DNA from: an uncultured Opitutia bacterium
GTDB lineage: Bacteria > Verrucomicrobiota > Verrucomicrobiia > Opitutales > Opitutaceae
Length of the DNA stretch: 64,000 nucleotides
NCBI GenBank assembly: GCA_903862955.1
Contig: CAIPAH010000025.1
Span: 1 to 64,000 of the forward strand
Reading direction: 5' to 3'
Made by a program: the position numbers and the translations under genes. Each line of letters opens with the position of its first letter. Position 1 is the first letter of the stretch. The notes below the pieces were generated by a model. The model ran no database searches, had not been told where the DNA came from, and was given only the letters and a program-made list of their open reading frames with translations. Positions 1 through 64,000 of this stretch are shown piece after piece.

Positions 1-93
1 CTTAAGTCTCTTCGTCCTAATTCAATCGTATTTTCTACTACCTTTGCCGGGGTTCAAAACGTTGTCTCAAAGAAAGTTCAGCATAACCCTCCC

Positions 94-1139
94 ATGACAT
101 CGCGATCATCGGCTGCGGCGTCATCGCGCAGTATCACCTCCGCGCCCTCGCCAAGCTTTCCACCGCCCGCGCCGTCGCCGTCTGTGATGTCCGCACCGAC
201 GTCGCCCAGAAGACCGCCGCCGAGTTCAACGTCCCGCGCTGGACCGCAAATGCCGCTGAGCTGTTCGCCGACCCGTCGATCGACGCCGCCATCCTCGCCC
301 TCCCCGCCAATCTGCGCACCGCCCTCGCGCTCGAGGCGTTCCAGCACGGCAAGCACGTCCTGACCGAGAAGCCCGTCGCGATGAATGCCGCCGAGGTGCG
401 CACGATGATCGCAGCGCAAGGCAACCTTGTCGGTGCGGTCTGCTCCTCGCGTTACCAGCACTTCGCCTCCGCCCGCGCCGCACGCGATTTCCTGCGCACG
501 GGCGCGCTCGGGCCGCTGCGCACGATCACCTGCCGCGGCGTCAACCCCGCCGGCCCGCCGTTCAAGAACCCGCCCGCGTGGCGGCTGCGCAAGGACCTCA
601 ACGGCGGCGGCATCTTCGTGAACTGGGGCTGCTACGACCTCGACTACCTGCTCGGCCTGCTCGACTTCAAGCTGACCCCGCAGTCCGCCCTCGCCCGCAC
701 GTGGACCGTCGCACCGCAATACGCTTCCTACGCTGCGCCCGGCTCCGACGGTGAAACCCATGTCACGGCCCTCGTCACGTTTGCCGAGGGCTGCGTGCTG
801 GTCTACGAGCGCGCCGAGTTTTCCACGCTGCCGCCGGACAACCGCTGGCAGATCACCGGCGAGCGCGGCACGCTCACGCTGCAGATGCTCAAGGCCAAGT
901 CCGCCAACGTCGTGCTCACCGAGCCCGACGCCGAAAAAGGCACGCGCACCCGCGTGATCTGGGAAGGCGACGAGTCCGCGTTGACGTCCGAGCACGACGG
1001 CGTCGCCGCCGACTTCGTCGAAGCCATCCTGCAAAAGCGGAAGCCGCAGACTTCCCTGCAAGACGCCCTCCTCTTCGCCCGCCTCGCCGACGCGATCTAC
1101 GCATCGTCCGCCAGCGGGAAGGCAGTCTCGTTCGACTGA
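94..1139 (+). CDS. Gfo/Idh/MocA family oxidoreductase, start out of frame
   Basis: NAD(P)-dependent oxidoreductase of the Gfo/Idh/MocA family, which typically oxidises or reduces a hydroxyl of a sugar or inositol. The long reading frame ending at 1139 translates upstream to a Rossmann motif (IGCGVIA, codons from about 108) and has the family EKP motif (codons from 366). The frame has no ATG, GTG or TTG before these motifs: it opens after a TAA at 84-86. The only ATG, at 94, is in another frame; one extra base after it would restore M-T-I-A-I-I-G. This is either a one-base deletion (real or a sequence error) or initiation at a non-standard codon such as ATC at 99. The body is otherwise intact, about 346 residues. 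It faces the DegT/ceramidase-like operon, so it may act on the same substrate, which is inference. Confidence 0.8.
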
Positions 1140-1168
1140 TCAACGGTCGGTTCCAGCAAAAACCGCCT

Positions 1169-2536
1169 TCAATCCGCCAACTCCCACGACAGCTTGATCA
1201 GCTCGTGTGGGACCTCGGCGTAGATTTTCGCGAACGGCAGTTCGCCCACGATCGCCGGCACCAGGTCGTCCGTGTAGCCCTGCTTCGCGCAAGCCCGCGC
1301 ATCCGGCGCGTAGCCCTGCCCGCCTGCGAGGCTCACGACCCACGTGTGCGAATGCGGACTGCCCTCGAGGATCGACGCCTGCAGGCTGTGAAAAACCTCC
1401 AGCCCGACGCCGAGCAACGCCACCGGTCCGATCCGCAGGCCCTGCACGTTCACCGGCGCATTGGGGCCAACTGAGCCGCGGAACTGCGCCAGGATCTGCC
1501 GGCTCGACTGGAGCCGCACCATTTCCTGCCCGTGCGTATTCAGCGGCGGCCGACCCAGCGTCGTGCGGTCCGTCACTCCTGCCGCCGAAAACACCGCCTC
1601 GAACTGCTTGATCCGCTGGCGCAGGAACGACGCGGTCCACGGCTTGCGTGAAAATCTCACGTCACGCCGCACGCTCTGAAATTCGTCCGCCGCGATCGGT
1701 TGCGCCGCTTTCACGCCCCGCCCGACCACCGCGGCATACTTCCGCGCGAGCACCCGCAGTGCGCGATGCGTGTCGGCCTTCCCGCGATGACAGATCGGCG
1801 GGTTGATGTCGCCCATCGCACCCGGCAGGAAAATTGCCGTCGCACCAGGAAACGCCCGCTCTACCTTCGCCGACGCCAGGCCGACGAAATCCCCGTGCAC
1901 GTCGAAGGTCTGCTCGCTGCCCACGACCGCGTGGCAACCAAAATGATGCAGCACGCCGAGCAGCTTGTCCCCGGCAAACGCCGCCAGCACGCGCAGCGTC
2001 GGGTCCGTGTCCTGCGGACGCGCCGGGCGCCACCGCGGACTCAACCGCTCCGCCAGCGTCGGCTGCTTCGGGCTCCAGCCGCCTTCATCCGTCTCGCGGT
2101 TGATCGCAATGCCCTCGCACGGCACCTCAGCATAACGCCATTCCACGGTCCGCTGCGCCTTGCAGGCGCGTTCCGCCGCATCCGCCACGCGGGCAGGCAG
2201 GGTCTCCACATACATCGGGTCCGCCACGCCCCAGCCAATCATGCCGCCGAGCGACGGCCCGCTGTGCGTGTGCGTGGCCGTGACAAAAACCTGCTCGGGC
2301 GGGCAACCCGTGCGCGCTGCGACGGCGGCGCGGATGCGCGCGGCCTGGTCATGCGGCGTGCCGCAAAGCTCGAGGTTGACGAGGATCGCCCGGCGGCGTC
2401 CGTCCGTCAGCGCCATCGCCCGCGCGGCGAGCGGCGCGAGGATCGCCTGGGCCGCGCGGTTGCGATACGGCCCGTAGCCGCACAGTTGGACGCCCAGGCG
2501 CGGGGTGATGTCAGCCTGGGCGAATCCAACCTTCAT
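1169..2536 (-). CDS. Neutral ceramidase N-terminal domain-like hydrolase
   Basis: Protein of 455 residues related to the N-terminal catalytic domain of neutral/alkaline non-lysosomal ceramidases. Visible conserved blocks are an early ADITP (residues 8-12), THTHSGP (88-94), HFGCHAV (198-204), HGDFVG (214-219) and LPGAMGDINP (237-246), which correspond to the metal-binding and nucleophile regions of the family. True ceramidases are usually 650-750 residues with a C-terminal beta domain that is missing here, and no signal peptide is evident, so the substrate need not be ceramide. The ATG follows directly on the TAA stop of the upstream aminotransferase gene (TAAATG), so the two are surely co-translated. 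In Verrucomicrobia and Planctomycetes such proteins often sit in sugar-catabolic loci. Family assignment is firm; the reaction is unknown. Confidence 0.85.
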   Translation of the reverse strand: MKVGFAQADITPRLGVQLCGYGPYRNRAAQAILAPLAARAMALTDGRRRAILVNLELCGTPHDQAARIRAAVAARTGCPPEQVFVTATHTHSGPSLGGMIGWGVADPMYVETLPARVADAAERACKAQRTVEWRYAEVPCEGIAINRETDEGGWSPKQPTLAERLSPRWRPARPQDTDPTLRVLAAFAGDKLLGVLHHFGCHAVVGSEQTFDVHGDFVGLASAKVERAFPGATAIFLPGAMGDINPPICHRGKADTHRALRVLARKYAAVVGRGVKAAQPIAADEFQSVRRDVRFSRKPWTASFLRQRIKQFEAVFSAAGVTDRTTLGRPPLNTHGQEMVRLQSSRQILAQFRGSVGPNAPVNVQGLRIGPVALLGVGLEVFHSLQASILEGSPHSHTWVVSLAGGQGYAPDARACAKQGYTDDLVPAIVGELPFAKIYAEVPHELIKLSWELAD

Positions 2537-3868
2537 TTATTTGCGAACGGCCTTCGCGGCGGGACCCGCCGTGCGTTCGTGGTCGCGAAGGGCGTCCACG
2601 TTCGCTTCCACCTTGAGGATGATCTCGGCCATGCGCGCAATCATTGGCTCGTTCGGCGCGACCATGTCAAAGCCCGTCTCGAGCGCGTGGTCGACGCGCC
2701 AGCGCGCGTTCGGCAGCGGTTGGTTGCGGTAATCGACCTTCGCGGCCTCCAGCGCCGACAGCCAGTTCACGCGCGGACCGCGGTAACCCTGCCAGTGCAG
2801 ACGCGGCCAGTCGGAGATGACCGACGGCACGTAGCCCACCATGCGCAGGCCCTCCGCCATCACGGCGGCGGCAAACGTGTCGCGGGAAATCCCGGCCGCG
2901 TCGGAGTCGAAGGTGAACGACATCAGGTGATACGACGGCTTCGTGCCCGGCGCGTAGGTCGGCAATTTCAAGAACTTCGCGCCCTTGAGATGCCCGCGCA
3001 GCAGATCGGCGTGGCGGCGGCGCTCGAACAGCTCGGAGTCGAGTTTCGCGAACTGCTCGGTGAGCAGCACGGCGTTGAATGGCGCGACGCGATACGTGTA
3101 GACGAGCGAGTCGAGATACGGCTTCAGGTCATCCGGCATGCCCTCGTCCGTTGAGCGGCCCATGTGCTGGCCGATCATCGCGCCCTTCCAGTAAACGCGC
3201 TCGTGGGGCGTGACCATGTAACCGGCCTCGGTCGTGGCCAAAACCTTGCCGCCCATGCAGGAGAAACCCGCGGCGTCACCGACCGTGCCGACGCGAACGC
3301 CGCCGATCTCGGCGCCGTGCGCCTGGCTGCCGTCCTCAATGAGCATCAGCTTGTGCTTGTCCGCGATGGCGCGGAGTTCTTTCAGCTTGGCCGGCTGGCC
3401 AAAAAGGTGGACGGCGAGGATCGCCTTGGTGCGCGGCGTGATCGCGGCCTCGACCTGTGCCGGGTCGAGCAGGCCCTGGTCGCGGTCCACGTCGACGAAG
3501 ATCGGAATGGCGTTCTGGTGAAGGATGCAGGAAATCGACGCGCCCCAAGTGTAGGGCGTGGTGATGACTTCGTCGCCGCAGCAGATCTCGAGACCCGCGA
3601 GCGCCGACTGCAGCGCCGCGTGACCGGAACTGGTGGCGAGCACATGGCGGTTGCCGTGGTATTTCGAGATGACGCCCTCGGCCTCGCCGAGCTCGGGGAC
3701 GTGCTTGCGGCCGAGCCCGAAGAGTTTGCCCTGGCGCAGCATGTCGGCCGCGCGTCCGATGGCTTTCTCGGTGAAGGTGGGAAACTTGGGATACGTGACC
3801 TTTCCGACCGGCGTGCCGCCGAGCAGGGCCAGTTTCGAAGCAGCGGGCGCAAGGGTGGAGGTGCTCAT
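2537..3868 (-). CDS. DegT/DnrJ/EryC1/StrS family aminotransferase
   Basis: PLP-dependent aminotransferase of the sugar-aminotransferase family (443 residues from the preferred start). Motifs seen are SGHAAL (81-86, the usual SGTAAL position), EDGSQAHGA (178-186) and the likely Schiff-base lysine in CMGGK at residue 208, followed by TTEAG. A start six codons further upstream (3886) is possible; 3868 is preferred because family N-termini begin shortly before the conserved LLGGTP. It is the first gene of a two-gene operon with the ceramidase-like hydrolase. Family members transfer amino groups to keto-sugars or keto-inositols; which substrate applies here cannot be read from sequence. The nearby Gfo/Idh/MocA oxidoreductase could generate the keto substrate (inference). 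Confidence 0.9.
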   Translation of the reverse strand: MSTSTLAPAASKLALLGGTPVGKVTYPKFPTFTEKAIGRAADMLRQGKLFGLGRKHVPELGEAEGVISKYHGNRHVLATSSGHAALQSALAGLEICCGDEVITTPYTWGASISCILHQNAIPIFVDVDRDQGLLDPAQVEAAITPRTKAILAVHLFGQPAKLKELRAIADKHKLMLIEDGSQAHGAEIGGVRVGTVGDAAGFSCMGGKVLATTEAGYMVTPHERVYWKGAMIGQHMGRSTDEGMPDDLKPYLDSLVYTYRVAPFNAVLLTEQFAKLDSELFERRRHADLLRGHLKGAKFLKLPTYAPGTKPSYHLMSFTFDSDAAGISRDTFAAAVMAEGLRMVGYVPSVISDWPRLHWQGYRGPRVNWLSALEAAKVDYRNQPLPNARWRVDHALETGFDMVAPNEPMIARMAEIILKVEANVDALRDHERTAGPAAKAVRK

Positions 3869-3956
3869 GGTGCCAAAGTGTAGCACAACGCCAGCAGCCC
3901 GGGAATGGCCACGTTTACGAAGCCATGTCGAATCTTACAGATTGCCCTGGAATTGT

Positions 3957-4035
3957 GCCCACAGAGCACACGGAAGACACAGAACCGCGCCTGGCCAATC
4001 CGACTGCTTCCGTGTCTTCCGTGTGTTCCGTGGGC
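3957..4035. repeat. Palindromic intergenic repeat, 28-nt arms
   Basis: The arms at 3957-3984 and 4008-4035 are reverse complements with 3 mismatches in 28. They are built on the core CACGGAAGACACRGAA and are separated by 23 nt. The element lies between the divergent aminotransferase and PhyH-type genes, where it takes up a third of the 253-bp gap. The right arm recurs almost exactly at 6241-6270, inside a larger palindrome. It looks like a non-coding REP/MITE-type element rather than a terminator, because both neighbours are transcribed away from it. Confidence 0.8.
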
Positions 4036-4121
4036 ATCCATCCGCCGATGATTGTTCGGCCACAATCCGCTTTCTATCCGGAATTTTTAGGCCATTTATC
4101 CGCGTCAGTTTCCTCTTCCCC

Positions 4122-4949
4122 ATGGCTGAAAGTCCTTCCCCTGCCGTCGCTCCTCTCACCGACGCCGAGCGCTTCGCCTTCGAGACCGACGGCTTCATCG
4201 TCCGCGAGAATTTCCTCTCCGCGGACCACGTCGCCCGCCTGGTCGACGCCACCCACCGCGCCGTCGCCCGGCGCCGCGAGCAGATCCGCACCAACCAGAA
4301 GCAGACCGGCTTCACCCAAACCAAGAGCGACCAGAGCACGCGGATCTTCTACATCCTCGACGACGACCCGCTCTTCCTCGAGCTGCTCGATTGGCCCGCG
4401 ATCCTGCCGTACGTGCACGGGTTGCTCAGCAAGATGCCGCATCACTGCGCCTCCGACGTGATCGTCGAGCAGGGCAAGGACTTCATGAACCGCCAGGGCG
4501 AGTGGCACATCGACGGCCACGACGACGGCTTCCGCAACCTCGGCGTTCCCATCCCGCTGCTCCAGCTCAAGGTCGGCTACTATCTTTCCGACATGACCGC
4601 GCCGTGGCAGGGCAACCTCGCCGTCGTGCCCGGCAGCCACAAGAGCCGCCTCGCGCCCACCGAGGCCGACCGGCAGCGCCGCGATTTCTTCCCGGGTGTG
4701 CACCAGGTCTGCGCCCCCGCCGGCACGATGGTCCTTTTCCACAACGCCATCTGGCACACCGCCGCGCCCTACTCCGGCCCGGACCGCGGGCGCACGATGC
4801 TCTACTACTGCTACGAGCATCCCTGGATGATCGCGTCGCAGGAACACTGGGGCTACCCGAAGGAATTCTACAACCAGCGCCTCTCCCCCGCGCGGCAGAA
4901 ATTCTTCCACGGTTTCGTCTTCGACCCACCGCAGGCCCGCTGGGGCTGA
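4122..4949 (+). CDS. Phytanoyl-CoA dioxygenase (PhyH) family protein
   Basis: Non-haem Fe(II)/2-oxoglutarate-dependent oxygenase of the PhyH superfamily, 275 residues. The facial triad is visible: H129-x-D131 in EWHIDGHDDG, the distal H212 in IWHTAAP, and R224 in GRTM as the likely 2-oxoglutarate anchor. The start at 4122 gives a normal family N-terminus (LTDAERFAFETDGFIV). Bacterial members hydroxylate varied small molecules, so lipid alpha-oxidation should not be assumed. It is followed by an AraC regulator in convergent orientation with a shared hairpin between them. The context of DegT, Gfo/Idh/MocA and ceramidase-like genes suggests a role in a sugar or amino-sugar pathway, which is inference. 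Confidence 0.88.
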   Translation: MAESPSPAVAPLTDAERFAFETDGFIVRENFLSADHVARLVDATHRAVARRREQIRTNQKQTGFTQTKSDQSTRIFYILDDDPLFLELLDWPAILPYVHGLLSKMPHHCASDVIVEQGKDFMNRQGEWHIDGHDDGFRNLGVPIPLLQLKVGYYLSDMTAPWQGNLAVVPGSHKSRLAPTEADRQRRDFFPGVHQVCAPAGTMVLFHNAIWHTAAPYSGPDRGRTMLYYCYEHPWMIASQEHWGYPKEFYNQRLSPARQKFFHGFVFDPPQARWG

Positions 4950-4954
4950 GCCAG

Positions 4955-5010
4955 GTAGCGCAGGCGTCCCCGCCTGCATTCTTCGGAGCAGGCGGAGACG
5001 CCTGCGCTAC
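4955..5010. terminator. Hairpin repeat acting as bidirectional terminator
   Basis: A 23-nt stem (4955-4977 with 4988-5010, one mismatch, 10-nt loop) followed by TTTT lies between the convergent PhyH and AraC genes. The left arm, beginning GTAGCGCAGGCGTCCCCGCC, recurs identically at 12460-12482 in another hairpin. It is therefore both a dispersed repeat and a plausible terminator. Termination is inferred from position and structure. Confidence 0.8.
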
Positions 5011-5026
5011 TTTTCTCGGCGCTGCT

Positions 5027-5914
5027 CTACCGGGCATTCACCGCTGCCCACGCCTTGGGAGCACGACCCGTCACGCGCTTGAACGCGCGGCTGAACGTGA
5101 ACGGATCCGCGAAGCCCAGCTCGGCCGCCACCGCCTTCACCGTCGCCGTCGGCTGACGCAGCCGGCGCTGCGCCAGCGCGATCCGCTCCGCCAGAATGAA
5201 ACGCCCCAGCGGCGTGCCCGTCTCGGCCCGGAACAGGCTCGTCAGGTAATTCGGCGAAACATGCACCGCGTCCGCCACGTCCGCAAGCGCGAGCGCCCGG
5301 CCGGTGTTCGCGCGGACGAATTCCGTCGCGCGGCGCACGAGCTGTGCGCGCGTGTCCAGCTGCGCCTCCCCGCCGTCCAGCACGCGCCGATACAACGCCA
5401 GCGTCACCGAGAGCATCGCCTCGCGCAGGGCGTCCGCGTCCGGCCGGCGCGCCGACCCGGCCAGTGCGCGCAGCCGCGCGAGTTTTTCCCGCGCATCCGC
5501 CGGCAGCAGCGCCAGGTTCATCAGGTGCTCCATCGCAAAGCCGCCGCGCCGGGCATAGCGCGTCACATGCAGCCGCGGCTCGGCTTCGTTGAGGCTCCAC
5601 CACGCCAGCCGGTAGCCCTCGCCCGGGCGCAAATACGCCTCCGCATGCGGCAGCCCCGCCGGCAGCACCACCAAGTCACCCGCCTGCAGCACGCAACCCA
5701 CGTGCTCAAAACTGAACCGACAGCGCCCCTCGAGCAGCAGGCAGAGTTCCGCGTGGCCATGCGCGTGGTCCTCGTCGTAGAGCACGGGCGCAAACCGCAT
5801 CTTTCGCCGCAGATCCGCCGGCCGCGCCCCCCGCCACGGGCCCAGCACTCGTCCGGCGTCGAGTTTCCCCAACGCCATCACCAAGTCCTGGCCAAGAAAG
5901 CGGGCAAGTGACAC
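5027..5914 (-). CDS. AraC family transcriptional regulator
   Basis: 295-residue regulator with an N-terminal cupin sensor region (about 40-110, with the His-rich DEDHAHGHAE at 48-56 and AGDLVVLPAG at 78-87) and a C-terminal pair of AraC helix-turn-helices. These are about 207-232 (VSPNYLTSLFRAETG) and 258-284 (LGFADPFTFSRAFKRVTG). The second HTH plus the following GRAP is the family's conserved signature. Such regulators usually sense a sugar or derived small molecule through the cupin domain and act on adjacent catabolic genes. The PhyH, DegT and ceramidase-like genes nearby are the obvious candidates, though no operator could be assigned. Confidence 0.93.
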   Translation of the reverse strand: MSLARFLGQDLVMALGKLDAGRVLGPWRGARPADLRRKMRFAPVLYDEDHAHGHAELCLLLEGRCRFSFEHVGCVLQAGDLVVLPAGLPHAEAYLRPGEGYRLAWWSLNEAEPRLHVTRYARRGGFAMEHLMNLALLPADAREKLARLRALAGSARRPDADALREAMLSVTLALYRRVLDGGEAQLDTRAQLVRRATEFVRANTGRALALADVADAVHVSPNYLTSLFRAETGTPLGRFILAERIALAQRRLRQPTATVKAVAAELGFADPFTFSRAFKRVTGRAPKAWAAVNAR

Positions 5915-6340
5915 GAAAGCGCGATACGCCCCCCCACCCCGGCAGGCAACGTCTTTACGGAGCCCTGTTTTTAACCACGAAGCGCACGAAGAACACGAAG
6001 CCCAAGCCGTTGCCCGCGAATGACGCGAATGGGCGCAAATTCAGTCCGGGCCGGAAGTTTGCCACAAAAAGGCCCAAGCTTCCGGGGCTGCGACAGAGTC
6101 GCCATCGCGCCTATAGGCGCGCGGAAGATTCGATTCGAAGCAGCAGGCACCTTGTGCCTTTTTGTGGCCAACCCTCTGACTCTGATCCGAATTCGCGCCC
6201 ATTCGCGTCATTCGCGGGCAACCTCCGGCTGCTGGGTTCCGCTTCCGTGTCCTCCGTGTGTTCCGTGGGCCGCCTCGCCGGCATGCCGCAGGTCGCAGTT
6301 GCCAATCGGCCATAAGCGATAACCAATATGGCTTTTAGCC
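5915..6340. repeat. Nested palindromic element between araC-type gene and sufU
   Basis: This 426-bp gene-free stretch holds a nested inverted repeat. Outer arms at about 5975-6002 and 6241-6270 are only approximately complementary (ACGAAG versus CGGAAG repeats). Middle arms at 6009-6042 and 6189-6222 match in 33 of 34 positions. Inner arms at 6061-6078 and 6151-6168 match in 17 of 18. Near the centre is a perfect 16-nt palindrome, CGCGCCTATAGGCGCG, at 6106-6121. No open frame with coding character runs through it. The right outer arm duplicates 4006-4035 with one difference in 30. It resembles a non-autonomous repeat element; the promoter of sufU must lie within its right edge or in 6271-6340. 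Confidence 0.85.
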
Positions 6341-6796
6341 ATGTCCGCCGACCTCACCGAACTCTACCAGCAGGTGATCCTCGATCACAACCGCCGCCCC
6401 CGCAACCGCGGCAAGCTGCCCACCGCCAACCGCGTGGCGCACGGTGACAACCCGTCCTGCGGCGACCAGTGCAGCGTCTACCTCCAGCTCGACGGCGACC
6501 GCATCAAGGACCTCTCCTTCGACGGCTCCGGCTGCGCGATCTCGCAGGCCAGCGCGTCGCTCATGACCACCCAGCTCAAGGGCAAGACCGCCGCCGAGGC
6601 CCAGGCGCTCTACGATAAATTCCACGAGATCGTCACCACCGGCAAGGAGCCCGACGAAATCAGCGACATCGCCGCCTTCGCCGGCGTGCACACCTTCCCC
6701 GCCCGCATCAAGTGCGCCACCCTCGGCTGGCACGCCGCGCTCAACGCGCTCAAAAGCGACCCCACCACGGTCACGACCGAGAGTCACAACGACTAA
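6341..6796 (+). CDS. sufU: SufU-type Fe-S cluster assembly scaffold/sulfur acceptor
   Basis: 151-residue IscU/SufU-family protein. The three family cysteines are present as NPSCGD (C40), GSGCAIS (C65) and IKCATL (C125), with D42 next to the first. The insert between the second and third cysteine is of the length seen in SufU rather than in the shorter IscU. SufU accepts persulfide sulfur from SufS in a zinc-dependent exchange and supports cluster assembly in the cytoplasm. The gene is directly followed by sufS after 10 bp, the standard sufU partner. The sufBCD genes are not in this window. No Shine-Dalgarno sequence precedes the ATG. Confidence 0.93.
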   Translation: MSADLTELYQQVILDHNRRPRNRGKLPTANRVAHGDNPSCGDQCSVYLQLDGDRIKDLSFDGSGCAISQASASLMTTQLKGKTAAEAQALYDKFHEIVTTGKEPDEISDIAAFAGVHTFPARIKCATLGWHAALNALKSDPTTVTTESHND

Positions 6797-6806
6797 GCGC
6801 CACGCC

Positions 6807-8036
6807 ATGCCGACTTGGAACGACATCCGCGCTGACTTCCCCATCCTGCACCAGCAGGTGAACGGGCACCCGCTTGTCTACCTCGACAACGGTGCCACCA
6901 CCCAGAAACCGCGCGCCGTGATCGATGCGCTGGTGAAATATTACGAGCGCGACAACAGCAACGTCCACCGCGGCCTCCACGCGCTGTCCATGCGCGCGAC
7001 CGACGCCTATGAGGGCGCGCGGACGCGCGTCGCGAAATTCATCAACGCCGCCGACCCGGCCGAGATCATCTTCACGCGCGGCACCACCGAGAGCATCAAC
7101 GTCGTCGCCCGCAGCTGGGCGCATGCCCACCTCAGGCCCGGTGACGTCGTCCTCACCACCGAGATGGAGCACCACTCCAACCTCGTGCCGTGGCAGCAGG
7201 CCGCCAAGGCCAGCGGCGCCACGCTCAAGTATGTGCCCATTGTCGGCACCAACGCCGAGGGCGGGCTCGACCTCGCCGCACTCGACACGCTGCTCACGCC
7301 GCAGGTGAAGCTCTTCGCCTTCACGCACATTTCCAACACGCTCGGCACGATCAATCCCGCGGCCGAGCTCTGCCGCCGGGCCCGCGCCGTCGGCGCCGTC
7401 ACCGTGATCGACGCCGCCCAGTCCATCGGCCACCAGCCGCTCGACGTGCAGGCGATCGGCTGCGACTTCCTCGCCTTCTCCGGCCACAAGATGGCCGGCC
7501 CCACCGGCATCGGCGTGCTCTACGGCCGCCGGGCGCTGCTGGACACGCTCGCCCCCGACGAGACCGGCGGCGGCATGGTCGTGAACGTCACCTACGCCGG
7601 CGCCACCTGGAAGCCCGCCCCCGAGCGCTTCGAGGCCGGCACGCCCAACGTCGCGGACGCCATCGGCCTCGGCGTCGCCTGCGACTACCTCGACTCGCTC
7701 GACCGCGTCGCCATCGAAAAACACGACGGCGACCTCGCCCGCCTGGCCTACGAAAAACTTTCCACCCTGCCCAACATCCGGGTGCTCGGCCCGACCGGCG
7801 CGCGAGGCGGGCTAGTCAGTTTCGCCTTCCCCGACGTGCACGCGCACGACGTGGTAACGTTCGCCGACGAGGATGGCGTCGCGCTGCGCGGCGGCCACCA
7901 CTGCAACCAGCCCTTGATGCGCAAGCTCGGCCTGACCAGCACCACCCGCGCAAGTTTCTACGTGTACAACACCGCGGAAGAGATCGACATCCTCGTCGCC
8001 TCGATGCGCCGCACGCTAAAGTTCTTCCGCGGGTGA
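6807..8036 (+). CDS. sufS: Cysteine desulfurase SufS
   Basis: 409-residue PLP enzyme of the class II (SufS/CsdA) cysteine desulfurases, which takes sulfur from L-cysteine as an enzyme persulfide and yields alanine. Seen motifs are RGTTESINVVA (91-101), DAAQSIGH (202-209) and the Schiff-base lysine K228 in FSGHKMAGPTG. The active cysteine is C366 in the short class II loop RGGHHCNQPLM. The length is typical (about 405-415). It is co-transcribed with sufU, its sulfur acceptor. No further suf gene follows; the DNA after the stop turns AT-rich. Confidence 0.96.
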   Translation: MPTWNDIRADFPILHQQVNGHPLVYLDNGATTQKPRAVIDALVKYYERDNSNVHRGLHALSMRATDAYEGARTRVAKFINAADPAEIIFTRGTTESINVVARSWAHAHLRPGDVVLTTEMEHHSNLVPWQQAAKASGATLKYVPIVGTNAEGGLDLAALDTLLTPQVKLFAFTHISNTLGTINPAAELCRRARAVGAVTVIDAAQSIGHQPLDVQAIGCDFLAFSGHKMAGPTGIGVLYGRRALLDTLAPDETGGGMVVNVTYAGATWKPAPERFEAGTPNVADAIGLGVACDYLDSLDRVAIEKHDGDLARLAYEKLSTLPNIRVLGPTGARGGLVSFAFPDVHAHDVVTFADEDGVALRGGHHCNQPLMRKLGLTSTTRASFYVYNTAEEIDILVASMRRTLKFFRG

Positions 8037-8248
8037 TTGGCAACTTGTGGGGCAGCGCTCCCTCAGTTACTCATACAGTATGCAAAGCATGAATGAGTTC
8101 CTGAAAGAGCATGACATAGACGTAGGCCGGGTCTCCAGCATTTTGCTGTGGTCGGCTGCCATTGATCGCGTTCTAGCGATGGTGAGTTTTGACCCTGGGA
8201 CTTGTCCCATGGCCAGTAGTCGTCTGTCTTGAGGTATAGCGATCTACT
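8037..8248. other. AT-richer segment after sufS, no convincing gene
   Basis: The base composition changes sharply after the sufS stop codon. A 61-codon frame at 8047-8232 has no ribosome-binding site, and nothing in it is recognisable. A perfect 14-nt palindrome, TGGGACTTGTCCCA, at 8196-8209 could be a small hairpin or a protein-binding site. The segment forms one compositional patch with the following small membrane-protein gene up to about 8640. Confidence 0.5.
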
Positions 8249-8539
8249 ATGGAACATTTTATTATCACAATCGGAACGCTGGTAGCATCGTTTATCCTAT
8301 CCGGATATGTGTTTTATAGGGGTTTTGGATGGGGCGGCAACTTTTCTTCAAGCCTTGCCGCCGCACTATATTTGGGGGGATATGGCGCAGTGATGGGGAT
8401 TTACCACGTGAAATGGTATATTACACCCTCAATAGGAATTGATTGGCATGGCTATGTTATTTTCCTCCTCGGCGGTTGCATATACGGTGGCCATTGTATC
8501 GTGCTGTTTTATAGAGGTAATTGGAAGCGAGAGAAATAG
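8249..8539 (+). CDS. Small hypothetical membrane protein, atypical composition
   Basis: 96-residue protein that I do not recognise. It has three hydrophobic segments (about 5-23, 33-53 and 68-88), glycine-rich helices, and a positively charged end (RGNWKREK), consistent with an inner-membrane protein whose C-terminus is cytoplasmic. A GAGGT lies 13 nt before the ATG, too far to be a strong ribosome-binding site. Codon use is AT-rich and unlike every neighbour, which suggests acquisition from another genome or a weakly constrained orphan. It stands alone between sufS and the convergent MBL gene. Confidence 0.55.
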   Translation: MEHFIITIGTLVASFILSGYVFYRGFGWGGNFSSSLAAALYLGGYGAVMGIYHVKWYITPSIGIDWHGYVIFLLGGCIYGGHCIVLFYRGNWKREK

Positions 8540-8630
8540 TGAGCTGAGCCAAACGAAGAAGACGCATTTTCCCTTGTTTCCTGGACTGCCCCCATAGCAA
8601 TGGGTCATGTTGTTCCACGTCACTTCTGTA

Positions 8631-8647
8631 TCGGGCGTAAAGCCCGA
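8631..8647. repeat. Short hairpin TCGGGC-GTAAA-GCCCGA
   Basis: A perfect 6-bp stem with a 5-nt loop sits between the small membrane-protein gene and the convergent MBL gene. There is no T-run, so it is a weak terminator candidate. The sequence looks like another dispersed intergenic palindrome; no second copy was found in this window. Confidence 0.45.
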
Positions 8648-8673
8648 CCTACGACGATCCCCAAGGCGTACCC

Positions 8674-9396
8674 TCACACCGGCCAGACCTTCTGCCGTCG
8701 CCGTACTCTTCGCTCCAGCATGCGGTCAAACCGCCGGCGGTGCAGCAGGCCATCCAGCACATCGTAGTGCTGGGGCACCATCAGCCTCGGGTTGAGCTGG
8801 CGGGCTTTTTCCAGGCTCGCGGGGATGAGCTCGGGGCGGCTGTTGAGGATGGGCGGCGGGATGTGGACGTTGAAAAAGTAGCTGGCGAAGAGGTCGCCGC
8901 TGAAGAGGAGGTCGTGGCGCGCGCTGTAGAAGCCGCAGTGGCCTTCCGTATGACCGGGCAGGTGCACCACGCGCAGGCCGCCCCAGAGCGGGAGTTCGTC
9001 GCCGTCGCTGACCGCCACGTCGATTGGCGCGGGCTGGCCAATCCGAAAGGCCGCGCGCGCCGCGCGCTCGAGACGGCCGCACCAGCGGTTCACGCCGGTG
9101 TAGGGATACGTGCCGTCGATGTGCGCCTGTTCCGCGGCGTGGGCGTAGACCGGCGCGCCCGTCCAACCCTTGGCCCAGGCGAGGTTGCCGGCGTGGTCGA
9201 CATGGCCGTGCGTCAACAGGATCGCCTTCACGTTGGCCGGGCCGAGTCCGCGCTGACGCAGCCGCCAGCGGATCTGCGCCGGCTCCCCCACCAGCCCCGT
9301 GTCGAGCAGCACCGCGTCGCCCTGCTCGTCCACCAGCAGGTGGCAGACGCCCATCACGCCACGAATCGACTGCAGGCCGGGGGGAACGTTCCTCAT
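8674..9396 (-). CDS. MBL-fold metallo-hydrolase
   Basis: 240-residue metallo-beta-lactamase-fold protein, cytoplasmic as no signal peptide is seen. It carries the dinuclear metal motif THGHVDHAG at about residues 62-70, a later LPGHTEGH and FSGDLF, all standard for glyoxalase II/lactonase-like hydrolases. The start at 9396 is chosen because its ATG overlaps the chrA stop as ATGA, giving translational coupling; a further ATG 15 bp upstream is less likely. The substrate is unknown. Coupling to a chromate transporter is unusual enough to note, although it may only reflect co-expression. Confidence 0.88.
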   Translation of the reverse strand: MRNVPPGLQSIRGVMGVCHLLVDEQGDAVLLDTGLVGEPAQIRWRLRQRGLGPANVKAILLTHGHVDHAGNLAWAKGWTGAPVYAHAAEQAHIDGTYPYTGVNRWCGRLERAARAAFRIGQPAPIDVAVSDGDELPLWGGLRVVHLPGHTEGHCGFYSARHDLLFSGDLFASYFFNVHIPPPILNSRPELIPASLEKARQLNPRLMVPQHYDVLDGLLHRRRFDRMLERRVRRRQKVWPV

Positions 9397-10661
9397 GTCA
9401 GCCAGCTCCACGCAAGCCCGAGCAGGCCGCCTGCCGTAATCACGGGCAAGATCCCGACTTTAAAACGCTCCAGCGCCACCAGCGCGGCCACACCGACCAC
9501 GAGCGCAAACCAGTCCACCGCCGCGTGCACCGGGAACACGACCTGCAGCGCGAACCACACCGCGAGGTTGAGGATCACGCCCACCACCGCCGCGGTTACT
9601 GCCGCCAAGGCGGCATTCAGCCGGACATCGCCCCGCAGTCGCTCCACGTAGGGCGCGCCAATCAGGATGAACAGGTAGGTCGGCACGAAGGTCACCCAGG
9701 TCGTCATCGCCGCGCCCAGCGTGCCCGCCGCCAGCGGGGCCAGCGCGCCCGGCTGGCGCCATCCGGCGAGAAACCCGACGAATTGCAGTACCATGATGAG
9801 CGGCCCCGGCGTCGTCTCCGCAAACGCCAGCCCGTCCAGCATGTGCCCCGGCGTGATCCAGTGGTAATGCTCCACCGCCTGCTGCCCGACATACGGCAGC
9901 ACCGCATACGCGCCGCCGAACGTGACCACCGCCGCTTTGCTGAAAAACCACCCGAGCTGCACGAACACCCCGCCCGGCTGCAAAGCCGCCGCCACCAGCA
10001 CCGGCGCAAACCACAGCGCGAGGCCAATGCCGGCCATCTTCAGCGTCGAGCTGATGGGCACCGCCGCCACCGGGAGTGCGGGCTCTGTTTTCTCCGAAAC
10101 GCCAAACGCCCGCGACGCCCACCGTCCGCCGGCAAACCCGATCGCCAGCGCGCCAAACACCACCAGCGGGAACGGCAGCCTCAGGAAGAACAGCGCGCCG
10201 AACGCAGCGGCGGCGAGGGTCCACGCGACGGGACCCGTCAGCGCCTTGCGTCCGATTCGGAGCACTGCCGCGACGACGATCGCGAGCACCGTCGCCTTCA
10301 GCCCGTGAAACACCGCGGCCACGGCTGCGACCTCGCCGTAGGCGACGTAGATCCAGCTCAGCACCCACAGCGTCACCGCCCCGGGTAGCACGAACAGCAC
10401 GCCCGCCGCCAATCCGCCGCGCACGCCGTGCAGCAGCCAGCCGCAATACGTGGCCAGCTGCGTCGCCTCGGGCCCAGGCAGCAGCATGCAAAAGTTAAGC
10501 GCGTGCAGGAACCGCGACTCCTCGATCCAGCGCTTCCGTTCCACGAGCTCCCGGTGCATCACCGCAATCTGCCCCGCCGGCCCGCCAAAACTGATGCAGC
10601 CAAGCTTGAACCAGAAGCGCAGTGCCTCGCGGAAGGTCGGAGCAGGAGCGGAGGTGGTCAT
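9393..10661 (-). CDS. chrA: Chromate transporter, two-domain CHR family
   Basis: 422-residue polytopic inner-membrane protein with the tandem CHR domains of long-chain ChrA. Each half opens with the family signature: FKLGCISFGGPAGQI near residue 16, and TFGGAYAVLPYV near the middle. Conserved PGPEATQLA and TTPGPLIMVLQFVGF blocks follow in the respective halves. The family exports chromate, probably by proton antiport; some members serve other anions. The ATG at 10661 is chosen because homology begins at once (FREALRFW); the upstream extension of the frame runs into a palindromic repeat. The gene is translationally coupled to the MBL gene. Confidence 0.92.
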   Translation of the reverse strand: MTTSAPAPTFREALRFWFKLGCISFGGPAGQIAVMHRELVERKRWIEESRFLHALNFCMLLPGPEATQLATYCGWLLHGVRGGLAAGVLFVLPGAVTLWVLSWIYVAYGEVAAVAAVFHGLKATVLAIVVAAVLRIGRKALTGPVAWTLAAAAFGALFFLRLPFPLVVFGALAIGFAGGRWASRAFGVSEKTEPALPVAAVPISSTLKMAGIGLALWFAPVLVAAALQPGGVFVQLGWFFSKAAVVTFGGAYAVLPYVGQQAVEHYHWITPGHMLDGLAFAETTPGPLIMVLQFVGFLAGWRQPGALAPLAAGTLGAAMTTWVTFVPTYLFILIGAPYVERLRGDVRLNAALAAVTAAVVGVILNLAVWFALQVVFPVHAAVDWFALVVGVAALVALERFKVGILPVITAGGLLGLAWSWLT

Positions 10662-10712
10662 GCGACGCCGCCAGCAGAGCAGGCGCGAACCACAGCGCAA
10701 AGACCGTTTTTT

Positions 10713-10857
10713 AGCCGGAAGCCAGGAAACCAGGAGGAAGACATTCAGGGGGTAGTCGTCGGTTTCCACACCGACGACGAACGTCTGTCCGCGTGCAGGC
10801 ATGTCGTCGGTATAGAAACCGACGACCACCTCCTTCCTGGTTTCCTGGCTTCCGGCT
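10713..10857. repeat. Large inverted repeat upstream of chrA
   Basis: Outer arms at 10713-10737 and 10829-10857 (core AGCCGGAAGCCAGGAAACCA) are inverted, matching almost perfectly apart from a short length difference. Inside lie two further inverted GTCGTCGGT/ACCGACGAC pairs around 10755-10778 and 10803-10826. The element separates the divergent chrA and PH-domain genes, so any chrA promoter must lie inside or before it. It is non-coding and unlike the repeats at 4 and 6 kb. Confidence 0.8.
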
Positions 10858-10939
10858 TACCCTTTCCGTTTCACAGAGGTAAAGCCGCTCGTCCTCCGCA
10901 GCCTTGCGCGGGCTCTTCCGGCTTGGCATATCCGGCTCC

Positions 10940-11494
10940 GTGAATCTTCACCCCGACGACGCCACGATCCACGCGATCGAGCGGCCGCATCGCAGCCTCT
11001 GGACGTATTACGTTCTCTCCAGCCTCGTCGCCTTTCCGCTCATTCCCATCATCCTGCCCTACTACTGGTTCCGCTTTCACTCGATGCGCTACAAGTTCAC
11101 CGAGGAGGGCATCTCGATGAGTTGGGGCATCCTCTTCCGGCGCCAGATCATCATCAACTACGCGCGCATCCAGGACATCCACCTCCGCTCCAACCTCGTC
11201 GAGCGCTGGCTCGGGCTCGCGCGCGTCCTCGTCCAGACCGCCAGCGGCAGTTCCGGCGCCGAGATGACGCTCGAGGGTCTCCAGGAATTCGAAGCGGTGC
11301 GCGACTTTCTCTACTCCAAGATGCGCGGCGTGAAGGACCAGGGGCACCGCCCGGCGGCGGCCACGTCCACCGGCTCGTCCGGGCACGACGCCGAACTGGC
11401 CGCCGCGCTGCGTGAGGTCGCGCGGGAGCTGCGTGAAACCCGCGCCGCGCTCACCGCGCGCGCGGACGGCGGAAAGGACTCCGGCCATGTTTGA
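10940..11494 (+). CDS. PH domain-containing membrane protein (bPH2/YdbS-like)
   Basis: 184-residue protein with a short cytoplasmic N-terminus and a hydrophobic hairpin (about 24-43). Next comes a bPH2 domain with the usual pattern YKFTEEGISMSWGILFRR and YARIQDIHLR, in which an Arg/Ile-Gln-Asp turn is typical of YdbS. The C-terminal 50 residues are charged and probably helical. A GTG at 10940 is preferred; a TTG at 10904 in frame is the alternative. The next gene overlaps the 3' end by 8 bp. The function of bPH2 proteins is poorly known; pairs of them (ydbS-ydbT) occur in many bacteria. Confidence 0.82.
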   Translation: MNLHPDDATIHAIERPHRSLWTYYVLSSLVAFPLIPIILPYYWFRFHSMRYKFTEEGISMSWGILFRRQIIINYARIQDIHLRSNLVERWLGLARVLVQTASGSSGAEMTLEGLQEFEAVRDFLYSKMRGVKDQGHRPAAATSTGSSGHDAELAAALREVARELRETRAALTARADGGKDSGHV

Positions 11495-12452
11495 TTGGAT
11501 CCGTCAGCAGGTGCTGCGCTTCCTGCGCGTGCCGCACGACCCGACCCCGCCGTTCGGCGCAGCGGGCTCCGTCCGCGTGTTCCGCGCCGGGAAAAACTAC
11601 TACAAGCTGCGCCTCGCCCGCTGGGGAATCGGGCAATTCGGCGCGCTCATCGGCCTCGCCGTTTCACTCGTCTTCTTCGCGTGGTTCAAGGCTGAGGTTG
11701 CGGCGGACATCCGCAACCGCGAGCAGGCCGAGGCTGCCGCCCTCGCCGCGAAGTCCAATCCCGCGCCCGCCCAGGTCGCTCCCTCCGCGCCTGCGCCCAC
11801 CGCCGTCGCACCCGGAGCGGCAAAGGTGGAGAATTCTGCCAAGGCCGCCCCGACGCGAAAACCCACCCGGACCAAGCGCGACCCACGCCGCGAATTTGAA
11901 ATGCTGGCCGCGCGCACACCCCGCTGGTTCATCCCCGTGATCGCGGCCTTCGAGATCTGGGGCGTGCTGCTCTTCCTCGGGCAACTGCCCATCACCTTCG
12001 CCGCCGTGCGCCTCGATTTCGAGATGCATTGGTATATCGTCACCGACCGCAGCCTCCGCATCCGCACCGGCTTGGTCAGTTTGCAGGAATCCACCATGAG
12101 CTTCGCGAACCTCCAGCAGGTCGAGGTCAAGCAGGGCCCGCTGCAGCGGCTGCTCGGACTGGCCGACGTGCACGTGCAGTCCGCCGGGGGTGGTGGGGAA
12201 CATCAGCCCGGCCAACGGGGCGACTCCTTGCATACCGGCATCTTTCACAGCGTTAACAACGCGACGGAGATCCGCGACCTCATCCTCGAGCGCCTAAGGC
12301 AGTTCCGCCAAGCCGGGCTCGGCGATCCGGATGATCATCATGCGATCGCGCCGGTGGCCGTGGCGGACGCGTCCGATGGCGACACCCTCGCTGCCGCGCG
12401 CGAACTCCTGGCCGAGGCGCGGGCGCTGCGGCAAAGCGTGGCACAGGTGTGA
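11487..12452 (+). CDS. Second bPH2 (YdbT-like) membrane protein
   Basis: 321-residue protein with two membrane segments (about 50-67 and 150-175). They are separated by an Ala/Pro-rich and then basic linker (about 80-140). A bPH2 domain follows (YIVTDRSLRIRTGLVSLQES then FANLQQVEVKQGPLQRLLGL) and then a Gly-rich loop and a coiled C-terminus. The ATG at 11487 lies within the previous gene (8-bp overlap). Its Q-Q-V-E-V-K-Q turn closely matches other YdbT-type repeats. With the upstream gene it probably forms one membrane complex (inference). Confidence 0.82.
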   Translation: MFDWIRQQVLRFLRVPHDPTPPFGAAGSVRVFRAGKNYYKLRLARWGIGQFGALIGLAVSLVFFAWFKAEVAADIRNREQAEAAALAAKSNPAPAQVAPSAPAPTAVAPGAAKVENSAKAAPTRKPTRTKRDPRREFEMLAARTPRWFIPVIAAFEIWGVLLFLGQLPITFAAVRLDFEMHWYIVTDRSLRIRTGLVSLQESTMSFANLQQVEVKQGPLQRLLGLADVHVQSAGGGGEHQPGQRGDSLHTGIFHSVNNATEIRDLILERLRQFRQAGLGDPDDHHAIAPVAVADASDGDTLAAARELLAEARALRQSVAQV

Positions 12453-12459
12453 CGAGGTA

Positions 12460-12487
12460 GTAGCGCAGGCGTCCCCGCCTGCGCTAC
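12460..12487. terminator. Perfect hairpin, second copy of the 4955 repeat
   Basis: A 12-bp perfect stem with loop TCCC sits between the convergent bPH2 and aminotransferase genes. Positions 12460-12482 are identical to 4955-4977. T-runs flank it weakly (TTT on the plus strand). The stop codon of the minus-strand aminotransferase (12484-12486) lies inside the right arm, so the element has become part of that gene's end. Confidence 0.8.
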
Positions 12488-13638
12488 TTTCTCCGGAGCT
12501 TCAACAACCGCTCGCCCGCGGCGTGCAGCGTCGCGGGCTTCTTCGCGAAATTCAGCCGCATGTAGCGGTTTTCGCCCGGCGCAAAGAAACTCGAGCCCGG
12601 CACCGGGGCGACGCCGATCTCCTTCGTCATCCAGTGCGCAAACTTCACGTCGTCCGCGAAGCCAAACGGCGAGATGTCCACCATCACGAAGTAGGCGCCT
12701 TCCGGCTTCGTGTAACTCAGCCCGGTCTGGTCGAGGTAGCTGAGCAGGATATCGCGCGACGCGGCATATTTCGCCACCAGGCCATCGTAGTAGCTCGCCG
12801 GGAAATTGAGCGCCGTGATCACCGCGTGCTGCAGCGGCGCGGCCGCGCCCACCGTGAGGAAGTCATGCACCTTCCGCGCCTGCGCGATCACCGACGGCGC
12901 CGCGTGCACGTAGCCCAGCCGCCAGCCGGTGATGGAAAACGTTTTCGACAGCGACGAACACATCAGCGTGCGCGCCGCCATGCCCGGCAGCGTCGAAAAA
13001 TACGTGTGCCGGTGCGGGGCGTAGACGATGTGCTCGTACACCTCGTCGGTGAGCACGAATACGTCGAATTCCTCCGCCAGCGCCGCGATCTGCAGCAGTT
13101 CCTCGCGAGTGAAGACCCGTCCGCAGGGATTCGATGGGTTGCAGAGCACGAACGCCTTCAGCCCGCCCGCAAACGCGCATCGCAGCTCCGCCGGGTCGAA
13201 TTTGTATTCAGGTGGGTGCAGCGGGATGTGCACCGGGATGGCGCCCGTCAGGATCGCGTCCGCGGAGTAGTTTTCGTAGAAAGGCGTGAAGAGGCCTACT
13301 TTGTCGCCCGGGTCGCAGACCGTCATGATCGCGACCATCATCGCCTCGGTGGCACCGCAGGTGACGACGAGCTCCCGCTCGGCGTCGACCGGCACGCCCA
13401 TGAAGCGCGTCAGCTTCGCGCCCAGCGCCTGCCGCAGCTCGGACGAACCCCACGTGACGGCGTATTGGTGCCGCCCGGCATCCATCGCGTCCTTGCCCGC
13501 CTGCATCAGCTCGGCCGGCGGATCCCAGTCCGGAAAACCCTGCGCCAGGTTGATCGCGCCGTGCTGCGTGGCGACGCGCGACATCTCCCGGATGAGCGAC
13601 TCGGTGAAAGTCGCGGTGCGTTTCGAGGTGCGCGGCAC
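12484..13638 (-). CDS. Class I/II PLP-dependent aminotransferase
   Basis: 384-residue fold-type I aminotransferase. Motifs seen are INLAQGFPDWDPP (29-41), CNPSNPCGR (166-174), DEVYEHIVY (198-206) and the Schiff-base lysine K232 in SSLSKTFSITGWRLGY. The LAQGFP opening and the sequence around the lysine resemble kynurenine/glutamine transaminase and methionine-salvage aminotransferases. A broad-specificity enzyme acting on aromatic or sulfur amino acids is likely but not certain. It begins 3 bp after the stop of the LysM lipoprotein gene, so both are in one operon. Its stop codon lies in a repeat hairpin. Confidence 0.92.
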   Translation of the reverse strand: MPRTSKRTATFTESLIREMSRVATQHGAINLAQGFPDWDPPAELMQAGKDAMDAGRHQYAVTWGSSELRQALGAKLTRFMGVPVDAERELVVTCGATEAMMVAIMTVCDPGDKVGLFTPFYENYSADAILTGAIPVHIPLHPPEYKFDPAELRCAFAGGLKAFVLCNPSNPCGRVFTREELLQIAALAEEFDVFVLTDEVYEHIVYAPHRHTYFSTLPGMAARTLMCSSLSKTFSITGWRLGYVHAAPSVIAQARKVHDFLTVGAAAPLQHAVITALNFPASYYDGLVAKYAASRDILLSYLDQTGLSYTKPEGAYFVMVDISPFGFADDVKFAHWMTKEIGVAPVPGSSFFAPGENRYMRLNFAKKPATLHAAGERLLKLRRK

Positions 13639-13641
13639 GGC

Positions 13642-14547
13642 TCAGGGAATCTTCAACGTCATCCCGGGCTTCAGCGCCGTCTCGTTCGGCATCACGTCCC
13701 GGTTCGCCGCGTAGATGTCCCGCCACTTGCCGCGGTTGTTGTAATATTTCTGCGCGATGCTGAACAGCGTGTCGCCCCGGGCAACGGTGTGCGTGCGCCC
13801 CGCGCCTGCCGGCTTGGCGGCCGCGGTCTTGCTGGCGGCGGGCCGGGTGGGCTTGGCGAGCGGCACCGCCTCGATCCTGGGTTCCTCCTCGGCGGGCGCG
13901 GCCGGCACGGGCGCATACGTCACCGGCGAATCATCGGCCGCCGGGGCCGCCGCGGTGTTCGTGGGCTCGGCAGCCGTCACCGGGATCGTAATCATCGGCG
14001 CGCCATCGGGATTGTCGTTCGGCACGTCCGCCCGGCTGCGGACCGGCGGGGCGGAAACACCGCCACGGGCCGCCGTGAGCTCGGCCTTGAGCTGGTCGTT
14101 CTCCCGTAACAGGCGGTCGATCTGGTCCTGTCGTTCGAGCTGGTCGGCCTGGCTCTCGAGCGGCGTCGCCGGGAGCGTGCGGGCAAACTCGCGCTTGGCC
14201 GTGTCAATCAGCCCGCGCACGTAGACCGCCTGGCGCGAGTTCGGCTGCAACTCGAGATACTTGCGGAAATGATAGATCGCCGCGATCGGGTCCTTGACGT
14301 GCCGCAGCAGGATGAGCCCGACCTCGAGGTGCGACTCCGGCGCCGTCTCGTCGCGCCTGGAGATGACCTTGAGATAGGCATTCAGCGCCTCCTGGTTGCG
14401 GCCCTGCTTCGACAGCTGCTGGCCCTGGCGGTAGAACGGATCGTCCGTCTCCGAGGACAGCGTGAGCGTGTCGCCGCGATCACAGCCCGCCACCAGCCCG
14501 AGGAACAGCAGGCCCACGAGGGCTGGAATGTTCAGGCGGTTTCTCAT
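13642..14547 (-). CDS. LysM-domain lipoprotein with TPR-like region
   Basis: 301-residue envelope protein. A signal peptide ends in the lipobox LVAGC with the lipidated cysteine at residue 22. Residues about 35-115 form TPR-like helices (QGRNQEALNAYLKV), 130-160 are coiled coil (QADQLERQDQIDRLLREN), and 165-245 are a Pro/Ala-rich spacer. A single LysM domain occupies the end (THTVARGDTLFSIAQKYY to LKPGMTLKIP). LysM binds peptidoglycan, so the protein probably bridges the outer membrane and the wall. It is transcribed divergently from the arabinose-5-phosphate isomerase gene and together with the aminotransferase gene. Confidence 0.88.
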   Translation of the reverse strand: MRNRLNIPALVGLLFLGLVAGCDRGDTLTLSSETDDPFYRQGQQLSKQGRNQEALNAYLKVISRRDETAPESHLEVGLILLRHVKDPIAAIYHFRKYLELQPNSRQAVYVRGLIDTAKREFARTLPATPLESQADQLERQDQIDRLLRENDQLKAELTAARGGVSAPPVRSRADVPNDNPDGAPMITIPVTAAEPTNTAAAPAADDSPVTYAPVPAAPAEEEPRIEAVPLAKPTRPAASKTAAAKPAGAGRTHTVARGDTLFSIAQKYYNNRGKWRDIYAANRDVMPNETALKPGMTLKIP

Positions 14548-14624
14548 CTCAGGCGGTGAAAGGGATTGAACGGTAAATGGTTCGCCGTAAATTCCGCACT
14601 CTCGCCCGGCGACTCAAACCCTAA

Positions 14625-15611
14625 ATGGCTCTATCCTCGAAAACCGTCCTCGCCCGCGCCCGCGCCTGCATCGCGCTGGAGAGCGCAGCGCTGGCGGCCA
14701 CGGCCAAGGGCTTGGACGAGGAATTCGTCGCCACCGCCCGCACCATCGCGGCCACTGTCGCCGCGGGGCGGAAGCTCATCTTCAGCGGCGTCGGCAAGTC
14801 CGCCCACATCGCCCAGAAGCTCACCGGCACGTTCAACAGCACGGGCGTGGCCTCGTGCTTCCTCGATTCCACTCAGGCGCTGCACGGGGACCTCGGTCTG
14901 TGCGCCGACGGCGATCTTGCCCTCATCCTCAGCAACAGCGGCCAGACCGAGGAGGTCCTCCGCCTGCTGCCGCTGCTCAAGCGCCAGGGTGTGCGCATCA
15001 TCGCTTTCACCAGCAACGCGGAGTCCGACCTCGCGAAGAACGCCGATGGCCGGCTGATTTACCGCGTGCCCCGCGAGGCCTGCCCACTCTCGCTCGCGCC
15101 CACCGCCAGCACGACCGCGGCGCTCGCGCTCGGTGACGCCCTCGCGATGGTGCTGCTGGAGGAGCGCGGCCTGACCCGCGACGATTTCGCGAAATTCCAC
15201 CCGGCGGGCAACATCGGGGCGCTGCTGCTCAAGGTGAAGGACATCATGCGCACGGCCGACCGGCTGCCGGTCGCGCCCGACACCGTCAGCACGCAGGACG
15301 CCATCCTCGCCATGACCCGCGCCAAGTCCGGCAGCATCGCGCTTGTGCAGCCCAAGTCCGGCAAGCTCACCGGCATCCTGACCGACGGCGATTTCCGCCG
15401 CAGCGCTCTGACCGGCCCGGACTTCCTGAGCCGGCCCGTGGCCACCTTCATGACCCGCACGCCCAAGACCGTCCGCGAGGATGCGCTGGGCGTGGACGCG
15501 CTCCGCCTCTTTGAACTGCACAAGATCGATGACTTGATCGTCGTCAACGCCCGCGGCCAGCCGGTCGGGCTGATTGACGGCCAGGATCTGCCCAAACTGA
15601 AAATCGTGTGA
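14625..15611 (+). CDS. kdsD: Arabinose-5-phosphate isomerase (KdsD/KpsF type)
   Basis: 328-residue sugar-phosphate isomerase converting ribulose 5-phosphate to arabinose 5-phosphate for Kdo synthesis. It has an N-terminal SIS domain (GVGKSAHIAQKLTGTFNSTG about 45-64, HGDLGL about 87-92, SNSGQTEEV about 105-113). The hallmark KFHPAGNIGA follows near 188-197, and then two CBS domains (about 205-328). No Shine-Dalgarno is present before the ATG. The stop overlaps the GTG of the next oxidoreductase gene (GTGA). It supports an outer membrane with lipopolysaccharide, as Kdo is an LPS inner-core sugar. Confidence 0.93.
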   Translation: MALSSKTVLARARACIALESAALAATAKGLDEEFVATARTIAATVAAGRKLIFSGVGKSAHIAQKLTGTFNSTGVASCFLDSTQALHGDLGLCADGDLALILSNSGQTEEVLRLLPLLKRQGVRIIAFTSNAESDLAKNADGRLIYRVPREACPLSLAPTASTTAALALGDALAMVLLEERGLTRDDFAKFHPAGNIGALLLKVKDIMRTADRLPVAPDTVSTQDAILAMTRAKSGSIALVQPKSGKLTGILTDGDFRRSALTGPDFLSRPVATFMTRTPKTVREDALGVDALRLFELHKIDDLIVVNARGQPVGLIDGQDLPKLKIV

Positions 15612-16858
15612 AGTCCCCCATCCGCATCGGCATCGTCGGGATGGGCGGTTTCGCCGGCTGGCACCACAACACCGTCGCGAAACTCGAGGAACGCGGCGAA
15701 GCGCGGCTGATCTGCACGTGCGACCCGGCCGCGGCTTCCTTCGTGGCGCAGCAGGAGGCGTGGAAGTTTTCCGCCCGCGGCGTCAGCGTTTTCCCCGACT
15801 ACCGCACGATGCTCGACGCGTGCCACCGGCAGCTCGACCTGCTCGTGGTGCCCACGCCGATCCAGCTCCACGCCGAGATGCACCGCGCCGGCGTCGAACT
15901 CGGCCTGCCCGTCTATCTCGAGAAACCGCCGACGCTCGATTACCTCGAGTTGGAGGAGATGATCGTCCGCGACCGCTCCGCGCGGAAATCGTCGCTCGTG
16001 GGGTTCAACTTCATCATCGAAAAACCCCGCCTCGCGTTGAAGCAACGCATCCTGTCCGGCGAGTTCGGCGCTGTGCGCGGCGCCACGCTCGTGGCGTTGT
16101 GGCCGCGTCCGGCGGACTATTTCCGCCGCAACAGCTGGGCCGGCCGGCTGATGATGGGCGACCGCGTGGTGCTCGACTCCTGCTTCGGCAACGCCAACGC
16201 CCACTTCGTCCACAACCTTCTGTTCTGGGTGGGCGGTCCCGAGCTCTACAGCTGGGCCCCGCCGGCGGCCGTGCGCGCGGAACTCTACCGCGCCCATGCC
16301 ATCGAAGGCGCCGACACGTTTTTCGTCGAGGCCGACACGACCTCGGGCGTGAACCTGCGCTTCGCGCTCTCGCACGCGTGCACCGGCGGCAGCTCGCATA
16401 CAGAGACGGTCACCTGCGACAAGGCCACGCTGCGCTACATTGTCGGCCAGTTCGCCGAAGTGCGCTGGACTGACGGCCGCGTCGAGCGCATCACCCTCGA
16501 CGAGTTCGACGGGCTGGCCGAGAACCACCTCGATTACTACCGCTACCTGCGCGGCGAGAGCGCCCGCCCGGCCACGCTGCTGACGGACACCCGGCCGTTC
16601 GTCGCCCTCAACGACCTCGCCTACGTCTCCAGCGGGAAGATCGCGTCGTTCCCGCCCGCGCTCGTCACCGCCGTGTGCGATGCGAAGGAGCAGAAGGATT
16701 ACGTCAACGTCGCCGGCATGCAGGCGGCGCAGGAGAATTTCCTGCTCCGCGGCATCTGGCCCAGCACCAGCGGCTGGACGCGCGAGCCCGGCGCCGTTGC
16801 CACGCCCGCGGACCTGCCGCGCTTTCGCGACACGGTGCGCGCGATGGCGGGCCGCTAG
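15608..16858 (+). CDS. Gfo/Idh/MocA family oxidoreductase
   Basis: 416-residue NAD(P)-dependent oxidoreductase, with [13 protein letters not shown] at residues 8-20 as the dinucleotide-binding loop and LEKPPT at about 107-112 as the family EKP motif. It is longer than most members (330-390) through a C-terminal extension rich in aromatic and charged residues. The GTG start overlaps the kdsD stop by four bases, so the two are translationally coupled. Its substrate is unknown; pairing with a Kdo-pathway isomerase might suggest a nucleotide-sugar or surface-sugar role, which is only inference. It shares little visible sequence with the family member at the window start. Confidence 0.88.
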
Positions 16859-16905
16859 GCGGCGGCCGCTTTACTTGCGGCCAAAACCGCGCAATTTCTC
16901 CGGCC

Positions 16906-18549
16906 ATGCCCGTCCCGCCCTTCGTCTACCAGGAGCCGTTTCCGCTCGCGGCCGATGACACCGAATACCGCCTGCTCTCGAAGGAGGGCATCAGCACCGC
17001 GACGTTTGAGGGCCGCGAAATCCTGAAGGTTGAGCCCGGCGCGCTGGCCTACGTCGCCCAGCAGGCGCTGCACGACTGCCAGTTTTTCCTGCGGACCAAG
17101 CACCTCCAGCAGGTCGCGGCCATTCTCGACGACCCCGAGGCCTCGGCCAACGACCGCTACGTCGCGCTCACGTTGCTGAAGAACGCCGAGATTTCCGCCG
17201 AGGGCATTTTGCCCTTCTGCCAGGACACCGGCACTGCGATCGTGATCGGCAAGAAGGGCGGCCAGGTCTGGACCGGCGGCAACGACGCCGAGGCCCTCTC
17301 GCGCGGCATCTACGAGTGCTACACGAAGGAAAACCTCCGCTATTCGCAGACGGCGCCGCTCGACATGTGGCGCGAGACCAACACCGGCACCAACCTGCCG
17401 GCGCAGATCGATCTCTATGCGACCGAAGGCGCCAAGTATGAGTTTCTCTTCGTCGCCAAGGGCGGCGGCTCGGCCAACAAGACGTTTCTCTTCCAGGAAA
17501 CCAAGGCGCTGCTGAACCCGAAGAACCTCGAGAAATTCGTCACCGAGAAGCTCGGCCACCTCGGCACCGCCGCCTGCCCGCCCTACCATCTCGTGTTCGT
17601 CATCGGCGGCACCAGCGCGGAGACCTGCCTGAAGACCGTGAAGATCGCCTCGACGAAGTATCTCGACGGCCTGCCCACCACCGGCAACGAGCACGGCCGT
17701 GCATTTCGTGATCTCGATCTGGAAAAGAAGATCCTCGGCATCGCCCAGCAAAGCGGCATCGGCGCGCAGTTTGGCGGGAAATATTTCGCGCTCGACGTGC
17801 GTGTCGTCCGCCTGCCCCGCCACGGCGCGAGCTGCCCGGTGGGTCTCGGCGTGTCGTGCTCCGCTGACCGGAACATCAAGGCCAAGATCACCCGCGACGG
17901 CATTTTTCTCGAAAAACTCGAGCCGAATCCCGGTCGGTTCATCCCCGCGGCCCAGCGCACGCTTCCGGAAACGAACATCGTCCGGCTCGACCTCAACCGT
18001 CCCATGGCCGAGATCTGCGCCGAGTTGTCGAAGTATCCGGTGACCACGCGCGTCTCGCTCACCGGGCCGATGATCGTCGCCCGCGACATCGCGCATGCCA
18101 AACTCCAGGAACGCGTCGATGCCGGCCAGGGACTGCCGCAGTATTTCAAGGACCACCCCGTTTACTACGCCGGCCCGGCGAAGACGCCCACGGGTTATGC
18201 TTCGGGCTCATTCGGGCCTACCACGGCCGGTCGCATGGACAGTTACGTGGACGGCTTTCAATCACTCGGCGGTTCGCTCGTGATGCTCGCGAAGGGCAAC
18301 CGCAGCGCCAAGGTCACCTCGGCCTGCAAACAACACGGCGGTTTCTACCTCGGCAGCATCGGCGGACCCGCAGCCATCCTCGCCAAGGAAAACATCCGCA
18401 AGGTCGAAGTCCTCGAGTATCCCGAGCTCGGCATGGAGGCCGTGTGGAAGATCGAAGTGCAGGACTTCCCCGCGTTCATCCTCGTCGATGACAAGGGCAA
18501 TGACTTCTTTGTGAACGGCTGCGGAGCCTGCCTGCCGGCGAAGAAATAG
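16906..18549 (+). CDS. Class I fumarate hydratase (4Fe-4S)
   Basis: 547-residue class I fumarase of the single-chain FumA type, converting fumarate to L-malate in the TCA cycle with an oxygen-sensitive [4Fe-4S] cluster. Likely cluster cysteines are in [10 protein letters not shown] (about 104), GTSAETCL (about 240) and GASCPVGLG (about 309). The signature [15 protein letters not shown] is near residue 440, and the C-terminus has the typical NGCGACLP. The ATG at 16906 is the first that matches family N-termini (FVYQEPFPL). A GGCCGC/GCGGCC hairpin lies between the previous stop and this start. It is convergent with yjbQ (3-bp gap), beyond which lies a second, unrelated fumarase. Confidence 0.95.
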
Positions 18550-18552
18550 GCG

Positions 18553-18972
18553 TCACTCGCCCAACACCGTCACCACGAGCGTGCGCGTGTGCGCGGCGCG
18601 GCGGTGTTCCCAGAGGAAGATTCCCTGCCATGTCCCCAACAGCAGCCGGCCGGACGCGATCGGCACCGTTTCGCTCGTGCGCGTGAGCGCCATCTTGATG
18701 TGGCTCGGCATGTCATCGGGCCCCTCCGCCGTGTGGCGGAAATGCGGGTCATCCTCCGGCACCAGCCGGTCGAGCCACGCCTCCAGGTCGGCGCACGCGG
18801 TCGGATCGGCGTTTTCCATGATCACAAGGCTGCAGCTCGTGTGCTGGCAAAACACCGTCGCCACGCCAGTCTGACAGCGGCTGCGGGCCACGCAGCCCGC
18901 GACTTCGTCCGTGATTTCATGCAGGCCCCGACCCCGGGTGCGAACGGACAGCGTGGATTGGTGAACAGCCAT
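18553..18972 (-). CDS. yjbQ: YjbQ family protein (UPF0047)
   Basis: 139-residue protein of the YjbQ family, small trimeric beta-sandwich proteins reported to have weak thiamine-phosphate synthase activity. Family landmarks are VHQSTLSVRTRGRGLHEIT at the start, CQHTSCSLVIMENADP (about 48-63), HFRHTAEGPDDMPSHIK (about 81-97) and GTWQGIFLWEHR (about 116-127). The ATG at 18972 gives the normal length; the frame's upstream extension overlaps fumC and has no family similarity. It follows fumC by 44 bp on the same strand and is probably in its operon. Confidence 0.9.
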   Translation of the reverse strand: MAVHQSTLSVRTRGRGLHEITDEVAGCVARSRCQTGVATVFCQHTSCSLVIMENADPTACADLEAWLDRLVPEDDPHFRHTAEGPDDMPSHIKMALTRTSETVPIASGRLLLGTWQGIFLWEHRRAAHTRTLVVTVLGE

Positions 18973-19016
18973 GAGATGCGCGAATGACGGCGATGCTTTT
19001 CCGGCCGCAACTGCGG

Positions 19017-20417
19017 CTACTCGCCGAGCGCGCTCTCGCCGCCCTTGGTCATCTCCGTCGGGTCGAGCGCGCGGTCGAGTGTGGCGGCGTCCATGAGTTT
19101 CTTCGCGAGCACGATTTCGCGCAGCGTCTTGCCCGTTGCCAGTGCTTCCTTGGCCACCGCCGCGGCCTGGTCGTAGCCGATATGGGGATTGAGCGCTGTC
19201 ACGAGCATCAGCGAGCGGTTCACCAGTTCGCGGCAGCGGACCTCGTCCGCCTCGAGCCCCGCGACGCAGCGCTCGGCAAAAACTTTGGCGCCGTTGGCGA
19301 GGCAATGCACCGCCTCGTGCAGGCAGTGGGCCATGAGCGGCAGCGTGACGTTGAGTTCAAAATGCCCGTCGCGACCGCACTGCACGACCGTCTGGGAGAG
19401 CCCCTGCGAGTAAAGGCACACCTGGATGAGCATTTCGCTCATCACGGGATTCACCTTGCCGGGCATGATCGAGGAACCGGGTTGGGTGGCCGGCAAACGC
19501 AGCTCTGCCAAGCCCGCGCGCGGACCCGACCCGAGCAGCCGGATGTCCCCGGCAATTTTCGTGAGGCTGGAGGCGATCGTCGCCAGCTGGCCGGCCACTT
19601 CCACGCAATCGTCCCGGGCGCCCTGTGCCTCGAAGTGGTTCGCCGCCTCGCGGAAAGTCAGGCCGGTTTCGGCGCCGAGGATGCGGCAAACCCGCCCGGC
19701 AAATTCCGGATGGGTGTTCAGTCCAGTGCCGACCGCCGTGCCGCCCACGGCGAGTTCGGCGAGCGCGTCGACGGCGCGGCGCGCACGGGCCGCGGACTTG
19801 CGGGCCTGTGCGGCGTAACCGGAAAACTCCTGCCCGAGGGTGAGCGGCGTCGCATCCATCAGGTGCGTGCGACCGATTTTCACGACGGTGGCGAAGTCCG
19901 CGGACTTCATTTCGAGCGCGGAGGCGAGCGTTTCGAGCGCAGGGACCAGTTCCTGGTGCAGCGCGAGTGCGACACTCACATGCAGCACGGTCGGGATGAT
20001 GTCGTTGGAGGACTGGCCGCGGTTGACATCGTCGTTGGGATGCACCGGCTGCTTCGACCCGATCGGCTGACCCGCGAGCAGGCTGCAGCGGTTGGCGATC
20101 ACTTCGTTGGCATTCGTGTTGGTCGAGGTACCGGAGCCGGTCTGGAAAACGTCGACGGGGAACTGCGCGCCGTGCTGCCCGTCGGCGATTTCCCGCGCCG
20201 CCTGCTCAATGAGCCGGGCCTTGTCGGCGGGGAGTCGGCCGAGTTCGAGGTTGGCGCGGGCACTGGCCAGTTTCACGAGTCCCAGCGTGCGAATGAAACG
20301 CGCCGGCAGCGGACGGCCGCTGATGGGAAAATTGAGCACGGCGCGCTGCGTGGAAGCGCCGTAGAGTGCGTCGTCCGGGACGGGCAGCTCGCCCATCGAA
20401 TCACGTTCGATTCTCAT
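19017..20417 (-). CDS. fumC: Class II fumarate hydratase FumC
   Basis: 466-residue iron-independent fumarase of the aspartase/fumarase superfamily. Seen are the N-terminal DSMGELPVPDDALYGAST, the TSTNTNANEVIANR block (about 96-109), HPNDDVNRGQSSND (about 125-138), GRTHLMDATP, and the superfamily signature GSSIMPGKVNPV near 319. The length is normal. It performs the same reaction as the class I enzyme encoded less than 500 bp away but is oxygen-stable. It heads a probable fumC-yjbQ operon. Confidence 0.95.
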   Translation of the reverse strand: MRIERDSMGELPVPDDALYGASTQRAVLNFPISGRPLPARFIRTLGLVKLASARANLELGRLPADKARLIEQAAREIADGQHGAQFPVDVFQTGSGTSTNTNANEVIANRCSLLAGQPIGSKQPVHPNDDVNRGQSSNDIIPTVLHVSVALALHQELVPALETLASALEMKSADFATVVKIGRTHLMDATPLTLGQEFSGYAAQARKSAARARRAVDALAELAVGGTAVGTGLNTHPEFAGRVCRILGAETGLTFREAANHFEAQGARDDCVEVAGQLATIASSLTKIAGDIRLLGSGPRAGLAELRLPATQPGSSIMPGKVNPVMSEMLIQVCLYSQGLSQTVVQCGRDGHFELNVTLPLMAHCLHEAVHCLANGAKVFAERCVAGLEADEVRCRELVNRSLMLVTALNPHIGYDQAAAVAKEALATGKTLREIVLAKKLMDAATLDRALDPTEMTKGGESALGE

Positions 20418-20449
20418 CCCGGGAGGCTACGCGGGGATTGGGGAAAGAC

Positions 20450-20486
20450 AAAAACGAAAAAAGCCCGCCGGGCGGGCGGGCGGGCT
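20450..20486 (-). terminator. Intrinsic terminator of the sigma/anti-sigma operon
   Basis: On the minus strand, an AGCCCGCC/GGCGGGCT stem (arms at 20479-20486 and 20462-20469) is followed by TTTTTTCGTTTTT. It lies 27 bp after the stop of the sigma-factor partner gene and before fumC. Confidence 0.88.
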
Positions 20487-20512
20487 GAAGAGGAAGCCGG
20501 ATTGGATCGGGC

Positions 20513-21346
20513 TTAGAATTTGACCGTCACGCGGTTGCCACCCACGTCGAGGCGGCTGATGACGTCGGACTCCGAAAGGCGGCGCTCGGTGAGATGGCGG
20601 GCGGTGTGCTCGTTGGTGCGCAGGGCGGAATCGCCCGTGCTGCTCGACGCGACCCACGCCATGCCGGCGAGCAGCCGCTGGCTGCGGGATTCACTGGGCA
20701 GATTGATTTGCGCCAGCGGTTCGCTCTGCGGGGCGCTTCTGACGCCGCTGCCCGGAGTGCGGCCCAGCATCTGGTCCAGCTCGGGGTCGGTGGGTTGGAC
20801 GGCGGCGAGGTTATCGGCGGCGTAGCGGGCAGAGGAAAGCTCGGCATTGACCATGGCCACGTGGGAAACGGAGCCCAACGCGGTGGTCGCGGCGGGGGCG
20901 GGCTCGTTGCGGGCGACCGACGCGGCGGGAGCCGAGGCCGGTTCAGCGGCAACCGTGGAAACCGACGCACCCGGGACACTCGGGGTGGCGGCCACTTCAG
21001 TCGCATTGCCACGTTCCGAAGCGGGGGTGGACACCGGCACACTGGCCGTTTCCGACGACGTCGGTTCAAACACGGGATTGGAGGCGACGGGGCCGTATTC
21101 CCGGACCGTGAGCAAAGTGATGGCCAGGATCGCCGTCACGCCGACGGGCAGCTGGTAGCGCGACACGCGGGAACTGATCCGGATCAACGGCGCCCACCAC
21201 GGACGCGGCTCCACGATGGCGGCGAGCTGCTTTGTGCGGAGGCCGCGCTCGAATTCGGCCCAAAATTCAGCCGGCGGCTGTTCGGCGCGCTTAACCCGCA
21301 GCAAATCTTCCAAGGTGACCGTGGTCTTTCGGGGGGTTTCGTTCAT
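20513..21346 (-). CDS. Putative membrane anti-sigma partner of the ECF factor
   Basis: 277-residue protein that I do not recognise as a known anti-sigma family, but its position and architecture fit one. About 65 cytoplasmic residues containing an acidic/basic helix (LEDLLRVKRAEQPPAEFWAE) come first. One membrane segment (LPVGVTAILAITLLTV, about 69-84) follows, then a Ser/Ala/Pro-rich presumably periplasmic region, and a more ordered C-terminal 60 residues. There is no ZAS zinc motif (HxxxCxxC). The ATG overlaps the stop of the sigma-factor gene as ATGA, so expression is coupled. Confidence 0.6.
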   Translation of the reverse strand: MNETPRKTTVTLEDLLRVKRAEQPPAEFWAEFERGLRTKQLAAIVEPRPWWAPLIRISSRVSRYQLPVGVTAILAITLLTVREYGPVASNPVFEPTSSETASVPVSTPASERGNATEVAATPSVPGASVSTVAAEPASAPAASVARNEPAPAATTALGSVSHVAMVNAELSSARYAADNLAAVQPTDPELDQMLGRTPGSGVRSAPQSEPLAQINLPSESRSQRLLAGMAWVASSSTGDSALRTNEHTARHLTERRLSESDVISRLDVGGNRVTVKF

Positions 21347-21978
21347 CGGCGGATATAGGGCTGCAGTTCGGATTGGAGCAGCTGCTTCGCGTAATGCAGG
21401 CGCGAGCGCACCGTCCCGACAGAGCAATTCATGATTTCGGCAATTTCCTGATGACCAAGGCCATCGATTTCAAATAGGGTGATCACGGTCCGATGCCTGA
21501 TAGACAATTTTTGCATCGCCTCGTTCAATTTTTCCTGAAGTTCCCGGGCGAACGTCTCATGGTCGGCACTGTTGTCATCCGTCAGAGCAGCAACGACTTC
21601 CGCCGATACCTTGTCCTCCGTATTGATCTTTTCGAAGCTGAAAAACGTCCGGAGGCGATTTTTACGCAGGTGGGTGAGCGTGGAATTGACGGCAATCCGG
21701 TAGAGCCAGGTAAAAAACGACGACTGGCCCTGAAAGCGGTTGATCGACTGAAATGACTTGATGAAGGCGTCCTGGGTCAGGTCAGCGGCGTCTTCGCGGT
21801 TGGACGTGAGGTTGTAAACGACCCCGTAAACCCGGGCGCGGTATTTGAGCACGAGCTGGTCAAAAGCGGCCACGTCACCCTCCTGCACCCGGCGGACGAT
21901 CTCCATGTCGGTATCCGCCTCGAGCTGGCGCTCGGGGGACGCCACCAAGGTCTTGCCGAGGGTCTTCGCCGCATCCAT
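21343..21978 (-). CDS. ECF-type RNA polymerase sigma factor
   Basis: 211-residue sigma-70 family factor of the RpoE-like ECF class. Region 2 is clear at about 30-100 (FDQLVLKYRARVYGVVYNLT, EDAADLTQDAFIKSFQS, SSFFTWLYRIAVN). Region 4 at about 155-205 contains the helix-turn-helix (GLGHQEIAEIMNCSVGTVRSRLHYAKQLL). It directs a stress or envelope regulon; its own promoter was not identified. It is translationally coupled to a downstream single-span membrane protein, the usual arrangement for a factor with its inhibitor. It lies 59 bp downstream of the polyprenyl synthase gene on the same strand. Confidence 0.95.
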   Translation of the reverse strand: MDAAKTLGKTLVASPERQLEADTDMEIVRRVQEGDVAAFDQLVLKYRARVYGVVYNLTSNREDAADLTQDAFIKSFQSINRFQGQSSFFTWLYRIAVNSTLTHLRKNRLRTFFSFEKINTEDKVSAEVVAALTDDNSADHETFARELQEKLNEAMQKLSIRHRTVITLFEIDGLGHQEIAEIMNCSVGTVRSRLHYAKQLLQSELQPYIRR

Positions 21979-22037
21979 GTCGTCGAGAGGTAAGCGGCGA
22001 TTATCTGCAGGGGCAAACGGAATCGTGATTCCGGCCC

Positions 22038-23072
22038 TCAGGCGGCACCCGGGCGGAGGGCCGCCACTTGGGCTCGCAGCACCTCACAGAGACCCAGCAG
22101 GAGCGCCGTGGGGGCCTCGTCGGGCCATTCCTGCAAGGCCGCGGTCGCCGCATCCACCTCGGTCTTCACGGCTTGGGCGACTTCGCCAAATATCCCGTGT
22201 TCGCCCATCTGCTGCAGGCGCAGGGCCGGCTGCACCGGCCGCTGGCCGAGGATTTCGCCCGTCAAATCCGCCCGTTCGCCCGCCGGCAGCCGCTCCATCA
22301 GGCAGAGCAGTGGCAGCGTGAGTTTCCCGCTGGCGAGGTCGGTGCCCAGCGTCTTGCCGATGCGCTTCTCCTCGCCGAAGAAATCCGCCAGGTCGTCGTA
22401 GATCTGGTAGGCAATGCCGAGGTGGCGGCCAAAACGGCTCACCGCCTCGACGTATCCCGGCACAAAACCCGCCAGCCGCGCGCCCAGCCGGCACGAGACG
22501 CGGAACAGCTCGGCGGTCTTCAAATCGATGATGCGCTGGTAGTCGGCGCGGGTGACGTTCGTGGATCCGCGGCGCAACGTCTGCACGATCTCGCCGGCGC
22601 AGACGCGGCGCGTGGACTCGGACACCGCCGAACAGATCTCCGTGGTCGGAAATTGCGTGGCAAGATTGAGGGCGTGGGCGAACAACGCGTCACCGAGCAG
22701 CACGGCCGCGGTCGAGCCGTATTCGCGGGCGGCGGTCCGCCGGTTCCGCCGGACTTCGGCGCCGTCCATGATGTCGTCATGCACCAGCGTGGCCAGGTGC
22801 ACGAGCTCCACGACGGCCGCCACGCGGACGAGGTCGGGGGAGAACGACTGCGGGCCGCGCCAACCGCTGAGAAACACGAGCGCGGGGCGGATGCGCTTGC
22901 CCGAGGTGTCGATGCAGTAGTCCGCCATCGTGCGGATTTCCGGCTCAAACGCCGCGAGCTGCCCGTGCAGGAAACGATCGAGCTCGGCCATGTGCGGAGC
23001 CAGCAGGGAAAACACGCGGGAAAAGGCATGTCCCGCGGGAAGCGTGGCTGCGGCCGGGCTGGGGGCGCTCAT
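22038..23072 (-). CDS. Polyprenyl diphosphate synthase
   Basis: 344-residue trans-isoprenyl diphosphate synthase. The two aspartate-rich motifs are LVHDDIMDGAEVRR (about 98-111) and YQIYDDLADFFGEEKRIGKT (about 220-240), which bind diphosphate through magnesium. A KRIRPAL block (about 58-64) binds the homoallylic substrate. The motif set and length fit long-chain synthases that make the octaprenyl or solanesyl tail of quinones. There are bulkier residues before the first motif in short-chain enzymes, but chain length cannot be settled by eye. A start 48 bp upstream (23120) is possible. It lies between the pil operon terminator and the sigma-factor gene. Confidence 0.9.
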   Translation of the reverse strand: MSAPSPAAATLPAGHAFSRVFSLLAPHMAELDRFLHGQLAAFEPEIRTMADYCIDTSGKRIRPALVFLSGWRGPQSFSPDLVRVAAVVELVHLATLVHDDIMDGAEVRRNRRTAAREYGSTAAVLLGDALFAHALNLATQFPTTEICSAVSESTRRVCAGEIVQTLRRGSTNVTRADYQRIIDLKTAELFRVSCRLGARLAGFVPGYVEAVSRFGRHLGIAYQIYDDLADFFGEEKRIGKTLGTDLASGKLTLPLLCLMERLPAGERADLTGEILGQRPVQPALRLQQMGEHGIFGEVAQAVKTEVDAATAALQEWPDEAPTALLLGLCEVLRAQVAALRPGAA

Positions 23073-23164
23073 GTGTCGGGCCAGCCTATGGCCGATTCCG
23101 AGCCGTGCAAGCCCCGCCACCGCCCCGGTGCGCGTTCGGGCGGGCGCGGTCCTTCAAAAACGAA

Positions 23165-23226
23165 GCCGCCGATCTGAATCAGATCGGCGGCCCCCTGAGA
23201 ACTGGCCGGCCACGATGCGTGGCCGG
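23165..23226 (-). terminator. Terminator of the pil operon, with a second hairpin
   Basis: Reading the minus strand after the secretin stop, a first hairpin (CCGGCCAC/GTGGCCGG, 23206-23226) is followed by a 13-bp perfect stem (23165-23191, GCCGCCGATCTGA) and then TTCGTTTTT. The second is a classic intrinsic terminator. Confidence 0.88.
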
Positions 23227-23239
23227 AATGCCTGGTGGA

Positions 23240-24922
23240 TTATTCCTTCTTCTTCGCGTCGACCGTGGCGTCCTTCTTGAGCTGGCCCATGATCGCGGCG
23301 TCCTGCTGCTCCTGGCGCACGATGCCGACGCGCTCGAAGGCGTCTTTTTCCTCGTCGGACTTGACGAAGCGTTTGCCCTCGATGTCGCGGGTGGTGAGCT
23401 CGAGGTCGTTGATCTGATCCTTGGAGACGACGTTGTCGTACTTCATCTTGCTCGGCTCGAGCACGGTGGCCGTGATGAAGATGATGAGATTGGTCACCGA
23501 GGACACGTCGTTGGTCGTCCGGAATAGCGCGCCGAGGACCGGGATGTCGCCCAGCAACGGAACCTGGCTGCGCTCCTTGTGCGACGACGTGTCGACGAGG
23601 CCGCCGATCGCGGCCGTCTGGCCGTCGCGGAGGATGATGTTCAGCTCACCCACGCGGCGGTCGATGTCGTAGAAGGTGTTGCCGGAAATCTGGCGCGCCT
23701 GGAAGACGCTGCTCTTTTCCGGACGGACCTTCAGCGCGATCAGCTTGTTGCCGGTGATCTGCGGGGTGACCTCGATGCTGATGCCGACAAACTTGATGTC
23801 ACCCGCCGTCGCCGTCGTCACCGGGTTGCCCGCACCCGCGGAGGTGGTGGTGATCGTGACCAGCTGCAGGTCGCGGCCGACCTTGATTTCGGACTTGCTG
23901 CCGTTGATGGCCACGATGGTGGGGTTGGTCACCAGCTTAACATTGGTGGCAGCATTGAGCATATTGATCAGCACGCTGAATTCGTTCTGGTTGAACACCG
24001 CCGTCGGCGAGCCGCCCAGCAGCTGGCCGGAGTTGACCGTGAAGGGCGCGGAGATGCTGCTGCCCTGGCCGATGCCGATGCCGGTGCCGACCTGGACACC
24101 GGTCTTGTTGTTCGCGTAGTTCAACGCGACCTCGCGGTTCTTGGTGTCATCCTTCGAGATTTCGACGAACTTCGTCTCGATGACGACCTGCCTGGGCTCG
24201 GAGTCGAGGCGCTTGATCATGTCGCCGATGCGGGCGATGACCGTGGACTGGTCCGTCACGATCAGCTCGTTGGCGAGTTCGTTGACGACGATCGAGCCGG
24301 CGGGCTGGGGCTGGATCTGCTTGGCCGCGTCGCCCTCGCGCTTCGGGGTGAGCATCGGGTCGACCAGCGGCTTGATCTTGGCCGCCGCGACATTCTCAAA
24401 GGAGAACGTGCGGGTGCTGAAGGGCTCGCCCTGCAGCTCGGCGATGCCGACGATCTTCACGATGTTGTCCTTCTCGACGAAGGTGTAGCCGACCTGCTTC
24501 AGGACGACTTCGAAGATCTGGCGCCACGTCACGTCGCGCAGCTTGACCGACGTCTTGCCCTGCAGCGTGTCCGGCATGACGAGGTTGAGCTCGAACAGGT
24601 CGGCGACGTTGCGGAGCACGTTGCGAATGTCCTCGTCCGGGAAGTCCACGGAGAGCGTGTCCTTGCCGGAAGCGGAATTGGTTTTGGTCGCGATGACGGC
24701 GTGCGCCGGTTCCGCGTCCTTGATCGTCACCTGGTCACCGGCGGCCGGAGCCGGAGCGGGGGCCGGGGCAGCCACGGCGGCGGGAGGCGGCGGAGGCGGC
24801 GTCGAGGTGTCGGCCGGAGCCGGGGCCGGAACGGTGGCGGGAGCAGTCGGGGTCTGACTCCGCGCGGTGACAACCACCGCGGAAACTATCAATGCAGACA
24901 GGAGGAGCAGGCGTGTTCTCAT
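23240..24922 (-). CDS. pilQ: Secretin (PilQ/GspD-type outer-membrane channel)
   Basis: 560-residue outer-membrane secretin that would form the gated ring through which a type IV pilus passes. A signal peptide (1-22) and a Pro/Ala low-complexity stretch (about 25-60) come first. Secretin N-domains (about 85-240, SVDFPDEDIRNVLRNVADLF) and the secretin domain (about 250-475) follow, including the signature VPLLGDIPVLGALFR near 441. The final 85 residues are charged and lie after the barrel. No AMIN domain is seen. Its ATG overlaps the previous stop as ATGA; it is the last gene before the terminator. The pil identity rests on the upstream pilMNO-like genes. Confidence 0.9.
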   Translation of the reverse strand: MRTRLLLLSALIVSAVVVTARSQTPTAPATVPAPAPADTSTPPPPPPAAVAAPAPAPAPAAGDQVTIKDAEPAHAVIATKTNSASGKDTLSVDFPDEDIRNVLRNVADLFELNLVMPDTLQGKTSVKLRDVTWRQIFEVVLKQVGYTFVEKDNIVKIVGIAELQGEPFSTRTFSFENVAAAKIKPLVDPMLTPKREGDAAKQIQPQPAGSIVVNELANELIVTDQSTVIARIGDMIKRLDSEPRQVVIETKFVEISKDDTKNREVALNYANNKTGVQVGTGIGIGQGSSISAPFTVNSGQLLGGSPTAVFNQNEFSVLINMLNAATNVKLVTNPTIVAINGSKSEIKVGRDLQLVTITTTSAGAGNPVTTATAGDIKFVGISIEVTPQITGNKLIALKVRPEKSSVFQARQISGNTFYDIDRRVGELNIILRDGQTAAIGGLVDTSSHKERSQVPLLGDIPVLGALFRTTNDVSSVTNLIIFITATVLEPSKMKYDNVVSKDQINDLELTTRDIEGKRFVKSDEEKDAFERVGIVRQEQQDAAIMGQLKKDATVDAKKKE

Positions 24923-25443
24923 GGGTTTTTTCCAGGTTTGATGGGTCGGGTAATTTCCTCGTGGTTGAGGCGGAGGGTAAAGTTGGTGCGGTCAAACGAA
25001 ACGAGCTCGAGGTTGTAGTCCTGGCCTTCGTAGTTGACGGTGATGTGGTCGCCCGGGCGGAGGTATTTCTTGCCGAAGCTGAGCAGGCTGTTGGAGCCCA
25101 GGCCGAAGGTGCCCTTGGGCTGGATCTTCTGCGCCAGAGCAGACAGCAGCTCGCGGTCGCCAAAGGCTTTCGCCGGCGCACCGGGCGCGGCCTCGACCAT
25201 CGGGCGGGAGTCGACGCCAAAGCCGGGAGGATTGAAGGGCCGCGGCAAACCCGCGTCGGACAGTGATTCGGGCGCGTCGACCTTCGCCAGCTTCACCGCA
25301 AGATCGACGGACTTCTTGCGGGCGTCCGCCGGGGCCAGATCGGACTCCGGCGGCGGCCGCTTGGGCTGCGCACCGCTGGTGCTGATCGCCAAAGCGAGGG
25401 CCAGCGTCAGGAGGACGAAGAAAGTGGGGCGCGGCGATTTCAT
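24919..25443 (-). CDS. Hypothetical PilP-position periplasmic protein
   Basis: 174-residue exported protein (signal peptide 1-25). A Pro-rich middle is followed by a compact C-terminal region with beta-strand character (HITVNYEGQDYNLELVSFD, FTLRLNHEEITRPI). It has no clear PilP motif, but it sits exactly where pilP lies in pilMNOPQ operons and the C-terminal strands could match the PilP HR-like fold that docks on the secretin. Both ends overlap neighbouring genes by four bases, so it is part of the coupled operon. The function is inferred from position. Confidence 0.7.
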   Translation of the reverse strand: MKSPRPTFFVLLTLALALAISTSGAQPKRPPPESDLAPADARKKSVDLAVKLAKVDAPESLSDAGLPRPFNPPGFGVDSRPMVEAAPGAPAKAFGDRELLSALAQKIQPKGTFGLGSNSLLSFGKKYLRPGDHITVNYEGQDYNLELVSFDRTNFTLRLNHEEITRPIKPGKNP

Positions 25444-26009
25444 GGCTGGCCGAGCAGATCGAGCCCGAGTGTGATCGTCAGGTCGTTGCCCCGGTCCCGG
25501 TCGGTGGAGCCCGTGAGGCCCACGGTGGCGGACTGGACGCGGCAGAACCGCTGGCCGCTTTCGAGGCGGCGCAGGAAATCGAGCAGGTGAATGTAGTCGC
25601 CCCGGACCGTGACGGAATAGCCGACGGGGATGTAGTAACCCTTCCCCTTGGCGCCCGCCTTGCCGTTCATCACGTTCTGTCGCAGGTCGATGAGTTTCGT
25701 CCCGGTGTCCTCCTCGAGCTTGTAGAAGAACTGGAGGTTCTTCGCGATTTCGTCGGGGTGGATGAGCCGGGATTCGATTTGCTGCCGGGCGGTGTTGATC
25801 GCGGCAAATTGGTCCGCGAGTTGCACGCCGTTCTTGAGATTGGCATCGATGCGCTCACCCAGCGTGGCCTTCTGATCCAGGAGCGTCTCACCTTCCGGCA
25901 CGCGATCGCTGCGGAAGTAGATGCCCACGGCCAGCGTCAGCGCGAGTGCGCCGCAGGCGACGCTGATCGGGTTGGCCTTGAGGAAGGAAGTGATGTCTTC
26001 GCCAGTCAT
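25440..26009 (-). CDS. pilO: PilO-like type IV pilus alignment protein
   Basis: 189-residue bitopic protein with a short cytoplasmic N-terminus and one membrane segment (about 14-31, ISVACGALALTLAVGIYF). A coiled-coil region (about 45-95) and a C-terminal ferredoxin-like domain (YIPVGYSVTVRGDYIHLLDFLRRLES) follow, as in PilO. PilO pairs with PilN in the inner membrane and links the cytoplasmic PilM ring to the secretin. The ATG overlaps the pilN-like stop by one base (TAATG) and the end overlaps the next gene by four. Confidence 0.85.
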   Translation of the reverse strand: MTGEDITSFLKANPISVACGALALTLAVGIYFRSDRVPEGETLLDQKATLGERIDANLKNGVQLADQFAAINTARQQIESRLIHPDEIAKNLQFFYKLEEDTGTKLIDLRQNVMNGKAGAKGKGYYIPVGYSVTVRGDYIHLLDFLRRLESGQRFCRVQSATVGLTGSTDRDRGNDLTITLGLDLLGQP

Positions 26010-26644
26010 TATTTTTTCCCTCCCTTGAAAGCGGACTTGAAGCGCAGGAACAGCTGGAGCGACAGCCGGTGGGTCTGGGGATTCCGGCTCACGCCGGCGC
26101 CGGCAAAGGCATAATCCTCGAAAAATTCCGCGAGGACCTGGTCCGCCCGCAGCTGGTCGAGATAGGCGGACGCGTAGCCGCTGGCCTCATCCGGCGTCCC
26201 GCGCACCGTGCCCCGGAGCGTGAGGCCCAGCACCGATTGTTCGTAGGAATCCAGCTCGATGTCCTTGGGCAGCGTCTGGCCCAGCCGGAGGATGAGCTGG
26301 GAAACCGCCGGGCGCGACTTCAGGAAGGCGTCCACCTCGGTGACGCGCGCCTGTTCGTCCTGGAATTTCTTGTAGAGGGCGATGAACCGGTCGCTTTCGC
26401 GCTTGTCCCGGTCGATCTGGCGGTCCCAGTCCGCGACCTGGCGGTCGAGGTTGTGGATCTTGTATTCCTGGAACGCGAACCACAGCAGCAGGGCCAGGGC
26501 GATGAAGATGGAGGCGCCGTTGATGAAGAAGGTCGTGCGCACGACCTTGGTATCCGGCAACCGCGCGAAATTGCGCAGGTTGGGATGCCAGGGCGGCATG
26601 ACCGAGGCGGCGGCCTCAGGCTTTCTTTTCAGCAACGACGGCAT
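26009..26644 (-). CDS. pilN: PilN-like type IV pilus alignment protein
   Basis: 211-residue bitopic protein. The N-terminus carries a PilM-binding-like stretch (NLRNFARLPD, about 22-31). A membrane segment lies at about 42-60 (INGASIFIALALLLWFAF), a long coiled coil at about 65-110, and a periplasmic domain after it (LPKDIELDSYEQSVLGLTLRG). The canonical INLLP motif that binds PilM is not literally present. It overlaps the pilM-like gene by 29 bp and is coupled to pilO. Confidence 0.83.
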   Translation of the reverse strand: MPSLLKRKPEAAASVMPPWHPNLRNFARLPDTKVVRTTFFINGASIFIALALLLWFAFQEYKIHNLDRQVADWDRQIDRDKRESDRFIALYKKFQDEQARVTEVDAFLKSRPAVSQLILRLGQTLPKDIELDSYEQSVLGLTLRGTVRGTPDEASGYASAYLDQLRADQVLAEFFEDYAFAGAGVSRNPQTHRLSLQLFLRFKSAFKGGKK

Positions 26645-27680
26645 TGGCGGCGGGTTGGGCGGGAGGTTGGTTGGCCATCAGGCTGAGCAGGCCCAGCCAG
26701 CGCAGGTCCACCCCTTCCGGGGCGACGCCCTCGGGAATGGTGACCGAACGGGATTGCAGCCAGGCCACGAGGTCCAGCTTGGTGCTCGACACGCCGAGCG
26801 CCGTGGCAATCGCGCCATCGAGCCACGCGAGCTTCGTGGGGAGCATCGTGCAGATCACCTGGCCGACCGACTGGCCGGTCTGCACTTCATAAAAACCGAT
26901 CGAGGACTGCAGTTCCTTCAGCAGCTTCTTGACGAGCAGCGGACCCATGCCCGTGAAGTCAAAGGTGTTCGAGTAAAACAGCTTCTTGGCCGACTCCTCG
27001 TCCTTCAGCCCCAGCTCCTTTTGCACGATGGGCACCATCGCATCGAGTCCCTGCGGGATCGGGCGCGAGGCTTCCACCCCACCCGAGGAAACGATGAATG
27101 AGTGCGTGATATCCGTGCCAATCTCCAGCACCAGCGTGGGCGTCTTGGACTTGGTAAACGCAAAGTAATCCACCAAGGCCCCGAGCGTCGAAACGGAACC
27201 CAACTCGAGCGCTTCGGGATAAATCCCCGACGCCAACAAGCTGTCCTGCGCCGTCACAATGTCATCCGAGGGCAGGCCGCAAAAAAGCACGTCCTTCTGC
27301 GTCGCTTTCGACACGTCATAGTCCGTGCCATCCGCCGCATTGATCAGGTGGATGGTGTATTTGTCCGGCTCGATGCGGAACTGCGTGGTCAGCAGCTCCG
27401 GAAAATAGCCCGCCTCCTTGGCCCGTTTCAGGTCCAACGACGCCCGGCGCACTAGGCGCTTCGCCGGATAGACGCCGCAGCAGGCGTTCATATACCCACT
27501 CGGACCCGGTTTGGGCTGAATGACGTGGATGGCCTCCGCGATGGCATCGGCATCCCCCACCGGGCAAAGTCGCAACTCCTCGATCACCATGGGAGCCACC
27601 GGAGCAGAGGTGCGCGCCAACAGCATCGTATGGTCCGATTGCTCGACGAAATAGCCTTTTGCCTTAGTGGAAAAAAACAT
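26616..27680 (-). CDS. pilM: PilM-like actin-fold protein
   Basis: 354-residue cytoplasmic protein with weak PilM/FtsA features: an acidic VLEIGTDITHSFIVSSGG loop (about 184-201) at the phosphate-2 position and STLGALVDYFA before it. The nucleotide-binding motifs are degenerate, and the N-terminus (MFFSTKAKGYFVEQSDHTM) lacks the usual GIDIG first phosphate loop. It is first in a pilM-N-O-P-Q-like operon and overlaps pilN by 29 bp. The N-terminal third is atypical, so this may be a divergent verrucomicrobial version. There is a long leader upstream. Confidence 0.75.
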   Translation of the reverse strand: MFFSTKAKGYFVEQSDHTMLLARTSAPVAPMVIEELRLCPVGDADAIAEAIHVIQPKPGPSGYMNACCGVYPAKRLVRRASLDLKRAKEAGYFPELLTTQFRIEPDKYTIHLINAADGTDYDVSKATQKDVLFCGLPSDDIVTAQDSLLASGIYPEALELGSVSTLGALVDYFAFTKSKTPTLVLEIGTDITHSFIVSSGGVEASRPIPQGLDAMVPIVQKELGLKDEESAKKLFYSNTFDFTGMGPLLVKKLLKELQSSIGFYEVQTGQSVGQVICTMLPTKLAWLDGAIATALGVSSTKLDLVAWLQSRSVTIPEGVAPEGVDLRWLGLLSLMANQPPAQPAANAVVAEKKA

Positions 27681-28251
27681 ACGACGTGGTGGAGGCCGTC
27701 AGAAACCGGGTCGCTTGCCGTGGGGTTATTACTCTAGGAGGTTGGATGAAGGAGAAAAGCAGGCCGCAGATGCACTTGTGGATGCACCGGAGCGCAAATC
27801 GAGCGCGAAAACTCGCCAAAAAAACCGTTCATTACAAGCCTATTCCCCCGCCGCACCCGCTGTCTGCCAGCCATTTACCTTTTCTTCATGAACGCTTTTT
27901 GCACGATATTCAGAGCTCGCCGTTGAGCGTGTAAAACCCGCGCCGCGTCTCCTCGGACTCGCCACCTGAGCAGCCTTTCAACGCCTTTCGCGGCGATTCC
28001 CATCGGTCTGACCTCCCTGTCGCCATACGCTTGCACTTGATACGCAATAGGATCCGAAAAACTCCGGTTTTGCCCGACACACGGGCGAAAATCTCATTTG
28101 ATCGCCAAAATTATATTCTTATAGAATTAATTTATAATGAGTTACGAAATTATACCGACCACGATCATCGCTGTTCGATCACGCAACAGATGGAGCGGCC
28201 CGCGTGGATACGAGTCTGGCTCCCGCAGGCGCCATTCTTGGCGGAAATAAA
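27681..28251. other. Long leader upstream of the pil operon
   Basis: This is the largest gene-poor gap in the window. It contains a strongly AT-rich block (28110-28155) with TATAAT at 28133-28138, and a TTTTGCCCG/CGGGCGAAAA hairpin near 28068-28089. The pil operon promoter probably lies here, giving a long 5' leader. A plus-strand frame of 62 codons (27746-27934) is listed separately. No tRNA or known riboswitch fold was recognised. Confidence 0.5.
27746..27934 (+). CDS. Possible 62-residue basic protein
   Basis: An ATG at 27746 follows a consensus AGGAGG (27736-27741) by four bases, one of the few perfect ribosome-binding sites in the window. The product is basic at its N-terminus (MKEKSRPQMHLWMHRSANRA) and Pro/His-rich in the middle; nothing in it is recognisable. 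It runs antisense to the pil operon leader. The good ribosome-binding site is the main support; composition and lack of family argue against it. Confidence 0.3.
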   Translation: MKEKSRPQMHLWMHRSANRARKLAKKTVHYKPIPPPHPLSASHLPFLHERFLHDIQSSPLSV

Positions 28252-28278
28252 AAACCCGCCGCGATGAACGGCGGGTTT
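28252..28278 (-). terminator. Intrinsic terminator after the 33-residue protein gene
   Basis: A 10-bp stem (AAACCCGCCG with CGGCGGGTTT, 7-nt loop) on the minus strand is followed by TTTTTTATTT. It lies 42 bp after the stop codon at 28321. Confidence 0.92.
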
Positions 28279-28320
28279 GCGAGTTGGGCAAAGCGGGCGC
28301 GCTTCAAAGGCGCGCGCGAT

Positions 28321-28422
28321 TTACTTCTGCCACGTGCGCTTTTTGTGACGGTTCGCCTTGAGGCGTTTCCGGCGCTTGTGCTTCGACATTTTCAGCCGGC
28401 GTTTCTTTTTGAGATTACCCAT
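28321..28422 (-). CDS. 33-residue AURKAIP1/COX24-type basic protein
   Basis: The product is very short and very basic ([20 protein letters not shown] then [13 protein letters not shown]). It belongs to the AURKAIP1/COX24 domain family, the bacterial relatives of a mitochondrial small-subunit protein. Similar small proteins occur in Bacteroidetes and related phyla and bind the ribosome. It overlaps no other gene and has its own terminator. It follows the AddA-like gene on the same strand with a 50-bp gap. Because the frame extends far upstream in a non-coding way, the ATG at 28422 is chosen by the match to the family start. Confidence 0.85.
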
Positions 28423-28472
28423 GGTGTGGAGATTGAGAGCGCACCGTGCGAGGCGCACCCCACCCTGTAAAG

Positions 28473-31400
28473 CTAGAATTTTTCCCCGCTCACGTCGCAC
28501 CCCGCGCCGGCGACGCTGGAAAAAACCAGCCGGCGGATCCGGCAGCCCGGGAAAAATCCCGCCAGGCAATCCCCGTAGGCCGCGAGCTGCGGGGTGTATT
28601 CCGCCACCAATCGCGCCAACAGCGCGTCGTCCGTCTCTCCCGTCCGGCGCCGGTTCGTCTTCCAGTCCACCACCCAGATTTCATTCGCCGCCGCGTCGTG
28701 CAGCACCAGGTCGATCACGCCGTCGATCCACGCGTCCGTCCGCAGCGGCGCAAAAATCCCGATCTCGGCGCGCCGCGTCCACCGCGCCTCCCGCAACACC
28801 AGCCACGCCGCGCTCGCCCGCAATCGCGCCCATTCCTCCGCCCCGCGCGGCCCGACCCCCTGCGCCTCCGCGGCGCGTAACGCCTGTGCCCCATACTCCG
28901 CCACTGTCGCCTCGTCACCGTCCCACGGGAGAAACTCCATCGTCTCGTGCCACCACAGGCCGTAGGTGATCGGATCATCCGCGCTCCACCCCGCCGGCTC
29001 GTCCAAGCCTGATTCATGCCGCGCTTCCCGCACGACATCTGGCGCCTCGGCCAGCTGGTGCGGCAACAACCGCGCCGGCAACGCCGGTGCCGCCGGCGCG
29101 AGCGCGAGCGGTTTCGCCAGCGCAGGCGCGGGCACTTCCAACCGGGGCGGCTCGATTTCGATCTGCGGTTCGCCCGTCAGCTCCGCGAGCGCGCCGAGAT
29201 TGGCACCCCACAATTCCGCAAAGGTCGGGTCGCGCTGCGTTCCGCCAAATCCGTCCACCCACGGCAGCACCAGGCCGCGCCGCGCGCGCGTCAGCGTCAC
29301 ATACAGCAGCCGGATCAATTCCCGCACGCGTTCCCGTTCGCGCGACTCCTTCGTCGCGGCCGGCAGGCTCGCGGGATCGAAAAACACCTGCGCGCCCTGC
29401 GCATCGTGCAACAGCTTCAGGCCGGTCTCGGGCGGCTTGCCGATTCCCCGCCACAGGCCGAGCACGATGACCACCGGCCATTCGAGTCCCTTCGCCGAAT
29501 GCGACGTCAACAGATTGATCGCGTCCTCCGTCGGCTTGCCCGCGGGCCGCCCGTCCTCGAGATGCGCGAGCAATTCCGCCAGCCACGTTCGCGGACCCGC
29601 CCCCTGCAATCCCAGATCGGCCGCCTGCGCCAGCAGCCGGTCGAGCTCGTTCTCCATGCCGCCCGTCGGGTCCAGCGCCCGCGCGCGCTCCGCCAGCGCG
29701 GCCGCACGCGCCAGTTCGCGCGCAAAGGTTTCCAGCGCGCGCCCTTCGTCATTCACGCGCATCACGAATGGCCGCACCTGGGTCAGCGCCTCCGCCAGCG
29801 GAGCGGCATGCACCGAGGGCTCGTCCCACGCCAGCCGGCCGTGGCGGCGGAGCTCGGACGCGATCAACGCATCGCTCACGCCGAAAATTTCCCGCAGCAC
29901 GCCCACCCACTCGAAGGTGTTTTCCGGATCCGCACACACCGCGAGCAGGCCCGCCACCCACGCGAAAACCGGATGATCACCGCTGCGATTGCGGCGCGTG
30001 TGCAGCGCCACCTGCAGCCCCGCGCGCTCGAAGGCCTTGCGCGCTGTGGACAGCCACTCGTTTCGCGGGGCCAGCACCGCGATGTCGCCCCACCGGCAAG
30101 CCCCCACCGCCGCCGGGCCGTGCTGCCGCAGCCACTCCGCGACTTGCCGCGCTTCCTCCGTCAGCCAGGCTTCGACGCCCTCCGGTGTGCGGGCCGGCAT
30201 CGTCAGCGCCAGCCGAGCCACCAAACCGGTTTCGTTCTTCGGACCCGCCTCGAGCGGCACATAAGGCATCTGCAGGAAGGGCTCGGGCGCACCGTCCGCG
30301 GGTGGCAGGCCGAAATTTTCCTGGCGCGCGGGCCCGAATGCCACCGGCAGCGTGGCGTTGAGAAAATGAATCACGGCGTGCGGCGCGCGAAACGTCACCT
30401 GGAACTGCAGCAGCTCGCCGCCGTCGCCCCGGCGGAACGCCTCCACGTGACGCGAAAATTTTCCGATGTCCGCGCGCGTGCTGTAAATCGCCTGCTGGCC
30501 GTCGCCCACCATGCAGAAGTGGCCCGGACGCGGCCCCACGCCCCGTCCGTGCGCCAGCGGCCAGGTCCCGCGCGGCGCGCCCGGTGGACGCGTCAGCTCC
30601 ACCAGCACCGCGAACTGCTGTGGATCGGTGTCCTGCGCCTCGTCCAGGATGATCCGCCAGCCCTCGGCGCGCACGCGTTCCAGCAACGTGTCGTCGTCCA
30701 GCACCGCCATCGCGGCATCGACCTGGTCCACGTAAGTCTGCACGCCGCGCGTAAACCGCCACGCGCGATACCGCCCCGCCAGCTCCGCCGCCAGCACCGC
30801 GCCCGCGTCCGCGAGCCACGCCTTCACCGGGGCAAAGAAACGCGCGTAGAGTTCCTTGATGCCCGCCGCCGCGCCCTCGGGCTTGGGCAATGGCAGATAC
30901 GCGCGCTCCGCCTGGAATTTGCGCAGCCACTCGCCGGCCACGGCTTGGTTTCGACGCAGTGCTTCCGCGCCCTTGCCGCGGCTGGTGGCGGCGAGAATGT
31001 CGCGCAGGGCACCCGCATCCGGTTCCGGCGGCGACGCCGTCACCGTCTGCTTCACAAATTCCTCCGCCGTCGCGCGGGGCAGCTCGCGGGCCAAGTCAAA
31101 AATGGCGTCCAGCGGCGCGTGCCGCAGGAACGCGTCGATCTGGGCCGGCGTCAGCGCGGAGAACTGCATGCTGTCCTGCTCGAGGAATTCCTCCCACAAC
31201 GCCTCGTCGTCGTCGGCCACCACCGTGGGATTCAGGTTGATGCCCACCGTCTGGCCGTAGGTCTGCGCGAGCTTGAGACAGAAGCTGTGGATCGTCCCGA
31301 AGAACGCCCGCTCGAGGTGGTCCAGCGGCGACAGGTCCCGGCTGCCCATTTCGGTGATCCGCCGCATCAGCACCTGGCGCGCCCGCTGCTCAATCTGCGC

Positions 31401-31601
31401 CGCGGCTTTCCGTGTGTAGGTGACGACCGCGGTCTTCCGGAGACGCTCCGCGCCCTGCGGCGCCAGCGCCATCGCCGCCAGCCGCTCGGAAATCGCCGTG
31501 GTCTTCCCGGAGCCCGCGTTGGCGCTCACCGCGAAATTCGCGTCCCATTCGTCGCGAAACCGCTCGCGGGCCAGCTGGTCGATCAGCGGCGCGTCACTCA
31601 T
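28473..31601 (-). CDS. AddA-like UvrD-family helicase/nuclease
   Basis: 1042-residue superfamily 1 helicase with a C-terminal nuclease. Helicase motifs are seen in order: [12 protein letters not shown] (26-37), YTRKAA (near 70), [41 protein letters not shown] and [10 protein letters not shown]. The final 150 residues hold a PD-(D/E)XK nuclease core ([22 protein letters not shown]). This matches AddA (exonuclease V beta-like), which resects double-strand breaks for recombination. Its ATG overlaps the AddB-like gene by 8 bp, the expected partner. Confidence 0.9.
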
Positions 31602-34464
31602 CGTCCGCCTCCGCGTTCGCCCCACCAAACGTCGCCGCAAATTTCGCCGCCAGCACCGCATGCCGCACCGGCGTGCTCGCCAGCGGCCACGCGTAACCCG
31701 GCGGCGCATAATCCGACCGGTCCTTCGTCAGCGCGCCATACACGCCCCGCGTCATTGCCGCCGCGAGCCAGTCCAGCTTCGCCAGCGCCACGTCGAGCAC
31801 GCCGAAATCAATCATCGCGGTCGCGTCCGGCTTGACCATCCAGACCCGGCCCGAGCGCGCGCCGAGCGACCGGGCGGCGGCAAGATAGACGCCGAGCTGC
31901 AGCGACGCACCGCTGCGGGCCATTCGCTCCACCGAGAGATTGAGATCCCCGCCCGTCTTGAAATCCACGATGTCCACCTGCGCCCCGCGCCACTCGGGGC
32001 GGTCGAGCCGCACGAGATCCATGCGCCCCACCACCGGCAGCCGCCATTCGCCCCGAGACACCTCCGCCTGCGCCGGCAGCCAGGTCTCCGTCGCGACGTA
32101 ACGCCCGGCATCGAGCGCAAAGACATTTTCCAGCAGCGCGGCACAAATCTGCGCGAGCTCCGCGTGAAACGAATCCCAATGCCGATCCGCCGGCCACTGC
32201 CGGCGTCGCTCGGCCAGCGCCGCTGCGAGGCGTTCGCGCGCTTCCGCCAGCGGCGGTATCTCGCCAAAGCCCTTCGTCACTTCCGTGCTGTGCAACGCCG
32301 CCGCGAGCAACAGGTGCGCCTGCTGGCCGAGCACCTTGCGCCGCGTCCGCCCAAACGGCTCCCAGCCCACGCGGCGCACCTCCAGCACCGCCTCGAACCA
32401 AAGCTCCGCCGGATCCTGCACGCCGCGCTCGATGAGTTTCGCCGGCAACTTCGCCGGCGACACGAGCTTCGGGTCACCCGCGAAGAAATATTCGTCGAAC
32501 GGCCGCGCTGCGTCGCGCCGCCCCAGCCACACCGCCTGCCACGCCGTCACGTCCGTCGCACTCGGTTCCGGCGGCAGCTCCACCGCCAGCCGGTCAAACG
32601 CCGCCTCGGGGCCGCCGGGCCCGTCGGCCAAGCCCTGCGCCCAGATCACGCGCTCGAGCCACGCGTTGGGCGCGAGCTTCAGTTCCGGCTCAGCCTCCGA
32701 GAACACCGCCGCAGAAAAAATCACCTCGTGCTGCGTGTCGCGCGCCAAGCCCTGCGCGCCCGCCCGCTCCAACGCCGCCCGGTCCTCGCTCGTGAACAAT
32801 CCCAGCGTGAAGCGCCCGCGCCCGTTGAGTTCTGTACGCTGCTCGTCCGTCAGCCACCAGCTCGGCCGGCGTGGAGGCGGCCAGGTGCCAGCATTGCTCT
32901 CGACGAAAATCACGTGCGACCACGACACGCCCTCCATTCGCCGCCACGTCCCCAGCGTGACACGGGCAAAAATTCCCCGGCCCGGCACCGCCGTCACGGG
33001 CGCATTCGCGGGCAAAAACGATTCCAGCGCCGCAAACACGACGCCGACGGGCATCGGCGCCGTTTCGCGTGCCGCCAGCGCGTCGAGCGGGCCGAAGCCC
33101 TCCGGCTCATCCAGTTCCAGCGCGTCGCAGGCGGCCCGGAATTTCGCCAACGCCCCGGCCAGCGTCATCTCCGCCGGCCACGCCGGCAGGATCAAACCCG
33201 CCACGCGCGCAAGTTCCGGGGTTTTCTCCGTCCAGTCCGCGACGTGCGCGGCCACGCCGTGCGCCTGGTGCGCATCGAAGCTCCGCTCGACCGCGCGTCG
33301 CGCCTCGGCCTGCGACACGGACACGGCGCCTAGCGCCCGCAGCAGCGGCCACAGCTCCAGGAATTCCTCGATCCGCGCGCCGCGCTCGAAAAACGCCAGC
33401 AGCGCGCGCTGCGCCTGCACTTCCAGCGGCGGCGGACCCGAGGTCTCCAGTAGGTCGACAAACGCCACGCCTCTTTCCGCCAACCGCCGCGCCAGCATCA
33501 GGTGCGCCGGGTCCGCGCGGGGAAACACGACGCCCAAATTCTCTGCGCCCGCGGCCAGCCGCGCGACAATCTCGTCCGCCACAAGTCTCATTTCATCGCC
33601 CCGCGTGCGGCCCACGAGCACCCGCACCGGGCCGGACTCGCGCGCGTCCCGCCCCCACAGCGCGCCCACCGCTTCGCACGATTCGACGGGCTCGGGCGCG
33701 TCGATCGGCTGCGCTTCGACGCCCAGCAGCGCCGACCAGAGCGTGATCCATTTCTCGTCCAGCTCGGCGCGGCCGCGGAACGCCGGCTCGGGCAGCACCA
33801 CCGTCATCGCGTCACCGCGCCGCACGAACGCGGCCACGTTGAAAAACTCGCCCCACATTTCGGGCCCCAGCCCGCAGACCAGCACGCGGCCGCCGATGTG
33901 GCGCTCGCTGTCCGGCACCGGCGTCAGGCCCGCGCGCTCCGCCACGCACGCGGCCAGCGCGTAGCCGCGCGCCTCGACCCACGCCGTCAGCTCGACAAAC
34001 ACGTCGCGCAGCTGCGGCAGCGGAAAATCCTCCGCGCGAAATCCCGCCTTCAGCAGCTCGTCAAAGTCATCGAGCGCGCTTTCCGCGTCACTCTGCAGAC
34101 TCTGCCAGAAACCCCACTCCGCGTCCGCCGGCGCCAGCGCCGCGAGCCGTCGCACCACCAACAGACGCAGCCCCAGCAGCAGCAGCTCGCGCCCGATGGT
34201 GGGCTGCCCACCGCCGGCGAGGCCGACCCATTTCTTGCGCGCCAGGCCGGGGGTGAGGAATTCGACGCCGAGCAGCGGCAGGTTTTCCCGCAGGCAGCGC
34301 TGCTTCAACGCCTGCGCCTGGCCGCGGGTGGGCACGATCACGTGCGCCGGCTCGAGCCGGCCGGCGCCGGCCTCCAGCCACGGGCGGATCACCTCGCGCC
34401 ACGCGGTGTCGGCGTGGCGGGCAAGGTGCAGGGCAAGGCGGGACGGGACGGAGGCCACAATCAA
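31594..34464 (-). CDS. AddB-like PD-(D/E)XK nuclease subunit
   Basis: 956-residue partner of the helicase. The N-terminal and middle parts are a degenerate helicase fold without a Walker A motif, as in AddB. The C-terminus has the nuclease core GRMDLVRLD, VDIVDFKTGG and LQLGVYLAAA. AddB usually carries an Fe-S cluster held by four cysteines around the nuclease domain; no such CxxxxxC cluster is visible at the C-terminal end here, so this may be a cluster-less version. It is coupled by an 8-bp overlap to the AddA-like gene. Confidence 0.87.
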   Translation of the reverse strand: MIVASVPSRLALHLARHADTAWREVIRPWLEAGAGRLEPAHVIVPTRGQAQALKQRCLRENLPLLGVEFLTPGLARKKWVGLAGGGQPTIGRELLLLGLRLLVVRRLAALAPADAEWGFWQSLQSDAESALDDFDELLKAGFRAEDFPLPQLRDVFVELTAWVEARGYALAACVAERAGLTPVPDSERHIGGRVLVCGLGPEMWGEFFNVAAFVRRGDAMTVVLPEPAFRGRAELDEKWITLWSALLGVEAQPIDAPEPVESCEAVGALWGRDARESGPVRVLVGRTRGDEMRLVADEIVARLAAGAENLGVVFPRADPAHLMLARRLAERGVAFVDLLETSGPPPLEVQAQRALLAFFERGARIEEFLELWPLLRALGAVSVSQAEARRAVERSFDAHQAHGVAAHVADWTEKTPELARVAGLILPAWPAEMTLAGALAKFRAACDALELDEPEGFGPLDALAARETAPMPVGVVFAALESFLPANAPVTAVPGRGIFARVTLGTWRRMEGVSWSHVIFVESNAGTWPPPRRPSWWLTDEQRTELNGRGRFTLGLFTSEDRAALERAGAQGLARDTQHEVIFSAAVFSEAEPELKLAPNAWLERVIWAQGLADGPGGPEAAFDRLAVELPPEPSATDVTAWQAVWLGRRDAARPFDEYFFAGDPKLVSPAKLPAKLIERGVQDPAELWFEAVLEVRRVGWEPFGRTRRKVLGQQAHLLLAAALHSTEVTKGFGEIPPLAEARERLAAALAERRRQWPADRHWDSFHAELAQICAALLENVFALDAGRYVATETWLPAQAEVSRGEWRLPVVGRMDLVRLDRPEWRGAQVDIVDFKTGGDLNLSVERMARSGASLQLGVYLAAARSLGARSGRVWMVKPDATAMIDFGVLDVALAKLDWLAAAMTRGVYGALTKDRSDYAPPGYAWPLASTPVRHAVLAAKFAATFGGANAEADDE

Positions 34465-34537
34465 GAACGGATGAACGCGGATGCGGCCGTGGCAAAAACA
34501 AAAGCCTCCGCGATCCCGGGCGGGGCAAAAACAAAAA

Positions 34538-34561
34538 CCCCGCGGCCAGCGGCGCGCGGGG
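34538..34561 (-). terminator. Intrinsic terminator of rpsT
   Basis: CCCCGCG/CGCGGGG arms (34555-34561 and 34538-34544 as read on the plus strand) with a 10-nt loop are followed on the minus strand by TTTTTGTTTTTG. It lies 26 bp after the rpsT stop. Confidence 0.9.
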
Positions 34562-34587
34562 TCAAAAGGAACGAAAACAGCGTCGGC

Positions 34588-34848
34588 TTACTTCGCGTAG
34601 ACGTGCTTGGCGGCGCGGGCCTTGGCGCGGGAGGCGGCGTTCTTGTGCACGACGCCGGACTTCACGGCCTTGTCCATCGCAGAGGCGTATTCCGAAGCCG
34701 CGGCCTTCGTGGCGGCGGCGTCACCGGCCTTGATGGCGGCGTCCAGCTTCTTGTGGAGCGTCTTGAGGCGGGTCTTGACGCCCTGGTTGCGAAGGGTGAA
34801 GCGGACGGCTTTGCGCGCGGCTTTGATAGCGGACTTGGTGTTGGCCAT
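34588..34848 (-). CDS. rpsT: 30S ribosomal protein S20
   Basis: 86-residue basic protein (MANTKSAIKAARKAVRFTLR at the start, helical Lys/Ala-rich, ending AKHVYAK), a classic S20 that binds the 5' domain of 16S rRNA in the small subunit. The length is normal. The ATG at 34848 is set by the family N-terminus MANTKSA; there is no Shine-Dalgarno sequence. It is a single-gene unit with its own terminator. Confidence 0.97.
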   Translation of the reverse strand: MANTKSAIKAARKAVRFTLRNQGVKTRLKTLHKKLDAAIKAGDAAATKAAASEYASAMDKAVKSGVVHKNAASRAKARAAKHVYAK

Positions 34849-34952
34849 GGATGGTGGGAGATTTGAGCCGGACAGAAACCCAAACGCCGGACGGAGAGTC
34901 AAGGGCAATTCCCGGCGCACCACCCCTGGGGCGCCGGGACTACCCCGATAAT

Positions 34953-35015
34953 GAGCCCCGGGCGGGTTCCCGCCGGCCCACAACACCCAACCGACGGGAA
35001 CCCACCTCCGGGCTC
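34953..35015. repeat. Inverted repeat between TonB receptor and rpsT
   Basis: Arms at 34953-34971 (GAGCCCCGGGCGGGTTCCC) and 34996-35015 are reverse complements with about 3 differences and an indel. An inner GGCGGGTTCCCGCC palindrome is present. It lies 80 bp after the receptor stop on the minus strand and may act as its 3' end. It is a further unrelated intergenic palindrome. Confidence 0.65.
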
Positions 35016-35097
35016 AACTTCTGCAGTTTACGCCCGCCCGATGGCAAACGCGCGACGGCTGGGTGACGAAATTGCAACACCCGGAAGTGCCCGCCAA

Positions 35098-37560
35098 TCA
35101 GAGCGAATTGTCGAACTTGAGGGGATCATCCTTGGCCTTCTTTCCGGGCTGGCCGAAATTGTAGCTGAATCCGAGGTAAACAATCCGCGCACTGCGCCGC
35201 CGCACGAGGTCCTCGTGCAGGAGTGGCGTGTCGATGACGTTCTCCTCTTTCAGGGAATTGAAGAGATCCGAAACCGTGAGGACCAAGGCCGCCTTTTTGA
35301 GCCAGAGGTCGTGCCGGAAGCCCGCATTGGCGACGAAGGTCGGGCGGCGCTCACCCTGCGGCGTGAGCCGGGCGGACGCGTAGTTGCCGTTGAGTTGGAA
35401 CTGCGTGGTCGGGCTGAGGCGCACGCTGACCCCGGCCTTCGCGAGCCAGGAGACATCGGACCGACTCGAGCTGTAGCCGAGGTTGGCGGCGTCGATCGTG
35501 TTGAAAAAGGTGTTGCTGCTGAAATTGAGTGTGACGTGGCCGCCCACGTCGACGTTGGCCGTGAGTTCCAGCCCGCTGGCGCGGTTGACCGCTATGTTCT
35601 CCCGCGTGTTGAGCAAGATGCCGTTGCCGAGGTCGGTCGTGATGTTCGTGAAGCCGTGGTAGGTGTAGCGATAGTAGGTCGTCGCGGTGAAGCTGGTCTC
35701 GCCCTGATGGAAGCTGTAGCCGCCCTCGACCGAATGAATGTCCTCGGGCTGCAAATACGGGTTGCCGGCGCGCAGGGTAAACGGATCGAGATACTCGGGA
35801 AACGGGTTGAGGTCTTCCGTGTCGGGCCGGTGGATCCGGTGGCTGTAGTTCAGCTGCCACTCATGCGGGTCGCCGGGCCGATAGGTCAGGTGCAGGCTCG
35901 GGTAGATCCGCGAGTAGTCGTTGGGAATGTCCTGGCCGGTGGTGACGAGCTGGGACGCGGTCGTGGTAAATTCGGGCCGCACGCCGGCCAGCACCGCCAC
36001 GGATCCCAAGGTGCGGGCGTAGGTCGCATAGAACGCGTGGATGGTCCGGTCCAGGATGAAGCGGTTGGACTTGGTCAGGTCCTCCATCCACTGACCGGAG
36101 GCCGGATCGAGAAACTCGTTGTAGAAATCCGAATCGCGGCTCTCACGGGTCAGGTCGTAGCCCGATTCAAATTTGGACCCGTCCGCGAGGGGCCGCGCAT
36201 AATCAACGCTGGCCTCGTGGCTACGCTCGGTGTTGTGGATGATGACATTGTCGTAGGTCGGCGGCTGCACCGGCACGCGGTAGGTATTGGTGAAGTGGTC
36301 CGGCTCGCTTTCCTGGGTGACCGAATCCTTGAACTCCAACTTCAGCTCATGGCCCTCGTCGGCAAACGAATGCCGGTAGTTCCCCGCCGCCTCGGTGCTG
36401 CGCTCGAATTCGGGATCGTAGCGCGCGCGATCGTAGTCGCTGAAGACCGAACCGGTGGCGTCACTCACGAGATTGTGGTCGGTGGCATACCGCGAGAAAG
36501 TGCGGTCGTTGAAATTGCCGGTCAGGCCGAACTGGTTGGCCGCATTCGGGGCATAATCCAAGCCCAGGCGGGCCAGCTGGGTGAACGGCCGGGAGACCTC
36601 CACGGTCCGCTTTTCCGCGTGCGTGACGACTCCGGTGACCGGGTCCGTAATCGTGCGGATGTCGGATGCGGTGCGGTGGCGGTCGTCCTGCCGGAGGCTG
36701 TAGCTGGCGAAGACGTTGACCGGACCCTGGTGGTCATTGAGCGACAGGCTGGAGTTGTAACGGCCGTCATTTCCGACGTTGAAGCTCACGGTTCCGGACA
36801 GGCCGGCATCGTGCGGGCGCTTCAGCGCGATGTTGATGATGCCCGCCGTCCCGTCGGGTTTGTATTTGGCCGACGGGTTGGTGATCACCTCAATTTTATC
36901 AATGGAGTCGGCCGGAAGCTGCTGGAGCACTTCCGCCCGGCTTTGGCCCATCAGCGTGGACGTCCGGCCATTAATCAGGATCAGGACGTTGTCGGAGCCC
37001 CGCAGGCTGACATTGCCGTCAATGTCCACGTCGACCGAGGGCACGTTCTGGAGCAGGTCGCTCGCGGAACCGGTCACGCTCCGAATGTCGCGACCCACGT
37101 TGTAGACCTTGCGATCGATGGCGTTGAGCTGCGCGTCATGCGTCGCCGTCACCTCGTATTTCTTCAGCTGCACCGGTTCCTCGGCCAGTTCCAGCCGGCC
37201 CAGGTCGATCCGCGGCTGGCCCGGGGCGATGGAAAACGCCGGCGTCGTGCGTGCCGCAATACCCACACGCCCGTACGACACGGTGTAGTCGCCCGCCGGG
37301 ACCTTCTCAATGACGAAGCGCCCGCGCTGGTCAGTGATTGCGCCTGCCACGATCGTGCCGTCGGCCAGCTTCAGCGTCACCGCGACAAACTCCACCGGCT
37401 GGCCTGTCGCGGGAGCGAGCAACGTGCCGGTCACCCGGGTCTGGGCCGGAGGAACCCCCGGGAGTTTTCCCGCGGGGGATTTTTCCTGAACCGGCGCAGC
37501 CCCCAGCAGCGCGGTGCCCGCCAGAAGTGCGGACAGGGCCCGGAGAGCGCAGCGCAACAT
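35098..37560 (-). CDS. TonB-dependent receptor with carboxypeptidase-like N-domain
   Basis: 820-residue outer-membrane receptor. A signal peptide (about 1-22) and an N-terminal CarboxypepD-like beta-sandwich (about 40-110, VTGTLLAPATGQPVEF to GRFVIEKVPAGDYTVSYG) come first. A TonB plug (about 130-270; LLQNVPSVDVDIDGNVSLRG, LILINGRTST, IEVITNPSAKY) and a beta-barrel with the outer-membrane-beta-barrel-3 pattern (NYSHRIHRPDTEDLNPF) follow. It lacks a C-terminal aromatic; it ends DDPLKFDNSL, so barrel insertion signals are unusual. An upstream ATG (37617) is less likely. Its substrate is unknown. Confidence 0.9.
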   Translation of the reverse strand: MLRCALRALSALLAGTALLGAAPVQEKSPAGKLPGVPPAQTRVTGTLLAPATGQPVEFVAVTLKLADGTIVAGAITDQRGRFVIEKVPAGDYTVSYGRVGIAARTTPAFSIAPGQPRIDLGRLELAEEPVQLKKYEVTATHDAQLNAIDRKVYNVGRDIRSVTGSASDLLQNVPSVDVDIDGNVSLRGSDNVLILINGRTSTLMGQSRAEVLQQLPADSIDKIEVITNPSAKYKPDGTAGIINIALKRPHDAGLSGTVSFNVGNDGRYNSSLSLNDHQGPVNVFASYSLRQDDRHRTASDIRTITDPVTGVVTHAEKRTVEVSRPFTQLARLGLDYAPNAANQFGLTGNFNDRTFSRYATDHNLVSDATGSVFSDYDRARYDPEFERSTEAAGNYRHSFADEGHELKLEFKDSVTQESEPDHFTNTYRVPVQPPTYDNVIIHNTERSHEASVDYARPLADGSKFESGYDLTRESRDSDFYNEFLDPASGQWMEDLTKSNRFILDRTIHAFYATYARTLGSVAVLAGVRPEFTTTASQLVTTGQDIPNDYSRIYPSLHLTYRPGDPHEWQLNYSHRIHRPDTEDLNPFPEYLDPFTLRAGNPYLQPEDIHSVEGGYSFHQGETSFTATTYYRYTYHGFTNITTDLGNGILLNTRENIAVNRASGLELTANVDVGGHVTLNFSSNTFFNTIDAANLGYSSSRSDVSWLAKAGVSVRLSPTTQFQLNGNYASARLTPQGERRPTFVANAGFRHDLWLKKAALVLTVSDLFNSLKEENVIDTPLLHEDLVRRRSARIVYLGFSYNFGQPGKKAKDDPLKFDNSL

Positions 37561-37649
37561 GCCGCAGTTACTCAGCACCGCTTGACCCACGGCAAGACAA
37601 CAGCGGGGCCGGGGCAAATTTGCTGTCCCAGCCCGCGCATTGTCCGCAC

Positions 37650-38363
37650 TCAGGGCGTAACCGCGGCAGCCACCTCAGCCTTCACGGCCGCGAGGTCGTG
37701 CTGGAAGGATGGATTCGCGAGGAAATCGCGCGCCAGCGCCTGGCCGAGCACGCGGCCGGCGTAGATATCGGTCGGGTAATGCACCCCGCCCTGCACCCGC
37801 AGCCAGCCCACCTCGCGGCCCTTCGCGATCAACGCATCACGATGCTCGGGAAAAATCTCCGCCAGCACCGCCGCATACACGGTGCCGCGCGTGGAATGCC
37901 CGCTCGGGTAGCTGTAGTCCGTCGGCTTCTCGTGTTCGACGGCGTGGGGAAAGCGAACGGGATCGACAATGTAGGGCCGCAGGCGCTGCCAGTGCTTCTT
38001 CCCCTTCGACGTGACCGCTTTGCTCTCGGTCTCCAGCTCCTTGAAGAGCGCCTCCAGTTTCGGGAAATGGCCGGGCTGGAACCACGGCCCGATGGCCGGC
38101 GCGAAGTGGAAGGGCGAGAGTTTCACCTCGTCCTTCGCCAGCGCCACCTGTTCGGGCGTGGCGGTGGACGCGACAGCATAGGCCGCCTCGAGGTCAGCCT
38201 TGTCCTCGGCCGAACCGGCCGTGGGCGGCGGCGCCAGCAGCGAAAGGATGTCCGTGTGGCTGTCGGCGAGATACGCGGCGGTGGCAGCCGCCGGCGCCGC
38301 ACGGAGCGGCAGGGCGGCGACCAGCGCGAAGAGGAAGAGATACGGGCGCATGGAACGAATCAT
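37650..38363 (-). CDS. Class A acid phosphatase (PAP2 family)
   Basis: 237-residue secreted phosphatase of the PAP2 superfamily, class A nonspecific type. A signal peptide (about 1-22) leads into the three signature parts: KKHWQRLRP (about 122-130), YSYPSGHSTRG (about 150-160, with the catalytic-region His) and RVQGGVHYPTDIYAGR (about 190-205). The length fits PhoN (about 250). It would release phosphate from organic esters in the periplasm. The gene begins 5 bp after the stop of a TonB receptor gene, so the two are in one operon, suggesting coupled uptake of a phosphorylated substrate (inference). Confidence 0.9.
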   Translation of the reverse strand: MIRSMRPYLFLFALVAALPLRAAPAAATAAYLADSHTDILSLLAPPPTAGSAEDKADLEAAYAVASTATPEQVALAKDEVKLSPFHFAPAIGPWFQPGHFPKLEALFKELETESKAVTSKGKKHWQRLRPYIVDPVRFPHAVEHEKPTDYSYPSGHSTRGTVYAAVLAEIFPEHRDALIAKGREVGWLRVQGGVHYPTDIYAGRVLGQALARDFLANPSFQHDLAAVKAEVAAAVTP

Positions 38364-38368
38364 GGGGA

Positions 38369-40672
38369 TTAGAATTCAGCGGAAACGGTGAGGAAGTAGT
38401 TCCGGTCGGGGAGGACGTTGAACGCGTCCGTGGTGTAGGCGTTCGCTGGGTTGGCCCCGATGCTGTCAAGCACCTGGACTTTTTGGTTGAACACGTTGCT
38501 CACCTGCAGGCGGACCTTCACGCTCTTCAGCCAGGCGCGGTGCTCGAACTTCATTCCGTAGCCGACGGAGAAGTCACCGATCCAGTAGCTCGAGCTGTTG
38601 GCGCTGCGCGAGGCGCCGGCGCCCGGGAGGTCGGGATTGGTGATCGCGTCGTAGACCACCCAGCTGCCGACGTATTTTTCCGTCAGCGAACTGAAGAAGC
38701 CGTCCTGGCTGTAGACAAATCCGAGCGCGGCGGTCGTCTTCGGCACCGTGGGGACGTCCAGCTTGGAACCCTTGAATTCGGCTTCGTTGATCGAGCCGTT
38801 GGCGTAGAGGCTGAACCCACCGCCGACGAAATACGTGCCCTCGGCTTCAACGCCGCTGTAATGGGCGCCTTTGGCGATGCCATAGTAAAGCGGGTCGCCC
38901 GAGGAGTCGGCCGGTCCGCTATACGCGTAGTTCTTGAAATCGACGTAGTAGGCGTCGATGTCCCCGTTGAACCGGTCGTGCTGGAAGACCGTGCCGACCT
39001 GGTAGTTGGTGGACAGCTCCGGCTTGATGTCGATGGCGCCGAGGTTGCTGTTGTTGACGTAAAAGGAATTCGCCTCGCTCGGGGCCTGGAAGCCCTGCGC
39101 GATTTCCGCATAGGCCGTCCAATTCTTCTGGATCGTGTAGTGTGCCGTGAGCGAGGGCGTCGTCTCGGCATCCGTGCGCTTGGCCTGCAGCGCCTGACGG
39201 CCCGAGGTCTGGTTGACCGTGGCGTCAAAATCGCGGGTGAAGCGCATGTATTTCACGCCGCCGTTGAGGTCGAAATCGGGCGTGATCTGCCACTGGTATT
39301 CGGCGAACGGCTGGAAAGTCGTGTTCTTGTCGACCAGCAGGTATTTGTAATCGTAAGCGGAGCCGCCGGGCAGCGTGGCCGGGTTGCCGCCGGGCGCGGC
39401 GGCTTTGTACAGCGCCGTCGCGCTCAGGTCGATCGTGTCGGCCCCCGTCGTGTCGTAATTCACGCCGTAGGTGTAGCGGTGATTCGTGGTCGTGTCGTAC
39501 CAGAGGCCCGCCTTGAACGTGCCAATGGCGTCCTGATGGGTAACGGCCAGCGTGTCGCCATACGTCCGATATTCGTTCAGCTTCACAGAGCCCAGCATCG
39601 TGCCCGCGGCGGCGCCGGAACCGAGCTTGGGCTTCTCGTGGCTGCGATTGTTGTAGGAATAGGTGTAAACCTTGTCCTCGAGCGACCAGCCGTCGCCGAA
39701 CTTCGTGTCGATCCCGACGTATTCAAAATCGGCCTTCTTGTCCTGGTAGTTGTATTTCCGATTCAGCAGGTCGAGGTGGTTGGCGGCGTTGTTGTCCTTC
39801 AGCCCGAAGTTGCGGCCGTAGAGATCGATCTGCTGCTGCGTGACGGTGCCGGGATTGCCAAAGCTGATGGTGTTCACGCTGCTCAGCAGGGTGATCGTGG
39901 TGTTCGCGCCGATCGGCTGGAGGTATTTCACGTAGTAGGTGTCGCGCGCCATGTCGGAGTTGGTGCGATAGCCGTTGGTCGTCATGCGCTGGTAGGCGCC
40001 GATGGCGGAGGCGTTGTTCCACGCGGACAGCAGGCCCGAGTTCGCCTCAAAGTGGCCGAGCCTGGTTTCCCAGCTGCCAAAGCTGAGCGTGGGCACGAAG
40101 CTCAGCTCCGTGCGCGGATCCTTCGAAAAGAGTGCCATGGTGCCGCCGAAGGTGGCGTTGCCGATGGTGCTGGCGGTGCCGGGACCGCGATCCACCACGA
40201 CCTGACCCAGCAGCTTGGCGGGGAAGTAGCTGGTCGTGTGATGCGTGAAGGTGTTATAGTCGCCGAACGGAATCCCGTCGAACGTCACGTTGTAGCCGCC
40301 GTCGTCGATGCCGCGGATCGTCGTGTGCTTGGCCTCGCTGAGGCCCGGGCCGTTGGTCTCGACGTTGGCCACGCTCGGCGCGAGGTTCGCGATCGTCGCG
40401 TAATCGGCCGTGGGCGCGACGTTGTTCGAGATGTATTGCAGCGACAGGATCGACTGGGGCTGGCGCGTGTCCAGCTTGCTCGCCGTCGGTGCGGCCGTGA
40501 GGGCTGAGCCGCGGGGGGCGGCGACCTCAAATTCCTGCAGGCGAACCACCGGCTCGGCCGCGAGGCCCGCCGAGTCCGCGGCGTGAGCCGCCGCGGCCGA
40601 CAAAAAAACCGCCGCTGAGACAGCGGCGGTGAAGGGAATGATTCGGGTGAGTCGTGGAAAGGTCAGTTTCAC
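38369..40672 (-). CDS. TonB-dependent receptor, first gene of phosphatase operon
   Basis: 767-residue receptor starting with GTG. A signal peptide (about 1-32) is followed by a plug domain (TTIRGIDDGGYNVTFDGIPF and TIGNATFGGTMALFSKDP) and a beta-barrel that ends in the canonical aromatic residue (FLTVSAEF). A tyrosine-rich barrel follows the Fe-siderophore receptor layout; the substrate is unproven. The acid phosphatase begins 5 bp after its stop, so it could import phosphate-rich or metal-phosphate ligands. It lies just downstream of the rnpB 3' end on the same strand, and the 78-bp space must hold its promoter unless read-through from rnpB contributes. Confidence 0.92.
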   Translation of the reverse strand: MKLTFPRLTRIIPFTAAVSAAVFLSAAAAHAADSAGLAAEPVVRLQEFEVAAPRGSALTAAPTASKLDTRQPQSILSLQYISNNVAPTADYATIANLAPSVANVETNGPGLSEAKHTTIRGIDDGGYNVTFDGIPFGDYNTFTHHTTSYFPAKLLGQVVVDRGPGTASTIGNATFGGTMALFSKDPRTELSFVPTLSFGSWETRLGHFEANSGLLSAWNNASAIGAYQRMTTNGYRTNSDMARDTYYVKYLQPIGANTTITLLSSVNTISFGNPGTVTQQQIDLYGRNFGLKDNNAANHLDLLNRKYNYQDKKADFEYVGIDTKFGDGWSLEDKVYTYSYNNRSHEKPKLGSGAAAGTMLGSVKLNEYRTYGDTLAVTHQDAIGTFKAGLWYDTTTNHRYTYGVNYDTTGADTIDLSATALYKAAAPGGNPATLPGGSAYDYKYLLVDKNTTFQPFAEYQWQITPDFDLNGGVKYMRFTRDFDATVNQTSGRQALQAKRTDAETTPSLTAHYTIQKNWTAYAEIAQGFQAPSEANSFYVNNSNLGAIDIKPELSTNYQVGTVFQHDRFNGDIDAYYVDFKNYAYSGPADSSGDPLYYGIAKGAHYSGVEAEGTYFVGGGFSLYANGSINEAEFKGSKLDVPTVPKTTAALGFVYSQDGFFSSLTEKYVGSWVVYDAITNPDLPGAGASRSANSSSYWIGDFSVGYGMKFEHRAWLKSVKVRLQVSNVFNQKVQVLDSIGANPANAYTTDAFNVLPDRNYFLTVSAEF

Positions 40673-40750
40673 CCGCGCAGCCTACGTGACGAATGTTACA
40701 TCAAGACCGCGACCGTGTGACGTCTCGGTTAAGGCTGCCTGAAATAATTT

Positions 40751-41200
40751 AGCTTTGGGGCCGGTAAGCCGGATTCTGTTCCACGCCTCGCGGCGTTTCG
40801 GTCGTTATTTCTCTCGCGGCTACCTTGCGGCGGCCACGCCCTCCGCTGCCGCTTGCGCGGGCGCAGGAGGGTGCGGCATACCCGCGACTATGGGACGGGC
40901 CGCCCAGTCGCCTATTTTGCCTTGCACCAGATGGGGTTTTTCGTGCCGCCGACGTCGCCGTCGGCGCGGTGGGCTCTTGCCCCACCTTTTCACCCTTACC
41001 CCGCGGTTGCCCGCGAGGCGGTTTGTTTTCTGTGACACTGTCCGTCGCCGCGCTTTGAAACGCGGCGCCTGCGCGCGCCTTGCGGCTGGCGCAGCATCCT
41101 GCCCTGTGGTGTCCGGACTTTCCTCTCCGAATTTATCGGGCGCGGCGTTACCCGCGCCTTGGGATCAAAGAACTCGGAGCAACGACCAGGCCCCAAAGCT
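40751..41200 (-). ncRNA. rnpB: RNase P RNA, type A
   Basis: About 450 nt, the catalytic RNA of RNase P that matures the 5' end of tRNAs. Read on the minus strand, the 5' end AGCTTTGGGGCC pairs with the 3' end GGCCCCAAAGCT (P1 helix). Conserved blocks are present: GAGGAAAGTCCGGAC (41111-41125), CACAGGGCAGGATGCTG soon after, GGTAAGGGTGAAAAGGTG in the middle, and ACAGAATCCGGCTTA (40765-40779). A plausible promoter is TTGCCT and TACGTT, 16 bp apart and 13 bp upstream of the 5' end, which is inference. It lies after the methyltransferase gene on the same strand. Confidence 0.96.
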
Positions 41201-41255
41201 AAGGGGTCCAACGTAGAAATTCACCGGCCAAAGGCAAGACCGGGGACGCCCGGCG

Positions 41256-41888
41256 TCACCCCCCTGCTCGACGCCACACGTCCGAGCGCACCAGGCCCCA
41301 GTCCAACTCGCTGCGGCCGGCTGGTTGAAACCCATTTCGCCGCAGCCAATCGTCCGGCGGCGTCAACCGGCGCGCCGGCAGGCCGGTTACCCGCCGAAAA
41401 AAAGCATACATCAGCGCGTGCACTGCGAGCGCCCGCCACCGGGCGGGCCCGCGTGGAGGCAGCGCAAAGTCCACCAACAGCCAGACCGCATCCGGCGCGG
41501 CCCGGCGCGCGAGCGCCGCGACCACGGCGGCCAGCGTTTCCGGTGGAAAACAGTCGAGGAAGAAACAGGTGACGATGGCGTCGAATTCACCCCCGCCCTC
41601 CCAAGCGAGGATATCCCCGCAGTGCCAGTTCACCTGCTCTGCGCCAGGGCCGAGCCGGCGTTGGGCCCGGGCGAGCATGGCCGGGCTGGCCTCGACGCAA
41701 GTCAGCTCGGCCTCGGGGAAACGCGCGCGGCAGGCGGCGGCGAACTTTCCATGCCCCTCGCCGATACTGAGAATCCGCCGCCGGCCGCCCAGTTCACCCA
41801 GCCAGGCCGTGCGGGCGCGCTGCAGCCGGTCGCCCGCCAGGCATGCCTCCATCCAGTCGTAATGCCGCGCGAGCCGGTCGAAATTCAT
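41256..41888 (-). CDS. Class I SAM-dependent methyltransferase
   Basis: 210-residue methyltransferase. The SAM-binding motif I is ILSIGEGHGKFA (about 39-50) with the acidic end of strand 2 at LTCVEAS (about 62-68). A FDAIVTCFFLDCFP block (motif IV, about 104-117) follows. The aromatic, basic C-terminal half (AVHALMYAFFRRVTG) suggests a hydrophobic or membrane-associated substrate. The ATG at 41888 overlaps the end of the upstream membrane-protein gene by four bases. Substrate unknown; ubiquinone-like or lipid methylation is a guess. Confidence 0.82.
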   Translation of the reverse strand: MNFDRLARHYDWMEACLAGDRLQRARTAWLGELGGRRRILSIGEGHGKFAAACRARFPEAELTCVEASPAMLARAQRRLGPGAEQVNWHCGDILAWEGGGEFDAIVTCFFLDCFPPETLAAVVAALARRAAPDAVWLLVDFALPPRGPARWRALAVHALMYAFFRRVTGLPARRLTPPDDWLRRNGFQPAGRSELDWGLVRSDVWRRAGG

Positions 41889-42244
41889 GTCCACTGCCAG
41901 ATCAACCCCGCAATGATCGCCCCGCCCCCGTACGCCGCGACATCCCACACATCGCCGGTGGCCCGGGCGAAAAAATGCGGCGCGACGACTTCGGCCGCGA
42001 CGGACCAGACCGCCCAGTGCAACACAATCTCGGACCAGGTGGGCCGGGCTTCAGCCGGACGCCACTTGAATTTCTGGTGCAGCCAGAGCACGAGCGGCAG
42101 CGCCGCGGGGATGAGCAGGGTGTCGTTGAAATAGTTGCGCAGGAAATAACCCTTGAAGCTCAGGGGAATCATCCACCGGTTGACCGTGTAACCGCCACAT
42201 GCGGCCAGGCAGACCGGATCCCAGGCGTACCGGAACCTGCTCAC
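41885..42244 (-). CDS. Hypothetical membrane protein
   Basis: 119-residue protein that I do not recognise, with a GTG start overlapping the stop of a 30-codon ORF (GTGA) and a stop overlapping the methyltransferase start (ATGA). Hydrophobic segments are at about 43-55 (LLIPAALPLVLWL), 70-90 (EIVLHWAVWSVAAEVVAPHF) and 100-117 (VAAYGGGAIIAGLIW). The arginine-rich N-terminus (SRFRYAWDP) lies in the cytoplasm by the positive-inside rule. It is co-expressed with the methyltransferase. Confidence 0.7.
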   Translation of the reverse strand: MSRFRYAWDPVCLAACGGYTVNRWMIPLSFKGYFLRNYFNDTLLIPAALPLVLWLHQKFKWRPAEARPTWSEIVLHWAVWSVAAEVVAPHFFARATGDVWDVAAYGGGAIIAGLIWQWT

Positions 42245-42333
42245 AGCAACGCCGCAATTGCCAGGCCCACCCCAAAAGCCAGGAGGATTTTCATCAGCAC
42301 CTGCGGATAGGCGGAAAAATGATCAGGGAGCAT
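42241..42333 (-). CDS. Possible 30-residue membrane peptide
   Basis: A 30-codon frame from ATG 42333 ends in TGA within the GTG start of the next gene. It begins MLPDHFSAYPQVLMKILLAF and ends with a hydrophobic GVGLAIAALL tail, i.e. one membrane segment of about 16 residues. It has no ribosome-binding site, but a perfect 7-bp hairpin (ACCATTG/CAATGGT, 42337-42353) lies just before it. The GTGA overlap with the next gene is the same coupling seen elsewhere in the window, which supports it being translated. Confidence 0.5.
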   Translation of the reverse strand: MLPDHFSAYPQVLMKILLAFGVGLAIAALL

Positions 42334-42449
42334 GCCACCATTGGTTCAATGGTTTGGGCAGGAAGGCAAATCCGGATCGCATCACGCCGGTGGAGTGGAA
42401 AACCCGCCCCCTGACTTGCCTCGGCGTCACGGAAAACAATAGTCCGCAA

Positions 42450-43817
42450 ATGCAGCTCCACGCCGAAAGCGGCACCGGTCTCCATCAGGAAGACGTCAAA
42501 CGCCGCCACATCCTGCCCAAGGCCCTGGTCATCGGGCTGGTCGCCGGCGTGATTTCCTCCGCGTTCCGCGAGGCGCTGCAATGGTCGGAGACGCACCGTA
42601 TTGCCTGGCTCAACCGCCTGCCCCCGGTCGGGAGTCTGCTCGCCGCATTGTCCCTCGGTGCCGTGGGTGGCGGGGTGGGCTTGTGGCTCGTGCGGCGTTT
42701 TGCCCCCGAAACCACAGGCAGCGGGATCCCGCACATCAAGTCCGTGGTGCTGGGCGAGGAGGAGTTACGCTGGTGGCGCGTCCTGCCGGTCAAGTTTTTC
42801 GCCGGCATCGCGAGCATTGGCGGGGGCCTGGCGCTGGGACGCGAGGGTCCGACAATCCAAATTGGCGGCGCCACCGGGCTCATGGTGTCGCGGTGGTTCC
42901 GCGTCCGCCCCGGCGAGGGCGAGCGCAAGGCCCTCATTTGCGCCGGAGCGGGCGCCGGCCTCGCCGCGGCCTTCAATGCGCCGCTGGCCGGGGTCATCTT
43001 CGTCCTCGAGGAGCTGCATGGCGCCTTCACGCCAGTCATCTTTGTCGCGGCCTTCCTCGCGTGCGTCACCGCCGATGTCGTGTGCCGGATCATGACGGGT
43101 GAAACGCCGGTCTTCGGCCTGCACGGCATGCCGGTGCCCTCGCTCACTGCATTGCCCGTGGCCTTGGTCGTAGGAGTGATGGCCGGCCTCGGCGGGGTGG
43201 TTTTCAACCGCTGCCTGCTGGCCAGCCTGGATGCCTTTGACCGGCTGAAGCGCTGGCCGCCGATGGCCGTCGGCGCCCTGACCGGCCTGGTGGTCGGCTT
43301 GGCCGCTTGGATTTATCCGCAGGTGAGCGGTTCGGGCGGACTGCTGGCCGAACGCGCGTTGGCCGGGGAATTTTCGATCCGCGTGGTGCTCCTGCTGATC
43401 GTGGCTCGCTTTGCCCTGACGATGATCAGTTACGGCTCCGGATCCGCCGGCGGCATTTTTGCCCCGCTGCTGGTGATTGGAGCGCTCGGGGGTCTGGCGG
43501 TGGGGAACACCGCCCATGCCCTCGCCCCCGCCTGGGCCGGGCATCCGGAAGTCTTCGCAGTGCTGGGCATGGGGGCCTTGCTTACCGCCATCGTGCGGGC
43601 GCCTTTGACGGGCATCGTCCTGATGATCGAGCTGACCGGGAAATACGATTACATGCTACCCCTGCTCGTGAGCTGTCTGGTCGCCTATGGGATCGCTGAA
43701 GGCCTGCGGGATTTGCCAGTTTACGAGGCGTTGCGCAGACGGGCCAAACACCGGATGGCGGCGGCATCCGCGCTTGGGCTCAAGGAACTCGGAACCTCGA
43801 CCAAGCCCCAAGGCTAA
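42450..43817 (+). CDS. ClC family chloride channel/antiporter
   Basis: 455-residue polytopic anion channel or proton-coupled exchanger. Selectivity-filter motifs are seen: GSGIPHI (about 95-101), GREGPTIQIGG (about 133-143), GSAGGIFAP (about 343-351, usual GxFxP) and the C-terminal helix tyrosine region. No CBS domains follow, as in the short bacterial ClCs. The last 14 codons and the stop (from about 43773) are encoded by sequence strongly resembling the 5' part of rnpB, so the natural C-terminus may have been altered. The start at 42450 is chosen because it comes shortly before the first helix. Confidence 0.9.
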   Translation: MQLHAESGTGLHQEDVKRRHILPKALVIGLVAGVISSAFREALQWSETHRIAWLNRLPPVGSLLAALSLGAVGGGVGLWLVRRFAPETTGSGIPHIKSVVLGEEELRWWRVLPVKFFAGIASIGGGLALGREGPTIQIGGATGLMVSRWFRVRPGEGERKALICAGAGAGLAAAFNAPLAGVIFVLEELHGAFTPVIFVAAFLACVTADVVCRIMTGETPVFGLHGMPVPSLTALPVALVVGVMAGLGGVVFNRCLLASLDAFDRLKRWPPMAVGALTGLVVGLAAWIYPQVSGSGGLLAERALAGEFSIRVVLLLIVARFALTMISYGSGSAGGIFAPLLVIGALGGLAVGNTAHALAPAWAGHPEVFAVLGMGALLTAIVRAPLTGIVLMIELTGKYDYMLPLLVSCLVAYGIAEGLRDLPVYEALRRRAKHRMAAASALGLKELGTSTKPQG

Positions 43818-43856
43818 GGGATTCAACGGAGCCCCAGGCCAAAGCCAAGCTGGGGC
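43773..43856. repeat. Degenerate copy of the rnpB 5' region
   Basis: Positions 43773-43828 align without gaps to 41158-41213 with about 47 of 56 matches, in the same orientation. That part of rnpB is its 5' end plus about 13 bp upstream; similarity continues in weaker form to the putative -35 region (GGCCAAAG..AAG). The P1-strand counterpart here is GCCCCAAGG. It covers the 3' end of the ClC gene and the gap before the convergent kinase gene. It is a partial duplication, not a functional RNA, because the rest of rnpB is missing. Confidence 0.75.
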
Positions 43857-43874
43857 AGGTCAAGCCGTGCTGCA

Positions 43875-45317
43875 TCATTCCGCGCCTGCCGCGGTCGAGA
43901 GCGTGAAAAAAAACGTGGCGCCGGCGCCGGGCAGGGACTCGGCCCAGATGCGGCCGCCATGCCGCTCGATGACGCGGCGCACCGTGGCCAGACCCACGCC
44001 GGTGCCTTCAAACTCGTGGGCGTGGTGGAGCCGCTGAAAGACGCCGAACAGCTTGTCCGCGTCCTTCATGTCAAAACCGACCCCGTTATCCCGCACGAAA
44101 TAGACCGGGACACTTTCTTTCTGGTCTTCGGCCAGGCCGACCTCGATCAGCGTTTGCGCGCGGGGCCGGGAATACTTGAGCGCATTGGAGAGGAGGTTGA
44201 CGAAAACGATCCGCAGCAGGGCGGGATCGCCCTCCGCCGGGGGCAGCGACCCGAGCCGCAGGTCGACGCTGCGCCCGCTGCGCTCGCCGGCCAGATCCTG
44301 AAACGCTTCGCGGCAGAGCTGGCCCAGGTCAACGGTCTGGCGGGTCAGTGCCTGCCGGCCGAGCCGGGAAAAGGCCAGCAGGGCGTCGATCAGCTCACTC
44401 ATCTGCGCCGAACCGTCACGTATCATCCGGAGGTGGCGTTGCGCCTCGGCCGGCGGCAGGTGAGCCCGCGCATCCAGCAGCACGTCGGCCAGCCCCGCGA
44501 TGGCGCGCAGCGGCGTCCGCAGGTCGTGCGCCGCCGAGGAGCCGAAGGCCTCCAGCTCGTCGTTGGCCGACTCCAGCTCCGCGGTCCGCTCCCGCACGCG
44601 TTTTTCCAGCAGTTCGTTCTGCGCCTGGATCTGCTCCAGCATGTGGTTGAAGGCGTCGGTCAGCAGGCCCAGCTCGTCCCGGCCGTGCTTCCGCGCCCGC
44701 ACGGTGTAGTCCTGCCGGTCGGACACAGCCTGGGCGGTTTCCGCGAGAGCGAGGATCGGCCGCGAGATCTGCTGCTGCAGCTTCCGCGACAGCGTGTAGG
44801 CCACGAGGGACGAAACCACCACGACCAGGATCGCGATGCCGCCATACAGCCGGAACCGCTCACGCATCGCCTCCATGTCGGACTCCAGGTAAATCGTGCC
44901 GAGCCGCTGACTGCCTTTCACCTGCACGACCGGCGCGAACCCGCTCAGGTGCCCGTCCGCGAACCGGTAGCCGTCCGCGCCGGGGCGTGCGGGAAAAAAG
45001 CGCTCGGGGGCATCGACGGGATAGCGGGCAAACAGCGCCCCCCGCTGGTCGTAAAGCGCCGCCGCCACGATGTGGTGCTCCGCCTTCAGCGCGCGGAGGA
45101 TTTCCCCGGCGTCGGTCTGGTTGTCGAAGGCCAGCGCGGCGGTGCTGTTGGTGGCGATGATCTCACCGAGCGTGGAAAGCTGGCGCACCGCGGTTTGGCG
45201 GAAGGTGGAAAACTCATAGGCCAGGAAGGTCGCGCAGGTCAGCACGAGCACGACACCGCTGGTGGCCAGAATGATGGCCATCAGCTTGCGCTGGATCGGG
45301 ATATCCTCGAACGCCAT
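43875..45317 (-). CDS. Sensor histidine kinase (CHASE8-HAMP-HisKA-HATPase)
   Basis: 480-residue membrane kinase. A transmembrane helix (about 11-33) is followed by an extracytoplasmic CHASE8-like domain (about 40-150, LYDQRGALFARYP), a second membrane helix (about 158-176) and a HAMP domain (about 177-232). HisKA has the phospho-accepting H264 in SAAHDLRTPLRAI, and the ATPase has NLLSNALKYS, DNGVGFDM and GTGVGLATV. It begins 2 bp after the YfiR gene stop and is in the receptor-YfiR-kinase operon. The output partner is probably the NarL-type regulator encoded 94 bp before the receptor gene. Confidence 0.93.
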   Translation of the reverse strand: MAFEDIPIQRKLMAIILATSGVVLVLTCATFLAYEFSTFRQTAVRQLSTLGEIIATNSTAALAFDNQTDAGEILRALKAEHHIVAAALYDQRGALFARYPVDAPERFFPARPGADGYRFADGHLSGFAPVVQVKGSQRLGTIYLESDMEAMRERFRLYGGIAILVVVVSSLVAYTLSRKLQQQISRPILALAETAQAVSDRQDYTVRARKHGRDELGLLTDAFNHMLEQIQAQNELLEKRVRERTAELESANDELEAFGSSAAHDLRTPLRAIAGLADVLLDARAHLPPAEAQRHLRMIRDGSAQMSELIDALLAFSRLGRQALTRQTVDLGQLCREAFQDLAGERSGRSVDLRLGSLPPAEGDPALLRIVFVNLLSNALKYSRPRAQTLIEVGLAEDQKESVPVYFVRDNGVGFDMKDADKLFGVFQRLHHAHEFEGTGVGLATVRRVIERHGGRIWAESLPGAGATFFFTLSTAAGAE

Positions 45318-45319
45318 GG

Positions 45320-45916
45320 CTAGTCGGGCTCCTGCACCACGACCATCGCGGGCCGGAGCAGCTTGGAGCTGATCGTCAGGCTGGCGCCCTTGGCCGCCTC
45401 CACGTTGATTCTCAGGCGGATCTTGTTCTTGACGGTGACAAACTGGATGATCCCGCCCTGGCGGATGAAACCGTCGAAGTCCGCCACGGTCAGGATCCCG
45501 AGCGCCCGCAGCCGGGGCGCCATGCTTTCGAAATGCCCGGCCTCCGAACGGCTGATGAAAAGGATATGGCAGGCCGTGATGTCCTCGATCCGCCGGAAGC
45601 GGCGAGCCACCAGCGGATGGGTGCCGATCCGCTCCCCTTGCACCGCCTCATCGAGATAGGGGCCAAACGGATCGTCGCCCACCACGCCGATCACGATCGG
45701 CGCCTGGTCCCCGCCGAGGACCTTCGGCGGCCACTCGACAAACTGGGCGAAATTGAAGAGGAAGACCGCCTTCACCTGGTATTCCGGCGTCGGCGGGGTT
45801 TGCGCGCGAGCCAGGGCCCCGGCCCCACCCAGCAGCGTGAGCGCCATCAGGCCCGCGACCCGCAGGGCACGACCGAGCGGAACCCGACGGGATCGTGGAG
45901 GATTCAGAAACGCCAT
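45320..45916 (-). CDS. YfiR family periplasmic protein
   Basis: 198-residue exported protein. An N-terminal membrane/signal segment (about 18-40, GLMALTLLGGAGALARAQ) is followed by the YfiR domain (YQVKAVFLFNFAQFVEWP at about 46-63; ILFISRS; GGIIQFVTVKNKIRLRINVE; SSKLLRPA at the end), which matches DUF4154. YfiR in Pseudomonas represses a diguanylate cyclase from the periplasm; here the partner is likely to be the CHASE8 kinase encoded just downstream. The ATG at 45916 lies 13 bp inside the receptor gene, giving coupled expression. Confidence 0.9.
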   Translation of the reverse strand: MAFLNPPRSRRVPLGRALRVAGLMALTLLGGAGALARAQTPPTPEYQVKAVFLFNFAQFVEWPPKVLGGDQAPIVIGVVGDDPFGPYLDEAVQGERIGTHPLVARRFRRIEDITACHILFISRSEAGHFESMAPRLRALGILTVADFDGFIRQGGIIQFVTVKNKIRLRINVEAAKGASLTISSKLLRPAMVVVQEPD

Positions 45917-47883
45917 GTCGCTTTGCCGTAAAGGCTGCGCTGGATCTCGCGGCGCGAGAGCGGGGAATTGAATTCCGGATGGTGGTCGTGGAGCAGGTTT
46001 TGCCCGACAAGGGAGAATTCCCAGGCGGGCGTGGGATGCCAGCCGACCCGCAGGTCCAGCTCGGTGTAGCCGGGCAGCTGCTGGGTGTTGATCGGCCCGA
46101 CATAACGCAGCGCGGCGTCCGTCTCCCAGTTCGCCGTCCAGTCCCATTGCGAGCGCAGGGAGAACTGATGATTCGGATCCATCGCAATGCTGCGGCTGGT
46201 GCCCCGGTCCGGGCTGCCCGGCTGGGGCTCGCTCCCGACGCGCAGTTCGGTCCAGCCCGCGCGCAGCCTCCACCAGGCCGTGGCCTGCCAGTCCGCCGTC
46301 AGCTCCGCGCCCAGGGAATAGCCCTCGAGGCCGCTGCTCAGCACCGCCGGAAAAGCGGCGGGTGGGCTGAGCGGCTCCAGGCTGCGCAGGTCATTGTAGT
46401 CGTTGTAATAGGTCGCGAGGGAGAGGGCCAGTTGCGGGTCGATCTGCACGCGGTAACCCACCTCATAGGCGATGAGTTTTTCCGAGACGACATTGGGGCC
46501 GCCGGCGATGTTGTAGGGCGGCGTGGCCGGGGAATACAGGTCCGTGTCCACCCGCGAGGGTGTGCGCACGGCGCGCGACACCGCCGCCCACAGCGTGCTC
46601 ACCCGGTCCGGCGTGAAGGCCAGACGCACGCTCGGCTCAAATTCAAGGCCGGTGTAGTCGTTGTACTCGACCTTGGTGCCCACGGTCAGGTGCAGCCGGT
46701 CCTCCACCAGCGCAATCTTGTCCTGGATGAAGAGATTGGACCAGTCGCGCGAAACCTGGGGCGGCAGGAAGGCGTTGGCCGGCGTGTTCACGATGTCGTC
46801 GTCCACCTCGCGGAAACCGAAGCCCCAGACAATGTCATGGGCTTGGCCCACCGGGAAGCGGTGCTGGAAATCGATGTCGTAGGTATCCAGTGCCTGGATG
46901 AAGGATCCCGGGATGTTGCGGTAGGTATGGTCGTAATACACCTGCAGCTGCAGGTCGGAATTCTCCGCGAAGGTGTGCGTCCACCGGCCGATGACATTGC
47001 CGCCGCTCATGCGGGTGTCGTCCGGCCCCGCGCGGGTGGCGGCCCCCGAATACAAGTCACCCTGGAGCGTCAGCGCGTTGCCAGCCGCGGCGTCCCAGTC
47101 GACGCGGAACCCGCCCTGGCCCACGTTCCAGGCATCGTTGCCGCTCTGGCCGTTCGGCCTCACCGTGTCGCCACGGTCAAAGTATTTGCCGTAGATCCGG
47201 TAGTAGACCCCGGGCGCCAGCTCGCCGCCATAACGCAGCCCGTAGGAGTCTTGCAACTCGGTGCCGACCCCGGCCTCCAGCAGTCCACCCTGGGTTTCCT
47301 TGGCACTCTTGCTGATGACATTGATGACGCCGTTGACCGCGTTCGCACCCCATTGCGTTGCCCCGGGTCCGCTGATCACCTCAATCCGGTCGAGGTCGGC
47401 CAGCAGCGTATCCTGCACGTCCCAATAGACGCCGGCAAACAGCGGCGTATAGACCGAGCGGCCGTCAATCATGACGAGCATCTTGTTCGCGAACACATTG
47501 TTGAAACCGCGCGAGGTGATCGCCCACTGGCGCGCATCGATCTGGGCGACCTCGAGGTTGGTGGCTTGGCGCAGGGCCTCGGGAATGCTGGTGGCGCCCG
47601 ACCGGCGGATGTCGTCGGCCGTCACAACCTGGATCGCCGACGCGACCTCGGACAATTTTTCGGGGCTCTTTGAAACCGAGGTGACCTCGATATCCATCAG
47701 CTGGTCGACACTCAGTTTCTTAAGGGCGAGGGGTTCAGGCAGCACGGGTTGGGTCTGGCCGGCGGCACTCGCGGCGAAACCCATCGCAGCCACCGTCGCA
47801 CCCGCCATCGCCGTGCACCACCGCCAGCCGGCCGGTCGCCGGCAAGGTTCAGGGTGGGATGGCGGAGGCGCGGGCGGAGTCAT
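45904..47883 (-). CDS. TonB-dependent receptor of a YfiR-kinase module
   Basis: 659-residue receptor. The cleavable region near 25-42 (MAGATVAAMGFAASAAGQTQ) is followed by DIEVTSVSKSPEKLSEVASA, a TonB plug of the BtuB/FepA type (IPEALRQATNLEVAQI, MLVMIDGRSVYTPLF, IEVISGPGATQWGANAVNGV) and a barrel with a C-terminal aromatic (YGKATWRF). An ATG with GAGGA before it supports the start. It heads an operon with YfiR and a histidine kinase, a module in which receptor occupancy may be signalled inward. The ligand is unknown. Confidence 0.92.
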   Translation of the reverse strand: MTPPAPPPSHPEPCRRPAGWRWCTAMAGATVAAMGFAASAAGQTQPVLPEPLALKKLSVDQLMDIEVTSVSKSPEKLSEVASAIQVVTADDIRRSGATSIPEALRQATNLEVAQIDARQWAITSRGFNNVFANKMLVMIDGRSVYTPLFAGVYWDVQDTLLADLDRIEVISGPGATQWGANAVNGVINVISKSAKETQGGLLEAGVGTELQDSYGLRYGGELAPGVYYRIYGKYFDRGDTVRPNGQSGNDAWNVGQGGFRVDWDAAAGNALTLQGDLYSGAATRAGPDDTRMSGGNVIGRWTHTFAENSDLQLQVYYDHTYRNIPGSFIQALDTYDIDFQHRFPVGQAHDIVWGFGFREVDDDIVNTPANAFLPPQVSRDWSNLFIQDKIALVEDRLHLTVGTKVEYNDYTGLEFEPSVRLAFTPDRVSTLWAAVSRAVRTPSRVDTDLYSPATPPYNIAGGPNVVSEKLIAYEVGYRVQIDPQLALSLATYYNDYNDLRSLEPLSPPAAFPAVLSSGLEGYSLGAELTADWQATAWWRLRAGWTELRVGSEPQPGSPDRGTSRSIAMDPNHQFSLRSQWDWTANWETDAALRYVGPINTQQLPGYTELDLRVGWHPTPAWEFSLVGQNLLHDHHPEFNSPLSRREIQRSLYGKATWRF

Positions 47884-47977
47884 GGGGTCCTCATTCGGTC
47901 GAAACCGTTACGTCAGTGAACGGTCGCACCAACGCAAGGGTGATCTCGGGTGGCGGGTCGCGGGCGCCGCAGCCACG

Positions 47978-48661
47978 TCAAACCCCGTGCTGCCGGTCAT
48001 TCCACAGGGTCGCCTCGCGCAGCACCGCATTCGCATCCAGCAGCCCGAGCTTCGTCTTGATCCGCTCATCATACGTTTCGATTGTCTTGATGCTGACCTT
48101 GAGATGCTCGGCGATCTGCCGCGTCTTGCGGCCCTGGCCGCGCAGGCGGAAAACTTCCATTTCGCGGTCGCTCAGCACTTCCTCCGGCTTGCCTCCGCGT
48201 TGCGCGCCATTGTTATACATCCGCCCGGCCAGTTGCGCGGCCATGGCCACGCTCGCGTAGAATTTCCCTCCCAGCACCGCCCGGATGGCCGCAATGATCT
48301 GCGCCCCCGATTCGCGCTTCACGACGTAGCCATGCGCCCCGGCCCGCAGGGCCCGTTCCACCACGCTGACCTCGTCGATCATCGACAACACCAGCATCCG
48401 CAGCGCGGGAAATCGCGCCTTCAGGTCCTTGATCAAGTCCATCCCTGAGCTGCGGGGCAGGGAAAGGTCCACGACCATGAGGTCCGGCCGGGCCGAGGGC
48501 ACCGCGGCGAGCGCGGCCGCGGCATCCTCCGCCTGGCCGCAAATTTCCAGGTCCGGTTCCAGCGCCACCAAGCTCGCCAGCCATTCGCGCACGAGGGGAT
48601 GGTCGTCGACCAGGAACACCCGCCGCCGCGCGGGCTTGCCGGTGGGGAGTGCATGTTTCAT
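47978..48661 (-). CDS. NarL/LuxR-type response regulator
   Basis: 227-residue regulator. The receiver domain has the acidic pair DD at 19-20, the phospho-acceptor D65 in VVDLSLPR and lysine in YVVKRE. The C-terminal LuxR HTH runs at about 165-215 (LSDREMEVFRLRGQGRKTRQ, IAEHLKVSIKTIETY). It lies 94 bp upstream of the TonB receptor gene on the same strand and may form one unit with receptor-YfiR-kinase, although the gap could hold a separate promoter. A weak AAGGGA precedes the ATG by 9 bases. Confidence 0.92.
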   Translation of the reverse strand: MKHALPTGKPARRRVFLVDDHPLVREWLASLVALEPDLEICGQAEDAAAALAAVPSARPDLMVVDLSLPRSSGMDLIKDLKARFPALRMLVLSMIDEVSVVERALRAGAHGYVVKRESGAQIIAAIRAVLGGKFYASVAMAAQLAGRMYNNGAQRGGKPEEVLSDREMEVFRLRGQGRKTRQIAEHLKVSIKTIETYDERIKTKLGLLDANAVLREATLWNDRQHGV

Positions 48662-49137
48662 CGGGTCGATCCCTTCATGACGTGACGTTCACAGGCCGGC
48701 CGTCGCCGGGCGACGCCTGCCGGGTGGACCGCGTGATGCCTGGATTCATGCCGGTCTCTTATGGGCGCCTCCCGGGCATGGCAAATTTTCAATTGCAGCC
48801 TCGGCGGCAGCTTGTCGACCAGCGCCCCACCCACCCCATTCCACCGGACTTCGCGCGCCCAAGCTGGCCGGAAATCCAGCGCCAGGGTCGGGCACCTTGT
48901 CAGGTGCGACCCCACAGCCAATTCTGGCGGCACCGGACATACATCCGCTTGGTTGAATGGTAGGATGGGGAATTCACACCCCGGCCTTTCCCCCGACCGA
49001 TGGTCCCCGCTGCTTCCTTAACCGCCCGATCATCAACCTGTGCGGAGCCATGCGCCTGAGCCGCCACCCACCCCGCGCGGGATCGTTGGGCGGATATCCC
49101 GCCCCGTCCCGCATCAGGCATGATCGAGGGAAAACCC
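48662..49137. other. Divergent intergenic region with stable hairpin
   Basis: This 476-bp gap lies between the response regulator (minus) and the MipA gene (plus). It contains an 11-bp stem with a 2-nt bulge and TGTC loop (48885-48912). Short frames in it show no coding character. It should hold two divergent promoters, but none could be fixed by eye. Confidence 0.5.
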
Positions 49138-49917
49138 ATGCATAGGGCGGCAGGTAAAGCCTGCCTGTGCGCGCTGGGTTCCATGGCTCTGCTCGCCCAG
49201 CCGAAGGCGCTCGTGGCAGCGGAAACGGGCTGGCATTTCAATCTCGGAGCCGGCGTGGTGTGGGCCCCGAAATATCCCGGCTCGGATAAAATCACGGCCT
49301 TCCCTTTCCCTGATTTCGAAGCGACCTATGGCGACTGGTTCTTCGCCACGCCGGTTGATGGGATCGGCGCGGGCTTTCAGCCGGTGGAAAATCTCACCCT
49401 GAGCGTGGCCCTCGGCGTGAACCTTGAGGAGCGCAAAGCCGCGGACGACCCGCGCCTCACCGGGCTCAAGGATGCGGGCTACACCCCCGATGCGAGGTTC
49501 GACGCACGCTTCGAAACCAAGGGTTGCTTCATCGAAGGCACTCTCCGCTCGCGGCTCGGCGCGGCCGCGGGCCGGGGCACCGAACTCGAGATCGACGCCG
49601 GCCGCTTGTTTCTCGTGCAGGGGCCGCATTACGTGTCCACCGGGCTGACCGTCTCGTTCATGGACGAAACCTACGCCCGGACTTTCTTCGGCATTTCCCC
49701 GGATCAGGCAGCCGTCAGCGGGCTGCGCCCCTTCCCGGCCCAACGCGGCCTGAAGGATGTGGGCGGATTCGTCGAATGCAGCCGGGCGCTGAGCCAGCAC
49801 TGGGAGCTCTACGCCCGCGTGCAGATCTCGCTGTTGCAGCCCCGCGCCGCGGAAAGTCCGGTTGTGCTCCGGACACTCCAGCCCAGCTTGGTCCTGACTA
49901 CCGCCTATCGTTTCTGA
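49138..49917 (+). CDS. MipA/OmpV family outer-membrane protein
   Basis: 259-residue outer-membrane protein of the MipA/OmpV family. Signal peptide about 1-25, then the typical start GWHFNLGAGVVWAPKYPGSD, beta-strand repeats, a PFPDFEATYGDWFF loop, and a C-terminal aromatic (LTTAYRF). In E. coli MipA is a scaffold for murein enzymes; others act as porins. A start at 49120 is possible but 49138 has GAGGG 7 nt before it. It is divergent from the response-regulator gene. Confidence 0.9.
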   Translation: MHRAAGKACLCALGSMALLAQPKALVAAETGWHFNLGAGVVWAPKYPGSDKITAFPFPDFEATYGDWFFATPVDGIGAGFQPVENLTLSVALGVNLEERKAADDPRLTGLKDAGYTPDARFDARFETKGCFIEGTLRSRLGAAAGRGTELEIDAGRLFLVQGPHYVSTGLTVSFMDETYARTFFGISPDQAAVSGLRPFPAQRGLKDVGGFVECSRALSQHWELYARVQISLLQPRAAESPVVLRTLQPSLVLTTAYRF

Positions 49918-50018
49918 TTTCCTACCATGTCCCTTTCGTGCCGACTTCCGCTGCTTCCTTTTGATCGCCAGGCCAGCAATTGTGCGTACCTGGACAGAAA
50001 CCTTTGGATTAGACGCCC

Positions 50019-51002
50019 ATGACCACCTACCAAGGCCCCAGTTTTCAACTCGTCGACACGATCACCGCGGAGGAACTCGCCGCGCAGGGCGGCTTTCGAC
50101 CCCGGGCCCGGCCGCTGCTGGTGAAGGGCGCAGTCAAGGCCTGGCCCGCGTGGGAAAACTGGTCGTTTGCCGGGCTCGCCGGTTACAATCACGGGGACGG
50201 CAAGGAAATCGTGGCCACGTTTCAAAACGGGCTCGTCGAGCAGGGCGTCACCCGCCAGCCCGTTGTCCAGCCCGTGGGCCCTTACCTGCACGAGCTCGAC
50301 GCGGCAGCGGCGAAAATCCGCGCGAACTGGAGCCAGGATACCGGGCTGTGCCCCGATCGCGTCTGGAAGCAGCTGTCACCCGGCGAGAAATTTCACCTCA
50401 ACTGGGCTCACTTGGAATCCTTCGAGCCCAACAAGGTCTACCTCGCCCAGTGGGACATCCTGAACGAGTTTCCGGAGCTCCGGAAGGATTTCGCCATCCG
50501 CTCGCTTTGGAAGGGCTGGCGGTGGACCTGGGAATACACCTTCATCGGGCCGGCGAACACGGTGACGGGCCTGCACTATGATTTTCCCAACAACTGGTTC
50601 TGCCAGGTGCGCGGGGTGAAGGAATTCCTGCTCTTCCCGCCTGAAAACAGGCCCCACATGTGCGAGTCGTTGAAATACGACTGGGGCGCAACACTCAGCG
50701 ACATCAATATTTCCAAGCTCGCGGAACAACCGCGGGAAAGTGCCGCCTTCGCCAAAGCCAGCGGCCTGTATGCCCGCGTCGAACCGGGCGATGCGCTCTT
50801 CGTGCCCAAGCAGACGTGGCACTGCGTCGTGGCCTTGGAACCCTCGATCAGTCTCGCCGTTTTTGGCCTGACCCTGCCCGAGATCATCCTGGGCGGCGGT
50901 CCATCGGAGTGCCGCAGCCTGCTGCACAAGCTGCATCTCTACCGCTGGGGCAACTGCACCTGCCACAAGATGGCGGCGCCACCCGCTCGGAAACCGGCCT
51001 GA
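50019..51002 (+). CDS. Cupin-like/JmjC-domain Fe(II)-2-oxoglutarate oxygenase
   Basis: 327-residue protein of the cupin_8/JmjC-like family. The iron triad is H186 and D188 in GLHYDFPNNW and distal H268 in KQTWHCVVAL; the 2-oxoglutarate region follows the pattern of eukaryotic factor-inhibiting-HIF relatives. Bacterial members hydroxylate proteins or small molecules. It is convergent with the MFS gene of the ACP/ketosynthase cluster and lies 101 bp after the MipA gene, so it may tailor a product made by that cluster (inference). Confidence 0.85.
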   Translation: MTTYQGPSFQLVDTITAEELAAQGGFRPRARPLLVKGAVKAWPAWENWSFAGLAGYNHGDGKEIVATFQNGLVEQGVTRQPVVQPVGPYLHELDAAAAKIRANWSQDTGLCPDRVWKQLSPGEKFHLNWAHLESFEPNKVYLAQWDILNEFPELRKDFAIRSLWKGWRWTWEYTFIGPANTVTGLHYDFPNNWFCQVRGVKEFLLFPPENRPHMCESLKYDWGATLSDINISKLAEQPRESAAFAKASGLYARVEPGDALFVPKQTWHCVVALEPSISLAVFGLTLPEIILGGGPSECRSLLHKLHLYRWGNCTCHKMAAPPARKPA

Positions 51003-51019
51003 GGAACCGTCCGGCCGGT

Positions 51020-52153
51020 TCATGGCCGCCGCGGCGCCAGTTTCAGCCGGAAGGCAAAGCCCCAGCCGAAAACCGCCAGCGTGCCAAAGATCCAGGCCAC
51101 CCCGGACAACAGCGAAGCATCCACCGCAAGTCCGCCCAGCACGGGCCCGATGACCGATCCCGCGGTGTAACCCAGCACCATCAGCGTCGTCGCCACCACC
51201 ACCTGCCGCTCGGGAAACTGTTGCGCGGTGCCCGTCATCGCGAGGGTGTACAGGCAGCCGCTCGCGCCGCCCCAAACCAAGCCCAGGACCCAGAGCAGCA
51301 GCGGCCAAAACCCCGCAAGGGGCAGCGCGGCCAGGCTCAGCACCAGCGCGCCCAGCCCCCACAGCATGACTCCACGCGTCCCGCGCCGGTCCGCCACCCG
51401 CCCCAGTGGGTGCTGGACGGCAAAGGAACCCGCCGCCATCACCCCGGGCAAGGCCACCGCCGCCGCGCCCGACCAGCCCAGCCCAAGCGCGATGAGCGTG
51501 CCCACGGTGTGGGTGCCATTCTCGAACAATCCGCCCAGGAAGGCCACGATCCCCAATCCCCCGGCCTTCCGCCACACGGCCCAACGGTCCGCATCATCGG
51601 TGTCATCCTCCGCCACCACCGGGAGCGGCTGCCCGATCAAAGGCAGGCTCGACAACCCGGCGAGTGCCGCCGCGCCGAAAAACACGGCCCGCGGCCAGGC
51701 CGCGAACGCCGCGGAAATGAACGGCCCCGCGGCGAACGCGATGCCCATCCCCGCCTGAAACAGCCCGAGCCAGGCCCCTTTCCGGTCAGCCGGTGCCCCG
51801 GTGGCGATCAGGCTGTCCGTCAACGGCCACGTCAGCGCCCCACCCAGGCCCAGCAGCACAAAGGCCGCGGCCCAGATCCATGGCGACGACGCCCACGCAC
51901 AGCTGACAAACCCCACCACCGCCAGCGATTTGCCTGTCTGGTACGTCCGCATGGCGCCGAAACGCACCACGAGCGCAGGCTGAAACGGCGCCAGCAGCAG
52001 CACGCCGCCGAAAATCAGCGCCGACAGCAGGCCGATCTGCGCCGGGCCCAACCCCTGCCGTTCCATCACGGTCACCGCCAGCGGCTGCACGCCCGCAAAC
52101 CCACCCAGGCTCACCAGCGTGGAGAGACAAAGCAGACGGAGCGTTTTATTCAT
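51020..52153 (-). CDS. MFS transporter
   Basis: 377-residue major facilitator protein, twelve hydrophobic segments with the loop 2-3 region RFGAMRTYQTGKSLAV (motif A-like is degenerate) and DRRGTRG between helices 6 and 8. It follows the SDR-reductase gene by 45 bp and would be the exporter of whatever the ACP, ketosynthase and reductase make (inference). Family assignment is by topology and general pattern; a sugar or drug-efflux role cannot be told apart. Confidence 0.85.
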   Translation of the reverse strand: MNKTLRLLCLSTLVSLGGFAGVQPLAVTVMERQGLGPAQIGLLSALIFGGVLLLAPFQPALVVRFGAMRTYQTGKSLAVVGFVSCAWASSPWIWAAAFVLLGLGGALTWPLTDSLIATGAPADRKGAWLGLFQAGMGIAFAAGPFISAAFAAWPRAVFFGAAALAGLSSLPLIGQPLPVVAEDDTDDADRWAVWRKAGGLGIVAFLGGLFENGTHTVGTLIALGLGWSGAAAVALPGVMAAGSFAVQHPLGRVADRRGTRGVMLWGLGALVLSLAALPLAGFWPLLLWVLGLVWGGASGCLYTLAMTGTAQQFPERQVVVATTLMVLGYTAGSVIGPVLGGLAVDASLLSGVAWIFGTLAVFGWGFAFRLKLAPRRP

Positions 52154-52198
52154 CGGCGGCCGGTCCGGCAGCGGGGCGAAAGCCGCCCGGCTCAGGGC

Positions 52199-53311
52199 TT
52201 ATTCAAAATCAACCATCATCTGCCGGGCAATCGGGATGTCGCGCGAGGTTTCCACGCAGACTCCCAGGTAATCGGCGAACGGCGGCGGCGGTGCGACGCC
52301 GGTCGCCAGCAGGCGGTGGTTGTCGAAGACGGTGTTGAGCCCGGCAAAGGTGCCGTAAAGTCGCGCCGCAGCCAGCATCGAGCGTTTGTTGCCCGGGCCA
52401 AAGAGCTCCATAAACTGGTCCTGCAGCGCGGCCACGTCCTGGTAGGTCACGCGCCGGTAGTCCGTCGCCCGCTTCTCCCCCAGCGCCCGCGCGAACGCGC
52501 GGCCGATCTGGCGGAAGCTCGAGCTGTAGTCGCGGCCGGCCGAGATATGGTAGGTCGGATGCTCGAGCCGGGTGGCGTCCAGCACGTGCAGCAACGCCGT
52601 GGCCGCATAGTCCACGGGGATGACATCCACGATCGCATCGAGGTCACAGGTGACCCGGCGCAGCGCGTCCGCCATCCGGAAGCCCCAGAAGATGCTGCCC
52701 GACGGTTTGCAGCCGAGCCGGGTGTGCCCGACGATGATTGACGGGCGCACGATCACCAGCGGTTTGCCCGCCAGCTCCTTGCGCAGCAGCGTTTCCGCCG
52801 CGGCCTTGCTGCCGGTGTAACCCACCAGGTGCCGCACGCCCTCCGCGGGATAGGTGTCCTCCTGCACGACATGCGGCGGCGTCGCGCCGCAGATCATCGC
52901 CGTACTGACATGGATGAACCGCTCCAGCCGCGGAAACTCCGCCACCTTGCGGGCGAAGGCGGCGGTCTGCACGACGTTCGTGGGCCAGGTGTTCGGGTTC
53001 TGCCCGAAGGAGGTCACCGCCGCGCAATTCACGACGTGCGTCACTGTGGCCAGCCGCGGATCCTCCGCGACGGTGGGCAGTGCATCAAGCCCGCCAGAGA
53101 TGATCTGGGCGGGGGAGATTTTTTTCAGCAGCTTCTCGCCGACCTCGAAACGCTGCAGCGACTTGACCAGCCGCGCGTGCGCCTCCGCCGGCGAGGGCGC
53201 GCGCACAAGCAGCAGCACCTGAGCCCAGCGCTTCTGGTCAAGGAGCTGGGCCGCAACGGTCCCGCCGAGAAAGCCGGTGGCGCCCGTGAGTAAAATGCGG
53301 GGGGAAGACAT
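52199..53311 (-). CDS. SDR-family NAD-dependent reductase, thioester-reductase-like
   Basis: 370-residue extended short-chain dehydrogenase. The Rossmann signature LLTGATGFLGG lies at residues 7-17, the catalytic triad at S136 (IHVSTA), Y165 and K169 (VGYTGSK), and WGFRMADALRR and CDLDAIVDVIPVDY further on. This layout matches thioester-reductase and fatty-acyl-CoA reductase-like proteins (NAD_binding_4), which release acyl chains from carrier proteins as aldehydes or alcohols. It is the third gene of the ACP-ketosynthase-reductase-MFS set. Confidence 0.85.
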   Translation of the reverse strand: MSSPRILLTGATGFLGGTVAAQLLDQKRWAQVLLLVRAPSPAEAHARLVKSLQRFEVGEKLLKKISPAQIISGGLDALPTVAEDPRLATVTHVVNCAAVTSFGQNPNTWPTNVVQTAAFARKVAEFPRLERFIHVSTAMICGATPPHVVQEDTYPAEGVRHLVGYTGSKAAAETLLRKELAGKPLVIVRPSIIVGHTRLGCKPSGSIFWGFRMADALRRVTCDLDAIVDVIPVDYAATALLHVLDATRLEHPTYHISAGRDYSSSFRQIGRAFARALGEKRATDYRRVTYQDVAALQDQFMELFGPGNKRSMLAAARLYGTFAGLNTVFDNHRLLATGVAPPPPFADYLGVCVETSRDIPIARQMMVDFE

Positions 53312-53343
53312 GGTGCGGGTTGAAATGGGTGGCTGCGCTGGGT

Positions 53344-54615
53344 TCAGATTTCCCAGCGGCGCAGCACCAGGCAGGCGTTGCTGCCGCCAAAGCCGCTGCT
53401 GTTCTTGAGCACCAGGCGCGGGGCTTGCGACACCGTGGTGCGCGGAAGGTTCAATCCCTCGCAGGCCGGATCGGGATTTTCCAGATTGGCGTTCCCGGGG
53501 ATGAAGCCTTCCGCGAGGCTGAGGGCGCAAAACGCGGTCTCCATGACCCCGGCCATCGAAAGGCCGTGCCCCGTCAGCGCCTTGGTGCTGCTCACCGGCG
53601 GCCGGGCGCCCACCGCGGTGAAGATCGCCTGCAGGGCGCGCGTCTCGGAGAGATCCCCGGTGGGCGTCGACGTGGCATGGGCATTCACATAATCAATTTC
53701 CCCCGGCGTGACCCCCGCCGAGTCCAGTGCCTGGCGCATTGCCCGGGCCAGGCCCTGGCCCTCGGGATGCGTGATGGCCACGCTGCTGCCGTCGGACGCC
53801 TGGCCCCAGCCCAGCACCTCGGCATAGATCGGCGCGCCGCGCGCCTGCGCCGCGCCCGCGTCTTCCAACATGAGCGCCACCGCCCCGCCCGTGCCGACAA
53901 AGCCGTCGCGGTCGCGATCAAACGGTCGCGAGGCCCGCGCGGGGTCGGGATTGCGCGACAGCGCCCGCATGCCGTGGAAGGTATAGATCGACTCCCATGA
54001 AAGGTCCTCCCCGCCAACCACGAGTACGCGGCGCTGGCGGCCCAGGGTGATCTCGTCGAACGCATAACCCAGCGCCTGCGTGGTCGAGGCACAGGCGGAG
54101 GCAAACCCGGCGACTGCGCCGCGGATGCCGTAATGCGCCGCCAGGTTGAAATTCAGGGTGCCGGCGATGCTGCTCACCACCGACATCGGCGCGATGCGTT
54201 CGCCGCGCGAATCATGAATCTGGTTGAGGTACTGCCGCATCAGGCGCGGCGAACCCGCCGAGCTGCAGAACAATCCCGTCTCGCCATCGGCCAGCACGGT
54301 CGCGGTCAGCCGGCCGTCGGCGATGACCTGCTCCATCGCGCAAAACGCGTGCAGCCCGTGCGGCGGCAACCCGCGCAGCACATCCTTCGGGATCGTGTAG
54401 CCCGCGGGCCAGCGCCAGCCGGCCCATTGCGGCGCGGTGGTGTCGAAGCCCTTGATCGTGCCGGCCACCTTCACCGGCAGTTCCGTGCCCGGCAGGAAAT
54501 CAAACCGCTCGATCCCCGGCCGGAGTTCTCGCAGGCTGCGGCTCACGGCCGCGCGGTCATTCCCAATGCTGGTGACGAATCCGGTCCCGGAAACGACCAC
54601 CCGTGCGGTGCGCAT
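53344..54615 (-). CDS. Beta-ketoacyl-ACP synthase (FabF/KAS II-like)
   Basis: 423-residue condensing enzyme with the Cys-His-His triad: C175 in FASACASTTQ, H313 in NAHATSTPTGD and H350 in TKALTGHGLSMAG, with K345. The C-terminal SSGFGGSNACLV is the usual final signature. It extends acyl chains on the carrier protein by decarboxylative condensation. It follows the ACP gene by 10 bp. Such a stand-alone KAS with its own ACP usually marks a specialised acyl pathway rather than primary fatty-acid synthesis (known pattern); its product is unknown here. Confidence 0.9.
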   Translation of the reverse strand: MRTARVVVSGTGFVTSIGNDRAAVSRSLRELRPGIERFDFLPGTELPVKVAGTIKGFDTTAPQWAGWRWPAGYTIPKDVLRGLPPHGLHAFCAMEQVIADGRLTATVLADGETGLFCSSAGSPRLMRQYLNQIHDSRGERIAPMSVVSSIAGTLNFNLAAHYGIRGAVAGFASACASTTQALGYAFDEITLGRQRRVLVVGGEDLSWESIYTFHGMRALSRNPDPARASRPFDRDRDGFVGTGGAVALMLEDAGAAQARGAPIYAEVLGWGQASDGSSVAITHPEGQGLARAMRQALDSAGVTPGEIDYVNAHATSTPTGDLSETRALQAIFTAVGARPPVSSTKALTGHGLSMAGVMETAFCALSLAEGFIPGNANLENPDPACEGLNLPRTTVSQAPRLVLKNSSGFGGSNACLVLRRWEI

Positions 54616-54625
54616 GGACGGCAGT

Positions 54626-55000
54626 TCAGGCCGTCACTTCCGCGTGGCCCAGGATGTGTCGCTGAAAATGTCCGCGCAAGTCGTCGAGGGTGGAGACCCT
54701 CGCCATTTCGTCATCCGCCAGCCTGATATTAAAAAGACTCTCCGCGAGAAACAGCGTGTCGACCATCGTGAGGGAATCGCAGCCGAGGTCCTCCACCAGC
54801 CGGGTGGTACCCGGCAGTTCGACCAGCGGTTGCGGCGGCGGCTGGGCCAGATAAAACTGCAGGACGCCCAGTACCACATGGTCGAGCCGGGTCGCTTCAC
54901 CGCTCTCGGCAAACGCCAGGTAGGATTCGGCGACCGCCGGGGGAAAGCCATTCAGTTTTTCACTGGCACTTAGTTGGGCCTCAGCAGGTGTGATCGTCAT
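54626..55000 (-). CDS. Acyl carrier protein
   Basis: 124-residue carrier protein. The phosphopantetheine attachment site is S76 in LGCDSLTMVD, followed by LAESLFNIRLADDEM. It is longer than the usual 75-90 residues because of an N-terminal extension of about 40 residues. It is the first gene of the ACP-ketosynthase-reductase-MFS cluster. A holo-ACP synthase gene is not in the window. Confidence 0.88.
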   Translation of the reverse strand: MTITPAEAQLSASEKLNGFPPAVAESYLAFAESGEATRLDHVVLGVLQFYLAQPPPQPLVELPGTTRLVEDLGCDSLTMVDTLFLAESLFNIRLADDEMARVSTLDDLRGHFQRHILGHAEVTA

Positions 55001-55123
55001 GGAAAGGTATTTCCTAACCCCGGGGAAAGGAAGAATCCGGCCATATTAAACAAAGCCGGCCGGCCCGTATGTCCGGCCCAATCGGAATCTCCTGTCAGGC
55101 AGCGCCTGACAGGACCCCGTGGC

Positions 55124-58576
<3,453 letters not shown>

Positions 58577-58631
58577 TCCATTCTTTCCGCCTTCCGCTCT
58601 TTCGCGTTTCCGCGATCAACTTCCTTTTCCC

Positions 58632-61127
58632 GTGTACACTGGTAGCGAAAAACTGGCCACCGCCAACATCACCGACATCATGCAGACGGCCTACATCGAG
58701 TATTCGATGTCGGTCATCATCTCGCGCGCCCTGCCCGACGCCCGCGATGGCCTCAAGCCCGTCCAGCGCCGCGTGCTCTACGCGATGCTGCGCGAGGGCC
58801 TCCTGCACAACCGGCCCTTCGACAAGTGCGCCGGCGTCGTCGGCGAGGTGCTGAAAAATTACCACCCCCACGGCGACTCCTCCGTCTACGATACGCTCGT
58901 CCGCCTCGCCCAGCCGTGGGTCATGCGCTACCCGCTCATCGACCCGCAGGGCAACTTCGGCTCCGTCGACGGCGATCCGCCCGCCGCCTACCGTTACACC
59001 GAAGCCCGCCTCCGCGACATCGCTGAAGACCTGTTGAAGGACATCGAGGAGGACACGGTCGACTTCGTCCCGAATTACAAGGAGTCCACCACCGAGCCCA
59101 CCGTCCTCCCGTCCGCCCTGCCCAACCTGCTGATGAACGGCTCGACCGGCATCGCCGTCGGCATGACGACCAACATCCCGCCGCACAACCTCGACGAGAT
59201 CATCGACGCCACCGCCGCCATCATCGACAACCCGCGCATCTCCCTCGACGACCTGTGCGAGATCGTGAAGGGCCCGGATTATCCCACCGGCGGCATCATC
59301 TCCGGCCGCGAGGGCATCCTCAGCTACCTCAAGACCGGCAAGGGCATCGTCCGCACCCGCGGCAAGGCCCACACCGAGGAGCTCAAGGGCGGCATGGAGC
59401 AGATCGTCATCACCGAGATCCCCTACAACGTTAACCGCAACACCCTCGTCCTCCGCATCGCCGAGCTCGTCGGCGAGAAGCAGATCGACGGCATCCGCGA
59501 CCTCCGCGACGAGTCCGACGAGAACACCCGCATCGTCGTCGAGCTGAAGCGCGGCGAACAGGCCAAGGTCGTCATCAACCAGCTTTTCCAGAAGACCGCC
59601 CTCGAGTCCTCCTTCGGCGTCACCCTGCTCGCGCTCGACAAGAAGCGCCCGAAGCAGATGAACATCAAGGAACTCATCGAGTGCTACATCGAGCACCGCC
59701 GCGATGTCGTCACGCGCCGCACGAAGTTCCGCCTCAAGGAGGCCGAGGACCGCGCCCACATCCTCGAGGGCTACATCATCGCCCTCGATAACCTCGATGA
59801 CTTCGTGAAGATCATCCGCGCCTCCGCCAACCGCGACGAGGCCAAGGTGCGGCTGATGGCGAAGTATCCGCTCTCCGAGCGCCAGACGGACGCCATCCTC
59901 GAGCTTCGCCTTTACCAGCTCACCGGTCTGGAGCGCGGCAAGATCGAGGCCGAATACCTCGCGTTGGAAAAACTCATCCTCGAGCTCCGCGCCATCCTCG
60001 AGTCCGAGGCCGTCCTCCTCGCCCTCATCAAGAAGGAGCTGCTCGAGATGAAGGCGAAATACACCTCGCCCCGCCGCACCGAGATCGTCGCCGCCGCCGG
60101 CGACTTCAAGATGGAGGACGTCGTCCCCAACGAGGGCTGCGTCATCACCGTCTCCCACCTCGGCTTCATCAAGCGCACCCGCGTCGCCGACTACCGCTCC
60201 CAGAAGCGCGGCGGCAAGGGCGTCATCGGCGCCGAGACCTACGACGAGGACTTCGTGGAGCATCTCTTCACCGCGTCCACGCACGACTACATCCTTTTTC
60301 TCACGAGTACCGGCCAGTGCCACGCGAAGAAGGTCTACGACGTCCCCGAGGGCACCCGCGCCTCGAAGGGCAAGTCCGTCGCGTCCTTCCTCCGCCTCGC
60401 CGACGGCGAGAAAATCGCCGCCATGCTCTGCATCAAGGACTTCGAGCCGGGCAAGTTCCTCGTCATGGTCACCCGCGCGGGCACCACCAAGAAGACCAGC
60501 CTCACCGACTACGCCAACACCACCCGCGAGGGCGGGCTCATCGGCATCAATCTCGAGCCCGGCGATGCCCTCGTCGGCTGCGTCCTCACCAACGGCCAGA
60601 ACGAGATCGTCCTCATCAGCCACAAGGGCCAGGCCGTGCGCTTCAACGAGGAAGACCTCCGCGACCAGGGCCGCGGCACCGTCGGCGTCACCGGCATGCG
60701 CTTCAAATACGACGGCGATTTCGTGAAGGCCATCGAGGTCTGCGACCCGGAGGCCCGCCTGCTCGTCGCCCGCGAGGACGGCATCGGCAAGCGCACCCCC
60801 TTCGAGGACTACCGCCTCACCAGCCGCGGCGGCTCCGGCGTCATCGCCATCGACCTCCCCGAGGACGGCTCCGTCAACGTCGCCGGCGCGCTCAGCGTCC
60901 ACGACACCGACGAGGTCATGCTCCTCACCGCCAAGGGCCAGAGCATCCGCACCCGCGTCGCCGAAATCCGGGAAACCGGCCGCGGCGCCAAGGGCGTGAA
61001 GCTCGTGACGCTCGCCGACGGCGACAAGCTCCTCGGCATCGCCCGCATCGTCGAGACCGAGGAGGAACAGATCGCCGAGACCGCCGAGGGCGGCGACGCC
61101 CCGCCTGCTGCGCCCGCGGCGCCCTGA
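58632..61127 (+). CDS. gyrA: DNA gyrase subunit A
   Basis: 831-residue DNA-cleaving subunit. The catalytic tyrosine is Y122 in [10 protein letters not shown], and numbering coincides with E. coli because of the matching N-terminal length. The GyrA box (QKRGGKG, near 530), which wraps DNA, marks this as gyrase rather than topoisomerase IV. The quinolone-resistance positions are S83 and D87 ([10 protein letters not shown]), the susceptible-type residues. The start is a GTG at 58632. It forms a gyrBA operon with an intrinsic terminator after it. Confidence 0.97.
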
Positions 61128-61134
61128 CCTAGCC

Positions 61135-61165
61135 TTGTCATTCTTCGCTACGCTCAGAATGACAA
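61135..61165. repeat. Dispersed repeat TTGTCATTC..GAATGACAA
   Basis: A 9-bp perfect stem (61135-61143 with 61157-61165) with a 13-nt loop containing TTCGCTACGCTCA lies just after the gyrA stop. This exact kind of palindrome is a widespread intergenic repeat of several phyla. A true terminator follows it. Confidence 0.75.
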
Positions 61166-61172
61166 CCGGGTG

Positions 61173-61200
61173 AAAAAGGCCGCCGGTCGGCGGCCTTTTT
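61173..61200 (+). terminator. Intrinsic terminator of gyrBA
   Basis: A 12-bp perfect stem (AAAAAGGCCGCC with GGCGGCCTTTTT, GGTC loop) with A- and T-runs on both sides terminates gyrBA and is symmetric. It lies about 45 bp after the gyrA stop and 65 bp before the PTS gene. Confidence 0.95.
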
Positions 61201-61266
61201 CTTTCCACCCTTGCCAACGCTCCCCCGCGGGACTGACTTCACCAAAGGCTGTCTGAGCCTGCACCC

Positions 61267-61761
61267 ATGGCCGTCGGCAAAATCACCCCACTGCTCGATC
61301 CCGCCCGCATCGTCCTCCACCTGCAGAGCACGAAGCGCACCGCCGCCCTCAACGAGATCGCCCAGCTCCTCACCGTCCACCCGCTGGTGACCAACTTTGA
61401 CGGGTTCTACGCCGAGCTGCTCGCCCGCGACCGCCTCGACACCACCTGCCTCGGCAACGGCGTCGCGCTCCCCCACGCCCGGACCGAGCACGTCAAGGAG
61501 ATCGTCCTCGCCGTCGGCCGCAGCGACACCGGCATCGCCATGGACCAGGCCGGCGAGCTCGTCCGGCTTTTCTTCGTGCTCGGCACGCCGAAATCCAAGC
61601 CCGGCGACTACCTCGCCATCGTCAGCGCCCTCTGCCGGCTCCTCCGCGTTTCCGCCACGCGCGAGGCGCTGCTCGCGGCGGCGACGCCCGAGGATTTCAT
61701 CGGCGTCATCCGCACGGCCGAGGACAAGATCGCGCCGCCGGTCCCCGCCGCGCGCCCATGA
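61267..61761 (+). CDS. PTS EIIA domain protein (PtsN-like)
   Basis: 164-residue EIIA domain of the fructose/mannitol/nitrogen PTS family. The phosphorylatable histidine is H70 in LGNGVALPHART, with a second conserved histidine at 75. PtsN-type EIIA proteins serve regulatory roles, often on potassium or nitrogen metabolism. It overlaps the corA start by four bases, so it is coupled to magnesium transport. No partner EI or HPr is in the window. Confidence 0.88.
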   Translation: MAVGKITPLLDPARIVLHLQSTKRTAALNEIAQLLTVHPLVTNFDGFYAELLARDRLDTTCLGNGVALPHARTEHVKEIVLAVGRSDTGIAMDQAGELVRLFFVLGTPKSKPGDYLAIVSALCRLLRVSATREALLAAATPEDFIGVIRTAEDKIAPPVPAARP

Positions 61762-62732
61762 TCCGCTCCTTCGTCTTCAGCGACGGCAAGCTCGCCAGCC
61801 AGGACCTCGCGATCGAGGCCCTGCGGCTCGTGCGCGCCGACAAGGGGCTCATCCTCTGGATCGACCTCGACAACCCCACCGACGAGGAAATCAAGACCAT
61901 CCTCGAGGGCGTCTTCGAATTCCACCCGCTCACCATCGAGGACTGCGTCACCCCCAGCTCGCTGCCGAAAATCGAGGACTACGAGGATTACCTCTTCCTC
62001 GTCATGCACGCGGTGGATTTCTCGCGCACCGACAAGTTCGCCACCACCGAACTCGACCTGTTCATCGGCAAGGACTACCTCGTGACGTTCCACCGCGCGC
62101 CGCTCAAGTCCGTCCAGTCTGCCATCGAGCGCGTCACGAAGGGCGCCGGCTTCCTCGCCCGCGGACCCGACCGGCTCGCCCACACCGTGCTCGACCTGCT
62201 CGTCGACAACTATACCCCGATCATGAGTGAGCTCGCGGGCGAGCTGGAGGAGATCGAGGAAAGCGTGCTTGCCAAGGAATCTTCCTCCCAGGCCTTCATC
62301 GCCGAGATCCTCAAGGTCCGCGGCGACTTTTCCCAGCTCCGCGCCATCGCCGGCCCGCAACGCGACGTGATTGAGCGCCTCGCTCGCGGGGAAAACAAAC
62401 TCATCCGGCCCGTCATGCTGCCGTATTTCCGCGACCTCCGCGACAACCTGGTTCGCTTCGACGCCACCGCGGCAAGCTACCACGAGCGGCTCATGATGGC
62501 CTTCGACATTTTCCTCAACAAGGCCGCATTCGAGGCCAATGAGGGCATCAAGTTCCTCACCGCGCTCACCGCCGTCACCCTGCCCGCCGTCGTCGTCGGC
62601 GGCTGGTATGGCATGAACTTCGACCGCATGCCCGAGCTGCACTCGGCGCACGGCTACTTCTGGGCCTCGACCGGCACGATCATCGTGACATTCTTGATGG
62701 TCCTCTACCTGAAGAAGCGAAAGTGGTTCTGA
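61758..62732 (+). CDS. corA: Magnesium/cobalt transporter CorA
   Basis: 324-residue CorA. A cytoplasmic alpha/beta domain and long helix (about 170-265, DNYTPIMSELAGELEEIEES) lead into two C-terminal membrane segments; the selectivity motif GMN is near residue 287 (GGWYGMNFDRMPE), and the chain ends in basic KKRKWF. It forms a pentameric Mg2+ channel in the inner membrane. The ATG overlaps the PTS EIIA gene stop. Confidence 0.95.
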   Translation: MIRSFVFSDGKLASQDLAIEALRLVRADKGLILWIDLDNPTDEEIKTILEGVFEFHPLTIEDCVTPSSLPKIEDYEDYLFLVMHAVDFSRTDKFATTELDLFIGKDYLVTFHRAPLKSVQSAIERVTKGAGFLARGPDRLAHTVLDLLVDNYTPIMSELAGELEEIEESVLAKESSSQAFIAEILKVRGDFSQLRAIAGPQRDVIERLARGENKLIRPVMLPYFRDLRDNLVRFDATAASYHERLMMAFDIFLNKAAFEANEGIKFLTALTAVTLPAVVVGGWYGMNFDRMPELHSAHGYFWASTGTIIVTFLMVLYLKKRKWF

Positions 62733-62757
62733 GAGGGCCCGTGGCCCTGAAGATGGG

Positions 62758-62832
62758 AGCTAGGAGATGGCAGATTGGAGGCCAGCAGCTTCGCCGCGTT
62801 TGGCGTATTGCCCTATCTGCCATCTCCTATCT
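62758..62832. repeat. Inverted repeat between corA and M28 peptidase
   Basis: Arms at 62758-62775 and 62815-62832 (AGCTAGGAGATGGCAGAT and its complement) match in 17 of 18, with a 39-nt spacer. It is another intergenic palindrome unlike the others in the window. It ends 33 bp before the peptidase start and could end corA transcription. Confidence 0.7.
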
Positions 62833-62865
62833 GCTGTCTCCGCGGCGCTCCGCACCGCATGACTC

Positions 62866-64000
62866 ATGCGCGCAATTCTTCTCTTCACCGCCGCCCTCAC
62901 TCTCGCTCGCGTCGCCTCCGCCGCGCCGCTTCCGGTTGATCCCGCCACGGACACGGTCAACCGGATCTTCGCCGAGGCCCTCGCGCACGGGCAGGCTCAT
63001 GACCAGCTGCGCGCCCTCACGACGCTCCATCCCGGACGCCTCGCCGGGTCCAAATCCCTCGAAGACGCCGTGACGTGGGCCGCTCACGTGCTCGGCGGGA
63101 TGGAACTGACCCGCGTCTACCTGCAGGACGCCATGGTCCCCCACTGGGAACGCGGCGCCCCGGAGTCCGTGCAGCTGCTCGACGGCACGCGTTCCGTCCC
63201 GCTCGCCGCCACCGCCCTCGGCAATTCCGCCGCGACGCCCGAGGCCGGCCTCACGGCCAGCGTGGTCGAGGTGCGCACGCTCGATGAGGTTGCCAAGCTC
63301 GGCCGCGCCGGCGTCGCGGGCAAAATCGTTTTCTTCAACCGCCCGATGGACCCGACGCTCTTCAGCACGATGTCGGCCTACGGTGGCGCCGGCGATCAGC
63401 GCAATCAGGGCCCGGGCGTCGCGGCCAAATTCGGCGCCGTGGCCGACCTCTCGCGCTCGCTGACGCTCGCGCATGACGACGTCCCGCACACCGGCAACAG
63501 CACATTTCCGCCCGGCATTGCCGCCATCCCGGCCGCCGCGCTCAGCACCGCCGCCGCCGACCGGCTTTCCGCTGCGCTTCACGCCAACCCCACCGTCCGC
63601 GTTCACCTCGCAATCCACGCCCACACACTGCCCGACGCGCTCTCGCATAATGTCATCGGTGAAATCCGCGGCTCGGAATTTCCCAACGAAATCATCCTCG
63701 TCGGCGGCCACCTCGACAGCTGGGACATCGCCCCCGGCGCCCACGACGACGGCGCGGGCGTCGTACAATCCATCGAGGTGCTGCGCATCTTTCGCGCGCT
63801 GGGCCTCAAGCCCCGCCACACGCTCCGCTGCGTGCTGTTCGTCAACGAGGAGAACGGCCGCGGCGGCTCCACGGCCTATGTCACCGCCGCCAAGTCCGCC
63901 CCGGAACACCACATCTTCGCTGTCGAGAGCGACAACGGCGGCTTTGCCCCGACCGGTTTTAATGTCGGCAGTCCCCAGGACCCGGTAATTCACCAGCGTG
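62866..64000 (+). CDS. M28 family metallopeptidase, truncated by window end
   Basis: Partial gene: 378 codons are visible and the frame is open to the end. Signal peptide about 1-19 (ILLFTAALTLARVASAAPL). A protease-associated region follows (about 115-220), then the M28 catalytic core with metal ligands in GGHLDSWD (about 280-287), GAHDDGAG (about 291-298) and VNEENG (about 325-330). Such enzymes are secreted zinc aminopeptidases or carboxypeptidase Q-like. The ATG at 62866 gives a proper signal peptide. Confidence 0.9.
   Translation, partial: MRAILLFTAALTLARVASAAPLPVDPATDTVNRIFAEALAHGQAHDQLRALTTLHPGRLAGSKSLEDAVTWAAHVLGGMELTRVYLQDAMVPHWERGAPESVQLLDGTRSVPLAATALGNSAATPEAGLTASVVEVRTLDEVAKLGRAGVAGKIVFFNRPMDPTLFSTMSAYGGAGDQRNQGPGVAAKFGAVADLSRSLTLAHDDVPHTGNSTFPPGIAAIPAAALSTAAADRLSAALHANPTVRVHLAIHAHTLPDALSHNVIGEIRGSEFPNEIILVGGHLDSWDIAPGAHDDGAGVVQSIEVLRIFRALGLKPRHTLRCVLFVNEENGRGGSTAYVTAAKSAPEHHIFAVESDNGGFAPTGFNVGSPQDPVIHQR

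Follow-up and report, generated by a model that had tools for sequence, protein, structure and literature searches.

A decayed copy of the rnpB 5′ end beneath the terminus of a ClC gene in an Opitutaceae genome, and its probable origin

In the genome of an uncultured Opitutia bacterium, the gene for RNase P RNA (rnpB) and the end of a nearby gene for a ClC-type channel/transporter share a repeat that, judged by its letters, is the rnpB 5′ end with its promoter region. We consider it probable, at roughly 0.7, that an insertion, accompanied by a duplication of about 105 bp, left behind a whole rnpB and a stub of its 5′ end, and that the ClC gene now reads about 19 codons into this stub in the antisense direction. 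Positions below are those of the window, the whole stretch of 64,000 nucleotides that was analysed.

A direct repeat of the rnpB 5′ end

The intact rnpB is located at 40754-41193 on the minus strand, where RF00010, the model of class A RNase P RNA, is matched over its full length (positions 1-367) with 196 bits, above the gathering score. This gene is essential. Its 5′ end and upstream region constitute copy 1 of the repeat (41142-41246, minus strand), and copy 2 (43758-43856, minus strand) is a decayed stub of the same region, recognised both by alignment and by a sequence model of rnpB 5′ ends. An earlier, sequence-only reading of this DNA had matched 41158-41213 with 43773-43828 at 47 of 56 positions, without gaps and in the same orientation, and had seen the match continue weakly into the rnpB promoter area. 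Both observations were borne out by re-alignment: without gaps, 41158-41216 and 43773-43831 are identical at 49 of 59 positions (83%), and the gapped match of about 105 nt (41142-41246 with 43758-43856, local score 86) includes the region upstream of rnpB. The repeat thus holds approximately the first 52-61 nt of rnpB and 44-53 nt upstream of it, the transcript start being an estimate.

Might this similarity be due to chance or to a common base composition? The high GC content of both copies, and nothing more, favours this explanation, but the score of 86 is far above the maximum of 34 among 2000 first-order Markov shuffles (mean 19.9, sd 2.6), the control that the sequence-only reading had itself proposed, and above the maximum of 55 among 3000 random pairs of real 271-nt window pieces, in which draws with pieces less than 600 nt apart were dropped. 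In addition, the sequence model, for which 12 functional rnpB ends were used (11 from other genomes), matches the stub at 43758-43818 on the minus strand with 41.4 bits (E 4e-10) and covers positions 1-62 of its 74. Chance, to which we assign next to no probability, is refuted by these shuffle, real-pair and model controls.

As direct repeats, the two copies enclose a block of 2.5 kb (41247-43757, its edges uncertain by about 15 nt) that contains a methyltransferase gene, a small open reading frame (ORF) and the ClC gene. A pattern search of the 3.6-Mb genome that allowed up to three mismatches found these two copies only, with 0 control matches; because the rnpB 5′-end model also gave only two, a dispersed repeat family is ruled out. 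A BLAST search of the genome with the copy at the ClC gene misses the rnpB copy, with which it has no long exact word in common, and is uninformative on copy number.

Decay has affected one copy. Of 51 transcribed columns, the working rnpB departs from the majority state of 11 relatives in none, and the stub in 8, including positions that are invariant in 11/11 relatives. In a 142-column alignment, which also takes in columns outside the repeat, 50 columns differ between the copies, and the majority state is held by the rnpB copy in 39 of them, by the ClC copy in 3 and by neither in 8; because the departures fall mainly in the ClC copy, this is the decayed one. Upstream of the transcript, the stub has lost 5 nt and gained 1 in the alignment, a net loss of 4 nt. 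By eye, the minus strand of copy 1 reads TTGCCT, 16 nt and TACGTT as a -35/-10 pair (in plus-strand letters, the -35-like AGGCAA at 41232-41237 and the -10-like AACGTA at 41210-41215), and the same 16-nt spacing is readable in two genomes of the genus, G005 and G009; the corresponding words of the stub, TTGGCT and TCCGTT, stand 12 nt apart instead of 16. A scan of 41000-44000 for sigma-70 consensus promoters found none. There is no Rfam match at 43758-43856, and the stub is not a complete second rnpB.

The divergence of 17% between the copies within the 59 nt would also agree with a stub that represents the rnpB end of another species, brought in with the block by horizontal transfer. However, its differences at invariant positions are what decay would give, its sequence upstream of the transcript is closest to that of its own rnpB (28/42, with 25/42 for the best relative, G009, a modest preference), and it adjoins the kinase gene described below. 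We therefore regard a foreign stub as very unlikely.

Two further features of the repeat were considered. A hairpin seen by eye beside ClC (GCCCCAG/CTGGGGC) was rejected as a conserved element, since its folding energy is no better than that of shuffles (z 0.84, 0.14 and -0.72). A scan for terminator-like sites found none at the stub and five in the scanned region, against 2.5 expected, one of which (41239-41254, minus strand) sits on the outer border of the working copy.

The ClC tail and the other genes of the block

The ClC gene (42450-43817, plus strand) encodes 455 aa with a Voltage_CLC domain (E 1.4e-102); the match to PF00654 spans residues 76-416 and scores 343.8 bits against a cutoff of 24.8. 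Its start was picked by similarity to relatives within a frame that is open from 42258. According to the sequence-only reading, the match encodes the last 14 codons and the stop, and codons 442-455 with the stop do lie within 43773-43817; the gapped extension places the beginning of the common part near codon 437, so that, by the alignment and by comparison of ClC tails, approximately 19 codons and the stop (43758-43817, plus strand) are antisense to the stub.

This tail is private to the protein. A search for ClC gave matches in 28 of 38 genomes, nine of them, the own genome included, at 57% identity or more. The eight orthologues (57-73% identity) are located on a contig other than that of rnpB or, in G014, 3 Mb away from it. 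Comparison of the C-termini, which had also been suggested as a check, found the tail in 0 of the 8 aligned orthologues and also not in a ninth, 80%-identical protein. Among the aligned proteins (eight relatives and our own) the tails differ, ending at 432-453 aa as read and at 455 here, and the match reaches residue 433 in G005 and G009, which belong to the same genus, and 437-443 in the other six; the homology therefore fades at about the place where the repeat begins. The 80%-identical ClC, found in an Opitutia MAG (PLOH01000151.1) that gave the sole locus in a scan of contigs with our ClC, stops one codon past the matched part, at residue 441, and adjoins genes that by eye resemble those of ATP synthase. 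The 11.3 kb of this MAG locus (L136) yielded no rnpB and no homologue of the kinase, methyltransferase, small-ORF or TonB-receptor genes. A match to the nhaA-I riboswitch family lies downstream of the MAG ClC, at L136:6735-6787. Because the tails of relatives differ, the homology ends near the start of the repeat and the MAG protein stops at residue 441, it seems that ClC was deprived of its own stop at the junction and takes its present one from the stub.

The methyltransferase gene (41256-41891, minus strand; Methyltransf_25, E 3.5e-14) is paired with the small ORF of 119 aa (41885-42244, minus strand; no Pfam match). This pair occurs twice in the genome, at 41256-42291 and on contig C19 (L125:9013-10030), with 69% identity over 1032 bp of DNA; the methyltransferase paralogue there matches at 69%, the small ORF beside it at 56%, and the neighbours of the two pairs differ. 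The methyltransferase is also found at 42-46% in five other genomes of the genus, and further genomes gave weak matches only. The C19 pair is thus the nearest relative found of the pair in the block, and either a duplication within this genome or a double acquisition may account for it. A possible hydrophobic ORF of 30 codons (42241-42333, minus strand), its stop overlapping the start of the small ORF, was noted by eye.

The rnpB neighbourhood in relatives and a proposed history

How might a ClC gene have come to end on an RNA gene? Beyond the stub lies a histidine kinase gene (43875-45317, minus strand; HisKA and HATPase_c domains). In G005 and G009, the distance from the end of a homologue of this kinase to rnpB is 112 and 114 nt, and this interval is empty, without a methyltransferase or ClC gene. 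These kinases match only the C-terminal half of the product of 43875-45317 (59-60%), and because of this limit their orthology is a candidate one. Their kinase-rnpB site is likely to represent the empty site of the insertion. This gives a larger frame than that of the sequence-only reading, in which a duplicated rnpB edge had been caught inside a protein gene. A broken rnpB 5′ edge does form the end of ClC, as that reading held; the picture of a loose piece entering a resident gene is probably not the right one, because direct repeats frame the 2.5-kb block and the stub adjoins the kinase gene, where rnpB begins in the two relatives, so that ClC was probably moved onto the stub.

The arrangement around rnpB is variable in the genus. 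Among the 9 of 11 other genomes in which rnpB was found, two have the kinase arrangement, six have upstream of rnpB, directly or at most 357 nt away, a gene for a Cys-rich protein ending in ...YWES, and G003 has neither gene there. Two genomes were inspected outside the genus; a Cys-rich gene of similar kind is present in G012, whereas G031, in which the contig stops at this point, gave no upstream ORF. The TonB-receptor gene found downstream of our rnpB also neighbours rnpB in G002, G006 and G011, but not in G005 and G009; because the TonB-receptor and kinase neighbours are distributed differently among relatives, the neighbourhood is a mosaic that has been rearranged more than once. In such a mosaic, the minority position of the kinase arrangement (2/9 genomes) weakens the insertion reading. 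No ClC, small-ORF or methyltransferase gene was found in the 15 rnpB stretches that were compared (12 of the 15 in one comparison), some of which (L064, L070 and L076) are short upstream where contigs end. As a separate observation, the Cys-rich ...YWES gene of G002, G006 and G011 (L064, L067 and L071) has its TAG stop inside TTAGCTTTGGGG, the start of rnpB; in these relatives as well, the rnpB edge thus holds the end of a protein gene, though of one encoded on the strand of rnpB itself.

We propose the following order of events. The ancestor would have carried the histidine kinase gene directly upstream of rnpB, as its homologue is placed in the two same-genus genomes. A 2.5-kb segment with the methyltransferase gene, the small ORF and ClC would then have been inserted approximately 52-61 nt inside rnpB, in an event that duplicated about 105 bp of target sequence, reaching from the insertion point to beyond the promoter. 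The outcome would be a complete rnpB that kept its promoter and a stub, consisting of promoter and 5′ end, left beside the kinase gene. Because rnpB is essential, survival would have been limited to insertions that kept a whole copy of it; the stub would have decayed once no RNA function constrained it, and the inserted ClC gene, whose own final codons and stop had been lost at the junction, would have come to end on the antisense strand of the stub.

A duplication of 105 bp is too long for the target duplication of a transposase, which also counts against the insertion reading. Candidate mechanisms are single-crossover integration of a circle that held a piece of rnpB, and a staggered break at which a fragment was captured. 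The same end state would also result from a tandem duplication of a longer segment that began with the rnpB promoter, followed by a deletion between nt 52-61 or so of the first rnpB copy and the end of ClC. Direct repeats with a truncated first copy are equally expected under such a history, the variable rnpB neighbourhood of the relatives indicates that rearrangements occur here, and a second, paralogous methyltransferase/small-ORF pair exists on another contig. However, it would require that ClC and the methyltransferase gene lay downstream of rnpB beforehand, and in the relatives that were compared both are found on different contigs or at a great distance; we consider it rather unlikely. 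The junction itself is known from one contig of one draft assembly, and no genome with an intermediate state of the insertion was found among those examined.

A different possibility is that the rnpB 5′ end served as an att site, that degenerate att sites survive as the two copies, and that the integrase has since been lost. In agreement with this, direct repeats flank a block whose genes have other locations in relatives, and the gene is preserved in full by one copy, as happens at tRNA and tmRNA att sites. Several observations stand against it. First, the block, which consists of the methyltransferase gene, ClC and an ORF without a Pfam match, contains no detectable integrase or recombinase, and neither a transposase nor an integrase was found among the 15 window proteins scanned. 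Second, the GC content of the block (0.67-0.68) is close to that of the window (0.66), which thus gives no compositional sign of foreign origin. Third, it would be unusual for an att site to consist of a gene 5′ end and to share 105 nt of homology. Fourth, stubs were not seen to recur. The rnpB 5′-end model (E <= 1) matched all 12 genomes of the genus and showed a stub in our genome only; in the other 11 there was no comparable second rnpB 5′ end, the best place outside rnpB scoring 18.4 bits, and G004 and G007, with weak places only (16.3 and 18.4 bits) and no rnpB found, are uninformative on stubs. In the family, where filters were stricter and 32 candidates were scored per genome, 123 of 150 genomes matched, and among the matches listed second places reached at most 22.1 bits, with the exception of G302. 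That genome has two strong places on two contigs, L184:2807-3260 and L185:3202-3653, both of them full RF00010 genes, and may be a mixed assembly. An order-wide BLAST search matched 23 of 273 genomes at one place each; it misses the known stub and is silent on stubs. We thus hold site-specific integration to be very improbable, and give scarcely any credence to the broader idea that the rnpB 5′ end is a true integration site of the lineage, which tolerates incoming DNA because a duplicated edge rebuilds the essential gene, and that leftover edges recurrently become the C-termini of neighbours.

Meaning and comparison with known systems

Under the insertion history that we favour, the locus is probably a small evolutionary scar, neat but ordinary, and not a new system or mechanism. 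It nevertheless offers a readable case of a genome surviving when DNA is inserted within an essential non-coding RNA gene, and a case of a protein C-terminus recruited from the antisense of an RNA gene, which bears on the evolution of gene ends. It also calls for caution in annotating the end of ClC and the rnpB stub.

The closest likeness is to Campbell-type (single-crossover) insertion-duplication, in which direct repeats flank the insert, one target gene is whole and the other is truncated. Here too, direct repeats flank the insert and one of them completes the target gene; in contrast, the present case arose naturally, is old and has decayed, it shows no donor circle, and its membership in this class is that of a candidate. 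Integration at tRNA and tmRNA att sites with gene restoration resembles it in that a duplicated edge keeps an essential RNA gene whole, and differs in that the 5′ end is used here rather than the usual 3′ end, that no integrase was found and that the event was not seen to recur. The portions of the literature that we searched contain no report of an integration site at an rnpB edge or of a bacterial rnpB stub of this kind. For eukaryotes, RNase P RNA pseudogenes are reported in the Bcheck paper (PMC2996960). As described there, these resemble the stub in being additional, broken RNase P RNA gene copies that lack a good promoter, whereas the copy found here is bacterial, comprises a 5′ fragment only, lies beside an insertion and has its opposite strand reused as coding sequence.
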